Origin: Acinetobacter sp. C32I
GTDB taxonomy: Bacteria; Pseudomonadota; Gammaproteobacteria; Pseudomonadales; Moraxellaceae
Assembly: GCF_023702715.1 (NCBI RefSeq)
Contig: NZ_CP098480.1
Location: 1,364,001 to 1,428,000 of the forward strand
Length of the DNA stretch: 64,000 nt
Reading direction: 5' to 3'
The notes under the pieces are model-generated. The model was not told the origin of the DNA, searched no databases, and saw nothing but the letters and a program-made list of their open reading frames with translations. Of the stretch, positions 1 through 64,000 are shown one piece after another. The translations under genes were made by a program, and so were the position numbers. How positions within the stretch are numbered: position 1 is the stretch's first letter; every line of letters starts with the position of its first letter.

Positions 1-768
1 AAAAATTGCATTGCTGACATTTTGCGTGGCTTTGCTATCAGGGGTTTGTACATAGAAACCTGAGAAGCCATTGCTATAGCGATAATCCGCTGTGATCACA
101 CCACGAATGGTGTAGTTTTGATTCTGAGTCGATTGCGCAAGACTGGCAATCGGTGTATCGCTACTGCTACAGCTGACTGCGTCTACAGGTGGAGTGGTGG
201 TTGAACCTGTTAAATTCGAAAAATCATTTCGATCTGTCCATGCCTGCCAAGATTGGTCAAGGTCAAATGGACTAGTCGGGTCAACACTCACTACAGGATT
301 ATCTGTTTGAATGCGTTTAAAGCTATTCGCAGTACTGAATACCGTTGTGCCCCAACCTGCCGTTGGACGCTCACCAATACGACCAAAACGATCTACTGGC
401 GTACCACGATAAAGCAACACAATCGCATCATCACCATTAAAAGATAATCCCGCAACTTGATTAACCTTATCCCCCAATTGCGCCTGTAATTCAGAGCGAC
501 CTATCAGGAATTTTTGTTTACTGGCCAAGCTACCTTGTAAAGGAAAAGCCGCGGTTTTAACTGTGCCACCATTATTAAACTGCTGAATTTCATAATCGGC
601 TAAATTCACTGTTGTGGCATCGGGGTTATAGATTTCCAGTCCCTTTTTATTGCTGCTGCCATCGACATACTGGCTAAACATCAGTTGTGCATGTGCAGCA
701 GAAAAGAGTGAAGATGCACCTAACAGGCCTAAACAAATGGCGATCGAATGGTATTTAAAATTGTTCAT
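1..768 (-). CDS. ExeM/NucH-type extracellular nuclease, 5' part only
   Basis: The first 256 codons of a minus-strand gene are present; the rest lies beyond the left window edge. The ATG is at 766-768. Residues 1-27 form a signal peptide ending AAHA. The mature start (QLMFSQYVDGSSNKKGLEIYNP) is the typical opening of a lamin-tail domain, followed by a spacer and a beta-rich stretch (TYTIRGVITADY...GFYVQTPD) like the OB-fold region of ExeM/NucH nucleases. In that family an endonuclease/exonuclease/phosphatase domain follows, which would lie outside the window. Members are secreted or surface DNases that degrade extracellular DNA for phosphate or biofilm turnover. A tandem Pho box upstream supports a phosphate-scavenging role. 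I am confident of the family from the N-terminal half; the catalytic half is not visible. Confidence 0.75.
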   Translation of the reverse strand, partial: MNNFKYHSIAICLGLLGASSLFSAAHAQLMFSQYVDGSSNKKGLEIYNPDATTVNLADYEIQQFNNGGTVKTAAFPLQGSLASKQKFLIGRSELQAQLGDKVNQVAGLSFNGDDAIVLLYRGTPVDRFGRIGERPTAGWGTTVFSTANSFKRIQTDNPVVSVDPTSPFDLDQSWQAWTDRNDFSNLTGSTTTPPVDAVSCSSSDTPIASLAQSTQNQNYTIRGVITADYRYSNGFSGFYVQTPDSKATQNVSNAIF

Positions 769-789
769 GGTTTTTTACTTAGTGTTAAA

Positions 790-843
790 ATTGTAATTAG
801 GCTATGCAATTTCTGTGACAGCTACATGAAGATTTTTTGACAA
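790..843 (-). promoter_or_regulatory. Tandem Pho box and -10 of the nuclease gene
   Basis: Read on the minus strand, four 7-mers recur at an exact 11-bp period (7 + 4 spacer): TTGTCAA, TCTTCAT, CTGTCAC, ATTGCAT (837-843, 826-832, 815-821, 804-810). CTGTCAC is a perfect Pho half-site and the others match partly. A TACAAT hexamer (790-795) follows about 9 bp downstream, as expected when PhoB replaces the -35 element. This predicts induction by phosphate starvation. The pattern is seen in the sequence; PhoB binding is inferred. Confidence 0.65.
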
Positions 844-891
844 ATTTTAAGCAATTTTAGAAATGATCGGCTAAATAAAATCACTTAAAGT

Positions 892-919
892 TTGACTTGA
901 CCACCTGAACACTTAAAAT
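892..919 (+). promoter_or_regulatory. Sigma-70 promoter of trmB
   Basis: TTGACT (892-897) and TAAAAT (914-919) are separated by 16 bp and lie 32 bp upstream of the trmB ATG. A good housekeeping-type promoter by eye. Confidence 0.55.
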
Positions 920-950
920 ACGGCATTTCTATATTTATATCTCCAGAATC

Positions 951-1667
951 ATGTCAAACGATCAGTTAGAAACGCAAATTACGGAACTCGACAATTTGCC
1001 TGAGCACCGTGAAATTGTGACGTTTATGCGTCGTTCAGCTCCGCTCAATACTTCACAACGTACTGCTTTAGAAGATTATCGTGATTTAATTTTGGAATAC
1101 CCTGTTGGTGATTTACGCCAGCACTTTGAACATCCTGAACGCCCATTAACGGTTGAAATCGGTTTTGGTATGGGGCGTTCTTTGGTATTGATGGCAAAAG
1201 CCAACCCTGAACGTAACTTTGTCGGCATCGAAGTGCACGTACCTGGTATTGCACAGTGTGTTTATGAAGCGGGGATGGCTGGCTTAAAGAACCTGTTTGT
1301 ACTGGATGCTGATGCAATCCAAGTATTACGTGAAATGCCAGACAACAGCATTAACTGCGTACAGCTTTACTTCCCAGATCCGTGGCAGAAGAAACGCCAC
1401 TTTAAACGCCGCTTTGTGATTCACGAGCGTATGCAACTGGTTGAACAAAAGCTTGAGTTGGGTGGTACTTTCCACTCAGCAACTGACTGGGAACCGTATG
1501 CAGAATGGATGCTTGATATCCTAGATAACCGTCCTGATATGGAAAACTTGGCAGGTAAAGGCAATAGCTACCCTCGCCCAGAATGGCGTCCAGTGACTAA
1601 ATTTGAGCGTCGTGGTCTTGAATCTGGTCATAAGATTAATGATTTTATCTTTAAGAAAATTAAATAA
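951..1667 (+). CDS. trmB: tRNA (guanine-N7-)-methyltransferase TrmB
   Basis: Encodes 238 residues. TrmB transfers a methyl group from SAM to N7 of G46 in the tRNA variable loop. The SAM-binding motif VEIGFGMGRS is at residues 68-77, the acidic ribose-binding stretch GIEVH near 92-96, and the family signature PDPWQKKRHFKRR at 142-154. The tail VTKFERRG...INDFIF is the conserved tRNA-binding C-terminus. The length is normal for the family. It is a single gene with its own promoter and an intrinsic terminator just after the stop, and is probably constitutive. The call is firm. Confidence 0.97.
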   Translation: MSNDQLETQITELDNLPEHREIVTFMRRSAPLNTSQRTALEDYRDLILEYPVGDLRQHFEHPERPLTVEIGFGMGRSLVLMAKANPERNFVGIEVHVPGIAQCVYEAGMAGLKNLFVLDADAIQVLREMPDNSINCVQLYFPDPWQKKRHFKRRFVIHERMQLVEQKLELGGTFHSATDWEPYAEWMLDILDNRPDMENLAGKGNSYPRPEWRPVTKFERRGLESGHKINDFIFKKIK

Positions 1668-1681
1668 GTTGATTTAGCTTC

Positions 1682-1712
1682 AAAAGCCACTAATTGTTTA
1701 GTGGCTTTTTTA
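1682..1712 (+). terminator. Intrinsic terminator of trmB
   Basis: AAAGCCACTAA and its complement TTTAGTGGCTTT form a stem with a short loop, followed by a T-run; it starts 14 bp after the trmB stop. Confidence 0.85.
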
Positions 1713-1730
1713 TTTCCAAATGTTTAAGTT

Positions 1731-1919
1731 CTATGCATCCTTATCTAAATAATCTTCTGGATAAGTACCTTTTTCTTTTAACTTATTACGATATTTCATT
1801 ACACTAATCTGAATACCTTCATCAGTTAAAAATTCATTATAAAAATCCTGTTCTTTTGGATATTTAAAACCCAGTTTTTCTAATATTTTCTTCGATAATG
1901 CGCCTGAATCATATAATAC
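1731..1919 (-). pseudogene. Gene fragment fused to the start of a third immunity-gene copy
   Basis: An open minus-strand frame of 62 codons reads DSGALSKKILEKLGFKYPK..., ends in TAG at 1731-1733 and is preceded immediately by an in-frame stop, so it has no usable start. It looks like the C-terminal end of a charged protein whose family I do not recognise. Its upstream end (about 1897-1935) is nearly the same as the leader and start of the immunity-like gene at 3239 (ATGATTCAGGCG preceded by the same bases), but in another frame. A third copy of that gene has therefore been truncated within a few codons of its start and joined to this fragment. I read it as recombination debris at the distal end of the T6SS immunity array. 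Confidence 0.5.
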
Positions 1920-1937
1920 CTATATTTATATTGCATC

Positions 1938-2380
1938 AATCAAAGGAGGGAATTTTCAAAGAATAATAAGAAATGGCTACTATGATTAAAAGCAGAGCCC
2001 TTTTTAAAACCAATTCCAAAAAGCTAAATAGTCTGAAAAACGAATGGGTAAATCATTCCCTTTAACTTCAGCAACCTTATCAAATATCCATAAAAAACCA
2101 TAAATACTGAAATAGCATAAAAAGAAGGTGATGGTTTTAACGATTATTCCTAAAGCTGTTTCCTTAGCTTTCGGATGCCCCTGATTTGGATGCTTTTCAT
2201 AATTATATGGATCATTAGTATCAACTACACACGCATCTTCAATCTGTTTAGTCCATTTGGGTCTTTTGGCTATATGCATCACAAACGGACGGCCAATAAA
2301 ACAAATCATTACAATAAAGAAAAATAGGCCTTTAAATAAATTAGAAAGAAATGCATCGCTATATGTTTTTTGAATATCAA
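1938..2380. repeat. Long direct repeat, copy 1 (443 bp)
   Basis: As far as I can compare by eye, this stretch is identical to 3339-3781 at a constant offset of 1401 bp. It covers the last ~125 codons of the frameshifted immunity-like gene and about 65 bp past its stop. Identity stops sharply at the 2380/2381 boundary, beyond which the copies differ at many positions. Confidence 0.85.
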
Positions 2381-3239
2381 CGACATAACCTGCACCTTGA
2401 AGTGTCTCAACTTCTTTAAAGCTATAGTCTTTAGGGCTAAAATACCAAGCCTTCTTTACACTTTGTAAGAGGCTTTCTCTTTTTTTATCTAAGGGAATCA
2501 ACTTCCTTACCACTTTATAACTTTCCTCGATTCCTTCTTCCATATAACAACGAATATATTCCCAATTCGATGCAAATTGTGCTGCTTCAACATCAAATGA
2601 AAATTGATAACCATCTTCTTCTGTATATTCAATCGTTTCTGCAGAATTTATATAAGATAGACTAAATGCATCCTCAATAGTTCCATCTTTTGAGAGTTGA
2701 GATAGGCGGATATCGTAATCGCGTTTACGCGAACTCCCAGTATCTATACGTGTAAAAGCCACTTTAAGGTAATCCCAATCAAATACACGAATATCATCTT
2801 TAGTTTTAAAAAACATAAACTTTTCTATTTTTTCGATTAAAGCGAATTGGATAATGCGTGTAGCCAAACAAATCCTTCTTTAAAAAAACTTATATATAAA
2901 AAATATCCCTAAAAGGAAAAGTGACATTAACAGAAATGCGGCTATAGCCAACCAATCAAATCCAACTTTTAAAATAATTAAAATCATTAGATTAATCATA
3001 AAAAGAGCAAATATACACAAACCAATTGAAAAGAAATTAATCACACCTCTCCAACTATAGGCTTTGTCTAAAACCTCTAAATAAGTTGAATTAAATTGAA
3101 TGGTGATATCTGTATCTACAGGTTCCACCCCTGTATTCTGCTTTTGATTTAGCTCTATTTTTTCTTCGATTTCATTGAATTTCTTCCCGATATAATTTCT
3201 ATACGGAATAATTACACCTTGATAATTCGCCTGAATCAT
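2004..3239 (-). pseudogene. Frameshifted paralogue of the T6SS immunity-like membrane protein
   Basis: Homologous throughout to the intact 411-residue gene just upstream (3405-4640), but split. Codons from 3239 give MIQANYQGVIIPYRN...IFFIYKFF and stop at 2880. The middle (KKDLFGYTHYPIRFNRKN...VYVF) continues in a second frame and stops at about 2815. The remainder (KTKDDIRVFDWD...to the end) is in a third frame and stops at 2004. Both frame changes fall in T-runs of the coding strand (T7 near 2877-2883, T6 near 2812-2817). The second is a single extra T compared with the intact copy. Two pairs of membrane helices are still recognisable. It is probably a decayed duplicate, though homopolymer slippage could restore part of it. 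Confidence 0.8.
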
Positions 3240-3330
3240 ATAACACCTATTTTATACTGTATTTTTGCATCAGGTGGTTTCCATTTTCATCTGGTCTAAA
3301 ACAAGCCAACATTGATCAATTCAGTTTTAT

Positions 3331-3351
3331 CCCTCCTTAATCAAAGGAGGG
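3331..3351 (-). terminator. Hairpin downstream of the intact immunity-like gene
   Basis: CCCTCCTT and AAGGAGGG form an 8-bp stem with a 5-base loop, 54 bp past the stop codon at 3405. There is no long U-tract, so termination is only likely. The left arm is lost from the repeat copy near 1940. Confidence 0.45.
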
Positions 3352-3781
3352 AATTTTCAAAGAATAATAAGAAATGGCTACTATGATTAAAAGCAGAGCC
3401 CTTTTTAAAACCAATTCCAAAAAGCTAAATAGTCTGAAAAACGAATGGGTAAATCATTCCCTTTAACTTCAGCAACCTTATCAAATATCCATAAAAAACC
3501 ATAAATACTGAAATAGCATAAAAAGAAGGTGATGGTTTTAACGATTATTCCTAAAGCTGTTTCCTTAGCTTTCGGATGCCCCTGATTTGGATGCTTTTCA
3601 TAATTATATGGATCATTAGTATCAACTACACACGCATCTTCAATCTGTTTAGTCCATTTGGGTCTTTTGGCTATATGCATCACAAACGGACGGCCAATAA
3701 AACAAATCATTACAATAAAGAAAAATAGGCCTTTAAATAAATTAGAAAGAAATGCATCGCTATATGTTTTTTGAATATCAA
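3339..3781. repeat. Long direct repeat, copy 2 (443 bp)
   Basis: Partner of 1938-2380. It covers the 3' end of the intact immunity-like gene (residues ~288-411) and its downstream flank. The two genes are clearly diverged outside it, which suggests recent duplication or gene conversion. Confidence 0.85.
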
Positions 3782-4640
3782 GGAAATAACGTGTCCCTTG
3801 AGGTGTTTCTATTTCTTTAAAGCTATAGTCTTTAGGACTAAAATACCAAGCCATCTTCATGCTTTGTAGCAGGCTTTCTCTTTTTTTATCTAATGGAATC
3901 AATTTCCTTACCGCTTTATAACTTTCTTCGATATCCTCTTCCATATAACAACGAATATATTCCCAATTTGATGCAAATTGCGCAGCTTCGCCGCCAAAAG
4001 AAAACTGATAACCATCTGCTTCTGTATATTCAATCGTTTCTGCAAAATTTGTATAAGAGAGACTAAATGCATCCTCAATTGTTCCATCTTCTGAAAGTTG
4101 AGATAGACGGATATCATAGTCACGCTTACGAGAACTCCCAGTATCTATACGTGTAAATGCAACTTTAAGATGATCCCAGTCAAATATGCGGATATCATCT
4201 TTAGTTTTAAAGACATAGACTTTTCTATTTTTTCGGTTAAACCGAATCGGATAATGTGTGTAACCAAATAAATCATTCTTCAATATTTTTTTATATAAAA
4301 AAAATAACAAAGCAGAAAAACATAAAATTAATAACAAACCAAAAATATCAATTAGTTCAAATCCATCTATTTGTATAACTGCAATCATTAAAGCAATTCC
4401 GAACATACAAAATATAGACAATCCAATTGAAAAAAAGTTAACCCCACCTCTTAAATTATAAGCCTTATCTAATACTTCTAAATAGGTCGAGTTAAATTGA
4501 ATAGTGATATCTGCATCTACAGGTTCCACACCTGTATTCTGCTTTTGATCTAGCTCTATTTTCTCTTCAATTTCATCGAATTTTTTTCCCACATAATTGT
4601 TATATGGAACCATTACACCTTGGTAACTAACACGTAGCAT
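3405..4640 (-). CDS. Membrane immunity-like protein of the T6SS effector island
   Basis: Encodes 411 residues. Two hydrophobic helices lie at about 68-90 and 96-118 and two more at about 301-318 and 363-383. A cytosolic or periplasmic domain between them contains RKVYVF...FDWD, a pattern I associate with the DUF6708-type proteins common beside T6SS effectors. The gene lies 16 bp downstream of the pore-forming effector gene and on the same strand, the usual place for its immunity gene. A multi-helix membrane protein is what would be expected to protect the inner membrane against a VasX-like toxin. The function is inferred from position and topology. A broken paralogue follows immediately. It could instead be an accessory protein. 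Confidence 0.65.
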   Translation of the reverse strand: MLRVSYQGVMVPYNNYVGKKFDEIEEKIELDQKQNTGVEPVDADITIQFNSTYLEVLDKAYNLRGGVNFFSIGLSIFCMFGIALMIAVIQIDGFELIDIFGLLLILCFSALLFFLYKKILKNDLFGYTHYPIRFNRKNRKVYVFKTKDDIRIFDWDHLKVAFTRIDTGSSRKRDYDIRLSQLSEDGTIEDAFSLSYTNFAETIEYTEADGYQFSFGGEAAQFASNWEYIRCYMEEDIEESYKAVRKLIPLDKKRESLLQSMKMAWYFSPKDYSFKEIETPQGTRYFLDIQKTYSDAFLSNLFKGLFFFIVMICFIGRPFVMHIAKRPKWTKQIEDACVVDTNDPYNYEKHPNQGHPKAKETALGIIVKTITFFLCYFSIYGFLWIFDKVAEVKGNDLPIRFSDYLAFWNWF

Positions 4641-4656
4641 ACTTAATTTACTCTAA

Positions 4657-7155
4657 TTATTTAGCAATTGCTTTCATGGCTTTTTCAAACTCACTTTGCA
4701 TCAGATTATAAGTACCATATCTTTCTTTTGATAATGTACCAAAACTACAACGCTCAACCCAATCTTGTAGTGCATTGTCTTTCAGTTTAGAAATACCGAT
4801 TGAAATCAAGATCATTAGACCTGCACCAATGGCAATAATCCAACCAAGCATTGGGATACTTAAACTACTAATAGCAAGGACGGCTAAGCTTGAGCCAATA
4901 ATCATATTTGCCCCATATAAATAAGATAGACTCCTATTGCCTTCCTGATAGGCATTATAGCCTGCATAACCATCTATAATCGCTACCCCAAAACCAGCAA
5001 TACCTCCTAACAGTCTAGCAACGAGGCCTACATTTCTTTGTAAACTAATTATGTTGGTATTTGGTGTTCGATACACACCCAAACTTTTTTCTATCGTGGT
5101 TGCAATTGCCGCACCGACAGCGGAAACACCAAGACCAAAACGAATCATATTTTCAGTTTCATCATTTTTCATCGTGGTATCACCAAAAGCGTCGTCATAC
5201 AACTTGGTCAATACCCAGCCTTGAAATGCGCCAATCAGTGCCGACGAACCAATTGCAAAAGAGGACTTTACACTCGCACCAACACCACTAACTCTAGTCT
5301 GCATGGTGTTTTTCCAGTCATCATTCCATTTTTGAATAGATGTTTCTGACTCTAAACTCTTTGCAAAATCTGAAACACTGACACCTTTTTTAAAAATACT
5401 TTCAACAACAACCAACTCTCTTTTTATTTGTGCTTTGCTTAATCCAGTTTCGTTGACCAAATCATCTATTCTATACTTTAACTGGACTTCTAATGCTGCT
5501 CGATGTCGTTGTAAATATGCAGCTGAACTTCCGCCTTGTTGTAGACTTAAAGAAATCATTCGGCCTGCGACTGCACGTGCCATTTTTTTGGTTCGAACCC
5601 CACGTACATCTAATACACGAAGTTTTAAGTTATACATCATTGCCATACTCAGTACAGCAATCCCGCCTTGAGTTGCCTTTAATAGACCTTGGCAGAGCAT
5701 ATTAAACAAAGGACCAAATGTTAAGGCAATGGTTGCACCCAGTTTATCTAAATGGATTCCTGTGGTATTTGAAACATTTTTTTCTAAACTATCTGAAAAT
5801 GCACTAAATAGAGCATCCCAAGGAATATCTCTAAATGGATTTTCTACAGCAGGTTTTAACTTTGAAAAACTATCAATAATCTTGCTTTTAACCACATCAA
5901 AATTAAGTGCCAAAGCATTTAAAACAAAATTGTCATCGCTAAACTTTTGTGCTTTGAGTTTTTTTGCAAGTTCAATTCTCACAGGATCTAAAGCACAGCT
6001 TCCCCCCAATGCTAGCGTTGCTTCATGCGCATAACACACGCCACTGTCAATATTTTTAGAATCAAATTGATACTTAAAATATGAAATTGTTCTTTCAAAG
6101 TTTATCCATAGCTTTATCATAATCGCCAAAGGATAAATATGGCTTTTGTCATACGCCATTTGATTGTTTTTTATTTCTGTAATTTTCGCTGTTCTTTGAG
6201 TAGCACTAAACTTTTTTGCATATTTAGCCCACTCACTTTCAATATTTCCTCGTAGTTCTTTTTGCCGTTGTTCATCAAATTTTTTTTCGGTCATTTGTGC
6301 AGGATCAAAACCAAACCGAGCTTGCCGTTGGAGTCGTAATTGCTGCATACTTTTTAATTCTGATTCACGATTTTCAATCGATTGTTTGGTGAGACTCTGC
6401 GGAATCCCTGCTTGTAAAGCAGACAATGTCACATCAGAAAAAAATGCTCTTTTTACATCATCCTGATTAACAAACTTCGCCCCTTTTTCTTCAATAGCGA
6501 CTTGAATATCAACCATTAATGCCACTGGATCATGTAAAGCAACAATAATGCCCTTGCCTTTAGCAAGCCTTTCGCTTTCATTAATCAACGATTGAGTAAC
6601 AGTGCTGTTAAAATTCGTATTTTTAACTTTAGACAACTCTGTAATTGGACAGTGAAATTCACCCTTGCTTTGCCCGACAATAACGGGGCTCATATGTGCC
6701 GCTCTATATGCTGGTTTTTTATGAAGCTGTATGATCCGACTAGTCCATAAATGAGCGCTGTACGCTAACCAAATTTTTCTAGACACATTCGCCTTCGGAA
6801 TCGTAATAAGCATCCCATTCATTAGTTTCCGCATTTCTTTCTTGCAAGGTTCATGCATCTTTGTTGTTGTTTCTACATTAAGAAAAGTACCAATTGTTTT
6901 TTTTGCAAATGTGCCAAATTGATCTTTCACAAAATAATAAAAACTGTTATCCAACTCATCAAAGACATAAATATATCCCGTTTTTCGAATTGGCGTTACT
7001 TCGTAAGTCATCCCACTACTAGATAATTTAGGGTAGTTTTTAGGGATTGTAATAGAGGGTTTTATATTAGAAACATTTGAGCTAAATCCAAAACGACTCA
7101 CAAATATAGGTAGTCCCTGTTTATCACATACATTACAACCTTTATTACTCGCCAT
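4657..7155 (-). CDS. VasX-like T6SS effector, predicted membrane-active
   Basis: I start it at the ATG at 7155 (832 residues), because the longer frame opens with GTG inside the upstream gene. The N-terminus carries the VasX-type signature: paired cysteines C7 and C10 in CNVCDKQGLPI, then RFGF and IRKTGYIYVF at 56-65, which resembles the MIX-type R-x-G-hydrophobic-Y motif. The middle (about 200-460) is charged and helical. Further hydrophobic segments lie near 480-510 and 650-700, and strong membrane helices at about 713-728, 750-766 and 770-788. A short soluble tail with WVERCSFG follows. VasX of Vibrio cholerae permeabilises membranes in a colicin-like way; I infer the same here. It overlaps the DUF4123 gene by 11 bp, so translation is probably coupled. 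Delivery would be through the VgrG encoded upstream. Confidence 0.8.
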   Translation of the reverse strand: MASNKGCNVCDKQGLPIFVSRFGFSSNVSNIKPSITIPKNYPKLSSSGMTYEVTPIRKTGYIYVFDELDNSFYYFVKDQFGTFAKKTIGTFLNVETTTKMHEPCKKEMRKLMNGMLITIPKANVSRKIWLAYSAHLWTSRIIQLHKKPAYRAAHMSPVIVGQSKGEFHCPITELSKVKNTNFNSTVTQSLINESERLAKGKGIIVALHDPVALMVDIQVAIEEKGAKFVNQDDVKRAFFSDVTLSALQAGIPQSLTKQSIENRESELKSMQQLRLQRQARFGFDPAQMTEKKFDEQRQKELRGNIESEWAKYAKKFSATQRTAKITEIKNNQMAYDKSHIYPLAIMIKLWINFERTISYFKYQFDSKNIDSGVCYAHEATLALGGSCALDPVRIELAKKLKAQKFSDDNFVLNALALNFDVVKSKIIDSFSKLKPAVENPFRDIPWDALFSAFSDSLEKNVSNTTGIHLDKLGATIALTFGPLFNMLCQGLLKATQGGIAVLSMAMMYNLKLRVLDVRGVRTKKMARAVAGRMISLSLQQGGSSAAYLQRHRAALEVQLKYRIDDLVNETGLSKAQIKRELVVVESIFKKGVSVSDFAKSLESETSIQKWNDDWKNTMQTRVSGVGASVKSSFAIGSSALIGAFQGWVLTKLYDDAFGDTTMKNDETENMIRFGLGVSAVGAAIATTIEKSLGVYRTPNTNIISLQRNVGLVARLLGGIAGFGVAIIDGYAGYNAYQEGNRSLSYLYGANMIIGSSLAVLAISSLSIPMLGWIIAIGAGLMILISIGISKLKDNALQDWVERCSFGTLSKERYGTYNLMQSEFEKAMKAIAK

Positions 7156-7864
7156 TTTCTTTCTCACTTAACTTTTCTTTATATATAAAATTAATTAGTT
7201 CATTCATATTTTGGTTAAAATCTTTAGAAATTTCATTTCCAAGGTCATCGTAGTCTGTGGTTAATTCACTTCTAATTTTTGAATTAATCAGGTCAATCTC
7301 ATCAAAATTTATAACTGGTGCTTCGACTTTTTGTTTATTGACTTCAAAATATTGATGATTTATTGAAACCACCCATTTAGAAATATCATCTTGTAATTTC
7401 TTATAAATTGACATATTCAACAAAGCACTCAACTGGGAGAGATGAATTGCAACTCTTGGATCATAAAATCTAAATACAAATTTTTCTGATTTTCTTTTAT
7501 AAACCATTAACTCAGCTAAAAAATCTTTGATCTCTTCAATTTGTTTATCTGAATAAAGATAGGTTTGAAACATGCTCATTTGATCAAAGCCACTAAAAGC
7601 ATTGGTGTGAGTTTTTTTACCAACTAAGTTCCATAGTTGTTCTTTTTTCTCATTGGAAAGATTCTTTAAATCTATCAATGTGGGAGTGAGTTCTGGGCGT
7701 CTAAAAACATTTAAACCAATAAAATGGTGTTCGACGTTTAGGTCTTTTAATATTGAATGTGCACTGCCCCATAGTGAAGCATCAAAAATAATATAATTCG
7801 CTTCAAAAATAATGGACTCAGGCGCATCAATTTTAGTAACAAAGTTTTTTGGTATATCATCCAT
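7145..7864 (-). CDS. DUF4123-family T6SS adaptor/chaperone
   Basis: Encodes 239 residues. It opens with the family pattern NYIIFDASLWGS (about 25-36) and contains LTPTLIDL and VYKRKSEKFVFRFYDPRVAIHL, the F-R-x-Y/W-DPRV motif of DUF4123 proteins (also called Tap or TEC). These bind an effector's N-terminal region and load it onto the cognate VgrG tip. Its position between vgrG (6 bp away) and the effector (11-bp overlap) is the standard arrangement. No signal peptide or membrane segment is visible, so it acts in the cytosol. Confidence 0.85.
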   Translation of the reverse strand: MDDIPKNFVTKIDAPESIIFEANYIIFDASLWGSAHSILKDLNVEHHFIGLNVFRRPELTPTLIDLKNLSNEKKEQLWNLVGKKTHTNAFSGFDQMSMFQTYLYSDKQIEEIKDFLAELMVYKRKSEKFVFRFYDPRVAIHLSQLSALLNMSIYKKLQDDISKWVVSINHQYFEVNKQKVEAPVINFDEIDLINSKIRSELTTDYDDLGNEISKDFNQNMNELINFIYKEKLSEKENGE

Positions 7865-7869
7865 ATCAA

Positions 7870-10476
7870 TTAACTAACCTTTATCAGCGGAGATCCATTT
7901 TCTGCTGCATTTTGAGCTTGAATATCACAATCTAATGACTTTAATTCTACTGTTTTCATTTGTGCAGTTTGCCCGCCCATAAACAAATGCTGCCCCGCCT
8001 TCACCTCAAACTTGCCGCCTGTGATTGGAAAAATACCCGAACCATCCAGCTTAATTTGAGAACCACCCGAAGTAATCACAATCTCTTTCGGACTGGTAAT
8101 CTCAATACGATCTTCAGTCGAAATGATTTGAATCCCTTGCTTAGCAAGTAAATCTATTCCATCCGACTGTGCCTGCACCTCATACTTGCCTTTGGCCGCC
8201 ACCTGTTTAATCCCATTCTGTGCGGCAAAGAGGCTGATTCTGTCTTGAGCATGACTAATCATGTTCTTTTGCGTACTTAGATTGATACTGTCGCCTGCAA
8301 ACTGATTGATCTGTCCATCTGCCGATAAATGAATATCTTCATTGGTACTCAGAGCAATCCCCTCAGGTGAACTGAGTAACAGCATTGCTTTATTAAACTT
8401 GGCAATATCAGATTCAATTTCATCAGCAAACGCTTTCAGTTGATCCAGTGATTCAATCTCATCGGTCTGCTGATTCTTAGCCACTTCGCTTAAGGCTTTG
8501 GCATTGTTTTGATTACCCTCAAGCTGCTGTTTAGCAACTTGGGCATCAAGATGCTGGCCTTGGGCTTGATCCTGTTTATGCGTGGAAAGTAGTAAGCCAT
8601 CACCAGCACGCACGGCACCCCACTGGTCGGTGCGCAGTTCAAAACCTTCGCCGCGATCTTCACTTTCTGCTTTATCTTTGGGATGACTGAGTTTACCCAG
8701 ATTGAGTTGACTGGCAGCATGACTACTTTGCAACTGGGCACTGATCTGCCCTGTGGTGTCATCAAAGCGCAGTTGGTTAAAACCTTCACCTTGATACTCT
8801 TTAGACTTAATTCCTGCCAGTTTCTTAGTGTCAGGCAGCTTGCCTGCATTATCAAACTTGGTTGGGCTACGATGGCCTTCATGGATACGTCCCACCACAA
8901 ATGGACGGTCAATATTGCCATCAAAGAAGTCGATCACCACGATTTCATCAATACGGGGCAAGAAACGTGCGCCATAGCCTTCACCTGCCCAAGGGGTCAG
9001 TACATCCACCCAAGCAGAATCGGTGTCATTGTCATTGGCACCCGCACCACCATCATGGCTATGATCGTCATTACGGGTAAATAGGAAACGGACTTTAATT
9101 CGTCCCCATTCATCCACATAGATTTCTTCACCACTTGGCCCAACCACTTTGGCACGTTGTGGTGAGGCAGTTGGACGATGTTGTAATGGGTTAAATTCAG
9201 GAACGGTTTTAATGCTGCGGCGTTGCAATGTCAGTTGGTTGGCTTGGCGTTCGTCACTCTCTTTTATTTGCCAATTACTTTGTACTAATAGCTGATTGAT
9301 CTGTTGATGCAGATCTTTAGGCAAATTATTTTGGTTATAAAAGTTTTTGCCTGTGATCAGGAATTCTTTATCACTGCCAGCGTGTTGATCTATTTCAGGG
9401 TGTTCAGCCAATTCAAACCAGTAACCGACATGGGTATCTCGCACGGTGCTATGGGCTGTAAATTGTTTGGATTGTAAGTCGTAGTATTGACCCAAGTTCC
9501 GATTCAGTTTTTCAATTTGGGCATTGCCCGATGCGGTTGCACCATCCTCCCCATTGAGGTCTTGCATCCATGCCGGTGAAAAATGCCATGCCTGCTCCAG
9601 ACCAAGACTGGCATTGTCATATTGAGCACTATGTTTATGCGTACTTTGCACACTGCCTGCGCCATCTTCTTGTTCCAGTGCGTCCGCTTGCCAGCGTTGT
9701 ACATGCACGCTGCTCGGTTGTAATGAACGTTGTCCGACCAGACTAGTCATGCTGTCATATTGTTCGGTGGCACTACTACGGTGATAACGGATCTGTCGAC
9801 GCTCTAAAGCTTGGTACTGGCTATTGTCGTCAATCAGACGTAGTTTTTGCGGCTGAATCGCGGCACTGCTTTGCGCGACGGTTCGTTCAGCTTCATCAAT
9901 GAGCCAGTTAATCGATTCGCTCCGTAGCAAACGCGTCAGGAAGTCGTAGTCACTTTCCAAAGATTGCATGATAAAGGGACGAATATCGTAGTCTTGACTG
10001 AGTCCGCTTAAATCAAGCGTTAAGCTGGATGCAAATAAGGGGCTTTTTTGTTGCCACTCTTTGAAGATGATTTCGACTACATCACGCACGCTCTTGTTCA
10101 TAAACACGCGGCTGTTACGGCGTTGCTTCCACAATGCGGTTGGATCTTCTAAGGTGAGCTTATATACGGTCAGGCTACCGTCTGATTGTCCTTGTAAGGC
10201 TTGAGTAATAATCCCTGTGACGCGAGTGAGTTGTCCCTGATCGGTCACGCTATCAATTGCCGCTTGGCTGCCGATGAACTGTTTCAGGGGAATAGTCGCA
10301 TTGGTCGACAGGCAAATCAGTTCTGCCTTAAATCCTCCATTCAGTTGATGCTGACCATCAATACGTTGCAGGAAGACTTGAGTATTTAAATTTTGATTGG
10401 AAAATTGAATATGAATTGCACGCTTTTGTGCAGTCAAACCTAAATTGTCTAAAGCTTGAAATATATTAACCAACAT
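7870..10476 (-). CDS. vgrG: Type VI secretion tip protein VgrG
   Basis: Encodes 868 residues and forms the trimeric spike at the tip of the T6SS tube. A gp27-like base occupies roughly 1-430 (MNKSVRDVVEIIFKEW, YRPFIMQSLESDYDFLTRLLRSESINW-type motifs). The gp5 OB-fold follows with ARFLPRIDEIVVIDFFDGNIDRPFVVGRIHEG. A linker ends in RTDQWGAVRAGDGLLLSTH, and then comes a repetitive, Q-rich DUF2345 needle extension. No extra catalytic domain is recognisable after the needle. It is an orphan vgrG: no other structural T6SS genes (tss) and no PAAR gene occur in the window. It is first in a minus-strand cluster with the adaptor, effector and immunity-like genes, and a large palindrome lies just upstream. 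Confidence 0.95.
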   Translation of the reverse strand: MLVNIFQALDNLGLTAQKRAIHIQFSNQNLNTQVFLQRIDGQHQLNGGFKAELICLSTNATIPLKQFIGSQAAIDSVTDQGQLTRVTGIITQALQGQSDGSLTVYKLTLEDPTALWKQRRNSRVFMNKSVRDVVEIIFKEWQQKSPLFASSLTLDLSGLSQDYDIRPFIMQSLESDYDFLTRLLRSESINWLIDEAERTVAQSSAAIQPQKLRLIDDNSQYQALERRQIRYHRSSATEQYDSMTSLVGQRSLQPSSVHVQRWQADALEQEDGAGSVQSTHKHSAQYDNASLGLEQAWHFSPAWMQDLNGEDGATASGNAQIEKLNRNLGQYYDLQSKQFTAHSTVRDTHVGYWFELAEHPEIDQHAGSDKEFLITGKNFYNQNNLPKDLHQQINQLLVQSNWQIKESDERQANQLTLQRRSIKTVPEFNPLQHRPTASPQRAKVVGPSGEEIYVDEWGRIKVRFLFTRNDDHSHDGGAGANDNDTDSAWVDVLTPWAGEGYGARFLPRIDEIVVIDFFDGNIDRPFVVGRIHEGHRSPTKFDNAGKLPDTKKLAGIKSKEYQGEGFNQLRFDDTTGQISAQLQSSHAASQLNLGKLSHPKDKAESEDRGEGFELRTDQWGAVRAGDGLLLSTHKQDQAQGQHLDAQVAKQQLEGNQNNAKALSEVAKNQQTDEIESLDQLKAFADEIESDIAKFNKAMLLLSSPEGIALSTNEDIHLSADGQINQFAGDSINLSTQKNMISHAQDRISLFAAQNGIKQVAAKGKYEVQAQSDGIDLLAKQGIQIISTEDRIEITSPKEIVITSGGSQIKLDGSGIFPITGGKFEVKAGQHLFMGGQTAQMKTVELKSLDCDIQAQNAAENGSPLIKVS

Positions 10477-10512
10477 CTTTTTATATAAAATTAAATCAAA
10501 TTTTAGCCATGG

Positions 10513-10546
10513 TATACAAAACAGACTGATTTGTCTATTTTGTATA
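10513..10546. promoter_or_regulatory. 34-bp palindrome between the DUF2520 gene and vgrG
   Basis: Arms TATACAAAACAGAC (10513-10526) and GTCTATTTTGTATA (10533-10546) pair at 13 of 14 positions around a 6-base centre. It lies 17 bp from the 3' end of the DUF2520 gene and 37 bp upstream of the vgrG start. There is no U-tract on either side, so an operator or a processed RNA stem is as likely as a terminator. Confidence 0.5.
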
Positions 10547-10563
10547 ATTATTGTTAAATCGAT

Positions 10564-11337
10564 TTAATGATGGCGTTTTAAAATAGATTCACTGATAAGA
10601 CCATAGATATTCTGCAAGTCTGGGCGATTAGAATCTGCTAATAATTGACTATGCATACTCAATATATTTTGGTCACCGCGCATCGCAGGGCCTGTCTGCA
10701 TATCCTTGGGATGATTGGCTGTAGCTTTATTTGCGGTCTCTAAAATCAGTGGATAAAGTAAACTAAAATCAACCTGCTCAGCGTCGACGATTTGTTTCGC
10801 CATGTCATAACAATAATTACTAAAATTGCAAGCAAATACCGCCGCCAAATGCAAAGTCAAACGTTGTGTAGAGCTATATTGATAGACACGTTGGCTTAAA
10901 CTGTTGGCTAATTCGGTTAATAAGGTTAAGTCCTGTGGCTGGACTGCTTCAACAAATAAAGGGGTATCTGTCCAATTCACATCCCTTTCCATACTAAAGG
11001 TTTGCAAAGGATAGAACACACCCGCGCGTGGATGTCTTTGTTCCAGTATCGATAAAGCAGTACTTCCCGAAGTATGTACAATCAGATTTTCAGCGAGATG
11101 GGGCGCAATCGAATCAATCACACTGTGAATCGCCTGATCACTGACTGCAATAATCACCAAATCGGTTTGCGCATCCAACTGTTGCACATCGTCAATTGCT
11201 TGGGCATTGACTTGGTCTGCAAGGGTCTGAGCATGTTGTAGATTCCGACTAAAGATTTGTACAATCTGATGCTGCAACTGCAATACTTTGGCCAAATGGG
11301 TTGCAACACGACCTGCTCCAATCAATGTAATTCGCAT
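10564..11337 (-). CDS. Rossmann-fold DUF2520 protein (predicted NAD(P)-dependent oxidoreductase)
   Basis: Encodes 257 residues. The N-terminal dinucleotide-binding motif is MRITLIGAGRVATHLA (G-x-G-x-x-A), with VIIAVSDQAIHSVI and HTSGSTAL further on. The C-terminal helical half (TLHLAAVFACNFSNYCYDMA, then TGPAMRGD) is the DUF2520 domain found in 6-phosphogluconate- or ketopantoate-reductase-like proteins. The substrate is unknown. It starts with a clean ATG, follows the lipoprotein gene on the same strand, and is separated from it by a terminator, so it probably has its own promoter. Confidence 0.85.
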   Translation of the reverse strand: MRITLIGAGRVATHLAKVLQLQHQIVQIFSRNLQHAQTLADQVNAQAIDDVQQLDAQTDLVIIAVSDQAIHSVIDSIAPHLAENLIVHTSGSTALSILEQRHPRAGVFYPLQTFSMERDVNWTDTPLFVEAVQPQDLTLLTELANSLSQRVYQYSSTQRLTLHLAAVFACNFSNYCYDMAKQIVDAEQVDFSLLYPLILETANKATANHPKDMQTGPAMRGDQNILSMHSQLLADSNRPDLQNIYGLISESILKRHH

Positions 11338-11377
11338 AATATTTATCTTAAAACCATCGCTGTGCTAAGCATGCCAA

Positions 11378-11405
11378 TAAAAAAAGGACGAATCAATTCG
11401 TCCTT
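11378..11405 (-). terminator. Intrinsic terminator of the LprI-like lipoprotein gene
   Basis: AAGGACGAAT-CA-ATTCGTCCTT stem (11384-11405), followed on the minus strand by seven Ts. It lies 16 bp after the stop at 11421. Confidence 0.85.
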
Positions 11406-11420
11406 CATGTTGTTGCTTAC

Positions 11421-12467
11421 TTAATTGACATTATTGAGATAGACAATGCGCTCAATGGTACGTTGGGTGAAGCACTTGGTGTACTGCATCTCTTGATCTT
11501 GTTGACGCATCGCATCATTCCAATAGCGTGATTGCTTTTGATAGGTTTCCAAATCTTTTTCTGGAATATCAGATACATGCTTCTGAGCAAGCACCTTACA
11601 ATCAACATCACGTTTTTCAAACCAATCAGACTGGTCTTGCTGCAACTGTGCTTTTTGCTCTGGACTAAACTTGTCCCAGGTTTGATTTAAGCGCTCAACC
11701 TGCTGTGCTTTTTCAGCATCCAACTCTTTTTTGCGAATATCCATTGCTTTTTGAGCCAAGCCCATTTGAGCCGATTCTTCTGCATCATATTGCTGCTGAG
11801 CTTGTTCATTGCTTTGTTCAATCAGGCGGTTTTCTTTTAAATAAGCCACATACTGTACGGCTTTTGTCGCCATAAAGACCACACCATCAATCACTGCATT
11901 TTGATCAGGAATATTAAACACTAAACCATCTTTGTCGGTCTTGGTAATATCATAGAAAAAGCTACCTTTAAGTTGATCATTTTCTAAGGTCAATGAATAT
12001 TCATTATCGGCAAAATAATCACCTAAAGTACTTGCGCTATAATCACCTTCACACTCTTCACAATTTTTTTGCTGCTCAGCATAGGCATTCTCCGCACGCT
12101 TTTGTAAACCTTTCGGGAATTGAACAATTAACTGACTTTCACAGCTCAATTGTGTTTTTGATGCTTGCTCGCCTTCTGCTGCATCTAAGGTACGCACATT
12201 TTTAATTTCGAATTTCAGACCTTTATTGATTTTGTCCAGAACATCATAGTCTGCCTGATACTGACTTTCTCTTAGACTACGCTCGATTTGTTTTAAATAA
12301 TCTTTTTTGAGTGCCGCTTGAATATTATTCAAGTTATCTTGATTAGTACAACTCCACTCAGCGACTGCCGCATCCGTATTTTCAACTTTATCTTTCGGTT
12401 TGAACTTATCACACCCTGTTAATAACACTGCTGCGGTTAATGTTGTGAATATAAAAAACTTATTCAT
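11421..12467 (-). CDS. Lipoprotein with LprI/DUF1311-like C-terminus
   Basis: Encodes 348 residues. A lipoprotein signal ends LLTGC (lipobox Cys at residue 19), so it is an envelope lipoprotein; Asp follows the Cys, a residue associated with inner-membrane retention in enterics. The C-terminal ~100 residues (LNQTWDKFSPEQKAQLQQDQSDWFEKRDVDCK...YTKCFTQRTIERIVYL) match the DUF1311/LprI pattern with its conserved W and paired cysteines, a fold linked to lysozyme inhibition in some proteins. The N-terminal half carries a CxxC-type pair (NCEECEG). It is a single gene with a strong terminator. The function is not established. Confidence 0.75.
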   Translation of the reverse strand: MNKFFIFTTLTAAVLLTGCDKFKPKDKVENTDAAVAEWSCTNQDNLNNIQAALKKDYLKQIERSLRESQYQADYDVLDKINKGLKFEIKNVRTLDAAEGEQASKTQLSCESQLIVQFPKGLQKRAENAYAEQQKNCEECEGDYSASTLGDYFADNEYSLTLENDQLKGSFFYDITKTDKDGLVFNIPDQNAVIDGVVFMATKAVQYVAYLKENRLIEQSNEQAQQQYDAEESAQMGLAQKAMDIRKKELDAEKAQQVERLNQTWDKFSPEQKAQLQQDQSDWFEKRDVDCKVLAQKHVSDIPEKDLETYQKQSRYWNDAMRQQDQEMQYTKCFTQRTIERIVYLNNVN

Positions 12468-12595
12468 ATTAATGCTCTATTATCTTGTTTTTCGCGCGTA
12501 TTCTACTCAATTTAAATCTATACTTTCGAGTCTTTTATTTGATTTTATTTAGGCGTTTGCGTTTAAAATCATATTCACTTAAATAAACAATTAAA

Positions 12596-12627
12596 ATAAA
12601 AGGAGTTATTTTCTCAATAACTCCTTT
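12596..12627 (-). terminator. Terminator of the OmpA/BON protein gene
   Basis: AAAGGAGTTATT and AATAACTCCTTT form a 12-bp stem around a 5-base loop, 22 bp past the stop. On the minus strand it is followed by a TTTTATTTT tract. Confidence 0.75.
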
Positions 12628-12648
12628 AAAACTTCAACAAACCATCAA

Positions 12649-14073
12649 TTAAGGAGTAATTGAAAACTCAATACGACGATTTTTAAAACGTCCTTCCTCA
12701 GTTGTATTATCTGCAACAGGGTTATCTGCGCCATGTCCTACCGCTGTGAGTTGAGAAGCATCCACGCCTTGACTAACTAAATAATCGACCACAGCCTGTG
12801 CACGTTTTTGTGACAGTGCTTTATTGCCATTGGCATTACCTGTTGAATCGGTATAGCCCGCAACAGTCAGTTTTGCATCTTTGCTATTTTTCATTAAGCC
12901 AGCGGCTTTATCCAAGATCGCTTTGTTTTCATCTGGAATCTGATTGGATCCGGTTGAGAAATTAATAATCTGTAGATTAAGTGCTTTAATTACGGCGTTA
13001 ATATCAACCTGATTGACATCAATACTTGCCAATGCATCTTGCGCTGCATTTAGACTATTGCTTACAGAATCTGCCGCACTTACGGGTGCTTCCACTACCA
13101 CCTCGGTATTCGGCACCAATGCTTTGATCTTGCCCTGTAACTCATTGAGTTTAGCTGTATCAGCACCTTTTAATGTGATCTTATCACCCACCCACTCCAA
13201 GGAAACATTTGGAACCCCTTTAAGCAATCCCAATACACCCGCAAGTCCTGCTTGATCGGTAAAGTTGCCTGCATGTGTTGCAGCCGTACCAGCAGTATCT
13301 ACCGTACAGTCCTGAGTAGAAGAAAAAACTTCTTTGACTTTGGCCTGAATGCTGGCAAGGAACCCTTGATCACCAACCATGACCTGACACTGTGCAACAT
13401 CACCATTGGCATCAGTGGTTAATGCCAAACTCGCTGGGGCAATGACTGTACCGACTTGTGATGCAGGTGAATCCTCATTATTTACAGGTACTTCCATTTG
13501 TTTATGTTGACATGCCTTCCATAACCATGCGACTAGAAGTGCCAAAATAATCAGTGCGACTATCGGTAGCCAAGCACGTGATTTACTTCCTGTCGTCGCA
13601 GTTGCGCTGGCGAAGCTCGTTGTTGAGGCCGTAGCACTAGAAACCAGTCCTAAAGGCGCAAGCAAACCTACCGCCCAAGCAGGTAACAGCGCACGAATTG
13701 AATCGGCATGCTGTTTTAAATAATTGACAATACTTTGGGTATCATTGCCTGCTTCACTGGTTAAAGCAGCCAAGCTGATCGGAATCGAGTGATTTAAGGT
13801 TTGTTCTGCTTCAGCTGTGGGAAGCTGACCGCCAGCAAGATTGGATAATAATGCATTTTTAACTTGATCATTATGACCAAATAAATCGAATAATGAAGGT
13901 GAAATTGACTCTTTTAGTTTCTGAATCAATTCAGGCTTTGCAGCTAAAATCGAAAGAAAAATCGGGTAAAATTTAGATAACAGCGCACTTTTTTCGTTCG
14001 CCAAACCGTCTTGATCACTCACAAGCACAGAAGTCACTTTCTGCTTTAACAGTTCTATTGGGTTTATTGACAT
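12649..14073 (-). CDS. OmpA-family protein with N-terminal helical domain, TM segment and BON domain
   Basis: Encodes 474 residues. Residues 1-140 are a helical domain (SINPIELLKQKV...LLPAWAVGLL) shared with the neighbouring 14309 gene. A transmembrane helix lies at 168-186, and a BON-like segment (CQVMVGDQGFLASIQAKVK...VSLEWVGDKITLKG) at about 225-335. A C-terminal OmpA peptidoglycan-binding domain (NFSTGSNQIPDENK...GYTDSTGNANGNKALSQKRAQAVVDYL...GRFKNRRIEF) runs from about 365 to 474. With a single internal TM and no signal peptide it is probably an inner-membrane protein whose OmpA domain reaches the peptidoglycan. It is transcribed alone, from a promoter that is duplicated next door. Confidence 0.85.
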   Translation of the reverse strand: MSINPIELLKQKVTSVLVSDQDGLANEKSALLSKFYPIFLSILAAKPELIQKLKESISPSLFDLFGHNDQVKNALLSNLAGGQLPTAEAEQTLNHSIPISLAALTSEAGNDTQSIVNYLKQHADSIRALLPAWAVGLLAPLGLVSSATASTTSFASATATTGSKSRAWLPIVALIILALLVAWLWKACQHKQMEVPVNNEDSPASQVGTVIAPASLALTTDANGDVAQCQVMVGDQGFLASIQAKVKEVFSSTQDCTVDTAGTAATHAGNFTDQAGLAGVLGLLKGVPNVSLEWVGDKITLKGADTAKLNELQGKIKALVPNTEVVVEAPVSAADSVSNSLNAAQDALASIDVNQVDINAVIKALNLQIINFSTGSNQIPDENKAILDKAAGLMKNSKDAKLTVAGYTDSTGNANGNKALSQKRAQAVVDYLVSQGVDASQLTAVGHGADNPVADNTTEEGRFKNRRIEFSITP

Positions 14074-14195
14074 TGTTATTCACTCCAACACATTAAATTT
14101 ATAATATTCAGATCGCTTAAGAAAAATGCGAAGCACAAGCAAACTGATGCTTTTTCATTCTAAACATTTGTGTGTTTTTTATTCGTTTTTATATC

Positions 14196-14232
14196 ATTTA
14201 AATACAATACTTACATCACACTTTACAAAGCA
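14196..14232 (-). repeat. Duplicated promoter region, copy A (OmpA/BON gene)
   Basis: A 37-bp stretch matches 15001-15037 with 3 differences. On the minus strand it reads TTGTAA, 18 bp, TATTTA, a plausible promoter 123 bp from the start codon at 14073. Confidence 0.6.
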
Positions 14233-14308
14233 TATTTCTGCCATTCCTGTACTTGGCACGGACCCACTTACGGAATGATCAAGCACAATCTTATCAAAGC
14301 GGTAGATT

Positions 14309-14881
14309 TTACTTACTTAGATGATAAAGAAAGAGCAAAGAAAAGCTGGCAAAAATCAAAGTTAAAAAAGGAAATAATTTATAGGATTTCTTTTCAATTG
14401 ACTCTTCTACAGGTGCTATAACTTCTTCCAATACGGGCTCAGGTTCAGGAACTTCATTTAAGTGTCGCAATACCTCATCTGACCAGTTTGGCAATAAGGC
14501 ATGAATAGACTGTTTATGTTCTCGGAGATAATGAATAATGCTGATCGCATCATTACCGACCTCATTTGAAAGCACAGCTAAGCTTTTAGGAATGGCTCGA
14601 TTTAATGTAATTTCAACTTCAGCCACAGCAACTTTGCCTGCTGCCAATCTCAATAACAATTCATTTTTTACACGTTCATTTTGCTCTAATAAATCAAAAA
14701 TAGAAGGTGTAAGTTTTTCTTTTAATTGATCAACCAATTCAGGCTTTTCTAAAAAACGATGTAAGAAAATAGGGTAAAATCTTGATAAAATATCATTTTT
14801 TTCATTTACTAAGCAAGTTTGATCATTGACAATGATAGAGGATACTCTTTGCTTAAGTAATTCCATTGGGTTAATAGCCAT
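14309..14881 (-). CDS. Truncated paralogue of the OmpA/BON protein (N-terminal domain plus TM)
   Basis: I start at the ATG at 14881 (MAINPMELLKQRV), which has GGAG nine bases upstream and aligns with the start of the neighbour (MSINPIELLKQKV); the longer frame adds 13 unsupported residues. About 190 residues. The first ~140 resemble the N-terminal helical domain of the 12649-14073 protein along their whole length, including SIFDLLEQNERVKNELLLRLAAG and HALLPNW. A proline/glutamate-rich linker (PEPEPVLEEVIAPVEE) and one C-terminal TM (FPFLTLIFASFSLLFLYHL) follow. The BON and OmpA domains are absent. The ending is clean, so it may be a functional tail-anchored partner rather than a pseudogene. 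Its promoter region is also a copy of the neighbour's. Confidence 0.75.
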   Translation of the reverse strand: MAINPMELLKQRVSSIIVNDQTCLVNEKNDILSRFYPIFLHRFLEKPELVDQLKEKLTPSIFDLLEQNERVKNELLLRLAAGKVAVAEVEITLNRAIPKSLAVLSNEVGNDAISIIHYLREHKQSIHALLPNWSDEVLRHLNEVPEPEPVLEEVIAPVEESIEKKSYKLFPFLTLIFASFSLLFLYHLSK

Positions 14882-15000
14882 GTGATTTAGCTCCAATTCT
14901 TTAAATTGTTTATTTCTCATTTTTTATAATTTTATGTAAAGCACATCTCATTTATTTTGTTACTTTAATCTAATTTTTCTATTTTTATCAGCTTTGTAAA

Positions 15001-15037
15001 ATTTAAATACAATATCTACATCACAGTTTACAAAGCA
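15001..15037 (-). repeat. Duplicated promoter region, copy B (truncated paralogue)
   Basis: Partner of 14196-14232 (34/37 identical by eye). It lies 120 bp upstream of the ATG at 14881, almost the same distance as copy A from its gene. Confidence 0.6.
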
Positions 15038-15065
15038 GAATAAGACTTGATCATCTTATTCTGCT
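15034..15065 (-). terminator. Hairpin terminator after the pyrC-like gene
   Basis: AGCAGAATAAGA and TCTTATTCTGCT form a 12-bp stem with an 8-base loop, starting 14 bp past the stop. The U-tract is short. It overlaps the edge of promoter copy B. Confidence 0.6.
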
Positions 15066-15078
15066 GTTTTCATCTCAT

Positions 15079-16311
15079 TTATGCGAAGGTGCTCACCACC
15101 TTACCTGTCAGTTGTTGACCAAGTAACGGCGTATTTTTACCTTGAGATAGGATGCTGTCTTTAGACACGGTCCACTGTAGTTCTGGATCAATTAAAACCC
15201 AACCGGCTTCTTGCAGCCAACGATCCGTCATATTGGCCACTTGTGCTGGAATAGAGGTCACTTTCGCCACCCATTCCAAAGGCTCAAACACACCTTCTTG
15301 AATCAATTGCACACCTAAACCGACATAGGTATCAAAAGCAGTAATCCCTGGCTGTGTTTCCGCAAATGGAGCCATTTTAGCTGAACTGCTAAGTGGTTCA
15401 TGATGCGTACAGATTGCGTCAATCACGCCCTCTTTCACCCCTTGACGCAATAAGGCTTTATCTTGCTCAGAACGTAGCGGTGGACGTACATGTGCAAGCG
15501 AGTTAAAACCATCGGTCAGTTGCTCAGTCAGATGCAATTGATGCATGGCAACATCAGCAGTCACAGGTAAGCCTTTGGCTTTTGCTGCGCGAATCAAATC
15601 AACCGAAGCACCACTAGACAGTAAACCAAAGTGTGCTTTCACGCCTGTTGCTTCAATCATGATCAAGTATTTGGCAATTGCAACAGTTTCAGCAATCGCA
15701 GGGATCATCGGTAAACCTTGGCGAGAAGCAATAAAGCCTTCATGCGCACAGCCATCTTTGGCAATCTGGGGTTCTTCGGCATAGAACACGACAGTCAAGC
15801 CCAGACCTGCTGCATATTCCAGAGTACGAATCACCACATCATCATTTTCAAAGCTTGCATTGGCATTTGAAACAGCCGTACATCCACCTTTCTTCAACCC
15901 CGCCATATTGGCAGGTTGTTTGCCATTGAGGCCTTGGGTTTGCGCACCGATAATTTGCAGGTAAATGCCCCCATCCAATTGTGCTTTTTCGATCAAGCCA
16001 TGAATCAAAGCACCGTTATCCTGCACAATTGGTTTTGAATCCGGTGGTGTCATCACATGCAAAATACCATTGGCACGAGCCGCTTTACCTTCAGACTTTA
16101 AGGTTCCATGCTGTTGTTGCCCTGGTTCACGTAAACGTGCACAAAGATCAACCATGGTTGGCATTAACCATTTGCCTTGACCATCAATGGTTTCATTGAC
16201 TTGATCTACTGCATCAACCAACTTGCCATTTTCGATATAAACCGTTTTTACTTGATCAGTTTTTTGAATTGGATCGAGCACACGGACATTTTCAATTTTT
16301 ACAATACTCAT
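15079..16311 (-). CDS. pyrX: Inactive dihydroorotase-like subunit (PyrC', partner of PyrB)
   Basis: Start set at the ATG at 16311 (410 residues), with AGGGGA eight bases upstream; the longer frame would overlap pyrB. It has the dihydroorotase amidohydrolase fold, but the metal-binding D-x-H-x-H motif is replaced: residues 55-64 read DLCARLREPG, so both histidines are gone (C57, R59). In Pseudomonas such non-catalytic PyrC' chains are needed to assemble active aspartate transcarbamoylase with PyrB in a dodecamer. The position 13 bp after pyrB on the same strand fits that. The actual dihydroorotase must be encoded elsewhere. The structural role is inferred from the family. Some databases label this pyrC. 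Confidence 0.88.
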   Translation of the reverse strand: MSIVKIENVRVLDPIQKTDQVKTVYIENGKLVDAVDQVNETIDGQGKWLMPTMVDLCARLREPGQQQHGTLKSEGKAARANGILHVMTPPDSKPIVQDNGALIHGLIEKAQLDGGIYLQIIGAQTQGLNGKQPANMAGLKKGGCTAVSNANASFENDDVVIRTLEYAAGLGLTVVFYAEEPQIAKDGCAHEGFIASRQGLPMIPAIAETVAIAKYLIMIEATGVKAHFGLLSSGASVDLIRAAKAKGLPVTADVAMHQLHLTEQLTDGFNSLAHVRPPLRSEQDKALLRQGVKEGVIDAICTHHEPLSSSAKMAPFAETQPGITAFDTYVGLGVQLIQEGVFEPLEWVAKVTSIPAQVANMTDRWLQEAGWVLIDPELQWTVSKDSILSQGKNTPLLGQQLTGKVVSTFA

Positions 16312-16324
16312 GTGATCTATCCCC

Positions 16325-17341
16325 TTACAGCGCAATCGCTTCAATTAAACCTTGTTCTTGTAACTGCCCTTGCATTGCGAGTGCCAACACTGCCATTCGA
16401 ACCGCAATCCCGTTGGTAACTTGCTTCAAAATGACAGATTGATCACCATCGGCAACGCTTGAGTCAATTTCAACTCCACGGTTCATTGGGCCTGGATGCA
16501 TCACGATACAATCAGGCTTTGCCAAAGCTAAACGCTCTTTGTTTAAACCGTACATTTTGTAGAATTCGGCTTGTGAAGATAGAGCTGGTGAATCAATACG
16601 TTCATTTTGAATGCGTAAGGCAATAATCACATCGCAATCTTTTACCCCTTCATCCATTTTGTTAAACAGACGCACATGTTCGCCATATTCATTAAAGCCG
16701 ACTGGCAACAGGGTATTGGGTGCAATCACGCGAATATCTTTGCAGCCCAATGTTTGCAATGCCGCTACATTCGAACGTGCAACACGTGAATGCTTGATAT
16801 CACCAATAATCGCCACTGTTAAATCTTCAAATGGCTTCTTGGTTTCGCGACGAATCGTCAACATATCCAGCATGGCTTGGGTAGGATGCGCATGGCGACC
16901 ATCACCCGCATTGATAATCGCAACTTTAGGGCAAACATCTTTGGCAATAAAGTGTGCTGCACCAGAGGAAGAATGACGTACCACGAAGATATCTGCCGCC
17001 ATCGCTTCCAAATTCCAGAGCGTATCACGCAAAGTTTCACCTTTAGAGGTACTTGAACGTGCAATATCAATATTCAAGACATTGGCAGACAAACGTTTTG
17101 CCGCGGCCTCAAAAGTAGTACGGGTACGAGTGGAGTTTTCAAAGAAAAGATTCATCACCGTCAGCCCTTCAAGCAACGGGCGATTGATCAAATTATTATT
17201 TTCATCTAAGAAGCTTTGCGCTGTATCTAGAATCTTGGTTAAGGTTTCTTTAGAAAGACCTTCGATTGTTAAAAAGTGCTTGAGATTTCCTTGTTGATTG
17301 AGCTGGATCTGACTCAAAGTATGCAATGCCGCCAAGTGCAT
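16325..17341 (-). CDS. pyrB: Aspartate carbamoyltransferase catalytic subunit
   Basis: Encodes 338 residues and catalyses carbamoyl phosphate + aspartate to carbamoyl aspartate, the first committed step of pyrimidine synthesis. The carbamoyl-phosphate loop [13 protein letters not shown] lies at 66-78, the mobile loop SSTSKGET at 96-103, the [10 protein letters not shown] motif near 151, and [10 protein letters not shown] near 280. Length and motifs are those of class-A, PyrC'-associated ATCases. It is the first gene of a two-gene operon with the inactive dihydroorotase-like subunit. A perfect 13-bp palindrome overlaps the probable transcription start, hinting at repression. Confidence 0.97.
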
Positions 17342-17356
17342 AAGAGATTCCTAACA

Positions 17357-17376
17357 CGTTAAGTTAACGCATTATA
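17357..17376 (-). promoter_or_regulatory. pyrB -10 element with overlapping 13-bp palindrome
   Basis: On the minus strand TATAAT (17371-17376) is followed two bases later by the perfect palindrome CGTTAA-C-TTAACG (17357-17369), right where transcription should begin. No clear -35 is visible. The palindrome could be an operator. Confidence 0.45.
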
Positions 17377-17420
17377 CAGACTTTGGATTTCATTCGCAGT
17401 TGAACTTTTCAACACTTAAA

Positions 17421-17446
17421 AAAAAAATCTTTTAGATTTTTTCTTC
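17421..17446 (-). terminator. AT-rich hairpin with long U-tract upstream of pyrB
   Basis: On the minus strand AAAAAATC and GATTTTTT form a stem followed by about ten Ts. It probably ends readthrough from the 17592-17963 gene before the pyrB promoter. Confidence 0.6.
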
Positions 17447-17530
17447 ATCTTATTTTTTGAGTGGGTGCAGCGAAGATGACAGCTATACACTAAATATTGC
17501 ATTCGAACCCCCTAGCTAGCCAATATAAAT

Positions 17531-17560
17531 AAGGATGTAAACACCATGGCTACATCCTTT
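17531..17560 (-). terminator. Hairpin downstream of the 123-residue hypothetical gene
   Basis: AAGGATGTA and TACATCCTT form a 9-bp stem about 30 bp past the stop at 17592. The following tract is only moderately T-rich. Confidence 0.5.
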
Positions 17561-17591
17561 ACTCATTCTCTATTTTTGAATGACTGATAAT

Positions 17592-17963
17592 CTATCTCAA
17601 TGCACCAATATAGTGATGATGCACTTGAGCTTGATAGATCTCTTCTTCAGTCACTTCCATTGAATAGCTTTCTAAAACTTCGACAGCTTGCTTTTTCTCC
17701 TCAACTTTTGCTTCGGTCACCAATGCCGCAGATTCTGGATACAAATCAACCAATGGGCTTAAACGAAGTACAAAACGTTCCAATTCTGGGTCTTGTGTTG
17801 CCAAGGCAAGCTCAAGTATATGCTTGGCATAATCTTTATTATTGACTAGATACATCACATCGATCACACGACCACAGACACGTCTTAAACGGACATACAT
17901 TTGAGTTGCAATCGTAAAAGCTTCGGCATTGACCACAACTTCATTCTTCATGCTTTCTTTCAT
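17592..17963 (-). CDS. Conserved hypothetical protein, 123 residues
   Basis: I do not recognise a named family. It is a soluble, mostly helical protein with no signal peptide or membrane segment. MYVRLRRVCGRVIDVMYLVNNKDYAKHILELA looks like a basic helical hairpin, and the C-terminal half is acidic (TEAKVEEKKQAVEVLESYSMEVTEEEIYQ) and ends HHHYIGALR. The start at 17963 could also be the Met four codons further in (MKNEVVV). It is monocistronic, between rlmKL (divergent) and pyrB, with terminators on its 3' side. Codon use is like that of its neighbours. Confidence 0.75.
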   Translation of the reverse strand: MKESMKNEVVVNAEAFTIATQMYVRLRRVCGRVIDVMYLVNNKDYAKHILELALATQDPELERFVLRLSPLVDLYPESAALVTEAKVEEKKQAVEVLESYSMEVTEEEIYQAQVHHHYIGALR

Positions 17964-18248
17964 AACATCCCCACAGCCATTAAATTAAAATTCTTAAATT
18001 TCATCAGCTTTAAGCCAAATCACTCACTGATGTGCTGCTAATTTAAAAGCAAAAGATGTACCAACTATTCAATAAACCTGCCATCAACAATGAATTCCAT
18101 CACATTAAAAACAGCCTAGGCCAAGAACAATTCATCAAAAAAATGCGATGAATCGCTGATAAAGCTAACAATCAAACAAATATGCACCGACAGAACAAAC
18201 AAAAATCAGTTAAAATAGCCAATTGCTAAAAATGTTTTGGAAATTTGA

Positions 18249-20453
18249 ATGAACGCTAAACCACGTCTAACAGACTATTGGGTCACCTGTGCGGACGGGC
18301 TTGAAACCTTATTACAACAAGAGCTTGAAGATTTAGGCATTCAAAATATCCAACGTTTTGCAGGGCGTTTGGTTTTTAAAGGCACTCTCGAAAATGCATA
18401 TCGGGTTTGTATGTGGTCTCGCCTTGCTTCTCGCGTGCTTTTGCCGATTCATACGCATGAACTTGAGCATACCCATGATGCACGTGATGTAGCAGAAGAA
18501 CTCTATGAAGGCGCGATTAGCTTTGACTGGTCACTGATTTTTGCACCACAAAGTACCTTTGCAGTCCGCCTACATGTTGAACGTGAAATCAAAGTTAATA
18601 CACAATTTGCCACCTTACGCGTAAAAGATGGCGTGGTCGATTCCTTTATGGAAGCCGTTGGCAAACGCCCAAGTATTGATATTAAACAACCTGAGATCAC
18701 GCTCTATGTGTTAGCAGGTAAAACAGAACATACCTATTGCTTAGACTTATCAGGTGATTCTTTGCATAAACGCGGTTACCGTCGTTTTATGACCGATGCA
18801 CCGATTAAAGAAAACTTGGCAGCTGCAATTCTGCAAAAAGCCCAACTGACGCAATATCAGCCTGATATTATTCTTGACCCAATGTGTGGTTCAGGCACAT
18901 TCATTATCGAATCTTTATTGATTTTAACTGATCGTGCACCTGGTTTAGTGCGCCGCTTTGGCTTCAATGGCTGGCATGGACATGACCGTGATCTGTGGTT
19001 ATCCCTCAAAGCCGAAGCCGCAGAACGTCATGAAAAAGCATTAGAACAACCCCTGCCTAAGTTTTATGCTTACGATGCTGACTGGGAAGCAGTCAAAGCA
19101 ACGCGCCAAAACATTATTGCTGCAGGTTTTGAAAAGTTACTCGATCAAATTCAAATTGAAGAACGTACACTCGCAGATTGGGATGATTTCCATGCTGAAG
19201 GCAAAAAAGCCTTTGTTGTGACCAACCCACCGTATGGTGAACGCCTAGGCGATAAAGCATCGAACCGTTCTTTATATCTTGGTCTATCGGCTTTATTGCA
19301 AAAGCATTTCCCAAATCAGCGTGCTGCTATTATTGCTGCACAAATTGAGCAAGCAGATGTACTGGCATTTAATGATCCACAAACCCTACGTTTGATGAAT
19401 GGTAAACTGCCAATTTACACCCGTTTTGGAACAGTCAAGCCTGCAACAGTGACACAACCGTTCCTTGCCACTTGGCAACCACAACAATTTGAGAAAATTG
19501 AAGGTGCCGAAGACTTTACCAATCGTTTGCAAAAAAATATGCAAACATTGAAAAAATGGGCTGTAAAAGAAAATGTATTCTGCCTCCGTTTATATGATGC
19601 AGATTTACCTGATTTTAATGTTGCGGTTGATTTATACGGAGATCGCTTGCATGTTCAAGAATACGCACCTCCAAAAACCATTGATCCAGAAAAAGCAAAA
19701 AAACGCTTTAACTTAGCACTTGCTGCCATCCGTGCTGTGACAGGTTTAGGCCGTGATGCCATCTTTATTAAAACACGGGCAAAACAAGCGGGTGCAAACC
19801 AATACACCAAACAGAGTACGGCATCTAAACGTTTTATCGTTCAGGAAGGCAAAGCACGTATCTTGGTGAATTTGACCGATTATTTGGATACAGGTTTATT
19901 CTTGGACCACCGTCAGATGCGTTTAAGAATTGCCCAAGAAGCGCGCGGCAAACACTTCCTCAATCTTTATAGCTATACCTCAACTGCAAGCTTACACGCA
20001 GCCTTAGGTGGTGCAGCCAGTACCACCAGTGTAGATTTATCCAACACCTACTTGAACTGGTCTAAAGAAAACTTTGTCTTGAATGGCTTGACTGTAGATC
20101 ATGCCGATGAACAACATATGTTCTTTGCCAGCGATTGCTTCGAATGGTTAAAAGAAGGTCATGAGCAATATGACTTAATCTTCATTGATCCACCAACGTT
20201 CTCGAACTCGAAAAAGTTCTATGGAACCTTTGATGTACAACGCGACCATGTTTCCTTACTGAAACGTGCAATGAATCGTTTAACCAGTGATGGGACCTTG
20301 TACTTCTCAAATAACTATCGTGGCTTTGAATTAGACGAAGAAATCGAGGCGATGTATCAAGTTAAAGAAATCACCTCTGAAACCATTGGTCTAGATTTTA
20401 AACGTAATCAAAAAATTCACCGTGCTTGGAAAATTCAGCACCCTGCTATTTAA
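18249..20453 (+). CDS. rlmL: Bifunctional 23S rRNA methyltransferase RlmKL
   Basis: Encodes 734 residues, close to the usual ~700. The N-terminal part is RlmL (m2G2445): a THUMP-type RNA-binding domain (about 50-160), then a Rossmann methyltransferase with DPMCGSGTFIIE and the catalytic NPPYGERLG. The C-terminal part is RlmK (m7G2069), with FLDHRQMRLRI, NLYSYTSTASLHAALGGA and DPPTFSNSKKF. Both halves have intact SAM motifs. It is a single gene. Its last codons overlap by 8 bp the end of a convergent gene, so no terminator lies directly between them. Confidence 0.96.
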   Translation: MNAKPRLTDYWVTCADGLETLLQQELEDLGIQNIQRFAGRLVFKGTLENAYRVCMWSRLASRVLLPIHTHELEHTHDARDVAEELYEGAISFDWSLIFAPQSTFAVRLHVEREIKVNTQFATLRVKDGVVDSFMEAVGKRPSIDIKQPEITLYVLAGKTEHTYCLDLSGDSLHKRGYRRFMTDAPIKENLAAAILQKAQLTQYQPDIILDPMCGSGTFIIESLLILTDRAPGLVRRFGFNGWHGHDRDLWLSLKAEAAERHEKALEQPLPKFYAYDADWEAVKATRQNIIAAGFEKLLDQIQIEERTLADWDDFHAEGKKAFVVTNPPYGERLGDKASNRSLYLGLSALLQKHFPNQRAAIIAAQIEQADVLAFNDPQTLRLMNGKLPIYTRFGTVKPATVTQPFLATWQPQQFEKIEGAEDFTNRLQKNMQTLKKWAVKENVFCLRLYDADLPDFNVAVDLYGDRLHVQEYAPPKTIDPEKAKKRFNLALAAIRAVTGLGRDAIFIKTRAKQAGANQYTKQSTASKRFIVQEGKARILVNLTDYLDTGLFLDHRQMRLRIAQEARGKHFLNLYSYTSTASLHAALGGAASTTSVDLSNTYLNWSKENFVLNGLTVDHADEQHMFFASDCFEWLKEGHEQYDLIFIDPPTFSNSKKFYGTFDVQRDHVSLLKRAMNRLTSDGTLYFSNNYRGFELDEEIEAMYQVKEITSETIGLDFKRNQKIHRAWKIQHPAI

Positions 20454-20886
20454 CCACCAATTCGGCTTTAACATCATCATTATAAGTCACATGAACATTG
20501 CCTGACTCGAACTCATAAATCATGTAGCGATCAGGTGGTTGTTCATGTGGTTTAATGGTAGCTGTGCGCTTATCTCTGGGGTCAACCGCCAACACTTTCT
20601 TCTGTTCTTCGTGAGGTGATAACACACCTCCTAAAATGGTGCTGACACGAATTTCACCTAAGTATTTATCACTCAGGAGCCTTTGTGAACGCCAACGCTC
20701 TTCTTCGGGCTTTAAGGCATCTTGTTGCGCTTTAATGAGAATACTGGGAAGTGCATTGTTCAGCATAGCAGTTTGTAAGGCGAGCGTCCCCTCACTCAAT
20801 GGTTGTGCGGCATGCACCATTGAAGATAAGGCAGTCATCAACAAAATTACACACGTATTTGTGCAATGATGTCTGTTTTTTTCCAT
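20446..20886 (-). CDS. Small secreted hypothetical protein
   Basis: Encodes 146 residues. AGGATGA precedes the ATG. A signal peptide (CVILLMTALSSMVHAAQ, cleavage after VHA at about residue 26) predicts a periplasmic location. The mature part has a helical segment (LQTAMLNNALPSILIKAQQDALKPEEERWRSQ) and a short beta-rich end (YMIYEFESGNVHVTYNDD). No family recognised. It converges on rlmKL with an 8-bp overlap of the 3' ends. Confidence 0.7.
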   Translation of the reverse strand: MEKNRHHCTNTCVILLMTALSSMVHAAQPLSEGTLALQTAMLNNALPSILIKAQQDALKPEEERWRSQRLLSDKYLGEIRVSTILGGVLSPHEEQKKVLAVDPRDKRTATIKPHEQPPDRYMIYEFESGNVHVTYNDDVKAELVVK

Positions 20887-21001
20887 TGCAATTCATCCTG
20901 AATTTTTTTCTTATTTGTTCCGAAACTATCAAGTTTTTCATCAAGCCGCAATGTTATTGATAATATTCGAGCAAAAATCTGACCAACAGCACCAATACAA
21001 A

Positions 21002-21032
21002 AAAAGATGGTGATTTATATCACCATCTTTTT
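21002..21032 (-). terminator. Intrinsic terminator of clpB
   Basis: AAAAAGATGGTGA and CACCATCTTTTT form a strong stem ending in Ts, 22 bp past the clpB stop. Confidence 0.85.
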
Positions 21033-21053
21033 AGCCAAACGTTCAAATTTCGC

Positions 21054-23633
21054 TTAACTCAGTTTCATTTTATCAAAGAGCAGATGACCATTTTCACCTT
21101 TGATCAAAATGTTATCCCCTGGCTGGAATTCACCAGATAAGATTTTCTGAGCCAAGTTATTCTCCACTTGCTGCTGGATCGCACGTTTCAATGGTCGTGC
21201 ACCATATACAGGATCAAAACCAGCATCGATCAATAAGTCGAAAGCGGTATCATCCACGGTTAAGCCCATATCACGATCGCCCAAACGTGAACGTAACCGA
21301 TCTAACTGAATATCCGCAATACCACGAATCTGTGCCTTTTGCAGTGAGTGGAAAACCACCAGCTCATCAATACGGTTAATGAACTCTGGACGGAAATGCT
21401 GTGTCACAGCATTCATAACCACAGTACGAACCTCGTCATCGGTTGCACCTTCACCCAATTCACGTACATCTTGTGAACCAAGGTTCGAGGTCATCACAAT
21501 CACCGTATTTTTAAAGTCGATTACACGACCTTGCGAGTCGGTTAAGCGCCCATCATCTAAAACCTGTAGCAGGATGTTAAACACATCTGGATGGGCTTTT
21601 TCCACCTCATCAAATAACACCACACTATATGGCTTACGGCGTACTGCCTCAGTTAAAACACCACCTTCTTCATAGCCCACATAACCTGGAGGTGCGCCAA
21701 CCAAACGACTGACGGAGTGCTTTTCCATAAATTCGGACATATCAATACGAATCATGGCATCATCACTGTCAAACAAGAAGTTTGCCAATGCTTTGGTCAA
21801 CTCAGTTTTACCCACACCTGTTGGCCCAAGGAACAAGAATGAGCCACTTGGACGATTCGGATCAGATAAACCCGCACGTGAACGACGGACTGCATTAGAA
21901 ACAGCAACCACCGCTTCATCTTGTCCAACCACACGATTATGTAAGAACTCTTCCATATTCAGCAGTTTTTCACGCTCACCCTGCAGCATTTTCGCCACAG
22001 GAATGCCTGTTGCCGCACTGACCACTTCTGCAATTTCGTTTTCAGTGACTTTGGTACGAATCAGTTTCGGTTCTTCATTTTCCTCAGCAACTTCGGCTTG
22101 TTCCAAGCGTTTCTGCAACTCTGGAATCACGCCATATTGCAAACGCGCCGCTTCTGCCAAATCACCTTCGCGTTTAGCTTTTTCCAAAGCAACACGGGCC
22201 TGATCGAGTTCAACTTGTGCTTTCTTATCCCCTTCCACCAAGGTTTTTTCAGCCTTCCAGATTTCTTCCAGATCGTTGTACTCTTTTTGCTTTTCAGCAA
22301 TTTGCTGCTCAAGATGATTGACTTCGGCTTTGCTGCCTGCATCTTGATCTTTTTTCACCGCTTCCAATTGCATTTTCAACTGGATTAAACGGCGATCAAG
22401 TTTATCCAAAGCTTCAGGCTTGGAATCGATTTCCATTTTGATACGAGATGCTGCCTCATCAATCAAATCAATCGCTTTATCAGGCAACTGACGATCGGTG
22501 ATATAACGATGCGACATTTTCGCTGCAGCAATAATGGCTGAGTCTAAAATTTGCACCCCATGGTGAGTTGCATATTTTTCTTTTAGACCACGCAAAATCG
22601 CAATCGTGTCTTCTACACTAGGCTCATCAACCAATACTTTTTGGAAACGACGTTCCAGCGCCGCATCTTTCTCGATGTATTGGCGATATTCATCTAAGGT
22701 CGTCGCACCGACACAGCGTAATTCACCACGTGCCAAAGCAGGTTTTAACATATTGCCTGCATCCATTGCGCCATCGCCCTTACCTGCACCCACCAGCGTA
22801 TGTAACTCATCAATAAATAGGATGATCTCGCCTTCATGTTTAGCCAAGTCTTTGAGAACTGCTTTTAGACGTTCTTCAAACTCACCACGATATTTTGCAC
22901 CCGCAAGCAATGAGCCTAAGTCTAATGACAAGACCCGCTTGTTCTTCAAGCCTTCAGGTACTTCGCCATTGACAATACGTTGTGCCAAACCTTCAACAAT
23001 TGCGGTTTTACCGACTCCTGGTTCACCAATCAATACCGGGTTATTTTTAGTTCGACGAGATAAAACCTGAATGGTACGACGAATTTCATCATCACGACCA
23101 ATCACAGGATCGAGCTTACCCGCTAAAGCACGCTCAGTTAGGTCAATGGTATATTTATTGAGTGAGTCACGTTGATCTTCGTGATTATTGCTCATGACTT
23201 TGTCATTTCCTCGAATATTTTCAATTACTTTACGTAAGCTTTCTGGTGTTACACCCACGCTATTCAATATTGTTTTGGTTTCACCTGTTTCCGCCAGACC
23301 TAACAACACCCAATCAGTTGATAGAAACTCATCTCCTGCCTTTTGTGCGTAACGGTCAGCTAAATTCAATGCCTTTACCGCTTCAGGATTCAGATTAATA
23401 TCACCTGTCGGATTTGCCAGCGTTGGTGCATTTTGCACTGCTTGTTCAAGCTTCTGTTTTAACTCAGGTAAACGTGCACCCGCTTGTTGCAATAAACTCA
23501 GATTGGCCGGCTCTTCAAGTAAAGTGGATAGGATATGAACTCCTGCAATCGAAGTGTGATCCTTACCCATGGCCAATGATTGTGCATCTGAGAGTGCTTG
23601 CTGTAAGCGGTTTGTAAATTTTTCAAATCGCAT
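21054..23633 (-). CDS. clpB: ATP-dependent disaggregase ClpB
   Basis: Encodes 859 residues, typical for ClpB. It is a hexameric AAA+ chaperone that, with DnaK, pulls proteins out of aggregates in the cytosol. The double Clp-N domain is at about 1-145. NBD1 has Walker A GEPGVGKT (about 205) and Walker [15 protein letters not shown]. The coiled-coil middle domain lies at about 400-525 ([14 protein letters not shown]...). NBD2 has [15 protein letters not shown] (about 605) and [16 protein letters not shown], with the pore loop GYVGYEEGG. The start is supported by AGGAATAAC upstream. A sigma-32-like promoter precedes it. It is monocistronic. Confidence 0.98.
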
Positions 23634-23672
23634 TCTTGTTATTCCTCACAACAAATTTTTAACTTATCACTT

Positions 23673-23700
23673 AGATGGGAACGCTTTTTAAAATTTCAAA
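23673..23700 (-). promoter_or_regulatory. Heat-shock (sigma-32-like) promoter of clpB
   Basis: On the minus strand TTTGAA, 14 bp, TCCCATCT, close to the sigma-32 consensus CTTGAA/CCCCATnT, 40 bp before the ATG. Known clpB genes are heat-shock controlled. Confidence 0.6.
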
Positions 23701-23887
23701 TAAAATTTATATAATTTTCAATATTTTATAAAAATATCAATGCATAAAACTCAGTATTAATATGGGTGTATAAACAATCTATTTCAAGTATATTTTGTAT
23801 AATTTTTCTGTCCATTCTGTTTTGCACAAAATCCTTATTGTGATTTTAAGGTGAACGTTTTAGCTTAAAGCTTTGCTGCAATTAAAA

Positions 23888-24697
23888 ATGATCGCCATGC
23901 CTTTTAAAAAAATTTTACTCAGTGTTGCCTCCCTGCTTCCACTACATGCTGCTGTTGCACAACTGCCACAAGACTCTAGACGAGCAGGCGGTATTGCCGT
24001 AATTCCGCTTTCAACTGAAACAACCCAAGTCTTGTATGAACAAAAGCCTGTTTTGATTACACAACAAGGCAAGCAACGTTATGCCGTGTTTGGTATTCCA
24101 CTTTCTGCTCCATTAGGTCCCTTGACCTTAGCGACCAATCACACCCCTATTCAGATCGAAGTGGCGCCCTACCGCTATGCTGAGCAGCGCTTAAACGTTA
24201 AAAATCAAGATTACGTTAACCCAAATCAAGAACAACTTGATCGTTATGCACGAGAAGCCAAAGAGCAAAATGATATTTATAGCTCTTTTTCCCAAAGTAA
24301 CTGGACCCAGTTTCCTAACTTTATTCGGCCTACAGCTGGTAAATTTAGTAATTCATTTGGCAGAAAGCGTTTTTTCAATGGTGAAGAGCGCGCACCGCAC
24401 TCAGGTTTGGACATCCCAGCGCCTGTGGGACAGAATGTTATCGCACCTGCTGATGGAGTCGTGGTACAGACAGGCAACTATTTCTTTAATGGCAACACTG
24501 TCCTGATTGATCATGGTCAAGGCCTGATCAGTATGTTCTGTCATTTGAGTAAAATTAACGTGGTCAAGGGACAACAGATTCATCAGGGTGAAACACTGGG
24601 GTTGGTCGGTAAAACTGGTCGTGTCACTGGACCACACCTGCATTGGGGAATGAGCCTGAATAATGCGCGGGTAGACCCACAATTATTTCTAAAATAA
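23888..24697 (+). CDS. Secreted M23-family peptidoglycan peptidase (LytM type)
   Basis: Starts considered are ATG 23888 and ATG 23897; neither has a clear ribosome site and the upstream TTG is less likely. A signal peptide (KKILLSVASLLPLHAAVAQ) directs it to the periplasm. Residues about 35-105 form a beta-rich N-terminal domain. The C-terminal M23 domain has all zinc ligands: H171 and D175 in HSGLD, H219 in FCHLS, and H250/H252 in HLHWG. It should therefore be an active metallo-endopeptidase cutting peptide cross-links, unlike the degenerate NlpD/EnvC activators. It is a single gene between the divergent clpB and the convergent osmC-like gene. Confidence 0.9.
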   Translation: MIAMPFKKILLSVASLLPLHAAVAQLPQDSRRAGGIAVIPLSTETTQVLYEQKPVLITQQGKQRYAVFGIPLSAPLGPLTLATNHTPIQIEVAPYRYAEQRLNVKNQDYVNPNQEQLDRYAREAKEQNDIYSSFSQSNWTQFPNFIRPTAGKFSNSFGRKRFFNGEERAPHSGLDIPAPVGQNVIAPADGVVVQTGNYFFNGNTVLIDHGQGLISMFCHLSKINVVKGQQIHQGETLGLVGKTGRVTGPHLHWGMSLNNARVDPQLFLK

Positions 24698-24713
24698 AAA
24701 GAAAAGCTTATAA

Positions 24714-24745
24714 AAAAAGTGACCTATAAAAACAGGTCACTTTTT
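24714..24745. terminator. Bidirectional terminator between the M23 and OsmC genes
   Basis: AAAAAGTGACCT and AGGTCACTTTTT form a 12-bp stem with A/T tracts on both sides, serving the two convergent genes. Confidence 0.85.
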
Positions 24746-24769
24746 AGTAAAACTTAATAATTTTAACTT

Positions 24770-25192
24770 TTAAGCAGCTTCAATAATTTCAAAATCGTGG
24801 GTAATTTCAACCCCACCATCGGCAAGCATTTTACTTGCTGAACAATATTTCTCAGCAGAAAGCTCAACTGCTTTTTCAACTTGTTTGGTTTTTACCGCTT
24901 TGCCAGTGACAATGAAGTGCAAATGGATTTTAGTGAATACCGCTGGAATTGAATCAGCTCTTTCTGCTTTCAGCTGACATACAACATCCGTCACATCTTG
25001 GCGAGATTTTTTTAAAATGGTCACAATATCAAACGAAGCACACCCACCAAGTCCCATTAAAATCAACTCCATAGGACGTGGACCACGGTTTTCACCGCCA
25101 TATTCGGCAGAACCATCCATCACGACAGTATGGCCACTTTCTGATTTTGCCTCAAAAGCAACATTCTCTAACCAATGTACACTTGTTTGCAT
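24770..25192 (-). CDS. OsmC-family peroxiredoxin-like protein
   Basis: Encodes 140 residues. The OsmC/Ohr fold is indicated by GENRGPRPMELILMGLGGCASFDIVTIL and EKYCSASKMLADGGVEITHDFEI. The two cysteines of the family are present (GGCAS near 53, KYCS near 117), consistent with thiol peroxidase activity on organic hydroperoxides. The sequence is nearer the YhfA/OsmC-like subgroup than Ohr. Cytosolic and monocistronic, next to the divergent Crp-like regulator. Confidence 0.88.
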   Translation of the reverse strand: MQTSVHWLENVAFEAKSESGHTVVMDGSAEYGGENRGPRPMELILMGLGGCASFDIVTILKKSRQDVTDVVCQLKAERADSIPAVFTKIHLHFIVTGKAVKTKQVEKAVELSAEKYCSASKMLADGGVEITHDFEIIEAA

Positions 25193-25340
25193 TGCAACTA
25201 CCCGAAAAACGTTATAAATTTACTCTGTTCTTGTACACTAACATAAAATGAGTTGATAAGGAATTTCATCTCTTCTGTGTAGAAAAGGCTCTTACAAGAG
25301 TCTGTGCGATCGGTTTTATCCAAATTCGGAAATTTTAAGC

Positions 25341-26048
25341 ATGACTTCAAATTTTTCACAACTTAGCACTGATGCTTTGTCTCCAGGTCAACTACCTGAA
25401 TCAGTTAAAGCTTTGCTAAAACGTGCTCATATTAACAGATACCCTAAACGCACCACGATTGTTGACGCTGGAACGGAATCAAAATCACTGTATTTAATAT
25501 TAAAAGGTTCAGTGTCAATTATCTTACGTGAAGATGACGAACGAGAAATCGTTGTCGCTTACCTCAATCCTGGCGATTTCTTTGGTGAAATGGGTCTTTT
25601 TGAAAAGAACCCTCAACGTACCGCAGAAGTACGTACGCGAGATGTCTGTGAAATTGCAGAAATTTCGTATGACAATTTTCATGAGTTAAGCAAGCAGTAC
25701 CCAGATTTAAGTTACGCTGTGTTTGCTCAATTGGTCCGTCGTCTAAAAAATACAACGCGTAAAGTGACTGATCTAGCCTTCATTGATGTGTCTGGTCGTA
25801 TTGCACGCTGTCTAATTGACTTATCTGCTCAACCAGAGGCAATGATTTTACCGAATGGGCGTCAGATTCGTATTACTCGTCAAGAAATTGGTCGTATCGT
25901 CGGTTGTTCTCGTGAAATGGTTGGACGTGTCCTCAAGACACTTGAAGATCAAGGCATGATTCAGACTGATGGTAAAGCAATCTTGATTTTTGATGCCTCT
26001 TTAGAAGAAAACACCTTCTCTGAAGATGAGTATGATGAGGAGGATTAA
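25341..26048 (+). CDS. crp: Crp/Vfr-type cAMP-responsive regulator
   Basis: Encodes 235 residues, slightly longer than E. coli Crp because of an N-terminal extension and an acidic tail (EENTFSEDEYDEED). The cyclic-nucleotide-binding fold has the phosphate-binding cassette GDFFGEMGLF...RTAEVRTRDVCEIAEI, including the Arg that contacts cAMP phosphate. A dimerisation helix follows. The winged helix ITRQEIGRIVGCSREMVGRVLKTLEDQGMI contains the recognition-helix pattern SREMVGRVLK of Crp/Vfr. It is a global regulator of carbon use and, in relatives, of surface functions. Single gene with a strong terminator. Confidence 0.92.
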   Translation: MTSNFSQLSTDALSPGQLPESVKALLKRAHINRYPKRTTIVDAGTESKSLYLILKGSVSIILREDDEREIVVAYLNPGDFFGEMGLFEKNPQRTAEVRTRDVCEIAEISYDNFHELSKQYPDLSYAVFAQLVRRLKNTTRKVTDLAFIDVSGRIARCLIDLSAQPEAMILPNGRQIRITRQEIGRIVGCSREMVGRVLKTLEDQGMIQTDGKAILIFDASLEENTFSEDEYDEED

Positions 26049-26067
26049 TTTGATCTGAGATCAAATT
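26047..26067 (+). repeat. Perfect palindrome at the crp stop codon
   Basis: AATTTGATC-TGA-GATCAAATT starts at the stop codon. The 9-bp arms are perfect and no U-tract follows. Together with the terminator 12 bp further on it may stabilise the mRNA 3' end. Confidence 0.5.
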
Positions 26068-26078
26068 GATTCGAACAA

Positions 26079-26110
26079 AGCCAGTGCTCATCACTGGCTT
26101 TCATTTTTTT
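26079..26110 (+). terminator. Intrinsic terminator of crp
   Basis: AAGCCAGTG-CTCAT-CACTGGCTT stem followed by TCATTTTTTT. Confidence 0.85.
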
Positions 26111-26246
26111 ACACAGAATACGCTTTGCTGATTACATAATTACAATGATTATAGAGGTATTCAGAATATTAACTGCTGTCAACATTTTCTATAATCCACC
26201 CTAATCACGACTATATTCATAAGATACTGATTTGGAGAGAATAAGT

Positions 26247-27023
26247 ATGAAGAAATTAGCTTTGAGCCTGTGTGCTGTGACCGTAATGACAATTTCTGGC
26301 TGCGCATCTTTCGCAGACATGGCAGGCGCAGATAGCGCAACTTTAAATGCGCAATCAGCACAAAGCTTCTCAAAAATGACACAAGAAGCACGTGCCAAAA
26401 ACCAGTTGGATAGCAGCTCAAGTACTTATCAGCGTATTAATACCGTATTTAACCGCTTAAAACCGTATGCGGATCAAATGAACCAGACCGGTCAACGCTT
26501 TCAGTGGCAACTTGCAGTACTTAAATCAGATACTGTTAACGCTTATGTAGCCCCTGGTGGCAAGGTTGTTTTCTATACCGGTATTGTGAACAAGCTGAAT
26601 TTAACCAATGATGAAATTGCTGCGGTGATGGGACATGAAATGACCCATGCACTTGAAGAGCATGCAAAAAGTAAAATCGGCGCTCAGGCTTTAACTAATC
26701 TTGCAATTGGTATTGGTAAATCATATGCAGGCAGCAGCATTGGCGATCTAGGCAGTGCTGCAATCGATTTAGGCAGCCAGGTGGGGATTGGTCTACCATA
26801 CTCACGTAACTTGGAAAGTCGTGCGGATTACGGCGGTTTAATGCTGATGGCGAAAGCAGGTTATAACCCGAATGCAGCAATCAGCCTATGGGAAAAAATG
26901 AATCGTCTTGATGGTGCTGGTGGTGGTTCGTTCCTATCGACTCACCCATCGAATACTCAACGTATTAGCGACATGCGTAAAAACTTGCCAGCAGCTTTAG
27001 CGGTTTATAACCAACGCCGTTAA
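26247..27023 (+). CDS. M48-family metalloprotease lipoprotein
   Basis: Start at ATG 26247, preceded by TTGGAGAGA seven bases upstream. The lipoprotein signal is MKKLALSLCAVTVMTISGC with the lipobox Cys at 19. The zinc-protease motif HEMTH (130-134) lies in AAVMGHEMTHALEEHAK, and the third ligand Glu is in NLESRADYGGLMLM. These are the features of LoiP/YggG and BepA-like periplasmic M48 proteases that clear misfolded outer-membrane proteins. It has no TPR repeats, so it is LoiP-like rather than BepA-like. Monocistronic with its own terminator. Confidence 0.9.
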   Translation: MKKLALSLCAVTVMTISGCASFADMAGADSATLNAQSAQSFSKMTQEARAKNQLDSSSSTYQRINTVFNRLKPYADQMNQTGQRFQWQLAVLKSDTVNAYVAPGGKVVFYTGIVNKLNLTNDEIAAVMGHEMTHALEEHAKSKIGAQALTNLAIGIGKSYAGSSIGDLGSAAIDLGSQVGIGLPYSRNLESRADYGGLMLMAKAGYNPNAAISLWEKMNRLDGAGGGSFLSTHPSNTQRISDMRKNLPAALAVYNQRR

Positions 27024-27031
27024 TTGATACT

Positions 27032-27066
27032 GCCCTTAAATACCCAAGTGTTTTAAGGGCTTTTTC
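27032..27066 (+). terminator. Intrinsic terminator of the M48 gene
   Basis: GCCCTTAAA and TTTTAAGGGC form a stem followed by TTTTTCTTTTT. Confidence 0.8.
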
Positions 27067-27081
27067 TTTTTGCAACTTGAA

Positions 27082-27960
27082 TCAAACATGCTGGAGACGT
27101 AGATGTAGCATATGCGTTGCAATTGTATGGCGGATATGATCAGGTCGAGCATGGAAATAACGTTCGGTTAAGCCATCTCCAGATAAATCCTCAGTAACGA
27201 TATACCCCATTTGTTCTATGGCCTGATGCAATGTCTTTGGTCTAAATTGCCCTTTTAATGGCTCTCTTAAAAAACGGGTAAATTGCGACACAAACAAGGT
27301 TCCCAAACGCTCTATACCCTCCAACTCACGATAGTCAACCGAGTAGTCCAAGACCACCTCGCTGCCCTGTGCGGCAATCTGTGCAATGCTTGCCAAGGTC
27401 TTTAACGTCGTTTCGGGTTCAAGATAATGAGTGGTTCCCAACCATGAAAAAAAAGCAGCTTGATCCTGCTTAAACGTACTCCGCACCAGAGCATCAGCAA
27501 TCGATTCTTTTTCAAAATCGATCGCAACAAATTCAACATTCGCTGGAAAGGCTCCAAATTGACGTAGTTTCTTTTGTTTGGCCGCTTGGGTATCTGGATG
27601 ATCCACTTCATAAATCTTCAGCTGCGGATACTGCTGTGCTTGTCTGAGAGTAAATGAATCAAGACCTGCCCCAACCAATACATATTGTGTTACGCCCCGC
27701 TCAATCGCAGTATGGAGTTGATCTTCGGCATAGCGTGAACGCCCAACCACCTGTCCAGTCAATAAACCGAAACTGCGGTTAAAGATTGATGAATTCATGA
27801 TTTTCACGGTCAATGACGTACTTAATAAAGCCTTCCAACCTTGACTGGTCAACTCAAAGGCAAAAGGGTCCGAAAAAACTGGATTTTCTGCATGTTGAAA
27901 ATGATTGGCGCGTAATGCTGCCGCTGCTTCAGCCGTTCGGCTTGATTGCCCTTCTTTCAT
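27082..27960 (-). CDS. Class I SAM-dependent methyltransferase (TIGR00027/LCMT-like)
   Basis: Start set at ATG 27960 (292 residues), with AGGGAA seven bases upstream. It opens with SRTAEAAAALRANH, the typical N-terminus of the leucine-carboxyl-methyltransferase-like family found in mycobacteria and polyketide clusters. The SAM motif VLVGAGLDSFTLR follows, then IYEVDHPDTQAAK, which places the acidic residue that binds the SAM ribose. The LGTTHYLEPET segment is also typical. The substrate is unknown. It is encoded just downstream of the flavoprotein gene on the same strand (gap about 100 bp). Confidence 0.85.
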   Translation of the reverse strand: MKEGQSSRTAEAAAALRANHFQHAENPVFSDPFAFELTSQGWKALLSTSLTVKIMNSSIFNRSFGLLTGQVVGRSRYAEDQLHTAIERGVTQYVLVGAGLDSFTLRQAQQYPQLKIYEVDHPDTQAAKQKKLRQFGAFPANVEFVAIDFEKESIADALVRSTFKQDQAAFFSWLGTTHYLEPETTLKTLASIAQIAAQGSEVVLDYSVDYRELEGIERLGTLFVSQFTRFLREPLKGQFRPKTLHQAIEQMGYIVTEDLSGDGLTERYFHARPDHIRHTIATHMLHLRLQHV

Positions 27961-28057
27961 CGTTATTTTCCCTATATGTCTTTCTATCTTGCAAAAAATA
28001 AGCAGCAAATTCCATCGCTAGATAAAATTTACTGCTTTTTGCTGATTAAACTAAAAA

Positions 28058-29578
28058 TCAGTTGGTTTTTTCAGTCTGATAAGTCACTTGGTAATCATTC
28101 AAATCCATACGCTTTAAACGTTGCTTTAACTTTTTCAACGACCATGGCCAAGCAGCAAAGTTACGACCATTGGCATCTAAATAATAACTCTTACAGCCAC
28201 CGGCATTAAACACGGTAGTCTTTAGATGTTTCTGTACCAATTCATTATGCTGCTTGATCACTTCAGGTTTGATATTCAGCTTAGCGATGCCTTTTTCTTT
28301 GATTTTCAGTAGACCGTCCACAATATAATCAAGTTGCGCTTCAGCCAAACCAATAAATGAGTCATATACCAAGACATTTGGTCCTAAGACCAAGAATGCA
28401 TTCGGTACATTTTCAATACTGGTACCCAAATACGCTTCTGGTGAACTACTTTTCCAAAGATCATTCAGAATTTGACCGTTCTCATTGGTCACACGCTTGC
28501 CAATAGGCGGATGTGATACCTCAAAGCCTGTTCCCCAAATAATCACATCGACTTCATGACGCTCGCCATTCGCCGACACTACAGTATTGCCTTCTACTTT
28601 TACCAATCCGTGTGGAATCAACGTGGTATTTGGCTGTTGTAAGGCTGGATAGTAGTTGTTAGCGAATAAAAGACGTTTACAACCAATAGTAAAGTTCGGA
28701 GTTACGTTTTTACGTAATTCAGGATCTTCAATCTGGAAACGTAAAATCAGTTTAGCCAATTCACCCACTGGTTTTAACACCGCTGGATTACGTAAACCAA
28801 AGTTAATCGCATTCAGTGACTGAGCCACTGTTTGACGCCAGGTTTTCTGGATCAGTGGAAATTTTTCAATCAAGGCTTTACTGACATCACCTAAATCGGT
28901 ATCTGGCTTTGGTACTACCCAAGGCGCAGTACGCTGATAGACATACAGTTCTTTTGCCAATGGTTGAATCTGAGGTACGAACTGAATCGCAGAAGCGCCG
29001 GTACCTATCACAGCAATACGTTTGCCGGTTAGATCGTAATCATGATTCCATTTTGCCGAGTGGAACATTTCGCCTTTAAAGGTTTCTAAGCCTTCAAGTT
29101 TAGGAATTTGTGCTTCGGTAATTGGCCCTGTTGCAAAGACGGTAGTACGCGCTAAGAATTGGCCTTTATTGGTGTCCATCACCCATAAATTACGCTCCTT
29201 GTCCCATGCCGCATTGAGTAATTCAGTACCGAATTCAATTTTTGAGCTTACCCCAAAATCTTCACTCACTTCCTCTAAATAGCTCAGAATCTCAGGTTGG
29301 CGAGCGAATAGATGACTCCATTTCGCACTGGGTGCAAATGAGTATGAATACAGTGCTGATGGAACATCACAACCACACCCTGGATAAGTATTTTCACGCC
29401 AAGTTCCCCCTACACGGGTCGCTTTTTCAATAATCTTGTAGTTGCTATAACCCACTTGATCAAGACGAATTGCAGTCGCAATACCTGAAATACCAGCACC
29501 CACAATAAAGGTGTCATAGATATGTTGGGGTAACGCCTTTCCTTCAGCTGAGTTTAATTTTTTTGCTTGAGCTGTCAT
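28058..29578 (-). CDS. Flavin-containing (Baeyer-Villiger-type) monooxygenase
   Basis: Encodes 506 residues. The FAD motif GAGISGIA is at 27-34, and GGTWRENTYPGCGCDVPS at 58-73 is characteristic of class B flavoproteins. The Baeyer-Villiger fingerprint F-x-G-x3-H-x3-W is at 167-177 (FKGEMFHSAKW) with D at 180 where many have P or D. The NADPH motif GTGASAIQ lies near 192. It would oxidise ketones to esters or oxygenate other lipophilic substrates using NADPH and O2. It lies in a row with an SDR and two hydrolase-like genes, a set that suits conversion of a fatty or cyclic carbonyl compound. The substrate is unknown. Confidence 0.9.
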   Translation of the reverse strand: MTAQAKKLNSAEGKALPQHIYDTFIVGAGISGIATAIRLDQVGYSNYKIIEKATRVGGTWRENTYPGCGCDVPSALYSYSFAPSAKWSHLFARQPEILSYLEEVSEDFGVSSKIEFGTELLNAAWDKERNLWVMDTNKGQFLARTTVFATGPITEAQIPKLEGLETFKGEMFHSAKWNHDYDLTGKRIAVIGTGASAIQFVPQIQPLAKELYVYQRTAPWVVPKPDTDLGDVSKALIEKFPLIQKTWRQTVAQSLNAINFGLRNPAVLKPVGELAKLILRFQIEDPELRKNVTPNFTIGCKRLLFANNYYPALQQPNTTLIPHGLVKVEGNTVVSANGERHEVDVIIWGTGFEVSHPPIGKRVTNENGQILNDLWKSSSPEAYLGTSIENVPNAFLVLGPNVLVYDSFIGLAEAQLDYIVDGLLKIKEKGIAKLNIKPEVIKQHNELVQKHLKTTVFNAGGCKSYYLDANGRNFAAWPWSLKKLKQRLKRMDLNDYQVTYQTEKTN

Positions 29579-29667
29579 TTAAAATATCCTTTCTTCATTC
29601 AACTGCAATAAGTCTGTCGATAATCGAGTTTCTTATATCAGTGTTTAAAATCTGTTATCTACGGTCA

Positions 29668-30492
29668 TTACTTCATAAAACGGTATGAGGTACCTAAGAA
29701 TCTGGCATATAAGTTCGGTGCAGTACGCTTCATCAACCAAAATAACTTGGCATCGATTTGTGGAATGGTATAAAGCTCACCTTTATCCAAACGATCCAAA
29801 GTCAATTTGGCCACCTTGTCACTGGTGGTAAAAGCCAAATTGGTGAGAGCATAATCTAATAGCCCTTTATGCGGGACTTTGCCATTTTTAATGATGTTGG
29901 TCGGTACTAAAGTCGGACACAACACATTCACTTTGATGTTATGTTTTCTCAATTCAGCCGAAAGTGTTTCGGACAAGGCACGAACACCTGCTTTAGAGAC
30001 GTTATAGACGGTCATTTCTGGTGCTGCAGTATAAGATGCAGCAGAAGCCACATTAATGATTGCGCCATGGCCAAGTTGTTTAAACTTCGGCACAAAAGCA
30101 CGGCAGCCGTGGATGACACCCCATAAATTAATATTCATGCACCAATGCCAATCTTCAGAAGACATTTCATCAAACTTGCCTCCTAGCCCAATCCCAGCAT
30201 TATTAATCACCAATGTGACTGGACTCTGCATCAATTGCTGGGCCTGCTCAGCCAACTGATTGACTTGCTCTTCTTTGGCAACATCACATTGCACAGCAAA
30301 GGCTTTTGCTCCAAGTGCCTCAACCAAACCCACCGTTTCTTTTGCGGCATCAAGGTTAATGTCCGAACACACGACTGTGCCGCCACGTTTTGCCAGTTCA
30401 AGTGCAAAACTACGACCAATCCCGCTTCCTGCACCAGTCACCACAGCGAATGCTTTTTGGCTTGGCTTGGTTTTTTTCCCAAATAATTTCAT
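29668..30492 (-). CDS. Short-chain dehydrogenase/reductase
   Basis: Encodes 274 residues. The classical SDR motif TGAGSGIG is at 19-26, NNAG in VINNAGIG, and catalytic Ser and Tyr-x3-Lys in NVASAAS...YNVSK near 170. The cofactor region VVCSDINLDAAKETV has Asp after the second strand, favouring NAD(H). It probably interconverts an alcohol and a ketone that feeds or follows the neighbouring monooxygenase. On the minus strand between the monooxygenase and a hydrolase-like gene. Confidence 0.92.
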   Translation of the reverse strand: MKLFGKKTKPSQKAFAVVTGAGSGIGRSFALELAKRGGTVVCSDINLDAAKETVGLVEALGAKAFAVQCDVAKEEQVNQLAEQAQQLMQSPVTLVINNAGIGLGGKFDEMSSEDWHWCMNINLWGVIHGCRAFVPKFKQLGHGAIINVASAASYTAAPEMTVYNVSKAGVRALSETLSAELRKHNIKVNVLCPTLVPTNIIKNGKVPHKGLLDYALTNLAFTTSDKVAKLTLDRLDKGELYTIPQIDAKLFWLMKRTAPNLYARFLGTSYRFMK

Positions 30493-30530
30493 CTTTATTT
30501 TCCAGCAATCTTGTATTTATAACGACCCAG

Positions 30531-31505
30531 TTATGCAGTCGCTGCACGTACAGGTGGTACAAACTCTTTAAGGAAATACGGGCTTAATAAACCTGTTTCA
30601 GGGTTTAATAAACGCTCTTTGTAATACGCCATATACGCAGTGGTATCATGGTCATTGGGATGAAAGCTTGGACGCAGATATTCCAGAATGTGCATAAAGC
30701 TGCTGCCAAATACGCCACGCTCGCTACCGAACAGTAAGGCTGTGCTTTCCACAATATCTTTCATATAACGAGGATTAATCAGGTTGCTTGGTTTACGTAC
30801 AAACGGCATCAGATAACCACCCAATGACACCCCACCAAGAATCGTTAAGCTTGCCAACAAAAAGCCTGTAATTCTGAGCCAGTAATTGCCTGAAAGCTCA
30901 AGGAAGACATCATAGGCAATGTCTTTATGTTCAGATTCTTCCAGCATGTGCCACATCCACATGGCGCGCTGACGCTCATCTTGTGAACCCAGCAAGTAGT
31001 CTTCGTGTTGCATCATGAATTCAGCCAACACTGCTGTGTAATGCTCAATCCCAGCCATCAATGAAAGCTGTAACGATTGCGGTAGCTTGTAAATGCCATA
31101 ATCAAAGACTTTACCCGCAATGGCGCGCAACAATTCAACGGGATAGCCATTTTCCTTCAACACTTCATCATTAAACTGATTGTGGATTTTTGAATGAATC
31201 GCCTCTTGCCCAATCAGTGAAGTCAATCTTTGTTTCAAAATCGGATCTGCAATAAAATCACGATGATGGCGTGCGGTTTCAATTACCACATCTTCACCAA
31301 AAGTGAGAAAGATGGATAAAGCATGAAAATAGGAGGTGGCGAGTTCTTTATTTAAAAAGAACTTTTCGTCCAATTCTGCTGGATTGAATTTGAAATCAAA
31401 ATGGCGAATTGGAATCGGTGATTTACTTGCAAGGTTCTGAACGATCCCTTGATATTTGGTACTGAGTTTGTCTGAAAAGACATTACGAAGAACTTGAGCG
31501 ACCAT
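30531..31505 (-). CDS. Predicted metal-dependent hydrolase (PF10118-type), paralogue 1
   Basis: Encodes 324 residues; AGGGGATC precedes the ATG. Metal-ligand-rich motifs are TARHHRDF, LIGQEAIHSKIHNQFN, MAGIEHYTAVLAEFM and MLEESEHKDIAYDVFLEL. These have the E...E-x2-H spacing of di-iron (ferritin-like) helical bundles, so 'hydrolase' may be a misnomer inherited from annotation. A conserved DFHPND-type segment (SFHPNDHDTTAYMAYYKE) lies near the end. It is more than half identical to the next gene upstream. Its role with the SDR and monooxygenase is unknown; desaturase- or oxygenase-like chemistry is possible. Confidence 0.85.
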   Translation of the reverse strand: MVAQVLRNVFSDKLSTKYQGIVQNLASKSPIPIRHFDFKFNPAELDEKFFLNKELATSYFHALSIFLTFGEDVVIETARHHRDFIADPILKQRLTSLIGQEAIHSKIHNQFNDEVLKENGYPVELLRAIAGKVFDYGIYKLPQSLQLSLMAGIEHYTAVLAEFMMQHEDYLLGSQDERQRAMWMWHMLEESEHKDIAYDVFLELSGNYWLRITGFLLASLTILGGVSLGGYLMPFVRKPSNLINPRYMKDIVESTALLFGSERGVFGSSFMHILEYLRPSFHPNDHDTTAYMAYYKERLLNPETGLLSPYFLKEFVPPVRAATA

Positions 31506-31709
31506 ATCTTGATCCCCTAAAACTGCATTACAACTTAAAAGGCTTAGCCAATTTGTATATCTCTACATACAGCGACTGGATAAGATTGCTTGGTTGCATA
31601 GTGCATGACGACAATATAGGCAACAAGAACCAAACTGCTCATCGCACGCTGAGCTTTTTTGCCAATTCAGCGCGCAATGACATGCATACTGTGCATACTT
31701 AATTCAGCA

Positions 31710-32669
31710 TTAAGCCGCTTGTACCTTTGGTGTAAATTCCTTCACAAAGAATGGATGTAAAGCACCACCCTCTGAGAGAAGTTTCTTTTCGTAATATTCA
31801 AAATATGCTGATGCATCATGATCATTCGGATGGAAATCGGTACGTAAATAATCAAAGATTCGACCTTGAGTACTCCCAAACACACCATCTACTGGGCTAA
31901 AGATCAACTTGACGCCACGACGTGCATCTTTCCAGAATTTCGAAGTCAGCATTTCTTGTGGCTTACGTAAAATTGGCACCATGGTTGCCGAAAACGGGAT
32001 TAATCCAAGAATGGTGAAATAAGCCAAGAAGAAGCCTGAAACACGTAAGGCATAGTTACCATTCAGTGTTTGATAAACATCATAGGCAACATCTTTATGC
32101 TCTGATTCTTCCAACATATGCCACATCCACAATGCACGTGTTTTAGCATCATCAGAGAAATAGAAGTTCTGCTCATGTGCCATCATGTACTCTGCCAGTA
32201 CAGCAGTAAAATGCTCAATCCCAGCCATCAATGACAGCTTTAAAGGTTGCGGGAATTTCAAGAAAATATGATCAAAAAATTGTTCACCCAAGAAGCGATA
32301 GAGTCTTACTGGATAATCGAGTTCAACAATTGCATCATTAAACTCATTATGTAGTTTGGAATGGATTGCTTCCTGACCAATTAATGAAGTCACACGCTGT
32401 CTTAAGATAGGATCTTTGAGTTGATCACGATGATGACGGGCGGTTTCGATCACCAGATCTTCACCATACGTTAAGAATACAGAAAGTGTTGCAAAGAAAA
32501 TCGTAGCAAACTGATTATTCATATAGAAAGATAAATCAACTTGTTTGCCTTCAAATCCGATAGCCAAATGACGAATAGGAATCGTTTTTTTACTCGCAAA
32601 ATCAATTTGCTCAGTTATTGGGTTAGATTTAAATAGACTTAAACCTTTCTTTAATGTGCTGCTAATCAT
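31710..32669 (-). CDS. Predicted metal-dependent hydrolase (PF10118-type), paralogue 2
   Basis: Encodes 319 residues, with the same motifs as the 30531-31505 protein: TARHHRDQ, LIGQEAIHSKLHNEFN, MAGIEHFTAVLAEYM, MLEESEHKDVAYDVYQTL and DFHPNDHDASAYFEYYEK. AGGTG precedes the ATG. The pair arose by tandem duplication and has diverged. It is first in the minus-strand row that runs on to the methyltransferase. An inverted-repeat site shared with the divergent tetR gene lies about 155 bp upstream of its start, so TetR control is likely. The 204-bp gap to paralogue 1 holds no gene that I can see. Confidence 0.85.
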   Translation of the reverse strand: MISSTLKKGLSLFKSNPITEQIDFASKKTIPIRHLAIGFEGKQVDLSFYMNNQFATIFFATLSVFLTYGEDLVIETARHHRDQLKDPILRQRVTSLIGQEAIHSKLHNEFNDAIVELDYPVRLYRFLGEQFFDHIFLKFPQPLKLSLMAGIEHFTAVLAEYMMAHEQNFYFSDDAKTRALWMWHMLEESEHKDVAYDVYQTLNGNYALRVSGFFLAYFTILGLIPFSATMVPILRKPQEMLTSKFWKDARRGVKLIFSPVDGVFGSTQGRIFDYLRTDFHPNDHDASAYFEYYEKKLLSEGGALHPFFVKEFTPKVQAA

Positions 32670-32823
32670 GGCTACACCTACCTACTTCACTTGAGCGTCT
32701 TTTGCCCTTTTACATTCTTTGAATATGGTTCATCTCTTTTCGTATTTCTAAAAAGCAAGCGCTAGGTTACGAAAAAATATTCGGGAGATCTATTTAAACC
32801 ATTTCCTCCACTAAAATTAGAGT

Positions 32824-32845
32824 AAACCGATCTTATGTTCGGATT
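32824..32845. promoter_or_regulatory. Putative TetR operator, distal site
   Basis: AAACCGA-N8-TCGGATT. It shares TTATGT-TCGGATT and the same 8-bp spacer with the site next to tetR. It lies on the hydrolase side of the divergent gap. Binding is inferred. Confidence 0.5.
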
Positions 32846-33122
32846 CAATTCGGGTAATTCTCGAGGTTTTAGCAGGTAGATTTTTCATAAAAGTTGTTCG
32901 TTATTCATTTTTTAAAATAGAAATAAGTAAAACTTAATTTTAATTTTTATATTTATTATCAAACAGATAATTAAAATTAAAAACAAAGATTATTGATGTA
33001 AATCCGTATCTGTCTTTAAGAAACCAGATTTTATTACAGATAAAATACAAATATTAAAAAGCATGTAATTTTATTTGTTCGGATTAATTTACTCTGACTT
33101 CCCCTGCATTCAACCGCATGTT

Positions 33123-33144
33123 AATCTGAAGTTATGTTCGGATT
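33123..33144. promoter_or_regulatory. Putative TetR operator, tetR-proximal site
   Basis: AATCTGA-N8-TCGGATT, inverted repeat with one mismatch, ending 16 bp before the tetR ATG, a position suited to autorepression. Confidence 0.55.
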
Positions 33145-33160
33145 TTAATAATAAGATTTT

Positions 33161-33778
33161 ATGGTAACTCGTAAACCACGTCAGTCACGTTCTAAAGTGA
33201 CTGTAGATACGATTATTGAAGCAGGCTTTATTGCCGTTGCAACCAACGGGACCAGCGGCACCACCACACGGCATATTGCAGATATTGCAGGGGTCAGTGT
33301 TGGCTCTTTATATGAGTATTTTAAAAATAAAGAAGAAATTTATGACGCCATGGCAAGAACCTTCGTCAAAGAAGTTTTGGACATGGTAAAAGAACTGACG
33401 CCAATCATGATCGAACAAGAGCTAGAGCCCTTATTTGGAATGATCTTCTATACTTTCCGTGATTTGCTTACACGTGATGATGATCGTTATCTAATTTGCC
33501 TGCGTTATGCGACAGAACTCAAATACGAGAAATATATAGGTCAAATAGAAATGGCACTGATGGAGGTTTTGATGAAATATATGATTCGCCATCCTCGTTA
33601 CCTAAAGGTCAATAATCTCAGCGTGACTGCTTATATCAGTATTAATAGTAGTATCTTCAATGTCGCTCGTCACTTGATTTTACCCAATCCTCAAATCAGC
33701 TTTGATGAAATGGTGAAAGGTTTAAGCACCATGATTATTAGTTATATTGAAGCCGAGTTGGCCAGAGCAGAACCATAA
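33161..33778 (+). CDS. TetR-family transcriptional regulator
   Basis: Encodes 205 residues. The N-terminal HTH is SKVTVDTIIEAGFIAVATNGTSGTTTRHIADIAGVSVGSLYEYFKNKEEIYDAMA (roughly 9-63), classical TetR. The ligand-binding half is helical without recognisable specificity; it may sense a fatty acid-like compound, given the neighbouring oxidoreductases. It is divergent from the hydrolase/SDR/monooxygenase row, so it is probably its local repressor and acts at the paired inverted repeats in the gap. Confidence 0.9.
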   Translation: MVTRKPRQSRSKVTVDTIIEAGFIAVATNGTSGTTTRHIADIAGVSVGSLYEYFKNKEEIYDAMARTFVKEVLDMVKELTPIMIEQELEPLFGMIFYTFRDLLTRDDDRYLICLRYATELKYEKYIGQIEMALMEVLMKYMIRHPRYLKVNNLSVTAYISINSSIFNVARHLILPNPQISFDEMVKGLSTMIISYIEAELARAEP

Positions 33779-33800
33779 AAAAGCCAGCTTATGCTGGCTG
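33774..33800 (-). terminator. Terminator of the TauD-like gene
   Basis: AGCCAGC-TTAT-GCTGGCT stem. On the minus strand it is followed by TTTTTT, overlapping the end of tetR, 10 bp past the dioxygenase stop. Confidence 0.75.
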
Positions 33801-33808
33801 CTCAAATC

Positions 33809-34741
33809 TTAAAAGGGTCTTGCACCCGCTAGACTGACTCGTTTCAATAAACGACGCTGTTCGGCAGGAAATGCAGTACGTGAGTGCAAGGTCAACTGAT
33901 TGTCCCAATACACAATATCGCCAATTTCCCATTGATGCTCATAGCGATACTTGGGTTGCACAATATGCGCTCTTAAACGTTCGATCAATGCAGCACCCTT
34001 TTGATCGTCGTAGCCTACGACTTCAACTTCGGTTTGCGCATCCAGATAGATACCACGACGACCACTTTCAGAATGGGTACGAACTAATGGATGCGGGAAT
34101 GCAGTGCCTAATATCGGTTGATCAGAAAAGCGATATTTTGGAATTGGACTTTTATCTTTAAGACGCAAGAACGGGTTATAGGTGATCAGTTGTAAACCTT
34201 CAATTTCGTCTTTGGTTGCTTGGTCAAGATCTTCATAGGCCTGTACGGTATTGTACCAACTAGTTGCTCCACCATCTTGAGGAATTTCAATCGCATAAAG
34301 CAAAGAACCACTGGAAGGTTGTGGGGTCCAGTGATGGTCACTATGCGGTGTCAATTCACCATGCCCAGTATAATCCCCTTCACCGACGGCATTGGATACA
34401 GGCACAATGTCTGGTGGAACATGGGTATCATGATTGGTTGCTAATACAGGGACATCGGTGGGTGGACGGAAGATTCCGCCAAAATAGCTGGCAAAAGCGA
34501 GCAGGTCATTATCTTCCAAGTCTTGTGACTTAAATACCAGAATTAAATGCTCATGCAATGCTTTCTTGAGTTTCAAAATCACTTCTGAACTTTGTGGCTG
34601 ACTGGCATCAAGTCCTGTCACAATTGCACCTAAAGCCCCATTGATCGGTGTAATTTGTACAGTGTCCAAGCTATGTTTTTTATATTCATGCCAACGTGGT
34701 GCGCTTTCGATCGCGGCTGAGAGTTGTGTGAGTACGGTCAT
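33809..34741 (-). CDS. TauD/TfdA-family Fe(II)/2-oxoglutarate dioxygenase
   Basis: Start set at ATG 34741 (310 residues), with AGGAACG upstream. The iron ligands are the H-x-D of ELTPHSDHHW and the distal His in NQLTLHSRTAF, followed by the 2-oxoglutarate-binding Arg pair in EQRRLLKR. TauD-type enzymes hydroxylate taurine or related sulfonates so that sulfite is released. With SsuB/SsuC-like transport genes next door, an alkylsulfonate or taurine substrate is likely, but related enzymes act on other compounds. It is the last gene of the minus-strand run; the gap to the ATPase gene is about 170 bp. Confidence 0.85.
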   Translation of the reverse strand: MTVLTQLSAAIESAPRWHEYKKHSLDTVQITPINGALGAIVTGLDASQPQSSEVILKLKKALHEHLILVFKSQDLEDNDLLAFASYFGGIFRPPTDVPVLATNHDTHVPPDIVPVSNAVGEGDYTGHGELTPHSDHHWTPQPSSGSLLYAIEIPQDGGATSWYNTVQAYEDLDQATKDEIEGLQLITYNPFLRLKDKSPIPKYRFSDQPILGTAFPHPLVRTHSESGRRGIYLDAQTEVEVVGYDDQKGAALIERLRAHIVQPKYRYEHQWEIGDIVYWDNQLTLHSRTAFPAEQRRLLKRVSLAGARPF

Positions 34742-34913
34742 TATCGTTCCTATCATGCATTGATTATTTTAAAAGCGTTGAGCTTTATTAAGTTTTCCCC
34801 CAATCACTCTATCCAGTGATTAATTTAAATATATGCAAACCACTCAATTTAAGAAGCAATATTTTTATATTAATTTAGTCATTTTTATGATTATAAAACC
34901 AGCTCACTTGGAT

Positions 34914-35738
34914 TTACCAAGCGAACTGAAATTGATTAAATTCTTTTACAGGAGGAATAATTAAATGATCTTCATCCACATGACTAAAATCAGTCAAAAT
35001 ATCATTTCGAATTGCAGACAGTCGCACATCTTCCCGTACCCGTGGATGTGCTAAATGAACGGGAACAATCCGCTTGATTCGGCCTGGATTCGGTTGCATC
35101 ACCACCACACGATCACCAAGGAATACGGCCTCCTCAACATCATGCGTCACGATAATCATGGTAATTTTTTCGGTTTGCCAGATCCGTTGTAATTCCTTTT
35201 GTAGATTGGCACGTGTCAGTGCATCTAGTGCGCCAAAAGGTTCATCTAGCAACAATATTTTGGGTCGATTAATCAGACTTCTGGCAATGGCAACACGTTG
35301 GCTCATCCCACCTGAAAGCTGTGCTGGATAAGCATCTTTAAACTTGCTTAACCCAACTAGCTCAATATGTTCATCAATAAGTTGATCCTGCTCCTTTCTT
35401 GTGAGTTGACTGTTTAATAAGGCAACCCGAATATTATCCTTCACATTCAGCCACGGAAATAAGCGGTGATCTTGGAACACAATTCCTCGTTCCAAACTGG
35501 TGCCATCAATCGGCTGACCATCAACCAGAATTTTTCCTTCGAATTGATCATCCAAACCAACCAGTAAACGGAGTAAAGTTGATTTCCCACAACCACTACT
35601 CCCCACAATACTGACAAATTCTCCTGCTTGAATATTGAGTGAAACATCATCTAAAACCTTAAGTGCATGGTCTTGATACTGACCATACGATTTATTAAGA
35701 TGATTAATTTGCACTGATCCGACATTAAATGATGTCAT
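34914..35738 (-). CDS. SsuB/TauB-like ABC transporter ATPase (first)
   Basis: Encodes 274 residues. Walker A is GSSGCGKST, the Q-loop FQDHRLFPW, the ABC signature [15 protein letters not shown], Walker B ILLLDEPFGALD, and the switch His is in IIVTHDVEEA. The pattern RLFPWLNVKDNI is typical of the nitrate/sulfonate/taurine subfamily. It lacks a permease gene of its own. It probably energises one of the three permeases encoded 3-7 kb upstream. GGGGG lies close to the ATG. Confidence 0.9.
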   Translation of the reverse strand: MTSFNVGSVQINHLNKSYGQYQDHALKVLDDVSLNIQAGEFVSIVGSSGCGKSTLLRLLVGLDDQFEGKILVDGQPIDGTSLERGIVFQDHRLFPWLNVKDNIRVALLNSQLTRKEQDQLIDEHIELVGLSKFKDAYPAQLSGGMSQRVAIARSLINRPKILLLDEPFGALDALTRANLQKELQRIWQTEKITMIIVTHDVEEAVFLGDRVVVMQPNPGRIKRIVPVHLAHPRVREDVRLSAIRNDILTDFSHVDEDHLIIPPVKEFNQFQFAW

Positions 35739-35809
35739 TTTAAACCCCCTACACTATAGGAATTAAAAATATAATAAAAAATGGATTTATTATATTTATC
35801 CATCATTTA

Positions 35810-36025
35810 CTATAGCTTTGCCAATGCAACTTCTGTCGACTTAATTAATACGATCACTTCACTACCTAATTCTAAGTTTAGATTTTTAACTGAACGTGTG
35901 GTAATCACAGAAGTAAATACCCCTGCCGGTGTTTCAACATCCACCTCGGAAACAACACTTCCTTCAATAATTTCTTTTACGACACCACGAAACTGATTAC
36001 GCACATTAATTTGAGGAATACTCAT
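35810..36025 (-). CDS. TOBE-domain (molbindin-like) small protein
   Basis: Encodes 71 residues that form one complete TOBE/Mop domain: RNQFRGVVKEIIEGSVVSEVDVETPAGVFTSVITTRSVKNLNLELGSEVIVLIKSTEVALAKL. Stand-alone versions bind molybdate or tungstate oligomerically, and may bind other oxyanions. It lies 70 bp upstream of the SsuB-like gene on the same strand and downstream of the sigma-54 activator, so it may be a storage or sensing accessory of the sulfur island, or linked to molybdoenzymes such as the one at 60.6 kb. Confidence 0.85.
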   Translation of the reverse strand: MSIPQINVRNQFRGVVKEIIEGSVVSEVDVETPAGVFTSVITTRSVKNLNLELGSEVIVLIKSTEVALAKL

Positions 36026-36222
36026 TTTTCACCACTTTATAACGATTTCAATAAATTGTGATTGTTATATTAGGCAAAGCACCAATATTTAGAACTAATA
36101 TTTTTTAATATTTTTTGATTAAAAAGTTATATTTATTTTACTTCATTGATTATTATTTTTTTCGCAAAGTAATTTTAAAGCAATAAAAAGGTGAACCTCT
36201 GCCACCTGATTATCGACTCTGA

Positions 36223-37350
36223 TTAATTTAATAACTCCTCTAACATAATATTCACCACTTTATCGTTTCCCACCAATCCATATTTGACCAATCGTGCACG
36301 CACGATATTGCGGCTAATCCCTAAAAGCTTTGCTGTTTGCACCTGATTGCGATGGCAATACTCATAAGCAATACGAATAGTCGCCTCTTCAATCAAGCGA
36401 TCAAGATTTTCATTTTTCAATGCATGTGAGGATTCAAACAGATTCAACAACGCATGTTGCAGCATTTGCTTAGGCAGTAGATCTGTCCGTGGAATGGTCT
36501 GGGTGCTTTTTTCCAAGTCAGAAATTTGTCGTAAATTTAGGCTACTGGATAAGGATGCAAAGCAAAAATCCGTAGGTTGAATTTGATGGTTCTTGCAGAC
36601 CAGTAAGGCATGATGAATGGCATTTTCCAATTCTCGAATATTACCCGGATAGCCATAGGTCAATAGTTTCTGAACTGCACTTGGGCTCAATGTCGCAATG
36701 GGATAGCCCAAACGCTTACAATATTGGGCAATAAAGAAGTTTGCTAAAGGTAGAATATCGCCCGGACGTTCTGCCAAAGGTGATACCTTCAATAAGGCCA
36801 CATTCAAACGATAGAATAAATCTTCTCTAAATTTTCCAGCCTGTACTGCTTCATCCAGATGGACGTTAGTTGCCGCAATGACACGAACATTCAGCTTAAT
36901 CGGCTTGAGTGAACCGACGCGAACAATTTCACGCTCTTGCAACACCCTTAATAATTTCACCTGCATCGCTGGAGATAAATCACCGACTTCATCCAAGAAC
37001 AAGGTGCCGTGATTGGCGGCTTCGAACCAACCGGCCTTGCTATTAATTGCGCCAGTAAACGCACCTTTTTCATGCCCGAACAGTTCACTTTCCGCCAATG
37101 ACTCGGTAAATGCACCACAATTTACTGCCACAAAAGGACCCCGACTACGCTGGCTCATCATATGTACTTGCCTTGCAACCAGCTCCTTACCTGTTCCTGT
37201 ATTACCAATAATCAGAACACTGGCCTCGCTGGGTGCAATCTGTTCAATACGATCCAGCAAATCTCTTGATTTTTGATCTTCAAAAACCATGGCTGTCGCA
37301 CGCTCAGTCCGCGTTAAGGTATGATTTTGTGGATAAGTAATGAATGACAT
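36223..37350 (-). CDS. Sigma-54-dependent activator, SfnR-like (no sensory domain)
   Basis: Encodes 375 residues. The AAA+ domain has Walker A GNTGTGKE (about 49-56), the sigma-54-contacting loop GAFTGA, Walker B TLFLDEVGDL and RELENAIHHA. The C-terminal Fis-type HTH is NQVQTAKLLGISRNIVRARLVKYG. There is no N-terminal receiver, GAF or PAS domain, as in Pseudomonas SfnR, which activates sulfone/sulfonate genes when sulfate is scarce and is controlled mainly by its own synthesis. It sits between the two halves of the organosulfur island. The palindromes at 47198-47217 and 50019-50048, each upstream of a -24/-12 promoter, are its likely binding sites (inference). Confidence 0.88.
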   Translation of the reverse strand: MSFITYPQNHTLTRTERATAMVFEDQKSRDLLDRIEQIAPSEASVLIIGNTGTGKELVARQVHMMSQRSRGPFVAVNCGAFTESLAESELFGHEKGAFTGAINSKAGWFEAANHGTLFLDEVGDLSPAMQVKLLRVLQEREIVRVGSLKPIKLNVRVIAATNVHLDEAVQAGKFREDLFYRLNVALLKVSPLAERPGDILPLANFFIAQYCKRLGYPIATLSPSAVQKLLTYGYPGNIRELENAIHHALLVCKNHQIQPTDFCFASLSSSLNLRQISDLEKSTQTIPRTDLLPKQMLQHALLNLFESSHALKNENLDRLIEEATIRIAYEYCHRNQVQTAKLLGISRNIVRARLVKYGLVGNDKVVNIMLEELLN

Positions 37351-37488
37351 GCATTTACTTCCCTATTGTTCGAAAAGAGAAGTTATCTTGCATGACTATT
37401 GGTTTAAATAGAAATCAATAATTCACCTTTGTTATTTCCATTTATTAAAATAGAAAAAAACCATTATTAATTAAACTCAAAATCAAAC

Positions 37489-38514
37489 TTATTTTTGACT
37501 ATATTCATTATATTGATTGCTATATATCTTGTTATAATCTATCTGATTCTGTTTTAACTGACCTTCTTCAATTAAATTATCGACCCATATTTTAAAATCA
37601 CCATCTTCAAACTTACCTGCGCTGCTTGGAATCCCCCACTGTGTCCAATATTTTAACATCGCGCCATTTTCAGGGCGTTTACGCTTTTGCAAAATCTGCT
37701 CGAAACGTGCAATCACCTGATCTCTAGGCTGTTGTCTAGACCATTCAATCGCTTGGGCAATCCCTGTAACCACTTTGCGGGTGGTGTTGGGGTGCTCAGC
37801 AATATAACGATTCGCCATGACATAGCTGCCCGTGGTGAGATCCCCTACCAAATCATAGTCCCGATAAAGACGGCGTACACCACCCCGTTCTATCGCTGGG
37901 CCTGCCAATGGTGCCAAATCAACATGACCACTTCGCAAGGCTTGCTCAGCAGAACCCGGTGGCAACACCACAAGCGTCACCTGACTAATTTGCTCAGGGC
38001 TTAAGCCACCTTTCTTTAAATAACTTTTGAGCATGTATTCCACTTGTGCGCCCAGAATATTGGTGCCGACCTTTTTGCCAATTAAATCTTTAGCAGAATG
38101 GATCGGACTATGTTCAAGGACATAATAGCCTGCAAAAGGATCATCAAAGGTGCCATATGCGGCGATCACCACGGTTCCCGGTACGCCACTGGCCACCATT
38201 TTGACCGCCGAACCTGCAAAACTTGGACTGCTAATATCACTATCTCCCGATAATGCAGATTGAATACCTTGTGGCCCGCCTGTTGAAACACCCTGATAGC
38301 TTAATTTAATTGGTGCAAGATAACCCAAATCTTCAGCCAGCTCTAAGGGAGTAACGATGCCGGGCGAACCGAGATATTTAAATTCTAAAGATTCAAGACC
38401 ATCACTTCGTGCCACTTTCAGCTCTGGTTTGCTACATCCCCACAGAAGCACAGACATCGCAATCACCGAACTTATTCTGCCTAAATATTTTTTCCAGTCT
38501 GGCTGATGCATCAT
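37489..38514 (-). CDS. SsuA-like sulfonate-binding lipoprotein (1)
   Basis: Start at the ATG-ATG pair at 38511-38514, preceded by AGGAG; the TTG further upstream is less likely. About 341 residues. A lipoprotein signal ends LLWGC. It is an NMT1/SsuA-type periplasmic-binding fold: [59 protein letters not shown] and AEQALRSGHVDLAPL. It delivers an organosulfur or similar anion to an SsuC-like permease. It is the last gene of the operon, 10 bp after ssuC-like gene 1, and clearly paralogous to the 40245-41333 protein. Confidence 0.88.
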   Translation of the reverse strand: MMHQPDWKKYLGRISSVIAMSVLLWGCSKPELKVARSDGLESLEFKYLGSPGIVTPLELAEDLGYLAPIKLSYQGVSTGGPQGIQSALSGDSDISSPSFAGSAVKMVASGVPGTVVIAAYGTFDDPFAGYYVLEHSPIHSAKDLIGKKVGTNILGAQVEYMLKSYLKKGGLSPEQISQVTLVVLPPGSAEQALRSGHVDLAPLAGPAIERGGVRRLYRDYDLVGDLTTGSYVMANRYIAEHPNTTRKVVTGIAQAIEWSRQQPRDQVIARFEQILQKRKRPENGAMLKYWTQWGIPSSAGKFEDGDFKIWVDNLIEEGQLKQNQIDYNKIYSNQYNEYSQK

Positions 38515-38524
38515 CTTCTCCTGA

Positions 38525-39382
38525 CTAACGTTCAATTTTCCAAGCGGTTAAACGCTTTTCAATCGCAAGCAAACTGTAGTTAAACAGCAAACCAATGGTG
38601 GTGATACTAATGATGCCAAAAAACATTTCAGGAATCTGGAAGTTATATTGTGCATAGTTAATCAAATAACCCAGACCGGCCTTTGCCCCAACCATCTCAG
38701 CCGCAATCAACATCAGCACCGAGAATGAGCCAGCCAATCGTACACCCACAAAAATCGTTGGAATCGCTGCGGGTAAAATCACTTTCCGGAACAGTTGAAC
38801 TGGACTCAGTCCCATGGTTCGGGCTGACTTGATCAATAGTGGATCAACATTACGAACACCACTAATGGTATTTAATAGAATTGGCCATGTGCAGGCATAG
38901 GTGACTAAAGCAATTTTTGAGCTTTCACCGATGCCGAGGAACAAGATAAATACTGGCAATAAGGCCAAAGCCGCCGTATTACGGAACACTTCAAGCAATG
39001 GATTCAGAAATTCGGAAAAGCGGGTGTACCAACCAATGGCTAAACCGAGTGGAATCGCAATCAGAATTGCGAAAATAAACCCGCTGAGCGAGCGAATCAA
39101 ACTGGCTTGTACATGCGTGAGTAGCTGACCATTTTGAATCAGATTCCAGCCGCTGAGCAGCACAGTGGAAAAGGCTGGTAAGAAAGCAGAATCGACCAAC
39201 CCAATACGTGGCACAATTTCCCAAACAGCTAAAAATAATAAAATTGCGGCTGAACGTTTAAATGTTGTAGACAACCAAGCTAAATTTACATCAGTCTCAA
39301 AAGATTTGGACTTTTGAGTTGAGCGAATCGATTGCTGCTGAATGGTTTTCGGAAAGGTTAAGGTATCTTTTGAACTCGACAT
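38525..39382 (-). CDS. SsuC-like ABC permease (1)
   Basis: Start at ATG 39382 behind AGAGGTG (285 residues). About six membrane helices. The EAA loop that docks the ATPase reads SARTMGLSPVQLFRKVILPAAIPTIFVGVRLAGSFS, the sulfonate/taurine/nitrate permease type. The N-terminus has a ~45-residue polar extension. It lies between the ATPase gene 39418-40248 (36-bp gap) and binding protein 1, forming a complete SsuABC-like set. Confidence 0.9.
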   Translation of the reverse strand: MSSSKDTLTFPKTIQQQSIRSTQKSKSFETDVNLAWLSTTFKRSAAILLFLAVWEIVPRIGLVDSAFLPAFSTVLLSGWNLIQNGQLLTHVQASLIRSLSGFIFAILIAIPLGLAIGWYTRFSEFLNPLLEVFRNTAALALLPVFILFLGIGESSKIALVTYACTWPILLNTISGVRNVDPLLIKSARTMGLSPVQLFRKVILPAAIPTIFVGVRLAGSFSVLMLIAAEMVGAKAGLGYLINYAQYNFQIPEMFFGIISITTIGLLFNYSLLAIEKRLTAWKIER

Positions 39383-39417
39383 AATCACCTCTAATGTTTA
39401 TTGATTGAATATTGGAC

Positions 39418-40248
39418 TTAAGCCACCAGTTGCTTTTGTTTTTCTTGTGCTTGTGCTTTCAAGACTTCTTCGCGCAATAAGCTCCAAATTTGATGACGCA
39501 ACTGATTGAACTCAGGACTGGAACGCACATCCTCCTGATCACTTCGTAATGCAGCTGGCACTTCAATCACCTGTTTAATGCGTCCGGGGCGAGAGGTCAT
39601 AATGGCAATGCGTTGCCCCAAATAGATTGCTTCGTCAATGCTATGCGTGATAAAAATGATGGTCTTCTGAGTCTGTTGCCAAATTTTCACCAATTCAGCC
39701 TGTAAGGTTTCACGGGTCTGTGCATCCAGTGCCGCAAATGGTTCATCCATCAATAAAATGTCAGGGTCATAGGCCAAACTTCTGGCAATTGCAACACGTT
39801 GCTTCATCCCGCCTGAAAGCTCATTGGGATAATGATGTTCAAATTCAGCCAACCCAACCAGATTTAAAAAATACTTTGCGGTTTGATAACGCTGTTCTTT
39901 GCTGACACCCTTGGCATCCAAGCCAAATTCAATATTTTGTAGCGCGGTCAACCATGGAAACAGTGCATATTGCTGAAAGACAATGCCACGGTCCAACCCC
40001 GGTTTTTTAATCGCTTGCCCATCAATCAGAATTTGCCCCGTGGTCGGAGTCGTCAAACCAGCCAATAAATCCAATAATGTCGATTTACCACAACCGCTTG
40101 GCCCGACAATGGCAACAAACTCCCCGGCCTTAACATCTAAAGACAGATTTTCAACCGCTACAAAATCTTCTGCTTGGACTTTTGCGCCTTTGACTTTTTT
40201 GGCAGCAAAAGACTTATAAACATTTTCAATTTTTAATTTTGTGCTCAT
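39418..40248 (-). CDS. SsuB-like ABC transporter ATPase (second)
   Basis: Encodes 276 residues. Walker A is GPSGCGKST, the Q-loop FQQYALFPW, the signature [15 protein letters not shown], Walker [13 protein letters not shown], and the switch His is in [16 protein letters not shown] precedes the ATG, and the ATG overlaps the stop of the upstream binding-protein gene by four bases (ATGA), so translation is coupled. Being the only ATPase in this ten-gene operon, it may serve all three permeases. Confidence 0.92.
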
Positions 40249-41333
40249 TGGGTATGCTCCTTACTGCGCTGATCGTCAGCTACATTTTTGTTTTCACGTG
40301 CATAGGGATTAAACTGGTTAGTGAATAAAGCATCCGCCTTAACCTGATTCGGTTTAAATTCGCCTCTTTTCACAAATAAATCGATCCAGCGTTGATATTG
40401 TGCGGCATTGAGCAAACCACCTTGACTCACCACACCATAACTGCGCCAGTACTGCATCAATACATCGCTTTCATTGCGTTTTCTTTTTTCAATAATGCTT
40501 TTAAAGCGCGCCAACACTTGCTCACGTGGTGTTTGCTTGGTCCATTCCACAGCTTTGGCCACACCTGTGACAAATTGCTTGACCACTTCTGGATGTTGTT
40601 GAATAAATTTCTCGGTAAAGACATAACTGCCTGCAGTAAAACTGCCATATAAATCTGTATCCGAGACCAGTTTTCTTAGACCACCTCGCTCTAAGGCTTT
40701 ATCCTGAAAAATAGAAACCAGTGCAGCAGCATCCACCTGTCCAGCACGTAAAGCCTGTTCGGTATTGGTTGGCGGTAAAACAACAAACTCAACCTGATTG
40801 ATTTCATCATTACTTAAACCTTGGCGAGCTAAATAGTCTTTTAAAACAAATTCGTAATGTGCACCCAAAGTATTTACGGCCACTTTTTTGCCGATCAAAT
40901 CACGCGCTGAATGAATCGGACTATTATTCGGAACGTAATAACCCACCCAGCTTTTATCATCACTCCCATACGAGGCAACCACCGCTTTGATCTTGATGCC
41001 CGCAGCAGCTAATTTGATGATTGCACCGTCAAATGCAGTTGCCACATCTACATCACCCGTGGTCAACGCCTGTAAATCCTGGGGACCACCTTGCACACTG
41101 CCCACATATTTCAGCTTTAAGTCACCTAAATAACCCAAGTCTTCAGCCAGCTCAGGCAATGACACTACACTGGTTAAAGATTGGTAGCGGAGTTCATGTA
41201 CCTGATTAGGAGGTACTTCTGAGTCCTTACTACAAGCGACCAAAGCCAAAACCATTAAACTGAAGATGCTGAACTGACTCAGCCATTTCAATTGACCTCT
41301 GAAATACTGCCCAAAATTTTGTTTTTGTTTCAT
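40245..41333 (-). CDS. SsuA-like sulfonate-binding lipoprotein (2)
   Basis: Encodes 362 residues. A lipoprotein signal ends ALVAC (Cys about 34). Same fold and motifs as protein 1: [58 protein letters not shown] and [16 protein letters not shown]. The two are tandem-type paralogues that probably differ in ligand. Its gene lies 11 bp after permease 2 and overlaps the ATPase gene by 4 bp, a tight operon context. Confidence 0.88.
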
Positions 41334-41344
41334 TTTTTATTCTC

Positions 41345-42133
41345 CTAGCGGCGCCAAACCAAAATACGACGCTCAGCTAAATTGGCTAAGCTATTCCACG
41401 CCACACCGATAAAACCAATCACGATTAAACCAAATACAATCAGACCAACATCTAAAGCAGCCCGTCCACGAATCACAATATTGCCCAGTCCAACACCATA
41501 GTTAGCCAACAGGAACTCTGCCCCGATGGTCGCCACCCAAGCGAAAATTAAACCCAGTTGTAAGCCCAAAAAGATTTGGCTGGCTGCCGCAGGTAAAATC
41601 AGTTTGCTCAAGGTCTGCCAAGCATTGAATTGATAGACTTTGGCAACTTCGTATTGATGCAATGGAATTTGTCTTACCCCATCGATAGTATGTAAGGCCA
41701 CGGGATAAAAGACGGAAAGCACGATAAATAAGATTTTTGCGCTATTGCCATAATCCAAAAAGGTGGTGATTAACGGTAACCAAGCAAACAAAGAAATCTG
41801 CCGTAATACATTAAAACTAGGTAAAAATAAATAATTAGCCCAGCGCGAGACACCCACGACAATGCCAAAAGTAATGGCTAGAATGCTACCCAATACAAAA
41901 CCCGTCAGATCACGGAACAAGCTTGCACCCAGACCTATCCAAAACTCTTGCTGCTGGAATTGATGAATTGCAATCTGCACCACCTCAAATGGTGCTGGAA
42001 TGAGTTTCGGATTAACCCAATTCAACTTGGATGTGATCGCCCACAACATAATGAAAGCAATCGGCAGCACCAAACCGTAAACGCTTAAATAACTGAAATT
42101 AAATCTTGGTTTTGATGTAGACGTAATAGACAT
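41345..42133 (-). CDS. SsuC-like ABC permease (2)
   Basis: Start at ATG 42133 (262 residues) behind GAGGGA; the longer frame would run into permease 3. About six membrane helices; the EAA loop is AKVYQFNAWQTLSKLILPAAASQIFLGLQLGLIFAW. It is probably the partner of binding protein 2, whose gene follows 11 bp later. Confidence 0.9.
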   Translation of the reverse strand: MSITSTSKPRFNFSYLSVYGLVLPIAFIMLWAITSKLNWVNPKLIPAPFEVVQIAIHQFQQQEFWIGLGASLFRDLTGFVLGSILAITFGIVVGVSRWANYLFLPSFNVLRQISLFAWLPLITTFLDYGNSAKILFIVLSVFYPVALHTIDGVRQIPLHQYEVAKVYQFNAWQTLSKLILPAAASQIFLGLQLGLIFAWVATIGAEFLLANYGVGLGNIVIRGRAALDVGLIVFGLIVIGFIGVAWNSLANLAERRILVWRR

Positions 42134-42146
42134 ATTCAATCCCTCT

Positions 42147-42986
42147 TTAAAATGCACTGCGTTGCCAATGGCTAAACCAGCGTTCAACCCAGCCCAAGAT
42201 ATGATCTAAAACAAAACCAACAATCCCGATCACAATGACAGCCATAAAAATAATGTCGGGCTGAATCAGTTGCCGCCCCCACACGATCAGATAGCCAATT
42301 CCTTCACTACTGGCTAACAGCTCGACAAAAACCAGAGACAACCACGCTTGCATAATCCCCTGACGTAAGCCACTGACAATATTCGGCAATGCAGAAGGCA
42401 AAATAACACGGCGAAATCGCTGCCATGTACTAAAGCGATACACCTGAGAGACTTCTAATAAATGCGGAGCTACATTCAAGACACTGCGATAGGTCGCAAC
42501 CAACACAGGTACAAATACCGCAAGCGAAATCGCTGCAATTTTTAGGCTTTCATCGATGCCTAAGAAAATCATCAGTAATGGAATCCAGCCAATTACTGGA
42601 AATTGCGCAATCAAATTAAAAGTGGGATAAATAAACTTATATGCGATACGTGATAATCCGATGAGGAAACCCAAGAACAGTCCGATACTGCCCCCGACCA
42701 AAACACTCCAAGCAACCCGTTTTAAGCTGATCCATAAATTATCCTGTAACTCATGCGTATCAATCAGCTCCAAGGTGGTTTGCCAAACCAAGGCTGGACT
42801 GGGCAAAATTTGTTCAGGCAACCATTGCTTCTGAAAGACATAATGCCAAACCGCCAATGCAATCGCAGGTAAAACCAAAGCCAATACAATACGAACTGCC
42901 CATAGGCCAATTTGCTTGAAATAAGGGCCTAAATTGATTCGCTGCCAAGTGTGTTCACTTTCTAATTGAGTTTCGATGCTACTCAT
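42147..42986 (-). CDS. SsuC-like ABC permease (3)
   Basis: Encodes 279 residues. About six membrane helices; the EAA loop is SQVYRFSTWQRFRRVILPSALPNIVSGLRQGIMQAW. It starts next to the stop of the MFS gene (one base between). Its likely partner is the non-lipoprotein SsuA-like protein at 44321-45403, since permeases 1 and 2 each sit next to a lipoprotein-type binding protein. Confidence 0.9.
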   Translation of the reverse strand: MSSIETQLESEHTWQRINLGPYFKQIGLWAVRIVLALVLPAIALAVWHYVFQKQWLPEQILPSPALVWQTTLELIDTHELQDNLWISLKRVAWSVLVGGSIGLFLGFLIGLSRIAYKFIYPTFNLIAQFPVIGWIPLLMIFLGIDESLKIAAISLAVFVPVLVATYRSVLNVAPHLLEVSQVYRFSTWQRFRRVILPSALPNIVSGLRQGIMQAWLSLVFVELLASSEGIGYLIVWGRQLIQPDIIFMAVIVIGIVGFVLDHILGWVERWFSHWQRSAF

Positions 42987-42987
42987 T

Positions 42988-44292
42988 TTATTGACCCTCT
43001 ATTTCTGAATACATTTCAATCTCTAGCGGTGGTGCTATAACAACCTGTGTCAGTTGCTGGGAAAAACCGATCAGTCCGCCAAATAAAACCGCTGAAATAA
43101 GAAACATCGACTGTAAGCCCCAGTAGTGGCCTAACCAGCCTCCAACAATACTTCCCAATAACGCACCTGCTGGTCCTGCCATCGCGGTTAATCCAGACAC
43201 CTTGGCCATTCCCAATCGCTCCCCCACATTGGCAAACATGGTGAAATTGACGATATGCAGCATCGCCAGACCCAAGCCCAGAATCACAGCACCCACCCAC
43301 AACAACACGGAAGTTTTAGGTATGCCCAACATCACCGATGCCACTGCAACAAAAGCAAAACCCGTTTGATAAAAGCGTTTTATTCCCCACCGTGCCAGCA
43401 AAGCCCCTGTCGTAAATAAGGCTATGACAAATACAGCCCCCTGTAGCGTCACCAAACTGGCAGCAATCGTTTCACTCCAACCAAAGTCTTTAATCGCAAT
43501 CACAATGATGAAGAAACCGTAGTAGGCCATGACTGCATTGCTCGCCATCTCAATTAAACTGGTACGCCGTAGGACTGGGTCTTGCTTAAATAAAACCAAT
43601 TGCTTGGCAATCACGGTAATATTCAAAGCTTCATGTTGTTGAGTGCTATCGGTGGAAGAGCGACTTCTGTCAAAGGCCAGAGCTACAAACAGGACAGGCA
43701 ACAGAAATAGAACGGCGATCCACCCGAAGGCACCTGAAAAACCAGAACTATTCACCAAGCTCACGGCCAATAACGGGCCAACCAGAAAAAAACCCATCAT
43801 ATGCGTGCCTCTAAACCATCCCGCCTTAGCAGCACCTATGCTTTTTAAATGCTGCATATACACCGTGTTGAGTGAAACAAACCGCATTGGCATGCATAAC
43901 CCAACCAAAAATGTAGCGAAAATCAGATACCAAACCGTTGGATAGAATGGTACGGTGACATACACCAGCGCTGCGAGAAAACTTCCTAATACAAACATTG
44001 TCTTAGGTCCATAGCGTTGTACTAACAGACCAATTGGCAGTCCGAAAAGCAAAATACCGAGACTCTGTACTGCAGCAATCAAGCCCATTTCAAACTCATT
44101 GGCTTGTAACTGTACGGCATATAAAGAGGTCACAATTTTTGCAATTCCAATCCCCAAACCGGCACATAAGGCCAAGCCAATAAAGCCGAATACAAAGCGC
44201 AATTGACCCAATTCAAGCTGAGCAACCGATTCCTGACGCATAAACGGCATCCCTAAACATGCTGAACAAATAAACTGGCTTGCCAAAGGCAT
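42988..44292 (-). CDS. MFS transporter of the organosulfur operon
   Basis: I prefer ATG 44292 (434 residues) with AGGG upstream; the upstream TTG and a later ATG are alternatives. Twelve hydrophobic segments are expected from the pattern. The MFS loop motif after helix 2 is GLLVQRYGPKTMFVLG (G-x3-(D/E)-R-x-G-like) and the central loop is hydrophilic (DRSRSSTDSTQQHE). The substrate is unknown. In this operon it may export a desulfurised product or sulfite, or take up a sulfur source. Confidence 0.82.
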   Translation of the reverse strand: MPLASQFICSACLGMPFMRQESVAQLELGQLRFVFGFIGLALCAGLGIGIAKIVTSLYAVQLQANEFEMGLIAAVQSLGILLFGLPIGLLVQRYGPKTMFVLGSFLAALVYVTVPFYPTVWYLIFATFLVGLCMPMRFVSLNTVYMQHLKSIGAAKAGWFRGTHMMGFFLVGPLLAVSLVNSSGFSGAFGWIAVLFLLPVLFVALAFDRSRSSTDSTQQHEALNITVIAKQLVLFKQDPVLRRTSLIEMASNAVMAYYGFFIIVIAIKDFGWSETIAASLVTLQGAVFVIALFTTGALLARWGIKRFYQTGFAFVAVASVMLGIPKTSVLLWVGAVILGLGLAMLHIVNFTMFANVGERLGMAKVSGLTAMAGPAGALLGSIVGGWLGHYWGLQSMFLISAVLFGGLIGFSQQLTQVVIAPPLEIEMYSEIEGQ

Positions 44293-44320
44293 ACTCGCCC
44301 TTGGCCAATCCAAATCACAA

Positions 44321-45403
44321 TTACTTTTTACGGTTGCCGTTTACATCAAATTTTGGCCAAAAGTTTTCCAATTTGAGTTCTTGAATTGCGGTGTTCAGAT
44401 ATTTCGGTTCAATCCATGAATCCACATCCACTGGACGGCGAATCAGCTTGTAATCAATTGATTGCTGCACCGATTTCTTTAAAGAATTCACTGCATAATC
44501 ATCAAAGTATGGGGAGTTGCGATCTTTCAGCGAGTAATCATCCCAGTCTTTTTTATAGTCTAGGTAAGGCACGCCACTTTGAGCCCACAACTTGTACTGG
44601 GTATCACGATTCTTTTCATCGGAGCTCCACACGTTATCTTTAATAAATGTGGTCACCACACGCTGCACAATTTGTGGGTATTTCTTCTCAAAATCTTCGC
44701 TGACCCATGCCACTAATGGACCATTCAGATTTGGATCTTTACGGACTTCTAAAATACGCTTTGCTACACCACGGGCTTCTAATGTCCATGGGCTAGTAAT
44801 CAAACCATCAATATCCCCTGTAGACAGTGAGGTTTGAGCTGAATAAAAGTCCTGGCTGATCACACGGAAATCTTTTTCAGTGAAACCATATTTCCGTAAT
44901 AAACGACCGAGAATTAGCTGTTGATTAGTGCCTTTAAAGACAGAAATGGTTTTGCCTTTTAAATCCGCCAGACTTTTCGCACCTGAATCAGATGGAACTG
45001 CAAAATACACAGGTCCAAAACGCCCCGTCACAAATAACAGTTTAGATTTCAAACCCGTTGAACGTCCGACAATCGAAGGTAAATCACCATGCCCGATACC
45101 AAAATCGACCTTTTTATTGGCTAAAGCTTCATTCAGTGCAGGCCCTGCACCCGGAAAAAATGACCATTTCACCTTAATACCATCTTTGGCAAATTCTTTT
45201 TCTAAAATGCCGCGTAGATTGGCACTGGCATAAGCACTTCCACCAACTTTGGGTTTTCCACCGACGCCTGCACCGGGTACTCCCAGTCGAATTTCAGTGG
45301 GATTGGTTTCAGCAAAAACTGAGAAACTGGTGGCAACCAGCACACCTGCTGCTGCACCAATAAATAAATGTTTCGTCAAAAATTTCATTGTGTCATTACT
45401 CAT
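44321..45403 (-). CDS. SsuA-like periplasmic sulfonate-binding protein (3)
   Basis: Start uncertain: ATG 45403 or ATG 45388 (MKFLTKH); the TTG at 45409 is unlikely. A classical signal peptide ends SVFAET, so unlike proteins 1 and 2 it is soluble in the periplasm. The fold is SsuA/NrtA-like: EIRLGVPGAGVGGKP, WSFFPGAGPALNEALANKKVDFGIGHGDLPSIVGRSTGL, SLADLKGKTISVFKGTNQQLILGRLL and LSTGDIDGLITSPWT. It lies 10 bp after the porin gene, near the start of the operon, and so is likely to be highly expressed. Confidence 0.88.
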   Translation of the reverse strand: MSNDTMKFLTKHLFIGAAAGVLVATSFSVFAETNPTEIRLGVPGAGVGGKPKVGGSAYASANLRGILEKEFAKDGIKVKWSFFPGAGPALNEALANKKVDFGIGHGDLPSIVGRSTGLKSKLLFVTGRFGPVYFAVPSDSGAKSLADLKGKTISVFKGTNQQLILGRLLRKYGFTEKDFRVISQDFYSAQTSLSTGDIDGLITSPWTLEARGVAKRILEVRKDPNLNGPLVAWVSEDFEKKYPQIVQRVVTTFIKDNVWSSDEKNRDTQYKLWAQSGVPYLDYKKDWDDYSLKDRNSPYFDDYAVNSLKKSVQQSIDYKLIRRPVDVDSWIEPKYLNTAIQELKLENFWPKFDVNGNRKK

Positions 45404-45412
45404 ATTCAAAAA

Positions 45413-46912
45413 TTAAAAGGTGTATTGGAATTGCGCTTGCACTTCTGAGAAGTCTTTCTGCGCAGCTGTCTCGTGGTCATAGCTCCAGCGATTCAGCCCT
45501 AATTGGAATTTGGTGGTTTGTGCGAAGAAGAAATTTAGGCCCAAGGTATGAATATCGACTTTGCCGAATCCATGCCCTGCAATCCCAATCACATCTGCGC
45601 CTTTATTTGGGTTATAGCTGTCATAGCGATAGAAGCTCTGAATCGATTTCGGCCAGAAATCATCAAACTTGGCGACGGATTTCACACTGTTATAAAATTG
45701 ATCGCCAAAGGTATAAAACAGGGTTGCGGTATGTCCTTCAGACTTTACTTCTGAGGTTGAACCTGTGGCAGTTGCATAATCACTGAGCCCTTTGACATAT
45801 TCATAAGTCACGCCAAACGGTGCATGGTTGTAGTAAATATCGAAACCCAAGCGATCATTGCGACCATTACCATCGAGAACATTACTGCCTGCAATGACGT
45901 TTTTACTGCCTTTGAGATACGAAGCACCAAATTTCAACTCACGAAACCAGCTGGCATAATCAACAGGTAAAGTGAAAGCCACCCGTCCGATATAATCTTT
46001 CTTATCATTGTCATCGACTTTATTGGTGCCATTGCCATTGACCACACCCAGCGCATATTCAAATAATGGCGCTCGATAGTTTGATGAATAATCAACAAAT
46101 GGTTTGACATCACCACGCACAATCAGACCAGTTTGACGATTGAATAGACCCAATTGTGCCAATCCTGTAGCAACATTGATGGTTGGACGTAAATCCTCAG
46201 GTGATTGTGGATCTAGACCAAATGGAATCAATTGCTGACCAAAGGTCACATTCAAACGCGGAACTTCTGGCCCCCCATTGGTCGAGGTGAAGTTATAGCG
46301 CAAGAATGCATCTGCTAGATTCAGGTCACTGGCACTGCCTGCTGTCCCGACACGTTTGCCATAACTAAAAGAAAGTTGGTAATCGAGATTTTTCCCCTCC
46401 TTATAGTCTTTATATAAATTTCCTCTGACCCCGAATAAAGCGGTTGGTACATCAAAAGTATTGCGACGTGGGGTAACGGGCGCTGGATTTCCAGAGGCCG
46501 TGTCTTGACTCTGAGCCTGTGCCCGAACTTGTACAGTTCCATATAAAGTCGCATCTCGTGTCGACTTCACCGAAGTCCGCTCATATTGACGAGACTGATC
46601 ATATTTATAGTTTTCTAGATCACTACGGAAACCGGCCAATTCGCTTTGAGTCGCAAAGCTATGTTCGGTATTTTCTTCTTCCTGAATGCCTGCCGTTGTT
46701 TCCTGTTGTGCATTCAATGCTGCTGTTTCAACCAGCTCAGTTGAAGCCTGTTTCTTTTGCTTTAATGCATTGACTTGTTGTTGCAAAGCCGTCAATTGCG
46801 CCTGTAACTGTGCTAACGTTGTATCAATATCTTCTGCCGCCTGAGCTGTGCCGCTTCCCAAAAGCGTTGCCATGCTCAAAGCAATGGATAAAGAGAGATG
46901 ATGTTTTTTCAC
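45413..46912 (-). CDS. DcaP-like trimeric outer-membrane porin
   Basis: I start it at a GTG at about 46912 (VKKHHLSLSIALSMATLLGSGTAQAA), with AGGGG eight bases upstream; the longer frame has no signal peptide at its start. About 499 residues. After the signal peptide comes a heptad-rich coiled coil (DTTLAQLQAQLTALQQQVNALKQ), which is typical of DcaP. Then follows a 16-strand-type barrel ending in aromatic F (VQAQFQYTF). DcaP proteins take up negatively charged small molecules in Acinetobacter, which fits passage of sulfonates across the outer membrane. It is the first gene of the operon, behind a sigma-54 promoter. Confidence 0.88.
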   Translation of the reverse strand: MKKHHLSLSIALSMATLLGSGTAQAAEDIDTTLAQLQAQLTALQQQVNALKQKKQASTELVETAALNAQQETTAGIQEEENTEHSFATQSELAGFRSDLENYKYDQSRQYERTSVKSTRDATLYGTVQVRAQAQSQDTASGNPAPVTPRRNTFDVPTALFGVRGNLYKDYKEGKNLDYQLSFSYGKRVGTAGSASDLNLADAFLRYNFTSTNGGPEVPRLNVTFGQQLIPFGLDPQSPEDLRPTINVATGLAQLGLFNRQTGLIVRGDVKPFVDYSSNYRAPLFEYALGVVNGNGTNKVDDNDKKDYIGRVAFTLPVDYASWFRELKFGASYLKGSKNVIAGSNVLDGNGRNDRLGFDIYYNHAPFGVTYEYVKGLSDYATATGSTSEVKSEGHTATLFYTFGDQFYNSVKSVAKFDDFWPKSIQSFYRYDSYNPNKGADVIGIAGHGFGKVDIHTLGLNFFFAQTTKFQLGLNRWSYDHETAAQKDFSEVQAQFQYTF

Positions 46913-47119
46913 CAATAAAACCCCTAAAACGAAAATGCTAAAATTTGAGTCAAAAAATCCTGTGTGCGATTGAATCTGCAATCACACTTCAAAAAAATCC
47001 CAACGAAATAAATTAAAAAAATAAGAGAGAAATTAACTTTCCATACAACAACGCAACATCTTCATCCTGTGCTCCTCAGCCTGCATAAAATCAATCTTTG
47101 ATTTATCTATCTTGATCTT

Positions 47120-47136
47120 TGCAAGCCTCATGCCAA
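47120..47136 (-). promoter_or_regulatory. Sigma-54 (-24/-12) promoter of the porin-led operon
   Basis: On the minus strand TTGGCATGAGGCTTGCA: GG and GC with exactly 10 bp between, and one deviation (T for C) from TTGGCAC-N5-TTGC. It lies about 210 bp upstream of the porin start. Together with the palindrome at 47198-47217, it accounts for most of the 465-bp gap 46913-47377, where I see no further gene. Confidence 0.75.
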
Positions 47137-47197
47137 AACATAAGATATTGTTTTATATTGATATTTACAAATTAACTTCTTGTTTTCCTGTTGATCA

Positions 47198-47217
47198 GGT
47201 GTTGCAAATTCAACACC
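47198..47217. promoter_or_regulatory. Putative enhancer palindrome upstream of the porin operon
   Basis: GGTGTTG-CAAATT-CAACACC, perfect 7-bp arms, 61 bp upstream of the -24 element. The same arms with a 6-base centre recur at 50019-50048. Likely binding site of the SfnR-like activator. Confidence 0.6.
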
Positions 47218-47303
47218 CTGCTTATGCTAAAACAGCACATTTCAAGGTTTCTATTTCTTATTTTTAGATATATGAGTCATGTTGCAATATTTTGATCCCA
47301 CAA

Positions 47304-47338
47304 TAAAAAAAGACAGTTGGATTAACTCAACTGTCCTG
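47304..47338 (-). terminator. Intrinsic terminator of the aldo-keto reductase gene
   Basis: GACAGTTG and CAACTGTC stem, followed on the minus strand by seven Ts; about 40 bp past the stop. Confidence 0.8.
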
Positions 47339-47377
47339 AACAAAACCAAAATTAAATTCTAGGAGATGATCTATGCC

Positions 47378-48427
47378 TTAAGGTGCGGGATTAGGATGGG
47401 CTTGATGGATTTGTTCGATTCCCTGAATCACCTCATCAGTTAACTGCAGGTCAATACTTTCAATATTGGTTTTAAGCTGAGTTAAATTGGTGGCACCAAT
47501 AATATTACTGGTGACAAAACGGCGACTATTTACATAGGCCAAAGCTAGTTGAGCAGGATCTAAATCATATTGTTTGGCCAATGCCACATAACGACGAATC
47601 GCATCTTCAGAGGCTTGCCCTTTATAACGGGCAAAGCGTTCCCATAAGCTTAAACGTGCGCCTGCTGGTTGTGCACCATCTAAGTATTTTCCTGTCAAAG
47701 CACCAAAAGCCAAAGGTGAATAAGCCAGTAAACCGACCTGTTCTCGTATGGCGATTTCGGCATTACCAATTTCAAAACTACGGTTCAATAAGTTATATGG
47801 ATTTTGGATGGAAACGACCCGCGCTAAGCCCAATGTTTCGGAATACTTTAAAAACTGACTCACGCCCCAGGGTGTTTCATTGGATAAGCCAATATGTCGG
47901 ATCTTGCCCGCTCGAATCAGATCAGACAAAACTGTCAAGGTTTCTACAATTGGAACCGTGTCTTCATTTTCAACATGGGTATAGCCCAATTCACCAAAAT
48001 GATTGGTACTGCGATCAGGCCAATGCAGTTGATAAAGATCAATATAATCCGTTTGCAAACGTTTCAGACTATCATGTAACGCCGTTTCAATATTGGCTCG
48101 ATCCAACTTGGTTTGACCCGAACGAAAATGCGAAGCCTGAGTTAATTTCCCTGAGCGCCCCACCACTTTGCTTGCAATCAGCACTCGGTCTCGTTTCTGT
48201 GACTGCTTTAGCCATGTGCCAATATATTGTTCAGTTAAGCCTTGGGTTTCTGGTTTCGGTGGTACAGGATACATTTCAGCCGTATCAATCAGATTTACGC
48301 CACGTTCCACTGCATAATCCAATTGCTCATGTGCTTCGGATTCAGAATTCTGCTCGCCCCAAGTCATGGTGCCGAGGGCGATGACACTAACATCAATATC
48401 AGTTTGACCTAGTTTTCTATATTGCAT
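47378..48427 (-). CDS. tas: Tas-like NADP(H)-dependent aldo-keto reductase
   Basis: Encodes 349 residues (E. coli Tas has 346). The AKR signature is GVNLIDTAEMYPVPPKPETQGLTEQYIG with catalytic Asp and Tyr, then Lys in VLIASKVVG and His in YQLHWPDR. The NADP-binding end IGATNLTQLKTNIESI is present. It reduces aldehydes or ketones. It follows the FMN monooxygenase gene by 90 bp on the same strand and could remove an aldehyde released when that enzyme cleaves a C-S bond, but it may simply be a neighbour. A hairpin (48454-48478) lies in the gap. Confidence 0.88.
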   Translation of the reverse strand: MQYRKLGQTDIDVSVIALGTMTWGEQNSESEAHEQLDYAVERGVNLIDTAEMYPVPPKPETQGLTEQYIGTWLKQSQKRDRVLIASKVVGRSGKLTQASHFRSGQTKLDRANIETALHDSLKRLQTDYIDLYQLHWPDRSTNHFGELGYTHVENEDTVPIVETLTVLSDLIRAGKIRHIGLSNETPWGVSQFLKYSETLGLARVVSIQNPYNLLNRSFEIGNAEIAIREQVGLLAYSPLAFGALTGKYLDGAQPAGARLSLWERFARYKGQASEDAIRRYVALAKQYDLDPAQLALAYVNSRRFVTSNIIGATNLTQLKTNIESIDLQLTDEVIQGIEQIHQAHPNPAP

Positions 48428-48517
48428 TTTTCACTCAATTCAATTGTGATAACACAAGAGTGACGCTTAAAAGTCACTCCTTGTTACTTTGATTCATGAT
48501 TTAGTTTTAACATGATT

Positions 48518-49873
48518 TTAACTGGCTTTGTTTTTTTCAGCCTGCCGTGCCAAGACATATTGATTTTCTGGACGTGTCAGACCCAAGTTTTCACGTAAGG
48601 TCGTGCCCTCATACTCAGTACGGAATAGACCACGGCGTTGTAGCTCAGGCACAATCAACTCGACAAAATCATTGAGACCTGCTGGCGTGCTTGGTGGCAA
48701 AATATTAAAACCATCTGCTGCTTCATTCTCAAACCATTGCTGTAGTTGATCAACAATCTGTTCAGGTGTGCCGATCAATTGCCAATGGCCACGTGCACCT
48801 GCCACCCATTCATACAGTTGACGGATACTGAAATTATTTTTCTTGGCAATGTCTGCAATTAGCGCAGGACGACTCACCATGCCTTGGCCTTCGCCCAATT
48901 CAGGGAATGGGCCATCTAGATCATAACCTGAAAAATCAAAGCCGCCACTTAAGCCACTCAACAAGGCAAGCCCTGCTTCTGGATGAATCAAGTCAGTCAG
49001 TTGTTGGTATTTGGCACGTGCTTCTTCTTCAGTACGTCCTACAAATGCAGAAACCCCCGGCAAAATTAAAAGTTCATCGGCTGAACGTCCATATTTGGCC
49101 AGACGACTTTTTACATCACGATAAAATTCTTGTGCATCTTCCAGTTTTTGGTTGGCAGTAAAAATGACTTCGGCATAGCGGGCTGCGAGATCACGTCCTG
49201 GCCCTGACTGTCCTGCTTGCACAATCACAGGATAACCTTGTGGTGTACGCGGCACATTCAAAGCACCTTTTACCGCATAGTATTTGCCTTTGTGGTTCGG
49301 GTTATGCACTTTCTCAGGGTCATAAAACACACCTGATGCCTTGTCATGAATAAAGGCATCATCTTCCCAACTGTCCCACAGCTTTTTAATTAGATCGACA
49401 TATTCTTGAGCACGCTCATAACGCTCAGCATGCGGAATTTGCTGCTCATAACCAAAATTGGCCGCGGCAGCTTCCGACGCTGAGGTCACCACATTCCAGC
49501 CCGCTCGACCATGACTGAGATGATCTAGCGACGCAAATTTACGCGCCAATAAATACGGTTCTTCATAGGTAGTCGATGCCGTTGCAATAAAACCAATATG
49601 TTTGGTTACTGTCGATAAAGCGGCGAACAAGGTGACTGGTTCAAAGCCTGCCACTTTATCGCTATAACCGGTTTTCTCGGCTTGTCCAAAATTAACGGCG
49701 AGGCCATCTGCCAAAAAATAGGCATCAAATAAGCCTTTTTCCGCAAGTTGTACCTGCTCTTTAATAAAATCAAAATCCACTGCTTTGCTTGGTTGCGACT
49801 CTGGATGTCGCCATGCGGCAACATGTTGTCCAGTGGCAGGGATAAATGCACCTAATCGAATTTTTCTACTCAT
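48518..49873 (-). CDS. NtaA/DszA-family FMN-dependent monooxygenase
   Basis: Start at ATG 49873, with GGAG nine bases upstream; the longer frame uses TTG. About 451 residues. Bacterial-luciferase-like fold with AYFLADGLAVNFGQ, GFIATASTTYEEPYLLARKFASLDHLSHGRAGWNVVTSASEAAAANFG (a strong NtaA/SnaA/DszA signature), VIVQAGQSGPGRDLAARYAEVIF and DGFNILPP. Such enzymes use FMNH2 from a separate reductase to oxidise sulfides, sulfones or aminopolycarboxylates. With the sulfur transport genes and an SfnR-like activator, a dimethyl sulfide, sulfone or sulfonate role is likely. No flavin reductase gene is in the window. A sigma-54-like promoter and an enhancer palindrome lie upstream. Confidence 0.88.
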   Translation of the reverse strand: MSRKIRLGAFIPATGQHVAAWRHPESQPSKAVDFDFIKEQVQLAEKGLFDAYFLADGLAVNFGQAEKTGYSDKVAGFEPVTLFAALSTVTKHIGFIATASTTYEEPYLLARKFASLDHLSHGRAGWNVVTSASEAAAANFGYEQQIPHAERYERAQEYVDLIKKLWDSWEDDAFIHDKASGVFYDPEKVHNPNHKGKYYAVKGALNVPRTPQGYPVIVQAGQSGPGRDLAARYAEVIFTANQKLEDAQEFYRDVKSRLAKYGRSADELLILPGVSAFVGRTEEEARAKYQQLTDLIHPEAGLALLSGLSGGFDFSGYDLDGPFPELGEGQGMVSRPALIADIAKKNNFSIRQLYEWVAGARGHWQLIGTPEQIVDQLQQWFENEAADGFNILPPSTPAGLNDFVELIVPELQRRGLFRTEYEGTTLRENLGLTRPENQYVLARQAEKNKAS

Positions 49874-49926
49874 GTTCTGCTCCAAATTTGTTATTCAACA
49901 CAATTCATCTTTTCACTGTAGTTAAT

Positions 49927-49942
49927 ACAAATTGGATGCCAG
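49927..49942 (-). promoter_or_regulatory. Weak sigma-54-like promoter of the FMN monooxygenase gene
   Basis: On the minus strand CTGGCATCCAATTTGT: the -24 GG is in place, but the -12 has GT instead of GC. It lies 54 bp before the ATG. Plausible because of the enhancer palindrome 77 bp further upstream. Confidence 0.45.
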
Positions 49943-50018
49943 TTTTTTTATTTATAAATATTAAATACTTAAATTATAGAGTATATCAGCACTGCTTAAG
50001 CGACAACATTATTCTGTT

Positions 50019-50048
50019 GAGCAGGTGTTGCAGAATCAACACCTGCTC
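50019..50048. promoter_or_regulatory. 30-bp perfect palindrome, putative enhancer of the monooxygenase gene
   Basis: Arms GAGCAGGTGTTG and CAACACCTGCTC (12 bp each) flank CAGAAT. The inner 7 bp of each arm equal the 47198-47217 site. It lies between the 3' end of adeS (65 bp) and the monooxygenase promoter. No U-tract follows on the adeS side, so I favour an activator site over a terminator, though it might do both. Confidence 0.6.
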
Positions 50049-50112
50049 TTTTATTTGCAGCAGATATTGGCTTAGAACAGCAATACGATTGGAATTGCGT
50101 AAATAAACTGGT

Positions 50113-51183
50113 TTAAGAGTGAACAGGTAGCGCGATACGAAACACACTATTATGATTCGGATTGCGATATTCAATTGTACCTTTATGCGCAATCACAATG
50201 GCATGCACAACCGCTAAACCTAGGCCTGTACCACCAAATTCTTTATTTCTCGACTGTTCCAATCTAAAAAAGGGATTAAATAAGTCGTGTTGATATTGTT
50301 CTGCAATCCCAGGTCCTTCATCAGCAATGTGTAGAATCCATTCATCTGAAACTCGCTTTGAGGAAATTTTTAATCTGCCTGCATTGGCATAGCGAATTGC
50401 ATTTTCGATCAAGGCCATCAAAACCTGCTCAATCCGCCGACGATCACAACGGATGGGGGGCTGCTCCATATCAAGTACGGGCACAATCTGGGCTTTCTCT
50501 AGACGATCTTCAAACAGCTTGAGCACTTTTTCAGTCAGCGCGTTCAAATCGACTAACTCATAATTTAATCTGAGCTGCTGATTCTCAACCAAACTCAAAG
50601 TACGTAGATCTTCGACCAAATGCGATAAGCCTTCCACCTGATTGAGCAAGCTTTTAAATAGCACTTCATCAGGCTGAAACACCCCATCTAGGACACCTTG
50701 TAAGCGTCCTTGCAAAATCGTAATTGGGGTTCTTAATTCATGCGCGATTGCTGCATTCCACACTTTCGCATTTTCAACCGAACTTTCCAGCTGCTGCGCC
50801 ATGTCATTAAAATTATGCATCAACTCAGCAATTTCAGTGGAATGGATTTGGCTGTCATCTGCCCGTGCGGAAAGGTCTCCCTGACTGATTTTTTTTGCAG
50901 CATCCGCCAAGAAATTAATCGGCTTAATAAAACGCTGTGCCAGATGCATCCCAATAATGATCGAAATGACACCCCCACAAAAAATCACCGTAGATAACCA
51001 GATCCAATCGACAAAATGAAATTCGGTCCAATCTTCCTGTAAAGAACTTAACGTAATCCAGCCGACATCAATGGCATAGTTATAAATAAAATAGCCAAGC
51101 AAAATAGAAAACAGCGTCACGCTTAAGTTCACAATACTTAATGCGACAAACAACTGCTTACTAATACCTGACTTGCTCTTCAT
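50113..51183 (-). CDS. adeS: AdeS-like sensor histidine kinase
   Basis: Encodes 356 residues (A. baumannii AdeS has about 357). TM helices lie near 9-32 and 58-82. A HAMP domain follows (RFIKPINFLADAAKKISQGDLSARADD). The HisKA domain has the phosphorylated His in AIAHELRTPITILQGRL (about 148). The ATPase domain has NAIRYANAG, DEGPGIAEQ and GGTGLGLAVVHA. It senses an unknown envelope signal and controls AdeR. Glycine 30 and the Thr after HELR, sites where substitutions raise pump expression in clinical A. baumannii, have the ordinary residues here. It is on the same strand as adeR but separated from it by 443 bp that hold an opposite-strand gene. Confidence 0.92.
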   Translation of the reverse strand: MKSKSGISKQLFVALSIVNLSVTLFSILLGYFIYNYAIDVGWITLSSLQEDWTEFHFVDWIWLSTVIFCGGVISIIIGMHLAQRFIKPINFLADAAKKISQGDLSARADDSQIHSTEIAELMHNFNDMAQQLESSVENAKVWNAAIAHELRTPITILQGRLQGVLDGVFQPDEVLFKSLLNQVEGLSHLVEDLRTLSLVENQQLRLNYELVDLNALTEKVLKLFEDRLEKAQIVPVLDMEQPPIRCDRRRIEQVLMALIENAIRYANAGRLKISSKRVSDEWILHIADEGPGIAEQYQHDLFNPFFRLEQSRNKEFGGTGLGLAVVHAIVIAHKGTIEYRNPNHNSVFRIALPVHS

Positions 51184-51220
51184 TGGGTTTTTCCAATCAA
51201 TTGATCGAATTTTTTCACAT

Positions 51221-51265
51221 GATACGCTGATTTTTTCAGAGATTTACACACTTTTTCCACACTTT
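51221..51265 (+). promoter_or_regulatory. Second AdeR-box region, upstream of the transporter-suffix gene
   Basis: GATACGCTGATTT followed ~12 bp later by CACACTTTTTCCACACTTT, a near copy of the element upstream of adeA (52392-52435). Two CACACTT units with an 11-bp period are seen. The box ends 65 bp before the ATG at 51331, compared with 66 bp for adeA. AdeR is known to bind a direct repeat of this kind in A. baumannii; binding here is inferred. Confidence 0.6.
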
Positions 51266-51330
51266 AAAGATCATCGCTCCTTAATCCTTGCTCAAAATAG
51301 CTGCATCAACGTTTTATTGATGTGACCAAA

Positions 51331-51597
51331 ATGCATAAATCAAAACTCAATTTGCGAAAAAAAATTGGCTTCATTCTTTTGGCCATAGTCATTGCTTACT
51401 GGCTTGTCTTTCCCATCATTCCATTCTTAGACATTCCGCATAAAGCATTAATCATGACAGGAATGGCGATTGGAGGTGAAATTCTGCTGTTAATCGTAAT
51501 TACCTTATTGGGTAAGGAATATTGGACAAAGATCAAAAATGGATTTAAACACTTGTTGACGCCCTTCAAGTCACAGAACAGAAAATCGGATCACTAA
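51331..51597 (+). CDS. Small membrane protein, 'transporter suffix'-type, between adeR and adeS
   Basis: Start at ATG 51331 (88 residues); the GTG nine bases earlier is less likely. Two membrane helices (KKIGFILLAIVIAYWLVFPIIPFL and HKALIMTGMAIGGEILLLIVITLLG) are followed by a basic tail (KEYWTKIKNGFKHLLTP). The pattern RKKIGFILLAI...FPIIPFL...GGEILLL...LLGKE..TKIK matches what I know as the transporter-suffix family, small proteins linked to membrane transporters. It runs opposite to adeR and adeS and lies wholly between them. The AdeR-box copy upstream suggests it belongs to the same regulon as adeABC and could modulate the pump. Function inferred only. Confidence 0.7.
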   Translation: MHKSKLNLRKKIGFILLAIVIAYWLVFPIIPFLDIPHKALIMTGMAIGGEILLLIVITLLGKEYWTKIKNGFKHLLTPFKSQNRKSDH

Positions 51598-51626
51598 AAT
51601 TAAAGTCATCGACATTCAAAATATGC

Positions 51627-52355
51627 TCACTCCACAGGATGATCCAAGCGATAACCGACCCCACGGACATTGATTAACATCTGTTGCAAACCGTGCTCTT
51701 CCAGTTTTTTTCTGAGCTTACTGACATGGCTATCCACCGTACGTTCCAAGGCATCACTATCAGGCAGACAGTGATTCATCAGTTCACTGCGGGTAAAGAC
51801 TTTGTGAGGATGGTCGATCATTAAAAGTAAAATTTTATACTCGGTCAGGGTAAGATTCAGCATGATTTTTCGATCTTGCTGATGCACATAGACGCTATGA
51901 ATATCGGTATTAATTTCGATATTTTTATAAACCAGATTCTTGTTGATTGCTTGTGTGTTTTGCTGGGCTCTTCTCAGAACAGCTTGCACCCGTGCCACCA
52001 CTTCATTCGGATTAAAAGGCTTCACCACAAAGTCATCAGCCCCAATTCTTAATGCCATGACCTTATCAATATCTTGATCCAGCGCCGTCAACATAATCAC
52101 AGGCGTTTGCGCTTTTTGACGGATTTTACTCAGCACCTCCCAACCATTCAGTTCTGGAAGTTTGATATCGAGCAGGATTAAATCTACCAGTTGGGCTGCA
52201 TGGATTTCTATCGCCTGCTTACCATTCATGGCACGAATCACCCGCATGCCTTCACGTTTTAAATAGTGCTCGATAATATCGCCAATCTCGTATTCATCTT
52301 CTACAACGAGAATCTGTTTATCACGGCAGTCAAAAGAAAATGAGGCGTCAAACAT
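51627..52355 (-). CDS. adeR: AdeR-like OmpR-family response regulator
   Basis: Encodes 242 residues. The receiver domain has the acidic pocket ILVVEDE, phosphoacceptor Asp in LILLDIKLPELNGW (about 63), TALD and KPFNP. The winged-helix DNA-binding domain ends TVDSHVSKLRKKLEEHGLQQMLINVRGVGYRL. Nearly identical in pattern to A. baumannii AdeR (247 residues). D20 and the Pro in VVKPF, known gain-of-function sites there, are unchanged. It activates the divergent adeABC operon and here is transcribed away from it. The cognate kinase gene is not directly adjacent. Confidence 0.93.
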   Translation of the reverse strand: MFDASFSFDCRDKQILVVEDEYEIGDIIEHYLKREGMRVIRAMNGKQAIEIHAAQLVDLILLDIKLPELNGWEVLSKIRQKAQTPVIMLTALDQDIDKVMALRIGADDFVVKPFNPNEVVARVQAVLRRAQQNTQAINKNLVYKNIEINTDIHSVYVHQQDRKIMLNLTLTEYKILLLMIDHPHKVFTRSELMNHCLPDSDALERTVDSHVSKLRKKLEEHGLQQMLINVRGVGYRLDHPVE

Positions 52356-52391
52356 GAATAAATCAGCACAAAGGTTCAGTCAAACTCGATG

Positions 52392-52440
52392 ATACGCTGA
52401 TTTATCTGTTGACCTCCACACTTTTTCCACACTTCAGCGA
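52392..52440 (+). promoter_or_regulatory. AdeR box in the adeR-adeABC divergent region
   Basis: GATACGCTGATTT followed by TCCACACTTTTTCCACACTT (52416-52435), a direct repeat of CCACACTT with an 11-bp period. It is the same type as the AdeR-binding repeat described between adeR and adeA in A. baumannii. It lies 66 bp before the adeA ATG. Confidence 0.75.
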
Positions 52441-52501
52441 TGTTGGTTACACAAAGTTCGAAAATAATGTCAGCATCAAAAACTCCCAAGGCATGGACAG
52501 A

Positions 52502-53671
52502 ATGCAAAAGCATCTATTACTTCCATTATTCTTATCCATCGGACTGGTGCTGCAAGCATGTGGTTCCAAAGATGCGGCTCCATCAGAAACACCATCTGCA
52601 AAAGTCACGGTACTCAATATGCAGCCACAATCGGTGAACTTTAGCGAGAACCTGCCTGCACGTGTGCAAGCATTTCGTACCGCTGAAATTCGCCCACAAG
52701 TCGGTGGCATTATTGAAAAAGTCCTGTTTACCCAAGGTAGTGAGGTAAAAGCGGGACAAGCCCTCTATAAAATTAATTCAGAAACTTTCCAAGCTGATGT
52801 GAACAGTAATCAAGCCTCGCTACACAAAGCAGAAGCAGAAGTAGTTCGTTTAAAAGTTCAATTAGAACGTTATGAACAATTATTGCCAAGCAATGCCATC
52901 AGTAAGCAAGAAGTCAGCAATGCGCAAGCCGAATATCGTCAAGCTTTGGCTGATGTTGCGCAAATGAAGGCCCTGCTCACGCGTCAAAACCTGAACCTAC
53001 AATATGCCACGGTACGGGCACCAATTTCAGGGCGTATTGGACAATCCTTTGTGACAGAAGGTGCATTGGTCAGCCAAGGTGATGCCAATACCATGTCAAC
53101 GGTTCAGCAGATCGATAAAGTCTATGTCGATGTAAAACAATCCATTAGTGAATATGAACGTTTACAAGCTGCATTACAAAGCGGTGAGTTATCCGCCAAT
53201 AATGAAAAAACCGTGCGCATTTCAAACAGTCATGGTCATCCTTATAACGTCAGCGCAAAAATGCTGTTTGAAGACATCAATGTCGATCCTGAAACCGGCG
53301 ATGTCACCATTCGAATTGAAGTGCAGAATCCAGAACGCAAACTCCTTCCAGGTATGTATGTCCGCGTCAATATCGACCGTGCTTCAGTGCCTCAAGCCTT
53401 GCTCGTTCCAGCCCAAGCAATTCAACGCAATATCAATGGTGATCCGCAAGTTTATGTGATCAATGCCAAAGGTGCGGCAGATATTCGTCCAATCGAATTG
53501 GGTCAACAATATGAGCAGTTCTACATTGCCAGCAAGGGTCTAAAAGCGGGTGACAAGATCGTGGTTGAAGGGGTTGAACGTATCCAGCCGAATCAAAAAC
53601 TGGAACTCGCCGCATGGAAAGCACCTGCTTCAAGTAATAGCACATCGCCTGCAACGCAAGGAGCTCAATGA
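52502..53671 (+). CDS. adeA: AdeA-like RND periplasmic adaptor lipoprotein
   Basis: Start set at ATG 52502 (MQKHLLLPLFLSIGLVLQAC), matching known AdeA; the ATG nine bases earlier is possible and the longer frame is not. 389 residues. The lipobox Cys is at 20. Barrel-sandwich halves (RPQVGGIIEKVLFTQGSEVKAGQALYKI and ATVRAPISGRIGQSFVTEGALV) flank an alpha-helical hairpin (HKAEAEVVRLKVQLERYEQLLPSNAISKQEVSNAQAEYRQAL). Beta-barrel and membrane-proximal domains follow. It bridges AdeB and the outer-membrane channel. Its stop overlaps the adeB start by four bases, so translation is coupled. Confidence 0.94.
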   Translation: MQKHLLLPLFLSIGLVLQACGSKDAAPSETPSAKVTVLNMQPQSVNFSENLPARVQAFRTAEIRPQVGGIIEKVLFTQGSEVKAGQALYKINSETFQADVNSNQASLHKAEAEVVRLKVQLERYEQLLPSNAISKQEVSNAQAEYRQALADVAQMKALLTRQNLNLQYATVRAPISGRIGQSFVTEGALVSQGDANTMSTVQQIDKVYVDVKQSISEYERLQAALQSGELSANNEKTVRISNSHGHPYNVSAKMLFEDINVDPETGDVTIRIEVQNPERKLLPGMYVRVNIDRASVPQALLVPAQAIQRNINGDPQVYVINAKGAADIRPIELGQQYEQFYIASKGLKAGDKIVVEGVERIQPNQKLELAAWKAPASSNSTSPATQGAQ

Positions 53672-56600
53672 TGATGTCACAATTCTTCATTCGCCGCCCC
53701 GTGTTTGCATGGGTGATTGCGATTTTCATTATCTTATTTGGGTTACTCAGTATTCCCAAACTACCGATTGCTCGCTTTCCAAGTGTCGCGCCACCACAAG
53801 TCAATATTAGTGCAACCTATCCAGGGGCAACGGCAAAAACCATCAATGACAGCGTTGTCACCTTGATTGAACGTGAATTGTCAGGTGTAAAAAACCTGCT
53901 CTATTACAGCTCAACCACAGATACATCGGGTACGGCAGAAATTTCTGCGACCTTTAAACCGGGCACTGATGTCGAAATGGCACAGGTCGATGTGCAAAAC
54001 AAGATCAAGGCCGTTGAAGCCCGTCTGCCGCAAGTGGTTCGCCAGCAAGGTTTACAGGTCGAAGCATCATCTTCAGGTTTCTTGATGTTGGTTGGAATCA
54101 ACTCACCCAATGGACAATATTCCGAAGTCGATCTCAGTGATTATCTGGTTCGTAATGTGGTGGAAGAACTGAAACGCGTTGAAGGTGTCGGTAAAGTACA
54201 ATCCTTCGGTGCAGAAAAAGCCATGCGCATTTGGGTTGACCCCAATAAACTGGTGTCATATGGCTTGTCCATTAGTGATGTCAATAATGCCATTCGTGAA
54301 AATAACATTGAAATTGCCCCGGGTCGTCTTGGCGACCTCCCTGCTGAACAAGGTCAACTCATCACTGTTCCCCTATCTGCTCAAGGACAATTGGGCAATG
54401 TGGAGCAATTCAGAAATATCAGCCTAAAAAGTAAAACCAGCGGTAGCGTGATCAAACTGTCTGATGTTGCCAAAGTCGAAATCGGCTCACAGGCGTACAA
54501 CTTTGCGATTTTGGAAGATGGTAAACCTGCTACTGCTGCCGCAATCCAGCTTAGTCCAGGCGCCAATGCCGTCAAAACAGCAGAAGGTGTCAGAGCCAAG
54601 ATTGAGGAATTAAAACTGAATTTACCAGAAGGCATGCAGTTCAGTATTCCTTATGACACGGCACCTTTTGTCAAAATTTCGATTGAAAAAGTGATTCATA
54701 CCTTACTTGAAGCCATGGTACTGGTTTTCATTGTGATGTATTTATTCTTGCATAATGTTCGTTATACCCTGATTCCAGCGATTGTTGCACCGATTGCGTT
54801 ACTCGGTACATTTGCGGTGATGCTATTGGCAGGTTTCTCAATCAACGTCCTGACCATGTTTGGTATGGTGCTGGCCATCGGGATCATTGTCGATGACGCC
54901 ATTGTAGTGGTGGAAAACGTCGAACGAATCATGGCAACTGAAGGACTGTCTCCAAAAGAAGCCACCTCCAAAGCCATGAAGGAAATTACCAGTCCGATTA
55001 TCGGGATTACCTTGGTACTTGCTGCGGTGTTCTTACCGATGGCCTTTGCCAGTGGTTCGGTCGGGATTATCTATCAGCAATTTACCTTGACCATGTCCGT
55101 ATCAATTCTGTTCTCGGCATTATTGGCATTAATCCTGACCCCTGCACTGTGTGCCACAATTCTGAAACCGATTGATGGTCATCATCAGAAAAAAGGCTTC
55201 TTTGCATGGTTTGATCGTAGCTTTGACAAAGTCACCAAAAAATACGAGTTGATACTGCTCAAAGTCATCAAACATAGCATTCCAATGATGGTGATCTTTG
55301 TGGTGATTACAGGCATTACCTTTGCAGGTATGAAATATTGGCCAACTGCCTTTATGCCAGAAGAAGACCAAGGTTGGTTCCTAACGTCGTTCCAATTGCC
55401 ATCGGATGCCACTGCTGAACGAACTCGAACTGTGGTCAATCAATTTGAAGAAAGCTTAAAAGATAATCCCAATGTGAAAAGTAACACTGCAATTTTGGGT
55501 TGGGGCTTTAGCGGTGCAGGTCAAAACGTAGCGGTGGCATTTACCACGCTCGCAGACTTTAAAGACCGTAGTTCAAGTGCGACTGAAATGACCAACGCGG
55601 TCAATGCCAGCATGGCAAACAGTAAGGAAGGTGCTACGATGGCTGTACTTCCACCAGCGATTGATGAGTTGGGTACCTTTTCAGGCTTTAGTTTACGTTT
55701 ACAAGACCGTGCCAACTTAGGTATGCCTGCGCTACTGGCTGCACAAGATCAACTCATGGAAATGGCTGCCAAGAACAAAAAGTTCTATATGGTCTGGAAT
55801 GAAGGTTTGCCACAAGGTGATAATATTTCACTGAAAATTGACCGTGAGAAACTCAATGCCTTAGGGGTGAAGTTCTCTGATGTCTCCGACATCATTTCGA
55901 CCTCAATGGGATCAATGTATATCAATGACTTTCCAAATCAAGGGCGTATGCAGCAAGTGATCGTACAGGTCGATGCCAAATCACGAATGCAACTCAAAGA
56001 TATTTTAAATCTGAAAGTTGCGGGTTCAAGCGGGCAACTGGTTTCTCTATCTGAAGTGGTGACGCCGCAATGGAGTAAAGCACCGCAACAATACAATCGC
56101 TATAACGGCCGGCCATCGTTGAGTATTGCAGGGATTCCGAACTTCGATACTTCATCTGGTGATGCCATGCGTGAAATGGAACAGCTGATTGCCAAATTGC
56201 CAAAAGGCATCGGTTATGAATGGACAGGTATTTCCTTACAGGAAAAGCAATCTGAATCACAAATGGCCTTCCTGCTGGCGCTATCAATGCTCGTGGTATT
56301 CTTGGTCTTGGCAGCTCTGTATGAAAGTTGGGCCATTCCCCTTTCCGTGATGTTGGTGGTGCCACTCGGTATTTTCGGTGCGATTGTGGCGATTATGTCT
56401 CGTGGCATGATGAACGATGTATTCTTTAAAATTGGTCTGATTACCATTATTGGTTTATCCGCCAAGAATGCGATCCTGATTGTCGAATTTGCCAAGATGC
56501 TGAAAGAAGAAGGTATGAGTTTAATTGAAGCCACTGTTGCTGCTGCAAAACTCCGTTTACGCCCGATCCTGATGACCTCACTTGCCTTTACTTGTGGTGT

Positions 56601-56781
56601 GATTCCATTGGTCATCGCTTCTGGCGCCAGTTCAGAAACCCAGCATGCCTTAGGTACAGGTGTCTTTGGCGGCATGATTTCTGCCACCATTCTGGCGATC
56701 TTCTTTGTTCCCGTGTTCTTCATTTTTGTTTTGGGTGCAGTTGAAAAGCTGTTTTCCTCGAAACAGAAAAATCCATCTTAA
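53668..56781 (+). CDS. adeB: AdeB-like RND efflux pump
   Basis: Encodes 1037 residues and, as I remember AdeB of A. baumannii, is the same over most of its length. Twelve TM helices with two large periplasmic loops (about 30-330 and 560-860). The proton-relay acidic pair sits in GIIVDDAIVVVENVERI (about 406-420), the TM10 Lys in GLSAKNAILIVEFAK, and the conserved terminal Ala-rich helix TLVLAAVFLPMAF. It is a trimeric H+-driven exporter of aminoglycosides, tigecycline, fluoroquinolones and other drugs in the A. baumannii group. Overlaps adeA by 4 bp. A hairpin lies in the 79-bp gap to adeC. Confidence 0.95.
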   Translation: MMMSQFFIRRPVFAWVIAIFIILFGLLSIPKLPIARFPSVAPPQVNISATYPGATAKTINDSVVTLIERELSGVKNLLYYSSTTDTSGTAEISATFKPGTDVEMAQVDVQNKIKAVEARLPQVVRQQGLQVEASSSGFLMLVGINSPNGQYSEVDLSDYLVRNVVEELKRVEGVGKVQSFGAEKAMRIWVDPNKLVSYGLSISDVNNAIRENNIEIAPGRLGDLPAEQGQLITVPLSAQGQLGNVEQFRNISLKSKTSGSVIKLSDVAKVEIGSQAYNFAILEDGKPATAAAIQLSPGANAVKTAEGVRAKIEELKLNLPEGMQFSIPYDTAPFVKISIEKVIHTLLEAMVLVFIVMYLFLHNVRYTLIPAIVAPIALLGTFAVMLLAGFSINVLTMFGMVLAIGIIVDDAIVVVENVERIMATEGLSPKEATSKAMKEITSPIIGITLVLAAVFLPMAFASGSVGIIYQQFTLTMSVSILFSALLALILTPALCATILKPIDGHHQKKGFFAWFDRSFDKVTKKYELILLKVIKHSIPMMVIFVVITGITFAGMKYWPTAFMPEEDQGWFLTSFQLPSDATAERTRTVVNQFEESLKDNPNVKSNTAILGWGFSGAGQNVAVAFTTLADFKDRSSSATEMTNAVNASMANSKEGATMAVLPPAIDELGTFSGFSLRLQDRANLGMPALLAAQDQLMEMAAKNKKFYMVWNEGLPQGDNISLKIDREKLNALGVKFSDVSDIISTSMGSMYINDFPNQGRMQQVIVQVDAKSRMQLKDILNLKVAGSSGQLVSLSEVVTPQWSKAPQQYNRYNGRPSLSIAGIPNFDTSSGDAMREMEQLIAKLPKGIGYEWTGISLQEKQSESQMAFLLALSMLVVFLVLAALYESWAIPLSVMLVVPLGIFGAIVAIMSRGMMNDVFFKIGLITIIGLSAKNAILIVEFAKMLKEEGMSLIEATVAAAKLRLRPILMTSLAFTCGVIPLVIASGASSETQHALGTGVFGGMISATILAIFFVPVFFIFVLGAVEKLFSSKQKNPS

Positions 56782-56792
56782 ATGACATTGAG

Positions 56793-56818
56793 CAGAGGGA
56801 ATCAACAGGTTTCCTCTG
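56793..56818 (+). terminator. Hairpin between adeB and adeC
   Basis: CAGAGGGAA and TTTCCTCTG pair at 8 of 9 positions around an 8-base loop; no U-tract. It may attenuate or stabilise the adeAB part of the transcript rather than end it. Confidence 0.4.
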
Positions 56819-56860
56819 ACTCCACCTCAGTATCTATCCTCATCTTATTTGGAGAAGACC

Positions 56861-58261
56861 ATGTCTAAAGCGACTGTCTTATCTCGTGGCCTGCTTGTGT
56901 CTACGCTTTCGATTGCCCTAACAGCATGTATCAATCTGCAGGCACCCAAACCTGCGATCAAATCAGATATTTCAGAAAATTTTGCCCTTGCAAACACAGG
57001 CAACTCAATTGCAACTCAGGGCTATAAACAGTTCTTTGCCGATACACGCCTATTGCAAGTGATTGAAATCAGCTTAAATAACAACCGTGATTTACGTACT
57101 GCAACACTGAATATTCAACGTGCCCAACAGCAATATCAGATCAGTAAAAATGATCAGTTGCCTACTATTGGGGCAAATGCCAGTGCAGTTCGACAGGTGA
57201 ATCCGTCTGCGAACCCAAACAATCCCTATTCAACTTTTCAAGTCGGACTAGGAATGACGGCTTATGAACTGGATTTTTGGGGCCGAGTCAAAAGCTTAAA
57301 AGATGTGGCCTTAAATAATTACTTTGCGACCCAAAGTGCCAGAGAAGCCACGCAGATCAGTTTAGTCAGTCAAGTCTCACAAGCTTGGTTAGATTATGCC
57401 TTTGCTCAGGCCAACCTCAATCTTGCAGAACAAACCTTAAAAGCACAACTTGATTCCTATAACCTGAACAAAAAACGTTTTGAAGTCGGTATTGATAGCG
57501 AGGTTCCACTGCGTCAGGCACAAATTTCAGTTGAGACTGCACGAAATGATGTCGCCGCCTATAAAACCCAAGTGTCGCAGGCTCAAAATTTACTCAATTT
57601 ACTGGCTGGACAAAATGTTCCTCAGCAGCTCTTACCGAATCAAGCTGTAAAAACAATTAGTACTGAAACCACATTTGCAACTGGTTTAAGTAGTGACTTA
57701 CTGAATAACCGCCCCGACCTCAAAGCGACTGAATATCAATTACGTGCTGCTGGAGCCAATATTGGCGCAGCCAAAGCACGTATGTTCCCTACCATTAGCC
57801 TGACAGGTTCAGCTGGCTATGCCTCAACCGATCTTAAAGATTTATTTAAATCTGGTGGTTTTGCTTGGTCAATTGGACCAAGTATCGACCTGCCCATTTT
57901 CGATTGGGGGACGCGTAAAGCCAATATTAAAATTTCAGAAACTGAACAACAAATTGCACTGGCAGATTATGAAAAAGCCATTCAATCTGCGTTCCGTGAG
58001 GTTAATGATGCGTTGGCTGCACATGCCCATATTGACGAGCGTTTAGCGGCACAACGCCGTTTGGTCTCTGCCACTGAAACCACTTATAAATTATCCACGG
58101 CTCGATTTAGAGCGGGGATTGATAGTTATCTGACCGTGTTGGATGCACAACGTTCTGCTTATGCTGCACAACAAGGCTTACTGATGCTTGAACAAAGCAA
58201 GTTGAATAATCAGATTGAATTGTATAAAGCTTTAGGCGGTGGGCTATCTCAACATTCATAA
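56861..58261 (+). CDS. adeC: AdeC-like outer-membrane efflux channel (TolC/OprM type)
   Basis: Start at ATG 56861 with GGAG seven bases upstream; the longer frame uses TTG. 466 residues. A lipoprotein signal ends ALTAC (Cys about 23). Two outer-membrane-efflux-protein repeats are seen, with YELDFWGRVKSLKDVALNNYFATQ, LNNRPDLKATEYQLRAAGANIGAAKARMFPTISLTG and FRAGIDSYLTVLDAQRSAYAAQQ, the OprM/NodT family pattern. It completes the tripartite pump. Many Acinetobacter lack adeC and borrow AdeK; here it is present and intact. Same strand and tight spacing with adeB. Confidence 0.93.
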   Translation: MSKATVLSRGLLVSTLSIALTACINLQAPKPAIKSDISENFALANTGNSIATQGYKQFFADTRLLQVIEISLNNNRDLRTATLNIQRAQQQYQISKNDQLPTIGANASAVRQVNPSANPNNPYSTFQVGLGMTAYELDFWGRVKSLKDVALNNYFATQSAREATQISLVSQVSQAWLDYAFAQANLNLAEQTLKAQLDSYNLNKKRFEVGIDSEVPLRQAQISVETARNDVAAYKTQVSQAQNLLNLLAGQNVPQQLLPNQAVKTISTETTFATGLSSDLLNNRPDLKATEYQLRAAGANIGAAKARMFPTISLTGSAGYASTDLKDLFKSGGFAWSIGPSIDLPIFDWGTRKANIKISETEQQIALADYEKAIQSAFREVNDALAAHAHIDERLAAQRRLVSATETTYKLSTARFRAGIDSYLTVLDAQRSAYAAQQGLLMLEQSKLNNQIELYKALGGGLSQHS

Positions 58262-58279
58262 ACGCTTAAGTCTGTTATT

Positions 58280-58306
58280 GGGGCTGATTTTTACATATTC
58301 AGCCCT
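58280..58306 (+). terminator. Probable terminator of adeABC
   Basis: GGGGCTGA and TCAGCCC form a stem 18 bp past the adeC stop; the following tract (TTATAG) is poor in U. Confidence 0.5.
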
Positions 58307-58345
58307 TATAGTATTGAGCTTTAAATGAAAAATAACAGTTGATCT

Positions 58346-58741
58346 ATGTTTACACTTTCGATTACACCCAGATTCTATGAAACTGATGCTTTTGGACATA
58401 TCAACAATACTGTCATTACAGGCTGGTTTGAAACTGCACGTGAACCTGTTTTTCGCTTATTCAACCCAAGTATGGAAATCAAAAATCTACCTTTGATTCT
58501 GGCTCGTGTTGAAGTCGATTTTGTTGCACAAATCTATTACGGCGCTGATATCGAAATCAAAACATGGATTGAACATATCGGCAATTCTTCTTTTATTGTG
58601 GCGCATGAAGCTTGGCAAAATGACCACTGCGTTGCACGTGGCAAAGCGGTTCAGGTGTATTTTGATTTCAGCACGCAAAAATCAGGTCGTATTCCAGATC
58701 AATTCCGTGACCAGTTGCAACAATATCTGATAAGCCAATAA
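58346..58741 (+). CDS. Hot-dog fold acyl-CoA thioesterase (4HBT family)
   Basis: Encodes 131 residues. The YbgC/4HBT-type active site YETDAFGHINNTVITGWFETAR lies at 11-32, with catalytic Asp14; the rest (PLILARVEVDFVAQIYYGADIEIKTWIEHIGNSSF...VARGKAVQVYFD) is the usual continuation. It hydrolyses a short acyl-CoA or similar thioester in the cytosol. It lies about 85 bp after adeC on the same strand, past a weak terminator; readthrough from adeABC is possible. Confidence 0.9.
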   Translation: MFTLSITPRFYETDAFGHINNTVITGWFETAREPVFRLFNPSMEIKNLPLILARVEVDFVAQIYYGADIEIKTWIEHIGNSSFIVAHEAWQNDHCVARGKAVQVYFDFSTQKSGRIPDQFRDQLQQYLISQ

Positions 58742-58746
58742 AGATT

Positions 58747-58780
58747 TTCCGCTGAAATAAACCGATTGATTTCAGCGGAT
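58747..58780. terminator. Bidirectional hairpin between thioesterase and Dyp peroxidase genes
   Basis: TCCGCTGAAAT and ATTTCAGCGGA form an 11-bp stem between the two convergent genes; short U-rich flanks. Confidence 0.7.
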
Positions 58781-58785
58781 TAAAC

Positions 58786-59727
58786 TTATTCACCTAAATC
58801 TTCGAGAAAATCAAAGGTCGGTACAAAGAATAGGCTACCTGAAACAGCGGTACTAAAATCAAGTAGGCGATCGACATGCCCAGTTTCTTTACCTAAGAAC
58901 ATATTTTCAAGCATGGTTTTGGTGATATTAAAAGAGCGTGAATAGCCTATAAAGAAAGTGCCATATTCCCCTTCAGTTGGATTGGAAAATGGCATATTGG
59001 CTCTTAAAATTTTAAGTTCGTTGCCGTCCGCATCATGGGCCTTACTCGCGACATTATGTGCACTTTGCGGTTTGACATCATCGCCAAGTTCAACATCGTC
59101 ATATTTCTTTCGACCAATCACTTTTTCCTGTTCTTCGGTGCTTAGACCCTTCCACATTTCCATGTTATGTAGGTACTTTTGAATAAACACATAACTGCCA
59201 CCTAGGAACTCAGTATCTTCTGAACCGACATAAGCAATCTCTTTGGCAATTTCATGCTCAGGGTTTTCAGTACCATCTACAAAACCAATAATCGCGCGAC
59301 CATCAAAGTATCTAAAACCTTTGGTCTCGCTAATTGGATAGGTATCCTCTTTGAGTTGCTCATGCAAAATTGAGGCAAGTTCATAGCAAATTGCCATTTG
59401 ATTGGCGCGAATATGAAAGAATAAATCGCCCGCTGTCGCTACCGCGGTATGTCTTGGCCCTTTGATCTCTTGAAATGGTGCCAGCTCTTTCGGTTTATTT
59501 AAATCAGGGAACAGCAGATCCCAGGCATTTGAGCCAATTCCCACTGAAGCACTAAAATTACTATTCGGAAAACGATTGGTTAAGCTACGGACTAAGGCTG
59601 AAAAATTCGCAAGGAAATCAATTACACCGGAATGATCTGGATTGCTATTGATTCCGAGTACGATAAATAAAGCATTTTCACCTGAAAGATTATTGATCAC
59701 AGGCTGAGGTCTTAAAGGTGTATTCAT
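58786..59727 (-). CDS. Dyp-type haem peroxidase
   Basis: Encodes 313 residues, similar to E. coli YfeX in size and layout. The distal GxxDG motif is in GFVDGTENP (about 155-163). The proximal haem ligand His is probably in PQSAHNVASK, and the distal Arg in ILRANMPF. There is no Tat or Sec signal, so it is cytosolic or encapsulated; no encapsulin gene is nearby. It uses H2O2 to oxidise dyes, porphyrinogens and similar substrates. Monocistronic on the minus strand. Confidence 0.92.
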   Translation of the reverse strand: MNTPLRPQPVINNLSGENALFIVLGINSNPDHSGVIDFLANFSALVRSLTNRFPNSNFSASVGIGSNAWDLLFPDLNKPKELAPFQEIKGPRHTAVATAGDLFFHIRANQMAICYELASILHEQLKEDTYPISETKGFRYFDGRAIIGFVDGTENPEHEIAKEIAYVGSEDTEFLGGSYVFIQKYLHNMEMWKGLSTEEQEKVIGRKKYDDVELGDDVKPQSAHNVASKAHDADGNELKILRANMPFSNPTEGEYGTFFIGYSRSFNITKTMLENMFLGKETGHVDRLLDFSTAVSGSLFFVPTFDFLEDLGE

Positions 59728-59811
59728 AATATTTGGGAATAAAAAAACTTAATGCTCATATCCTACACAAATCAATGCATTAGAGATCAGACAAATCACA
59801 AATTTTTACCA

Positions 59812-60600
59812 TTATTCGGTATATAAAACAAAGCTCTCACCACGGCAAAAACTGGCTAAGGTGAGATTTAATTGTTTTGCCATTTCAATCGCCATACTGG
59901 TTGGTGCCGAAATGGTCGCCAAGAGACCAATATTATATTGCGCACATTTACGAATCAGCTCATAACTGGCACGGCTGGTCATCACCACAAAACCATCTGC
60001 AACATCCATTTTCTGTTCAGCCAAGTAACCCAATAATTTATCCAAGGCATTGTGCCGACCAACATCTTCAAATAACGCTACGATCTGACCTTTCACGACC
60101 CATGCTGCGGCGTGTGCTCCCCCGGTGAGTTCACTGATTTTTTGTCTGATTTTTAATTGGGCAATTGCATTAGGAATTTGGCTTAACCATATTGAAGAAA
60201 CATGGGTACTGACCGCAGGTAGATTTGCATAGAGTTGCTTTAGACTTTCAATGCCACATAAGCCACAACCTGTGCGCCCGACCATCATACGCCGATGCTC
60301 TTTTAAAGCCATGAAAGCACGGGATGAAATGGTCATATCCACTTCAACCCCCAGTTCATTTTGACGAATCTCGAGTGAATACAGCTCGCTTAAACTTTGT
60401 AATATCCCTTCCGAGAGACTAAAACCTTTGGCAAAGACCTCAATATCCGATGGTGTTGCCATCATCACGGCATGTGAAATACCATTATAAATTAAGGCAA
60501 CAGGATACTCTTGGACAATATAATCCAGTTCATTTTCAGAGACATCACGATGGAAACGATGCACTTGCATCGTTTCATAACCTCTTGTTTTTGTGTCCAC
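59812..60600 (-). CDS. fdhD: Formate dehydrogenase accessory sulfurtransferase FdhD
   Basis: Encodes 262 residues from a GTG at 60600 (GAGG upstream); an ATG at 60570 (MQVHRFH) is an equal alternative. The CGLCG motif (112-116) carries the cysteines that pass sulfur from IscS to the molybdenum cofactor. GGAHAA and FEDVGRHNALDKLLG are the family's conserved cofactor-binding segments, and MTSRASYELIRKCA follows. It is required to activate formate-dehydrogenase-type molybdoenzymes, and lies 45 bp downstream of one on the same strand. Confidence 0.94.
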   Translation of the reverse strand: MDTKTRGYETMQVHRFHRDVSENELDYIVQEYPVALIYNGISHAVMMATPSDIEVFAKGFSLSEGILQSLSELYSLEIRQNELGVEVDMTISSRAFMALKEHRRMMVGRTGCGLCGIESLKQLYANLPAVSTHVSSIWLSQIPNAIAQLKIRQKISELTGGAHAAAWVVKGQIVALFEDVGRHNALDKLLGYLAEQKMDVADGFVVMTSRASYELIRKCAQYNIGLLATISAPTSMAIEMAKQLNLTLASFCRGESFVLYTE

Positions 60601-60644
60601 ACTTACCTCATTTGACTGATTCGAAAAAATAGATTTCCAATCAG

Positions 60645-63053
60645 CTATACGCTACTGACGCGTTCATTGGCATGCTCAGGGTCAACTTCAACATTCAAAT
60701 TAAAATGTGCTGGTGCATTACCTGCATGCAAAATCACAGGAATGCTTTTAGACGCTGGAATTTTGGCGTATTTGTCATGGCTACCCAAAGCCACCAAGGG
60801 ATTGGTTTCTGGATAATACGCTGCCAGACTGCCTTGCGGAATGTTATACGGCACAATACGGAAACTATGTACAATCCGTTTCACCCCATCAGAGAATACA
60901 CTCTCAATATCGACCCATTGGTCTGCTTCAAATCCTGCTGCATCAATATCTGCTTGATTCATAAACAACACTCGGCGTTGCCCGAATACACCGCGATAAC
61001 GGTCATCCAAACCATATAAAGTGGTGTTGTACTGGTCATGCGAACGAGTGGTCATTAAGGTATACACTTGTTGCTCACTATAGGCTGCGGCATACTGATT
61101 TTCTTTATCTTCGTAAACTTCGGCCAGTGGTGTAATCAAAAACTGGGCTTTACCACTTGGTGTATTCCAGACATGCTGATTAGCAGGATGCTCTAAATGG
61201 AAACCACTTGGTTGATAGACCCGTTGATTGAAATCGTGAAACTCATCAAAAACATCGGCAATCGAATCACGAATACGGTCATAACTTTCGATATACCAAC
61301 GCCATTTCACCTTACTCTCAGGTAAAGCAGCTTCCGCCATACGGGCCACAATATCAGGTTCAGATAAAATATTTTCAGAGATCGGTGGATTACGTCCTGC
61401 TGAAAGATGCACATTCGACATCGAATCTTCCACCGAAATTGCTTGTGCGCCATGCACTTGCATATCTACTTCAGTACGCCCTAAGCAAGGTAGCATCAAC
61501 GCATCTTTGCCACAGACCAGATGGCTACGATTCAACTTGGTGGTAATGTTGACGGTTAAATTACAACGGCGTAATGCTTCTTGGGTATAAGGTGTATCAG
61601 GCGTTGCGACCGCAAAGTTTCCGCCCAAACCAATAAAGACTTTTACATCACCTTCATACATCGCCTTAATGGTATCGACCACACCAAAACCATGTTTACG
61701 CGGTGACTTGATGCCAAATACCCGATCAATACTGTCTAGCAAGGCATCACTTGGGTTTTCATTAATTCCCATGGTTCGGTCGCCTTGCACATTACTGTGC
61801 CCACGCACTGGACAAAGACCAGCCCCTGGACGACCAATATGTCCTCGTGCCAGCATCAAGTTCGCCAACATATGAATATTGGCTGTACCATGACGGTGTT
61901 GGGTAATCCCCATCCCCCAACAAAAAATAGCAGTTTTTGCATCCAGATACATCTTGGCAATCGATTCTAAATGCTCAGGTGAAAGTCCAGTATGTTTATG
62001 AATTTCAAACCATTCAGTACCATCAATCTCCGCCAGCATCTCATCAAAACCAATGGTATTCATTTCAATGAAGCTACGATCAAAAACGCTTGCTTTTCCT
62101 TTCGCAAGCGCCTTTTTATCCCATTCCAGTAAATGCTTCATCACCCCAAACATCAGCGCATAGTCCCCCCCAATTTTGGGCTGGAAATAATAACGACTGA
62201 TTGGGGTACTGCCATTGGTCATCATTTCTAGCGGCGCTTGAGGGTCTTGAAAACGCTCTAAACCACGCTCTTTAATAGGATTAATCGCAACAATATTACC
62301 ACCACGACGCGAAACCTCTCTTAAGGTTGCCAACATCCGTGGATGGTTGGTGCCTGGATTATGCCCAAAGCTAAAAATGGCATCTGCTTGATCGAAATCA
62401 TCCAAAATAACCGTGCCCTTACCTAAACCAATCGCATCTTTTAAGCCAACACTGGTGGTTTCATGGCACATATTGGAACAGTCTGGGAAATTATTAGTCC
62501 CGAAGCTGCGGACAAATAATTGGTACAAAAAAGCCGCTTCATTGCTGGCACGCCCAGAGGTATAAAATGCAGCTTGATCAGGATGATCGAGTGCTTGTAG
62601 ATGTTTGGCAATCAACTGAAAAGCTTCATCCCAAGAAATCGGTACATATTTATCTGACACAGGGTCATAACGCATCGGGTCAGTTAAACGACCCAAATCT
62701 TCCAGATAGAAATCATTCTGTTCAGCGAGCCAGCTTACGGTATGTTGTGCAAAAAATTCAGGTGTTACCGTTTTACTGGTTGCTTCGAAAGCCACTGCTT
62801 TGGCACCGTTTTCACAGAAGTTAAAGGCATGTGCATCTTTCTTCTCAGGCCATGCACAGCCCGGACAGTCAAAACCAGTCGGCTGATTAATATTAAGTAA
62901 GGTGATTGAACCTTTTTTTAAAATGTCTTGCCTTTTTAGATTTCGGGCAACACTCAGCAATGCGCCCCATCCGCCTGCGGGTTGGGTATAGGGTTCAATT
63001 CTGGCAAAACTGGTATTTTCTTGCTTATGAATGGGTTGTTCTGAGTTATCCAT
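60645..63053 (-). CDS. FdhF/YdeP-family molybdopterin oxidoreductase
   Basis: Start at ATG 63053 behind GAGGG (802 residues); the longer frame adds 37 unsupported codons. An FdhH-like alpha subunit with PYTQPAGGWGALLSVARNLKRQ at the N-terminus, FDCPGCAWPE (cysteines that may bind an Fe-S cluster), SNMCHETTSVGLKDAIG with the likely Mo-ligand Cys, FSFGHNPGTNHPRM, and GRPGAGLCPVRGHSNVQGDRTMGI. The C-terminal dinucleotide-binding domain contains TTRSHDQYNTTLYG. YdeP in E. coli is linked to acid resistance; the substrate is unknown. It forms a two-gene unit with fdhD. No electron-transfer subunits are encoded nearby. Confidence 0.92.
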   Translation of the reverse strand: MDNSEQPIHKQENTSFARIEPYTQPAGGWGALLSVARNLKRQDILKKGSITLLNINQPTGFDCPGCAWPEKKDAHAFNFCENGAKAVAFEATSKTVTPEFFAQHTVSWLAEQNDFYLEDLGRLTDPMRYDPVSDKYVPISWDEAFQLIAKHLQALDHPDQAAFYTSGRASNEAAFLYQLFVRSFGTNNFPDCSNMCHETTSVGLKDAIGLGKGTVILDDFDQADAIFSFGHNPGTNHPRMLATLREVSRRGGNIVAINPIKERGLERFQDPQAPLEMMTNGSTPISRYYFQPKIGGDYALMFGVMKHLLEWDKKALAKGKASVFDRSFIEMNTIGFDEMLAEIDGTEWFEIHKHTGLSPEHLESIAKMYLDAKTAIFCWGMGITQHRHGTANIHMLANLMLARGHIGRPGAGLCPVRGHSNVQGDRTMGINENPSDALLDSIDRVFGIKSPRKHGFGVVDTIKAMYEGDVKVFIGLGGNFAVATPDTPYTQEALRRCNLTVNITTKLNRSHLVCGKDALMLPCLGRTEVDMQVHGAQAISVEDSMSNVHLSAGRNPPISENILSEPDIVARMAEAALPESKVKWRWYIESYDRIRDSIADVFDEFHDFNQRVYQPSGFHLEHPANQHVWNTPSGKAQFLITPLAEVYEDKENQYAAAYSEQQVYTLMTTRSHDQYNTTLYGLDDRYRGVFGQRRVLFMNQADIDAAGFEADQWVDIESVFSDGVKRIVHSFRIVPYNIPQGSLAAYYPETNPLVALGSHDKYAKIPASKSIPVILHAGNAPAHFNLNVEVDPEHANERVSSV

Positions 63054-63165
63054 TATGTTGCCCTCATCTGAGCTATTTTTAACATTGGCTACAGATAGGA
63101 TTAACATGAATTGTGCTTCTTTTCTATTCTTGATTTGTCTTATGCCTGTATTTTTTGGCATCAAA

Positions 63166-63194
63166 AATAAAGCCTAGATCACCTAGGCTTTATT
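63166..63194 (-). terminator. Intrinsic terminator of the solute-binding protein gene
   Basis: AATAAAGCCTAG and CTAGGCTTTATT form a 12-bp perfect stem with a 5-base loop, 25 bp past the stop at 63219. Confidence 0.8.
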
Positions 63195-63218
63195 GATCAT
63201 TTGATAAAAACTATTAAA

Positions 63219-64000
63219 TTACTCTCCTGCCAAAGCACACTCAAAGTTGGCTTTATCCACAGAGCAACGCGCTTTCTTTAATACAGACATCATACTAGCA
63301 TCGTAAATTCCGCGTTGAGTCAATTCAATACGTCCATCACGCATCATTTTTTGATATTTCAATTTATCTTCAGAGGTTAAATTCATCTTATATTTTGCAG
63401 GAATTTCAGCTTCTAAACGCTTAATGGTTGCAAAGATTTTCGGTAGTTGCTTAACCGACCAATCACGGGATTTTTGCCCAAAACCAGCAGGAAATTTTTC
63501 AGGACGAATGACCAGATTTGCAGTAACTTGTAATACAGGAAAATTATACATGACCCCATTGCTGCCTAAACCTTTGCTAAGTTCCAAAGGTTTATATGCA
63601 TAAGCTGGTGCGCCAATCATATCTACCTGACCATTGTTAAATTTAGCAGCAAAGTTGGAAATATCAGAAAGTACAGCTTGCGCACCAACACGTTGTACAA
63701 TCAATTTTTGTGCATCGTCATAACCCAATACCGCAAACTTTTTACCTGCGGCTTTTTCAATTGAATTAATACTTTTGTCACGAACAAAGATATAAGCTGA
63801 ACCTAAAGGGGAAATTCCAACTACTTCATATTTATTGCCACCAAGATTAGTGGTCATTTTCGCTGCATTGCGTGGATCAGATACAAAGGTAATAGCACGT
63901 TTTGCGATCTCGTCACTAGGTACACCACCTAAAGAATCAATTGAACCTACAAATTTATTGTATGGACGGGCACGCATTGAAGTCATTGCCACGCCCGCAC
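63219..64000 (-). CDS. Putative solute-binding protein (DUF6091/TRAP-like), 5' end outside window
   Basis: The frame is open to the right edge (about 260 residues visible, AGVAMTSMRARPYNKFVGSIDSLGG at the left of the visible part), so the true start and signal peptide lie outside the window. Segments such as EVVGISPLGSAYIFVRDKSINSIEKAAGKKFAVLGYDDAQKLIVQRVGAQAV and FNNGQVDMIGAPAYAYKPLELSKGLG are those of a type-II periplasmic-binding fold, as in TRAP or phosphonate-type receptors. Acinetobacter proteins of this kind are usually called putative solute-binding protein. The ligand is unknown. Two cysteines near the C-terminus (ARCSVDKANFECALAGE) may form a disulfide. Confidence 0.8.
   Translation of the reverse strand, partial: AGVAMTSMRARPYNKFVGSIDSLGGVPSDEIAKRAITFVSDPRNAAKMTTNLGGNKYEVVGISPLGSAYIFVRDKSINSIEKAAGKKFAVLGYDDAQKLIVQRVGAQAVLSDISNFAAKFNNGQVDMIGAPAYAYKPLELSKGLGSNGVMYNFPVLQVTANLVIRPEKFPAGFGQKSRDWSVKQLPKIFATIKRLEAEIPAKYKMNLTSEDKLKYQKMMRDGRIELTQRGIYDASMMSVLKKARCSVDKANFECALAGE

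Follow-up and report, generated by a model that had tools for sequence, protein, structure and literature searches.

The level of AdeABC, a major efflux pump in Acinetobacter, is set by the two-component system AdeRS. In Acinetobacter sp. C32I, the genes for the kinase AdeS and the regulator AdeR are separated by a small gene of opposite orientation, here named suf, and upstream of suf the core of the divergent adeR/adeA promoter recurs. On balance, we think it probable that this promoter copy was inserted together with suf and split the adeRS operon, that AdeR controls suf, that adeS gained a promoter of its own and that the Suf protein tunes the pump. The parts are of known kinds; the arrangement is new, and a search of open-licence articles returned no paper matching a small open reading frame in the adeR-adeS gap. 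The features of the locus are listed below by position in the window, the whole stretch of 64,000 nucleotides that was analysed.

50113..51183, minus strand: adeS, sensor histidine kinase (NF012226 AdeS_HK, 659 bits, cut-off 500)
51219..51224, minus strand: -10-like hexamer TATCAT facing adeS, a copy of the adeR-facing one, at 22-bp spacing to the repeat
51244..51264, plus strand: AdeR-type direct repeat, second copy, TTACACACTT-T-TTCCACACTT, 11-bp period
51331..51597, plus strand: suf, predicted small membrane protein of 88 aa with a transporter suffix domain (NF033684)
51627..52355, minus strand: adeR, response regulator (NF012227, 503 bits, cut-off 340)
52389..52394, minus strand: -10-like hexamer TATCAT facing adeR
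52414..52434, plus strand: AdeR-type direct repeat at adeA, CTCCACACTT-T-TTCCACACTT
52502..53671, plus strand: adeA, periplasmic adaptor, with the start given by the initial annotation (RND_mfp TIGR01730, 256 bits, scanned as 52508-53671)
53668..56781, plus strand: adeB, RND permease (NF000282, 1483 bits, cut-off 1250)
56864..58261, plus strand: adeC-like outer membrane channel (NF033142 AdeC, 871 bits, below the cut-off of 975)

The gene order is thus adeS(-), suf(+), adeR(-), adeA(+), with AdeR and AdeS both above their NCBIfam equivalog cut-offs. In the standard layout adeR and adeS are adjacent on the same strand with nothing between them; here an opposed gene fills a gap of 443 bp. This agrees, in coordinates and order, with the initial annotation, which had described an 88-codon plus-strand gene between the two minus-strand genes. 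No RNA family matched positions 49900-52700 at E 1 or better.

The near copy of the element upstream of adeA, which the same annotation had noticed before the small gene, is borne out. GATACGCTGATTT occurs at 51221-51233 and 52391-52403, in each case 13 bp from the following CACACTTTTTCCACACTT (51247-51264 and 52417-52434). This exact 18-mer is found nowhere else in the 4.19-Mb genome, and ungapped comparison of the two spacers scores at best 31, while 1000 dinucleotide shuffles reached no more than 16; the repeated element is therefore not a product of chance. Of the box coordinates given originally, the first start (51221) is correct while the second start and both ends lie one base too high, so that the boxes end 66 and 67 bp, rather than 65 and 66 bp, before the start codons at 51331 and 52502. 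A third exact GATACGCTGATTT lies, without the CACACTT repeat, inside a 473-aa open reading frame that by eye looks like an efflux outer-membrane protein. Similarity between the spacers downstream of the boxes is weak (26/65 in register, p 0.016), and a copied stretch reaching that far is not claimed. A broader AdeR regulon in this genome was also considered and rejected: the 18-mer has 10 matches at up to 3 mismatches, of which 8 carry 2-3 mismatches, against 8 for the reversed control, leaving nothing above the control beyond the two exact sites.

An excerpt of PMC9426577 reports that AdeR of A. baumannii binds a 10-bp direct repeat, AAGTGTGGAG, which is the complement of CTCCACACTT and is the kind of repeat that the initial annotation had named; excerpts of PMC5947904 and PMC11892822 also mention a direct repeat for AdeR. 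Given that suf itself is conserved in seven species and that the box before it is a copy, likewise conserved, of AdeR's reported target sequence, the proposed control of suf by AdeR is likely. The half-sites are, however, less perfect than at adeA. The suf box keeps the 11-bp period, and its half-sites match CTCCACACTT at 8/10 and 9/10 positions in the window and at 7-8/10 and 8-9/10 over the seven carriers. The first half-site is TTACACACTT in six carriers (8/10) and TTACACAGTT in the seventh (7/10), with TTA for CTC in all seven, whereas at adeA it is CTCCACACTT (10/10) in 35 of 41 loci. The suf site may therefore be weaker or changed, and this difference is the main fact in the sequence against equal regulation of suf and adeA.

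The duplicated stretch is larger than the box first described and takes in the core of the divergent adeR/adeA promoter. We examined 51 adeR loci, from 48 AdeS-bearing genomes, A. courvalinii, genome G560 and A. baumannii X4-300, and found the box in the adeR-adeA spacer in 41. In 33 of these 41 spacers, an adeR-facing -10-like hexamer (5/6 to TATAAT) stands at a distance of exactly 22 bp from the repeat, whereas at other offsets from 8 to 54 such a hexamer occurs in at most 4 of the 41, which are related and hence not independent. On the adeS side, TATCAT stands at the same 22-bp spacing in all seven carriers. The remaining ten loci, which score as AdeS but have no AdeR box beside adeR (L050, L053-L056, L063, L067, L075, L078 and L085), look like a different type of AdeRS-like locus because they lack the box and have adeB on the other side of adeS.

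A composite pattern joining the hexamer to the repeat, ATNATACG-N20-CACACTTTTTCCACA with up to 2 mismatches, gave 41 sites in 35 of 175 Acinetobacter genomes, and the reversed pattern gave none in the same genomes. Six suf carriers have two sites each, 29 genomes have one and 140 have none. Of the 29 single sites, 24 adjoin, by position, adeS loci from the AdeS search and the other five are in genomes outside the AdeS search sample. Seen from the other direction, the element is present at 2 mismatches in 29 of 48 AdeS-bearing genomes and absent from 19. Within the 147-bp adeS-suf spacer of the seven carriers, 29 of 33 element columns are invariant compared with 79 of 147 columns overall, a bias matched in none of 20000 permutations. 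The repeat region has 18 of 21 columns invariant, the interval from adeS to the -10 only 9 of 35.

Since the duplication extends to the adeR-facing -10-like element, which in the copy faces adeS at the same spacing, adeS probably has its own promoter. Against this, the adeS-facing -35 at 18 bp is poor by reading (TGTAAA, 3/6), and neither spacer held a promoter in a general sigma-70 scan (3 matches in the region, 7.3 expected). For leftward transcription from the adeR spacer, the best -35, at 18 bp, averages 3.95 of 6 over the 41 spacers and shares bases with the first AdeR half-site; AdeR could thus hold back adeR itself as well, and perhaps adeS. The conserved ATNATACG could serve a role other than that of a -10. 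At the start of the adeS mRNA (minus strand, 51180-51200 in the window and near 5850 in L118 and L120), we also noted a possible small hairpin, which would mask part of the AUG and the purines directly 5' of it; its energies are weakly better than those of shuffles (z -0.5 to -1.6, four of seven carriers folded), and G560 is without it.

The small gene itself is a constrained, open coding gene in seven species. Its protein matches NF033684, "transporter suffix domain", at 98.2 bits (cut-off 40) over profile positions 1-68 of 69, as the assignment to a transporter-suffix type had anticipated, and its sole Pfam match is below threshold (13.5 bits, cut-off 26.8). Two hydrophobic stretches are present, and the AlphaFold2 model has two helices (mean pLDDT 73.7). 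Over the seven carriers, pN/pS, left uncorrected as dS is undefined for saturated pairs, is 0.215 for suf, 0.133 for adeS, 0.079 for adeR and 0.073 for adeA, and codon position 3 holds 661 of 1102 pairwise differences in suf. A Foldseek search of the PDB with the model returned 16 matches up to E 10, none of them reaching 0.001. A profile search of PDB sequences gave a single weak match to cytochrome b (E 0.12), a search for phage carriage of suf had no match, and in open-licence articles no paper naming the suffix domain was found.

The search for the same gene order in other Acinetobacter genomes, suggested with the initial annotation, was successful. At E 0.001, suf protein was found in 7 of 175 genomes, as six full genes and a truncated remnant elsewhere in genome G008, and a set of named genomes held four suf loci, in A. 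higginsii, A. dispersus, A. proteolyticus and A. courvalinii. Taking the first three as G024, G010 and G142 and adding A. courvalinii, the carriers total seven, and in every one suf occupies the adeR-adeS gap. This gap measures 400-443 bp in the five carriers measured by script and 448 bp in the carrier G560, compared with -8 to 48 bp in 43 AdeS-bearing non-carriers; AdeS was present in 48 of 149 genomes sampled. AdeS relatives are also common in a plasmid collection (144 records, 87 from Acinetobacter, most below 60% identity), in which some A. baumannii "plasmid" records of 3.6-4.1 Mb are evidently chromosomes.

Beyond this genus, NF033684 was sought in a wider range of genomes. It matched 24 of 398 genomes in a sample of the phylum, 15 of them above the cut-off and most of those in one distant family, and the suf profile matched 2 of 369 genomes in a sample of the class, one being the window's own. 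A protein search gave 31 proteins, one apparently the window's own, with some named as coming from Acinetobacter species, A. bereziniae among them, and one as coming from Pseudoduganella. In A. baumannii 2021CK-01407, a relative 49% identical (L148, 8001-8255) lies about 660 kb from adeS, adjoining an AraC-like regulator and with no RND pump beside it, so the protein is not tied to the AdeABC pump. Its other neighbour, which has no NCBIfam match, we take to be a DUF2147 gene. The G008 remnant (L014, 7895-7987) is beside the same neighbour genes. Before the A. baumannii relative there is an AdeR-like half repeat, too weak to call. A more distant relative in G278 (L123, 4953-5546) is beside an efflux operon with a NodT-type channel and an MdtN-like adaptor. 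This protein, of 174-197 aa, lies between the efflux operon and an MctSR-like two-component pair and seems to hold two suffix-like repeats, the second judged by eye.

The locus was probably exchanged between Acinetobacter species, as the carriers are scattered in a tree of a 7-kb rpoB stretch (23 genomes, 6 carriers), where they require 5 changes; 214 of 500 shuffles are as low. In trees of the locus genes, built from the 33 of 51 loci with AdeS over 60% identical to that of the window, the carriers cluster more, requiring 2 changes by adeS and 3 each by adeR and adeA. Several branches in these analyses have weak support. Among the residues of AdeS, AdeR, AdeA and AdeB 1-630, none is both fixed in the seven carriers and absent from the eight closest non-carriers, which gives no hint of co-adaptation with the pump or the kinase.

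The stretch of about 400 bp between adeR and adeS thus consists of a copy of the adeR/adeA promoter core and suf; it splits adeRS and was probably inserted as a unit. Rightward, AdeR at the copied box would activate suf together with adeABC, as at adeA; leftward, the copied -10 would provide adeS with an adeR-type promoter, and kinase and regulator would stay matched though their genes are no longer adjacent. Suf would be a small inner-membrane partner that tunes AdeABC, which we hold to be its most likely role. We lean towards the pump as the target because of the family's NCBI name and the G278 relative beside an efflux operon; the small protein may thus be the fourth AdeR-controlled component, modulating AdeB, that the initial annotation had suggested.

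Suf may instead act on the kinase, as an AdeR-induced membrane protein whose binding to AdeS damps or tunes the kinase, in the manner of MgrB on PhoQ, for which an excerpt of PMC2789325 gives the precedent. The suf gene adjoins adeS in all seven carriers seen, its product is small, of membrane type and probably under a response regulator, and the carriers group slightly better by adeS than by the other genes compared. However, linkage alone would also give that grouping, AdeS has no fixed carrier-specific residue, and with 88 aa and two predicted helices Suf differs from the 47-aa MgrB. We consider feedback on AdeS rather unlikely. It is distinctly improbable that adeS is the main target of the box copy and suf a passenger brought with the duplicated promoter: a unit splitting adeRS would need a new adeS promoter, which the adeS-facing -10-like hexamer in all seven carriers could supply, and a suf relative exists elsewhere without an RND pump beside it, but suf is open and constrained in seven species and the repeat region is conserved as well.

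The initial annotation had further proposed that rightward transcription of suf, opposing readthrough from adeR to adeS, puts an antisense brake on AdeS. The orientation of suf fits, and a scan gave no terminator-like site between adeR and adeS. Nevertheless, no sequence feature specific to such a brake was found, and the adeS-facing -10-like hexamer, which that annotation missed, suggests a split adeRS operon instead: an adeS with its own promoter would not depend on readthrough, and the main regulatory effect would then be the split. We give the antisense brake almost no credence.

If the preferred reading of an inserted promoter and a pump-tuning Suf is extended, a promoter-plus-gene unit would have rewired a resistance-linked two-component system, giving separately tunable dosage of kinase and regulator and an AdeR-induced membrane modulator, and would have moved between species by recombination; we offer this broader view tentatively, the balance being somewhat against it. 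Treating adeRS as a simple operon would misjudge regulation in carrier species. The carriers are a natural experiment, with kinase and regulator seemingly on separate promoters and a third small gene probably under the same control, and they give an undescribed suffix-domain family its first testable context.

Among known systems, the adeRS-adeABC locus of A. baumannii is closest. Strain X4-300 (L151) has the same adeRS-adeABC genes, the divergent adeR/adeA spacer, the 11-bp-period CTCCACACTT repeat and the 22-bp spacing from the repeat to the adeR-facing hexamer, there TATGAT. Unlike in the window, its adeS starts 31 bp after adeR, with no gene or second promoter copy between. The match of suf to NF033684 (suffix_2_RND) is full-length; yet while the family name refers to the suffix of a transporter, suf is a stand-alone gene beside RND-pump regulators. 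In its proposed role, Suf would resemble AcrZ, the small protein that, according to an excerpt of PMC7267776, partners the RND pump AcrB in E. coli: both are small membrane proteins beside an RND pump, though Suf has 88 aa and two predicted helices. MgrB, described in an excerpt of PMC2789325 as a feedback peptide on the kinase PhoQ, is likewise a small membrane protein, and suf is probably under its system's own response regulator. MgrB has 47 aa and Suf has 88.
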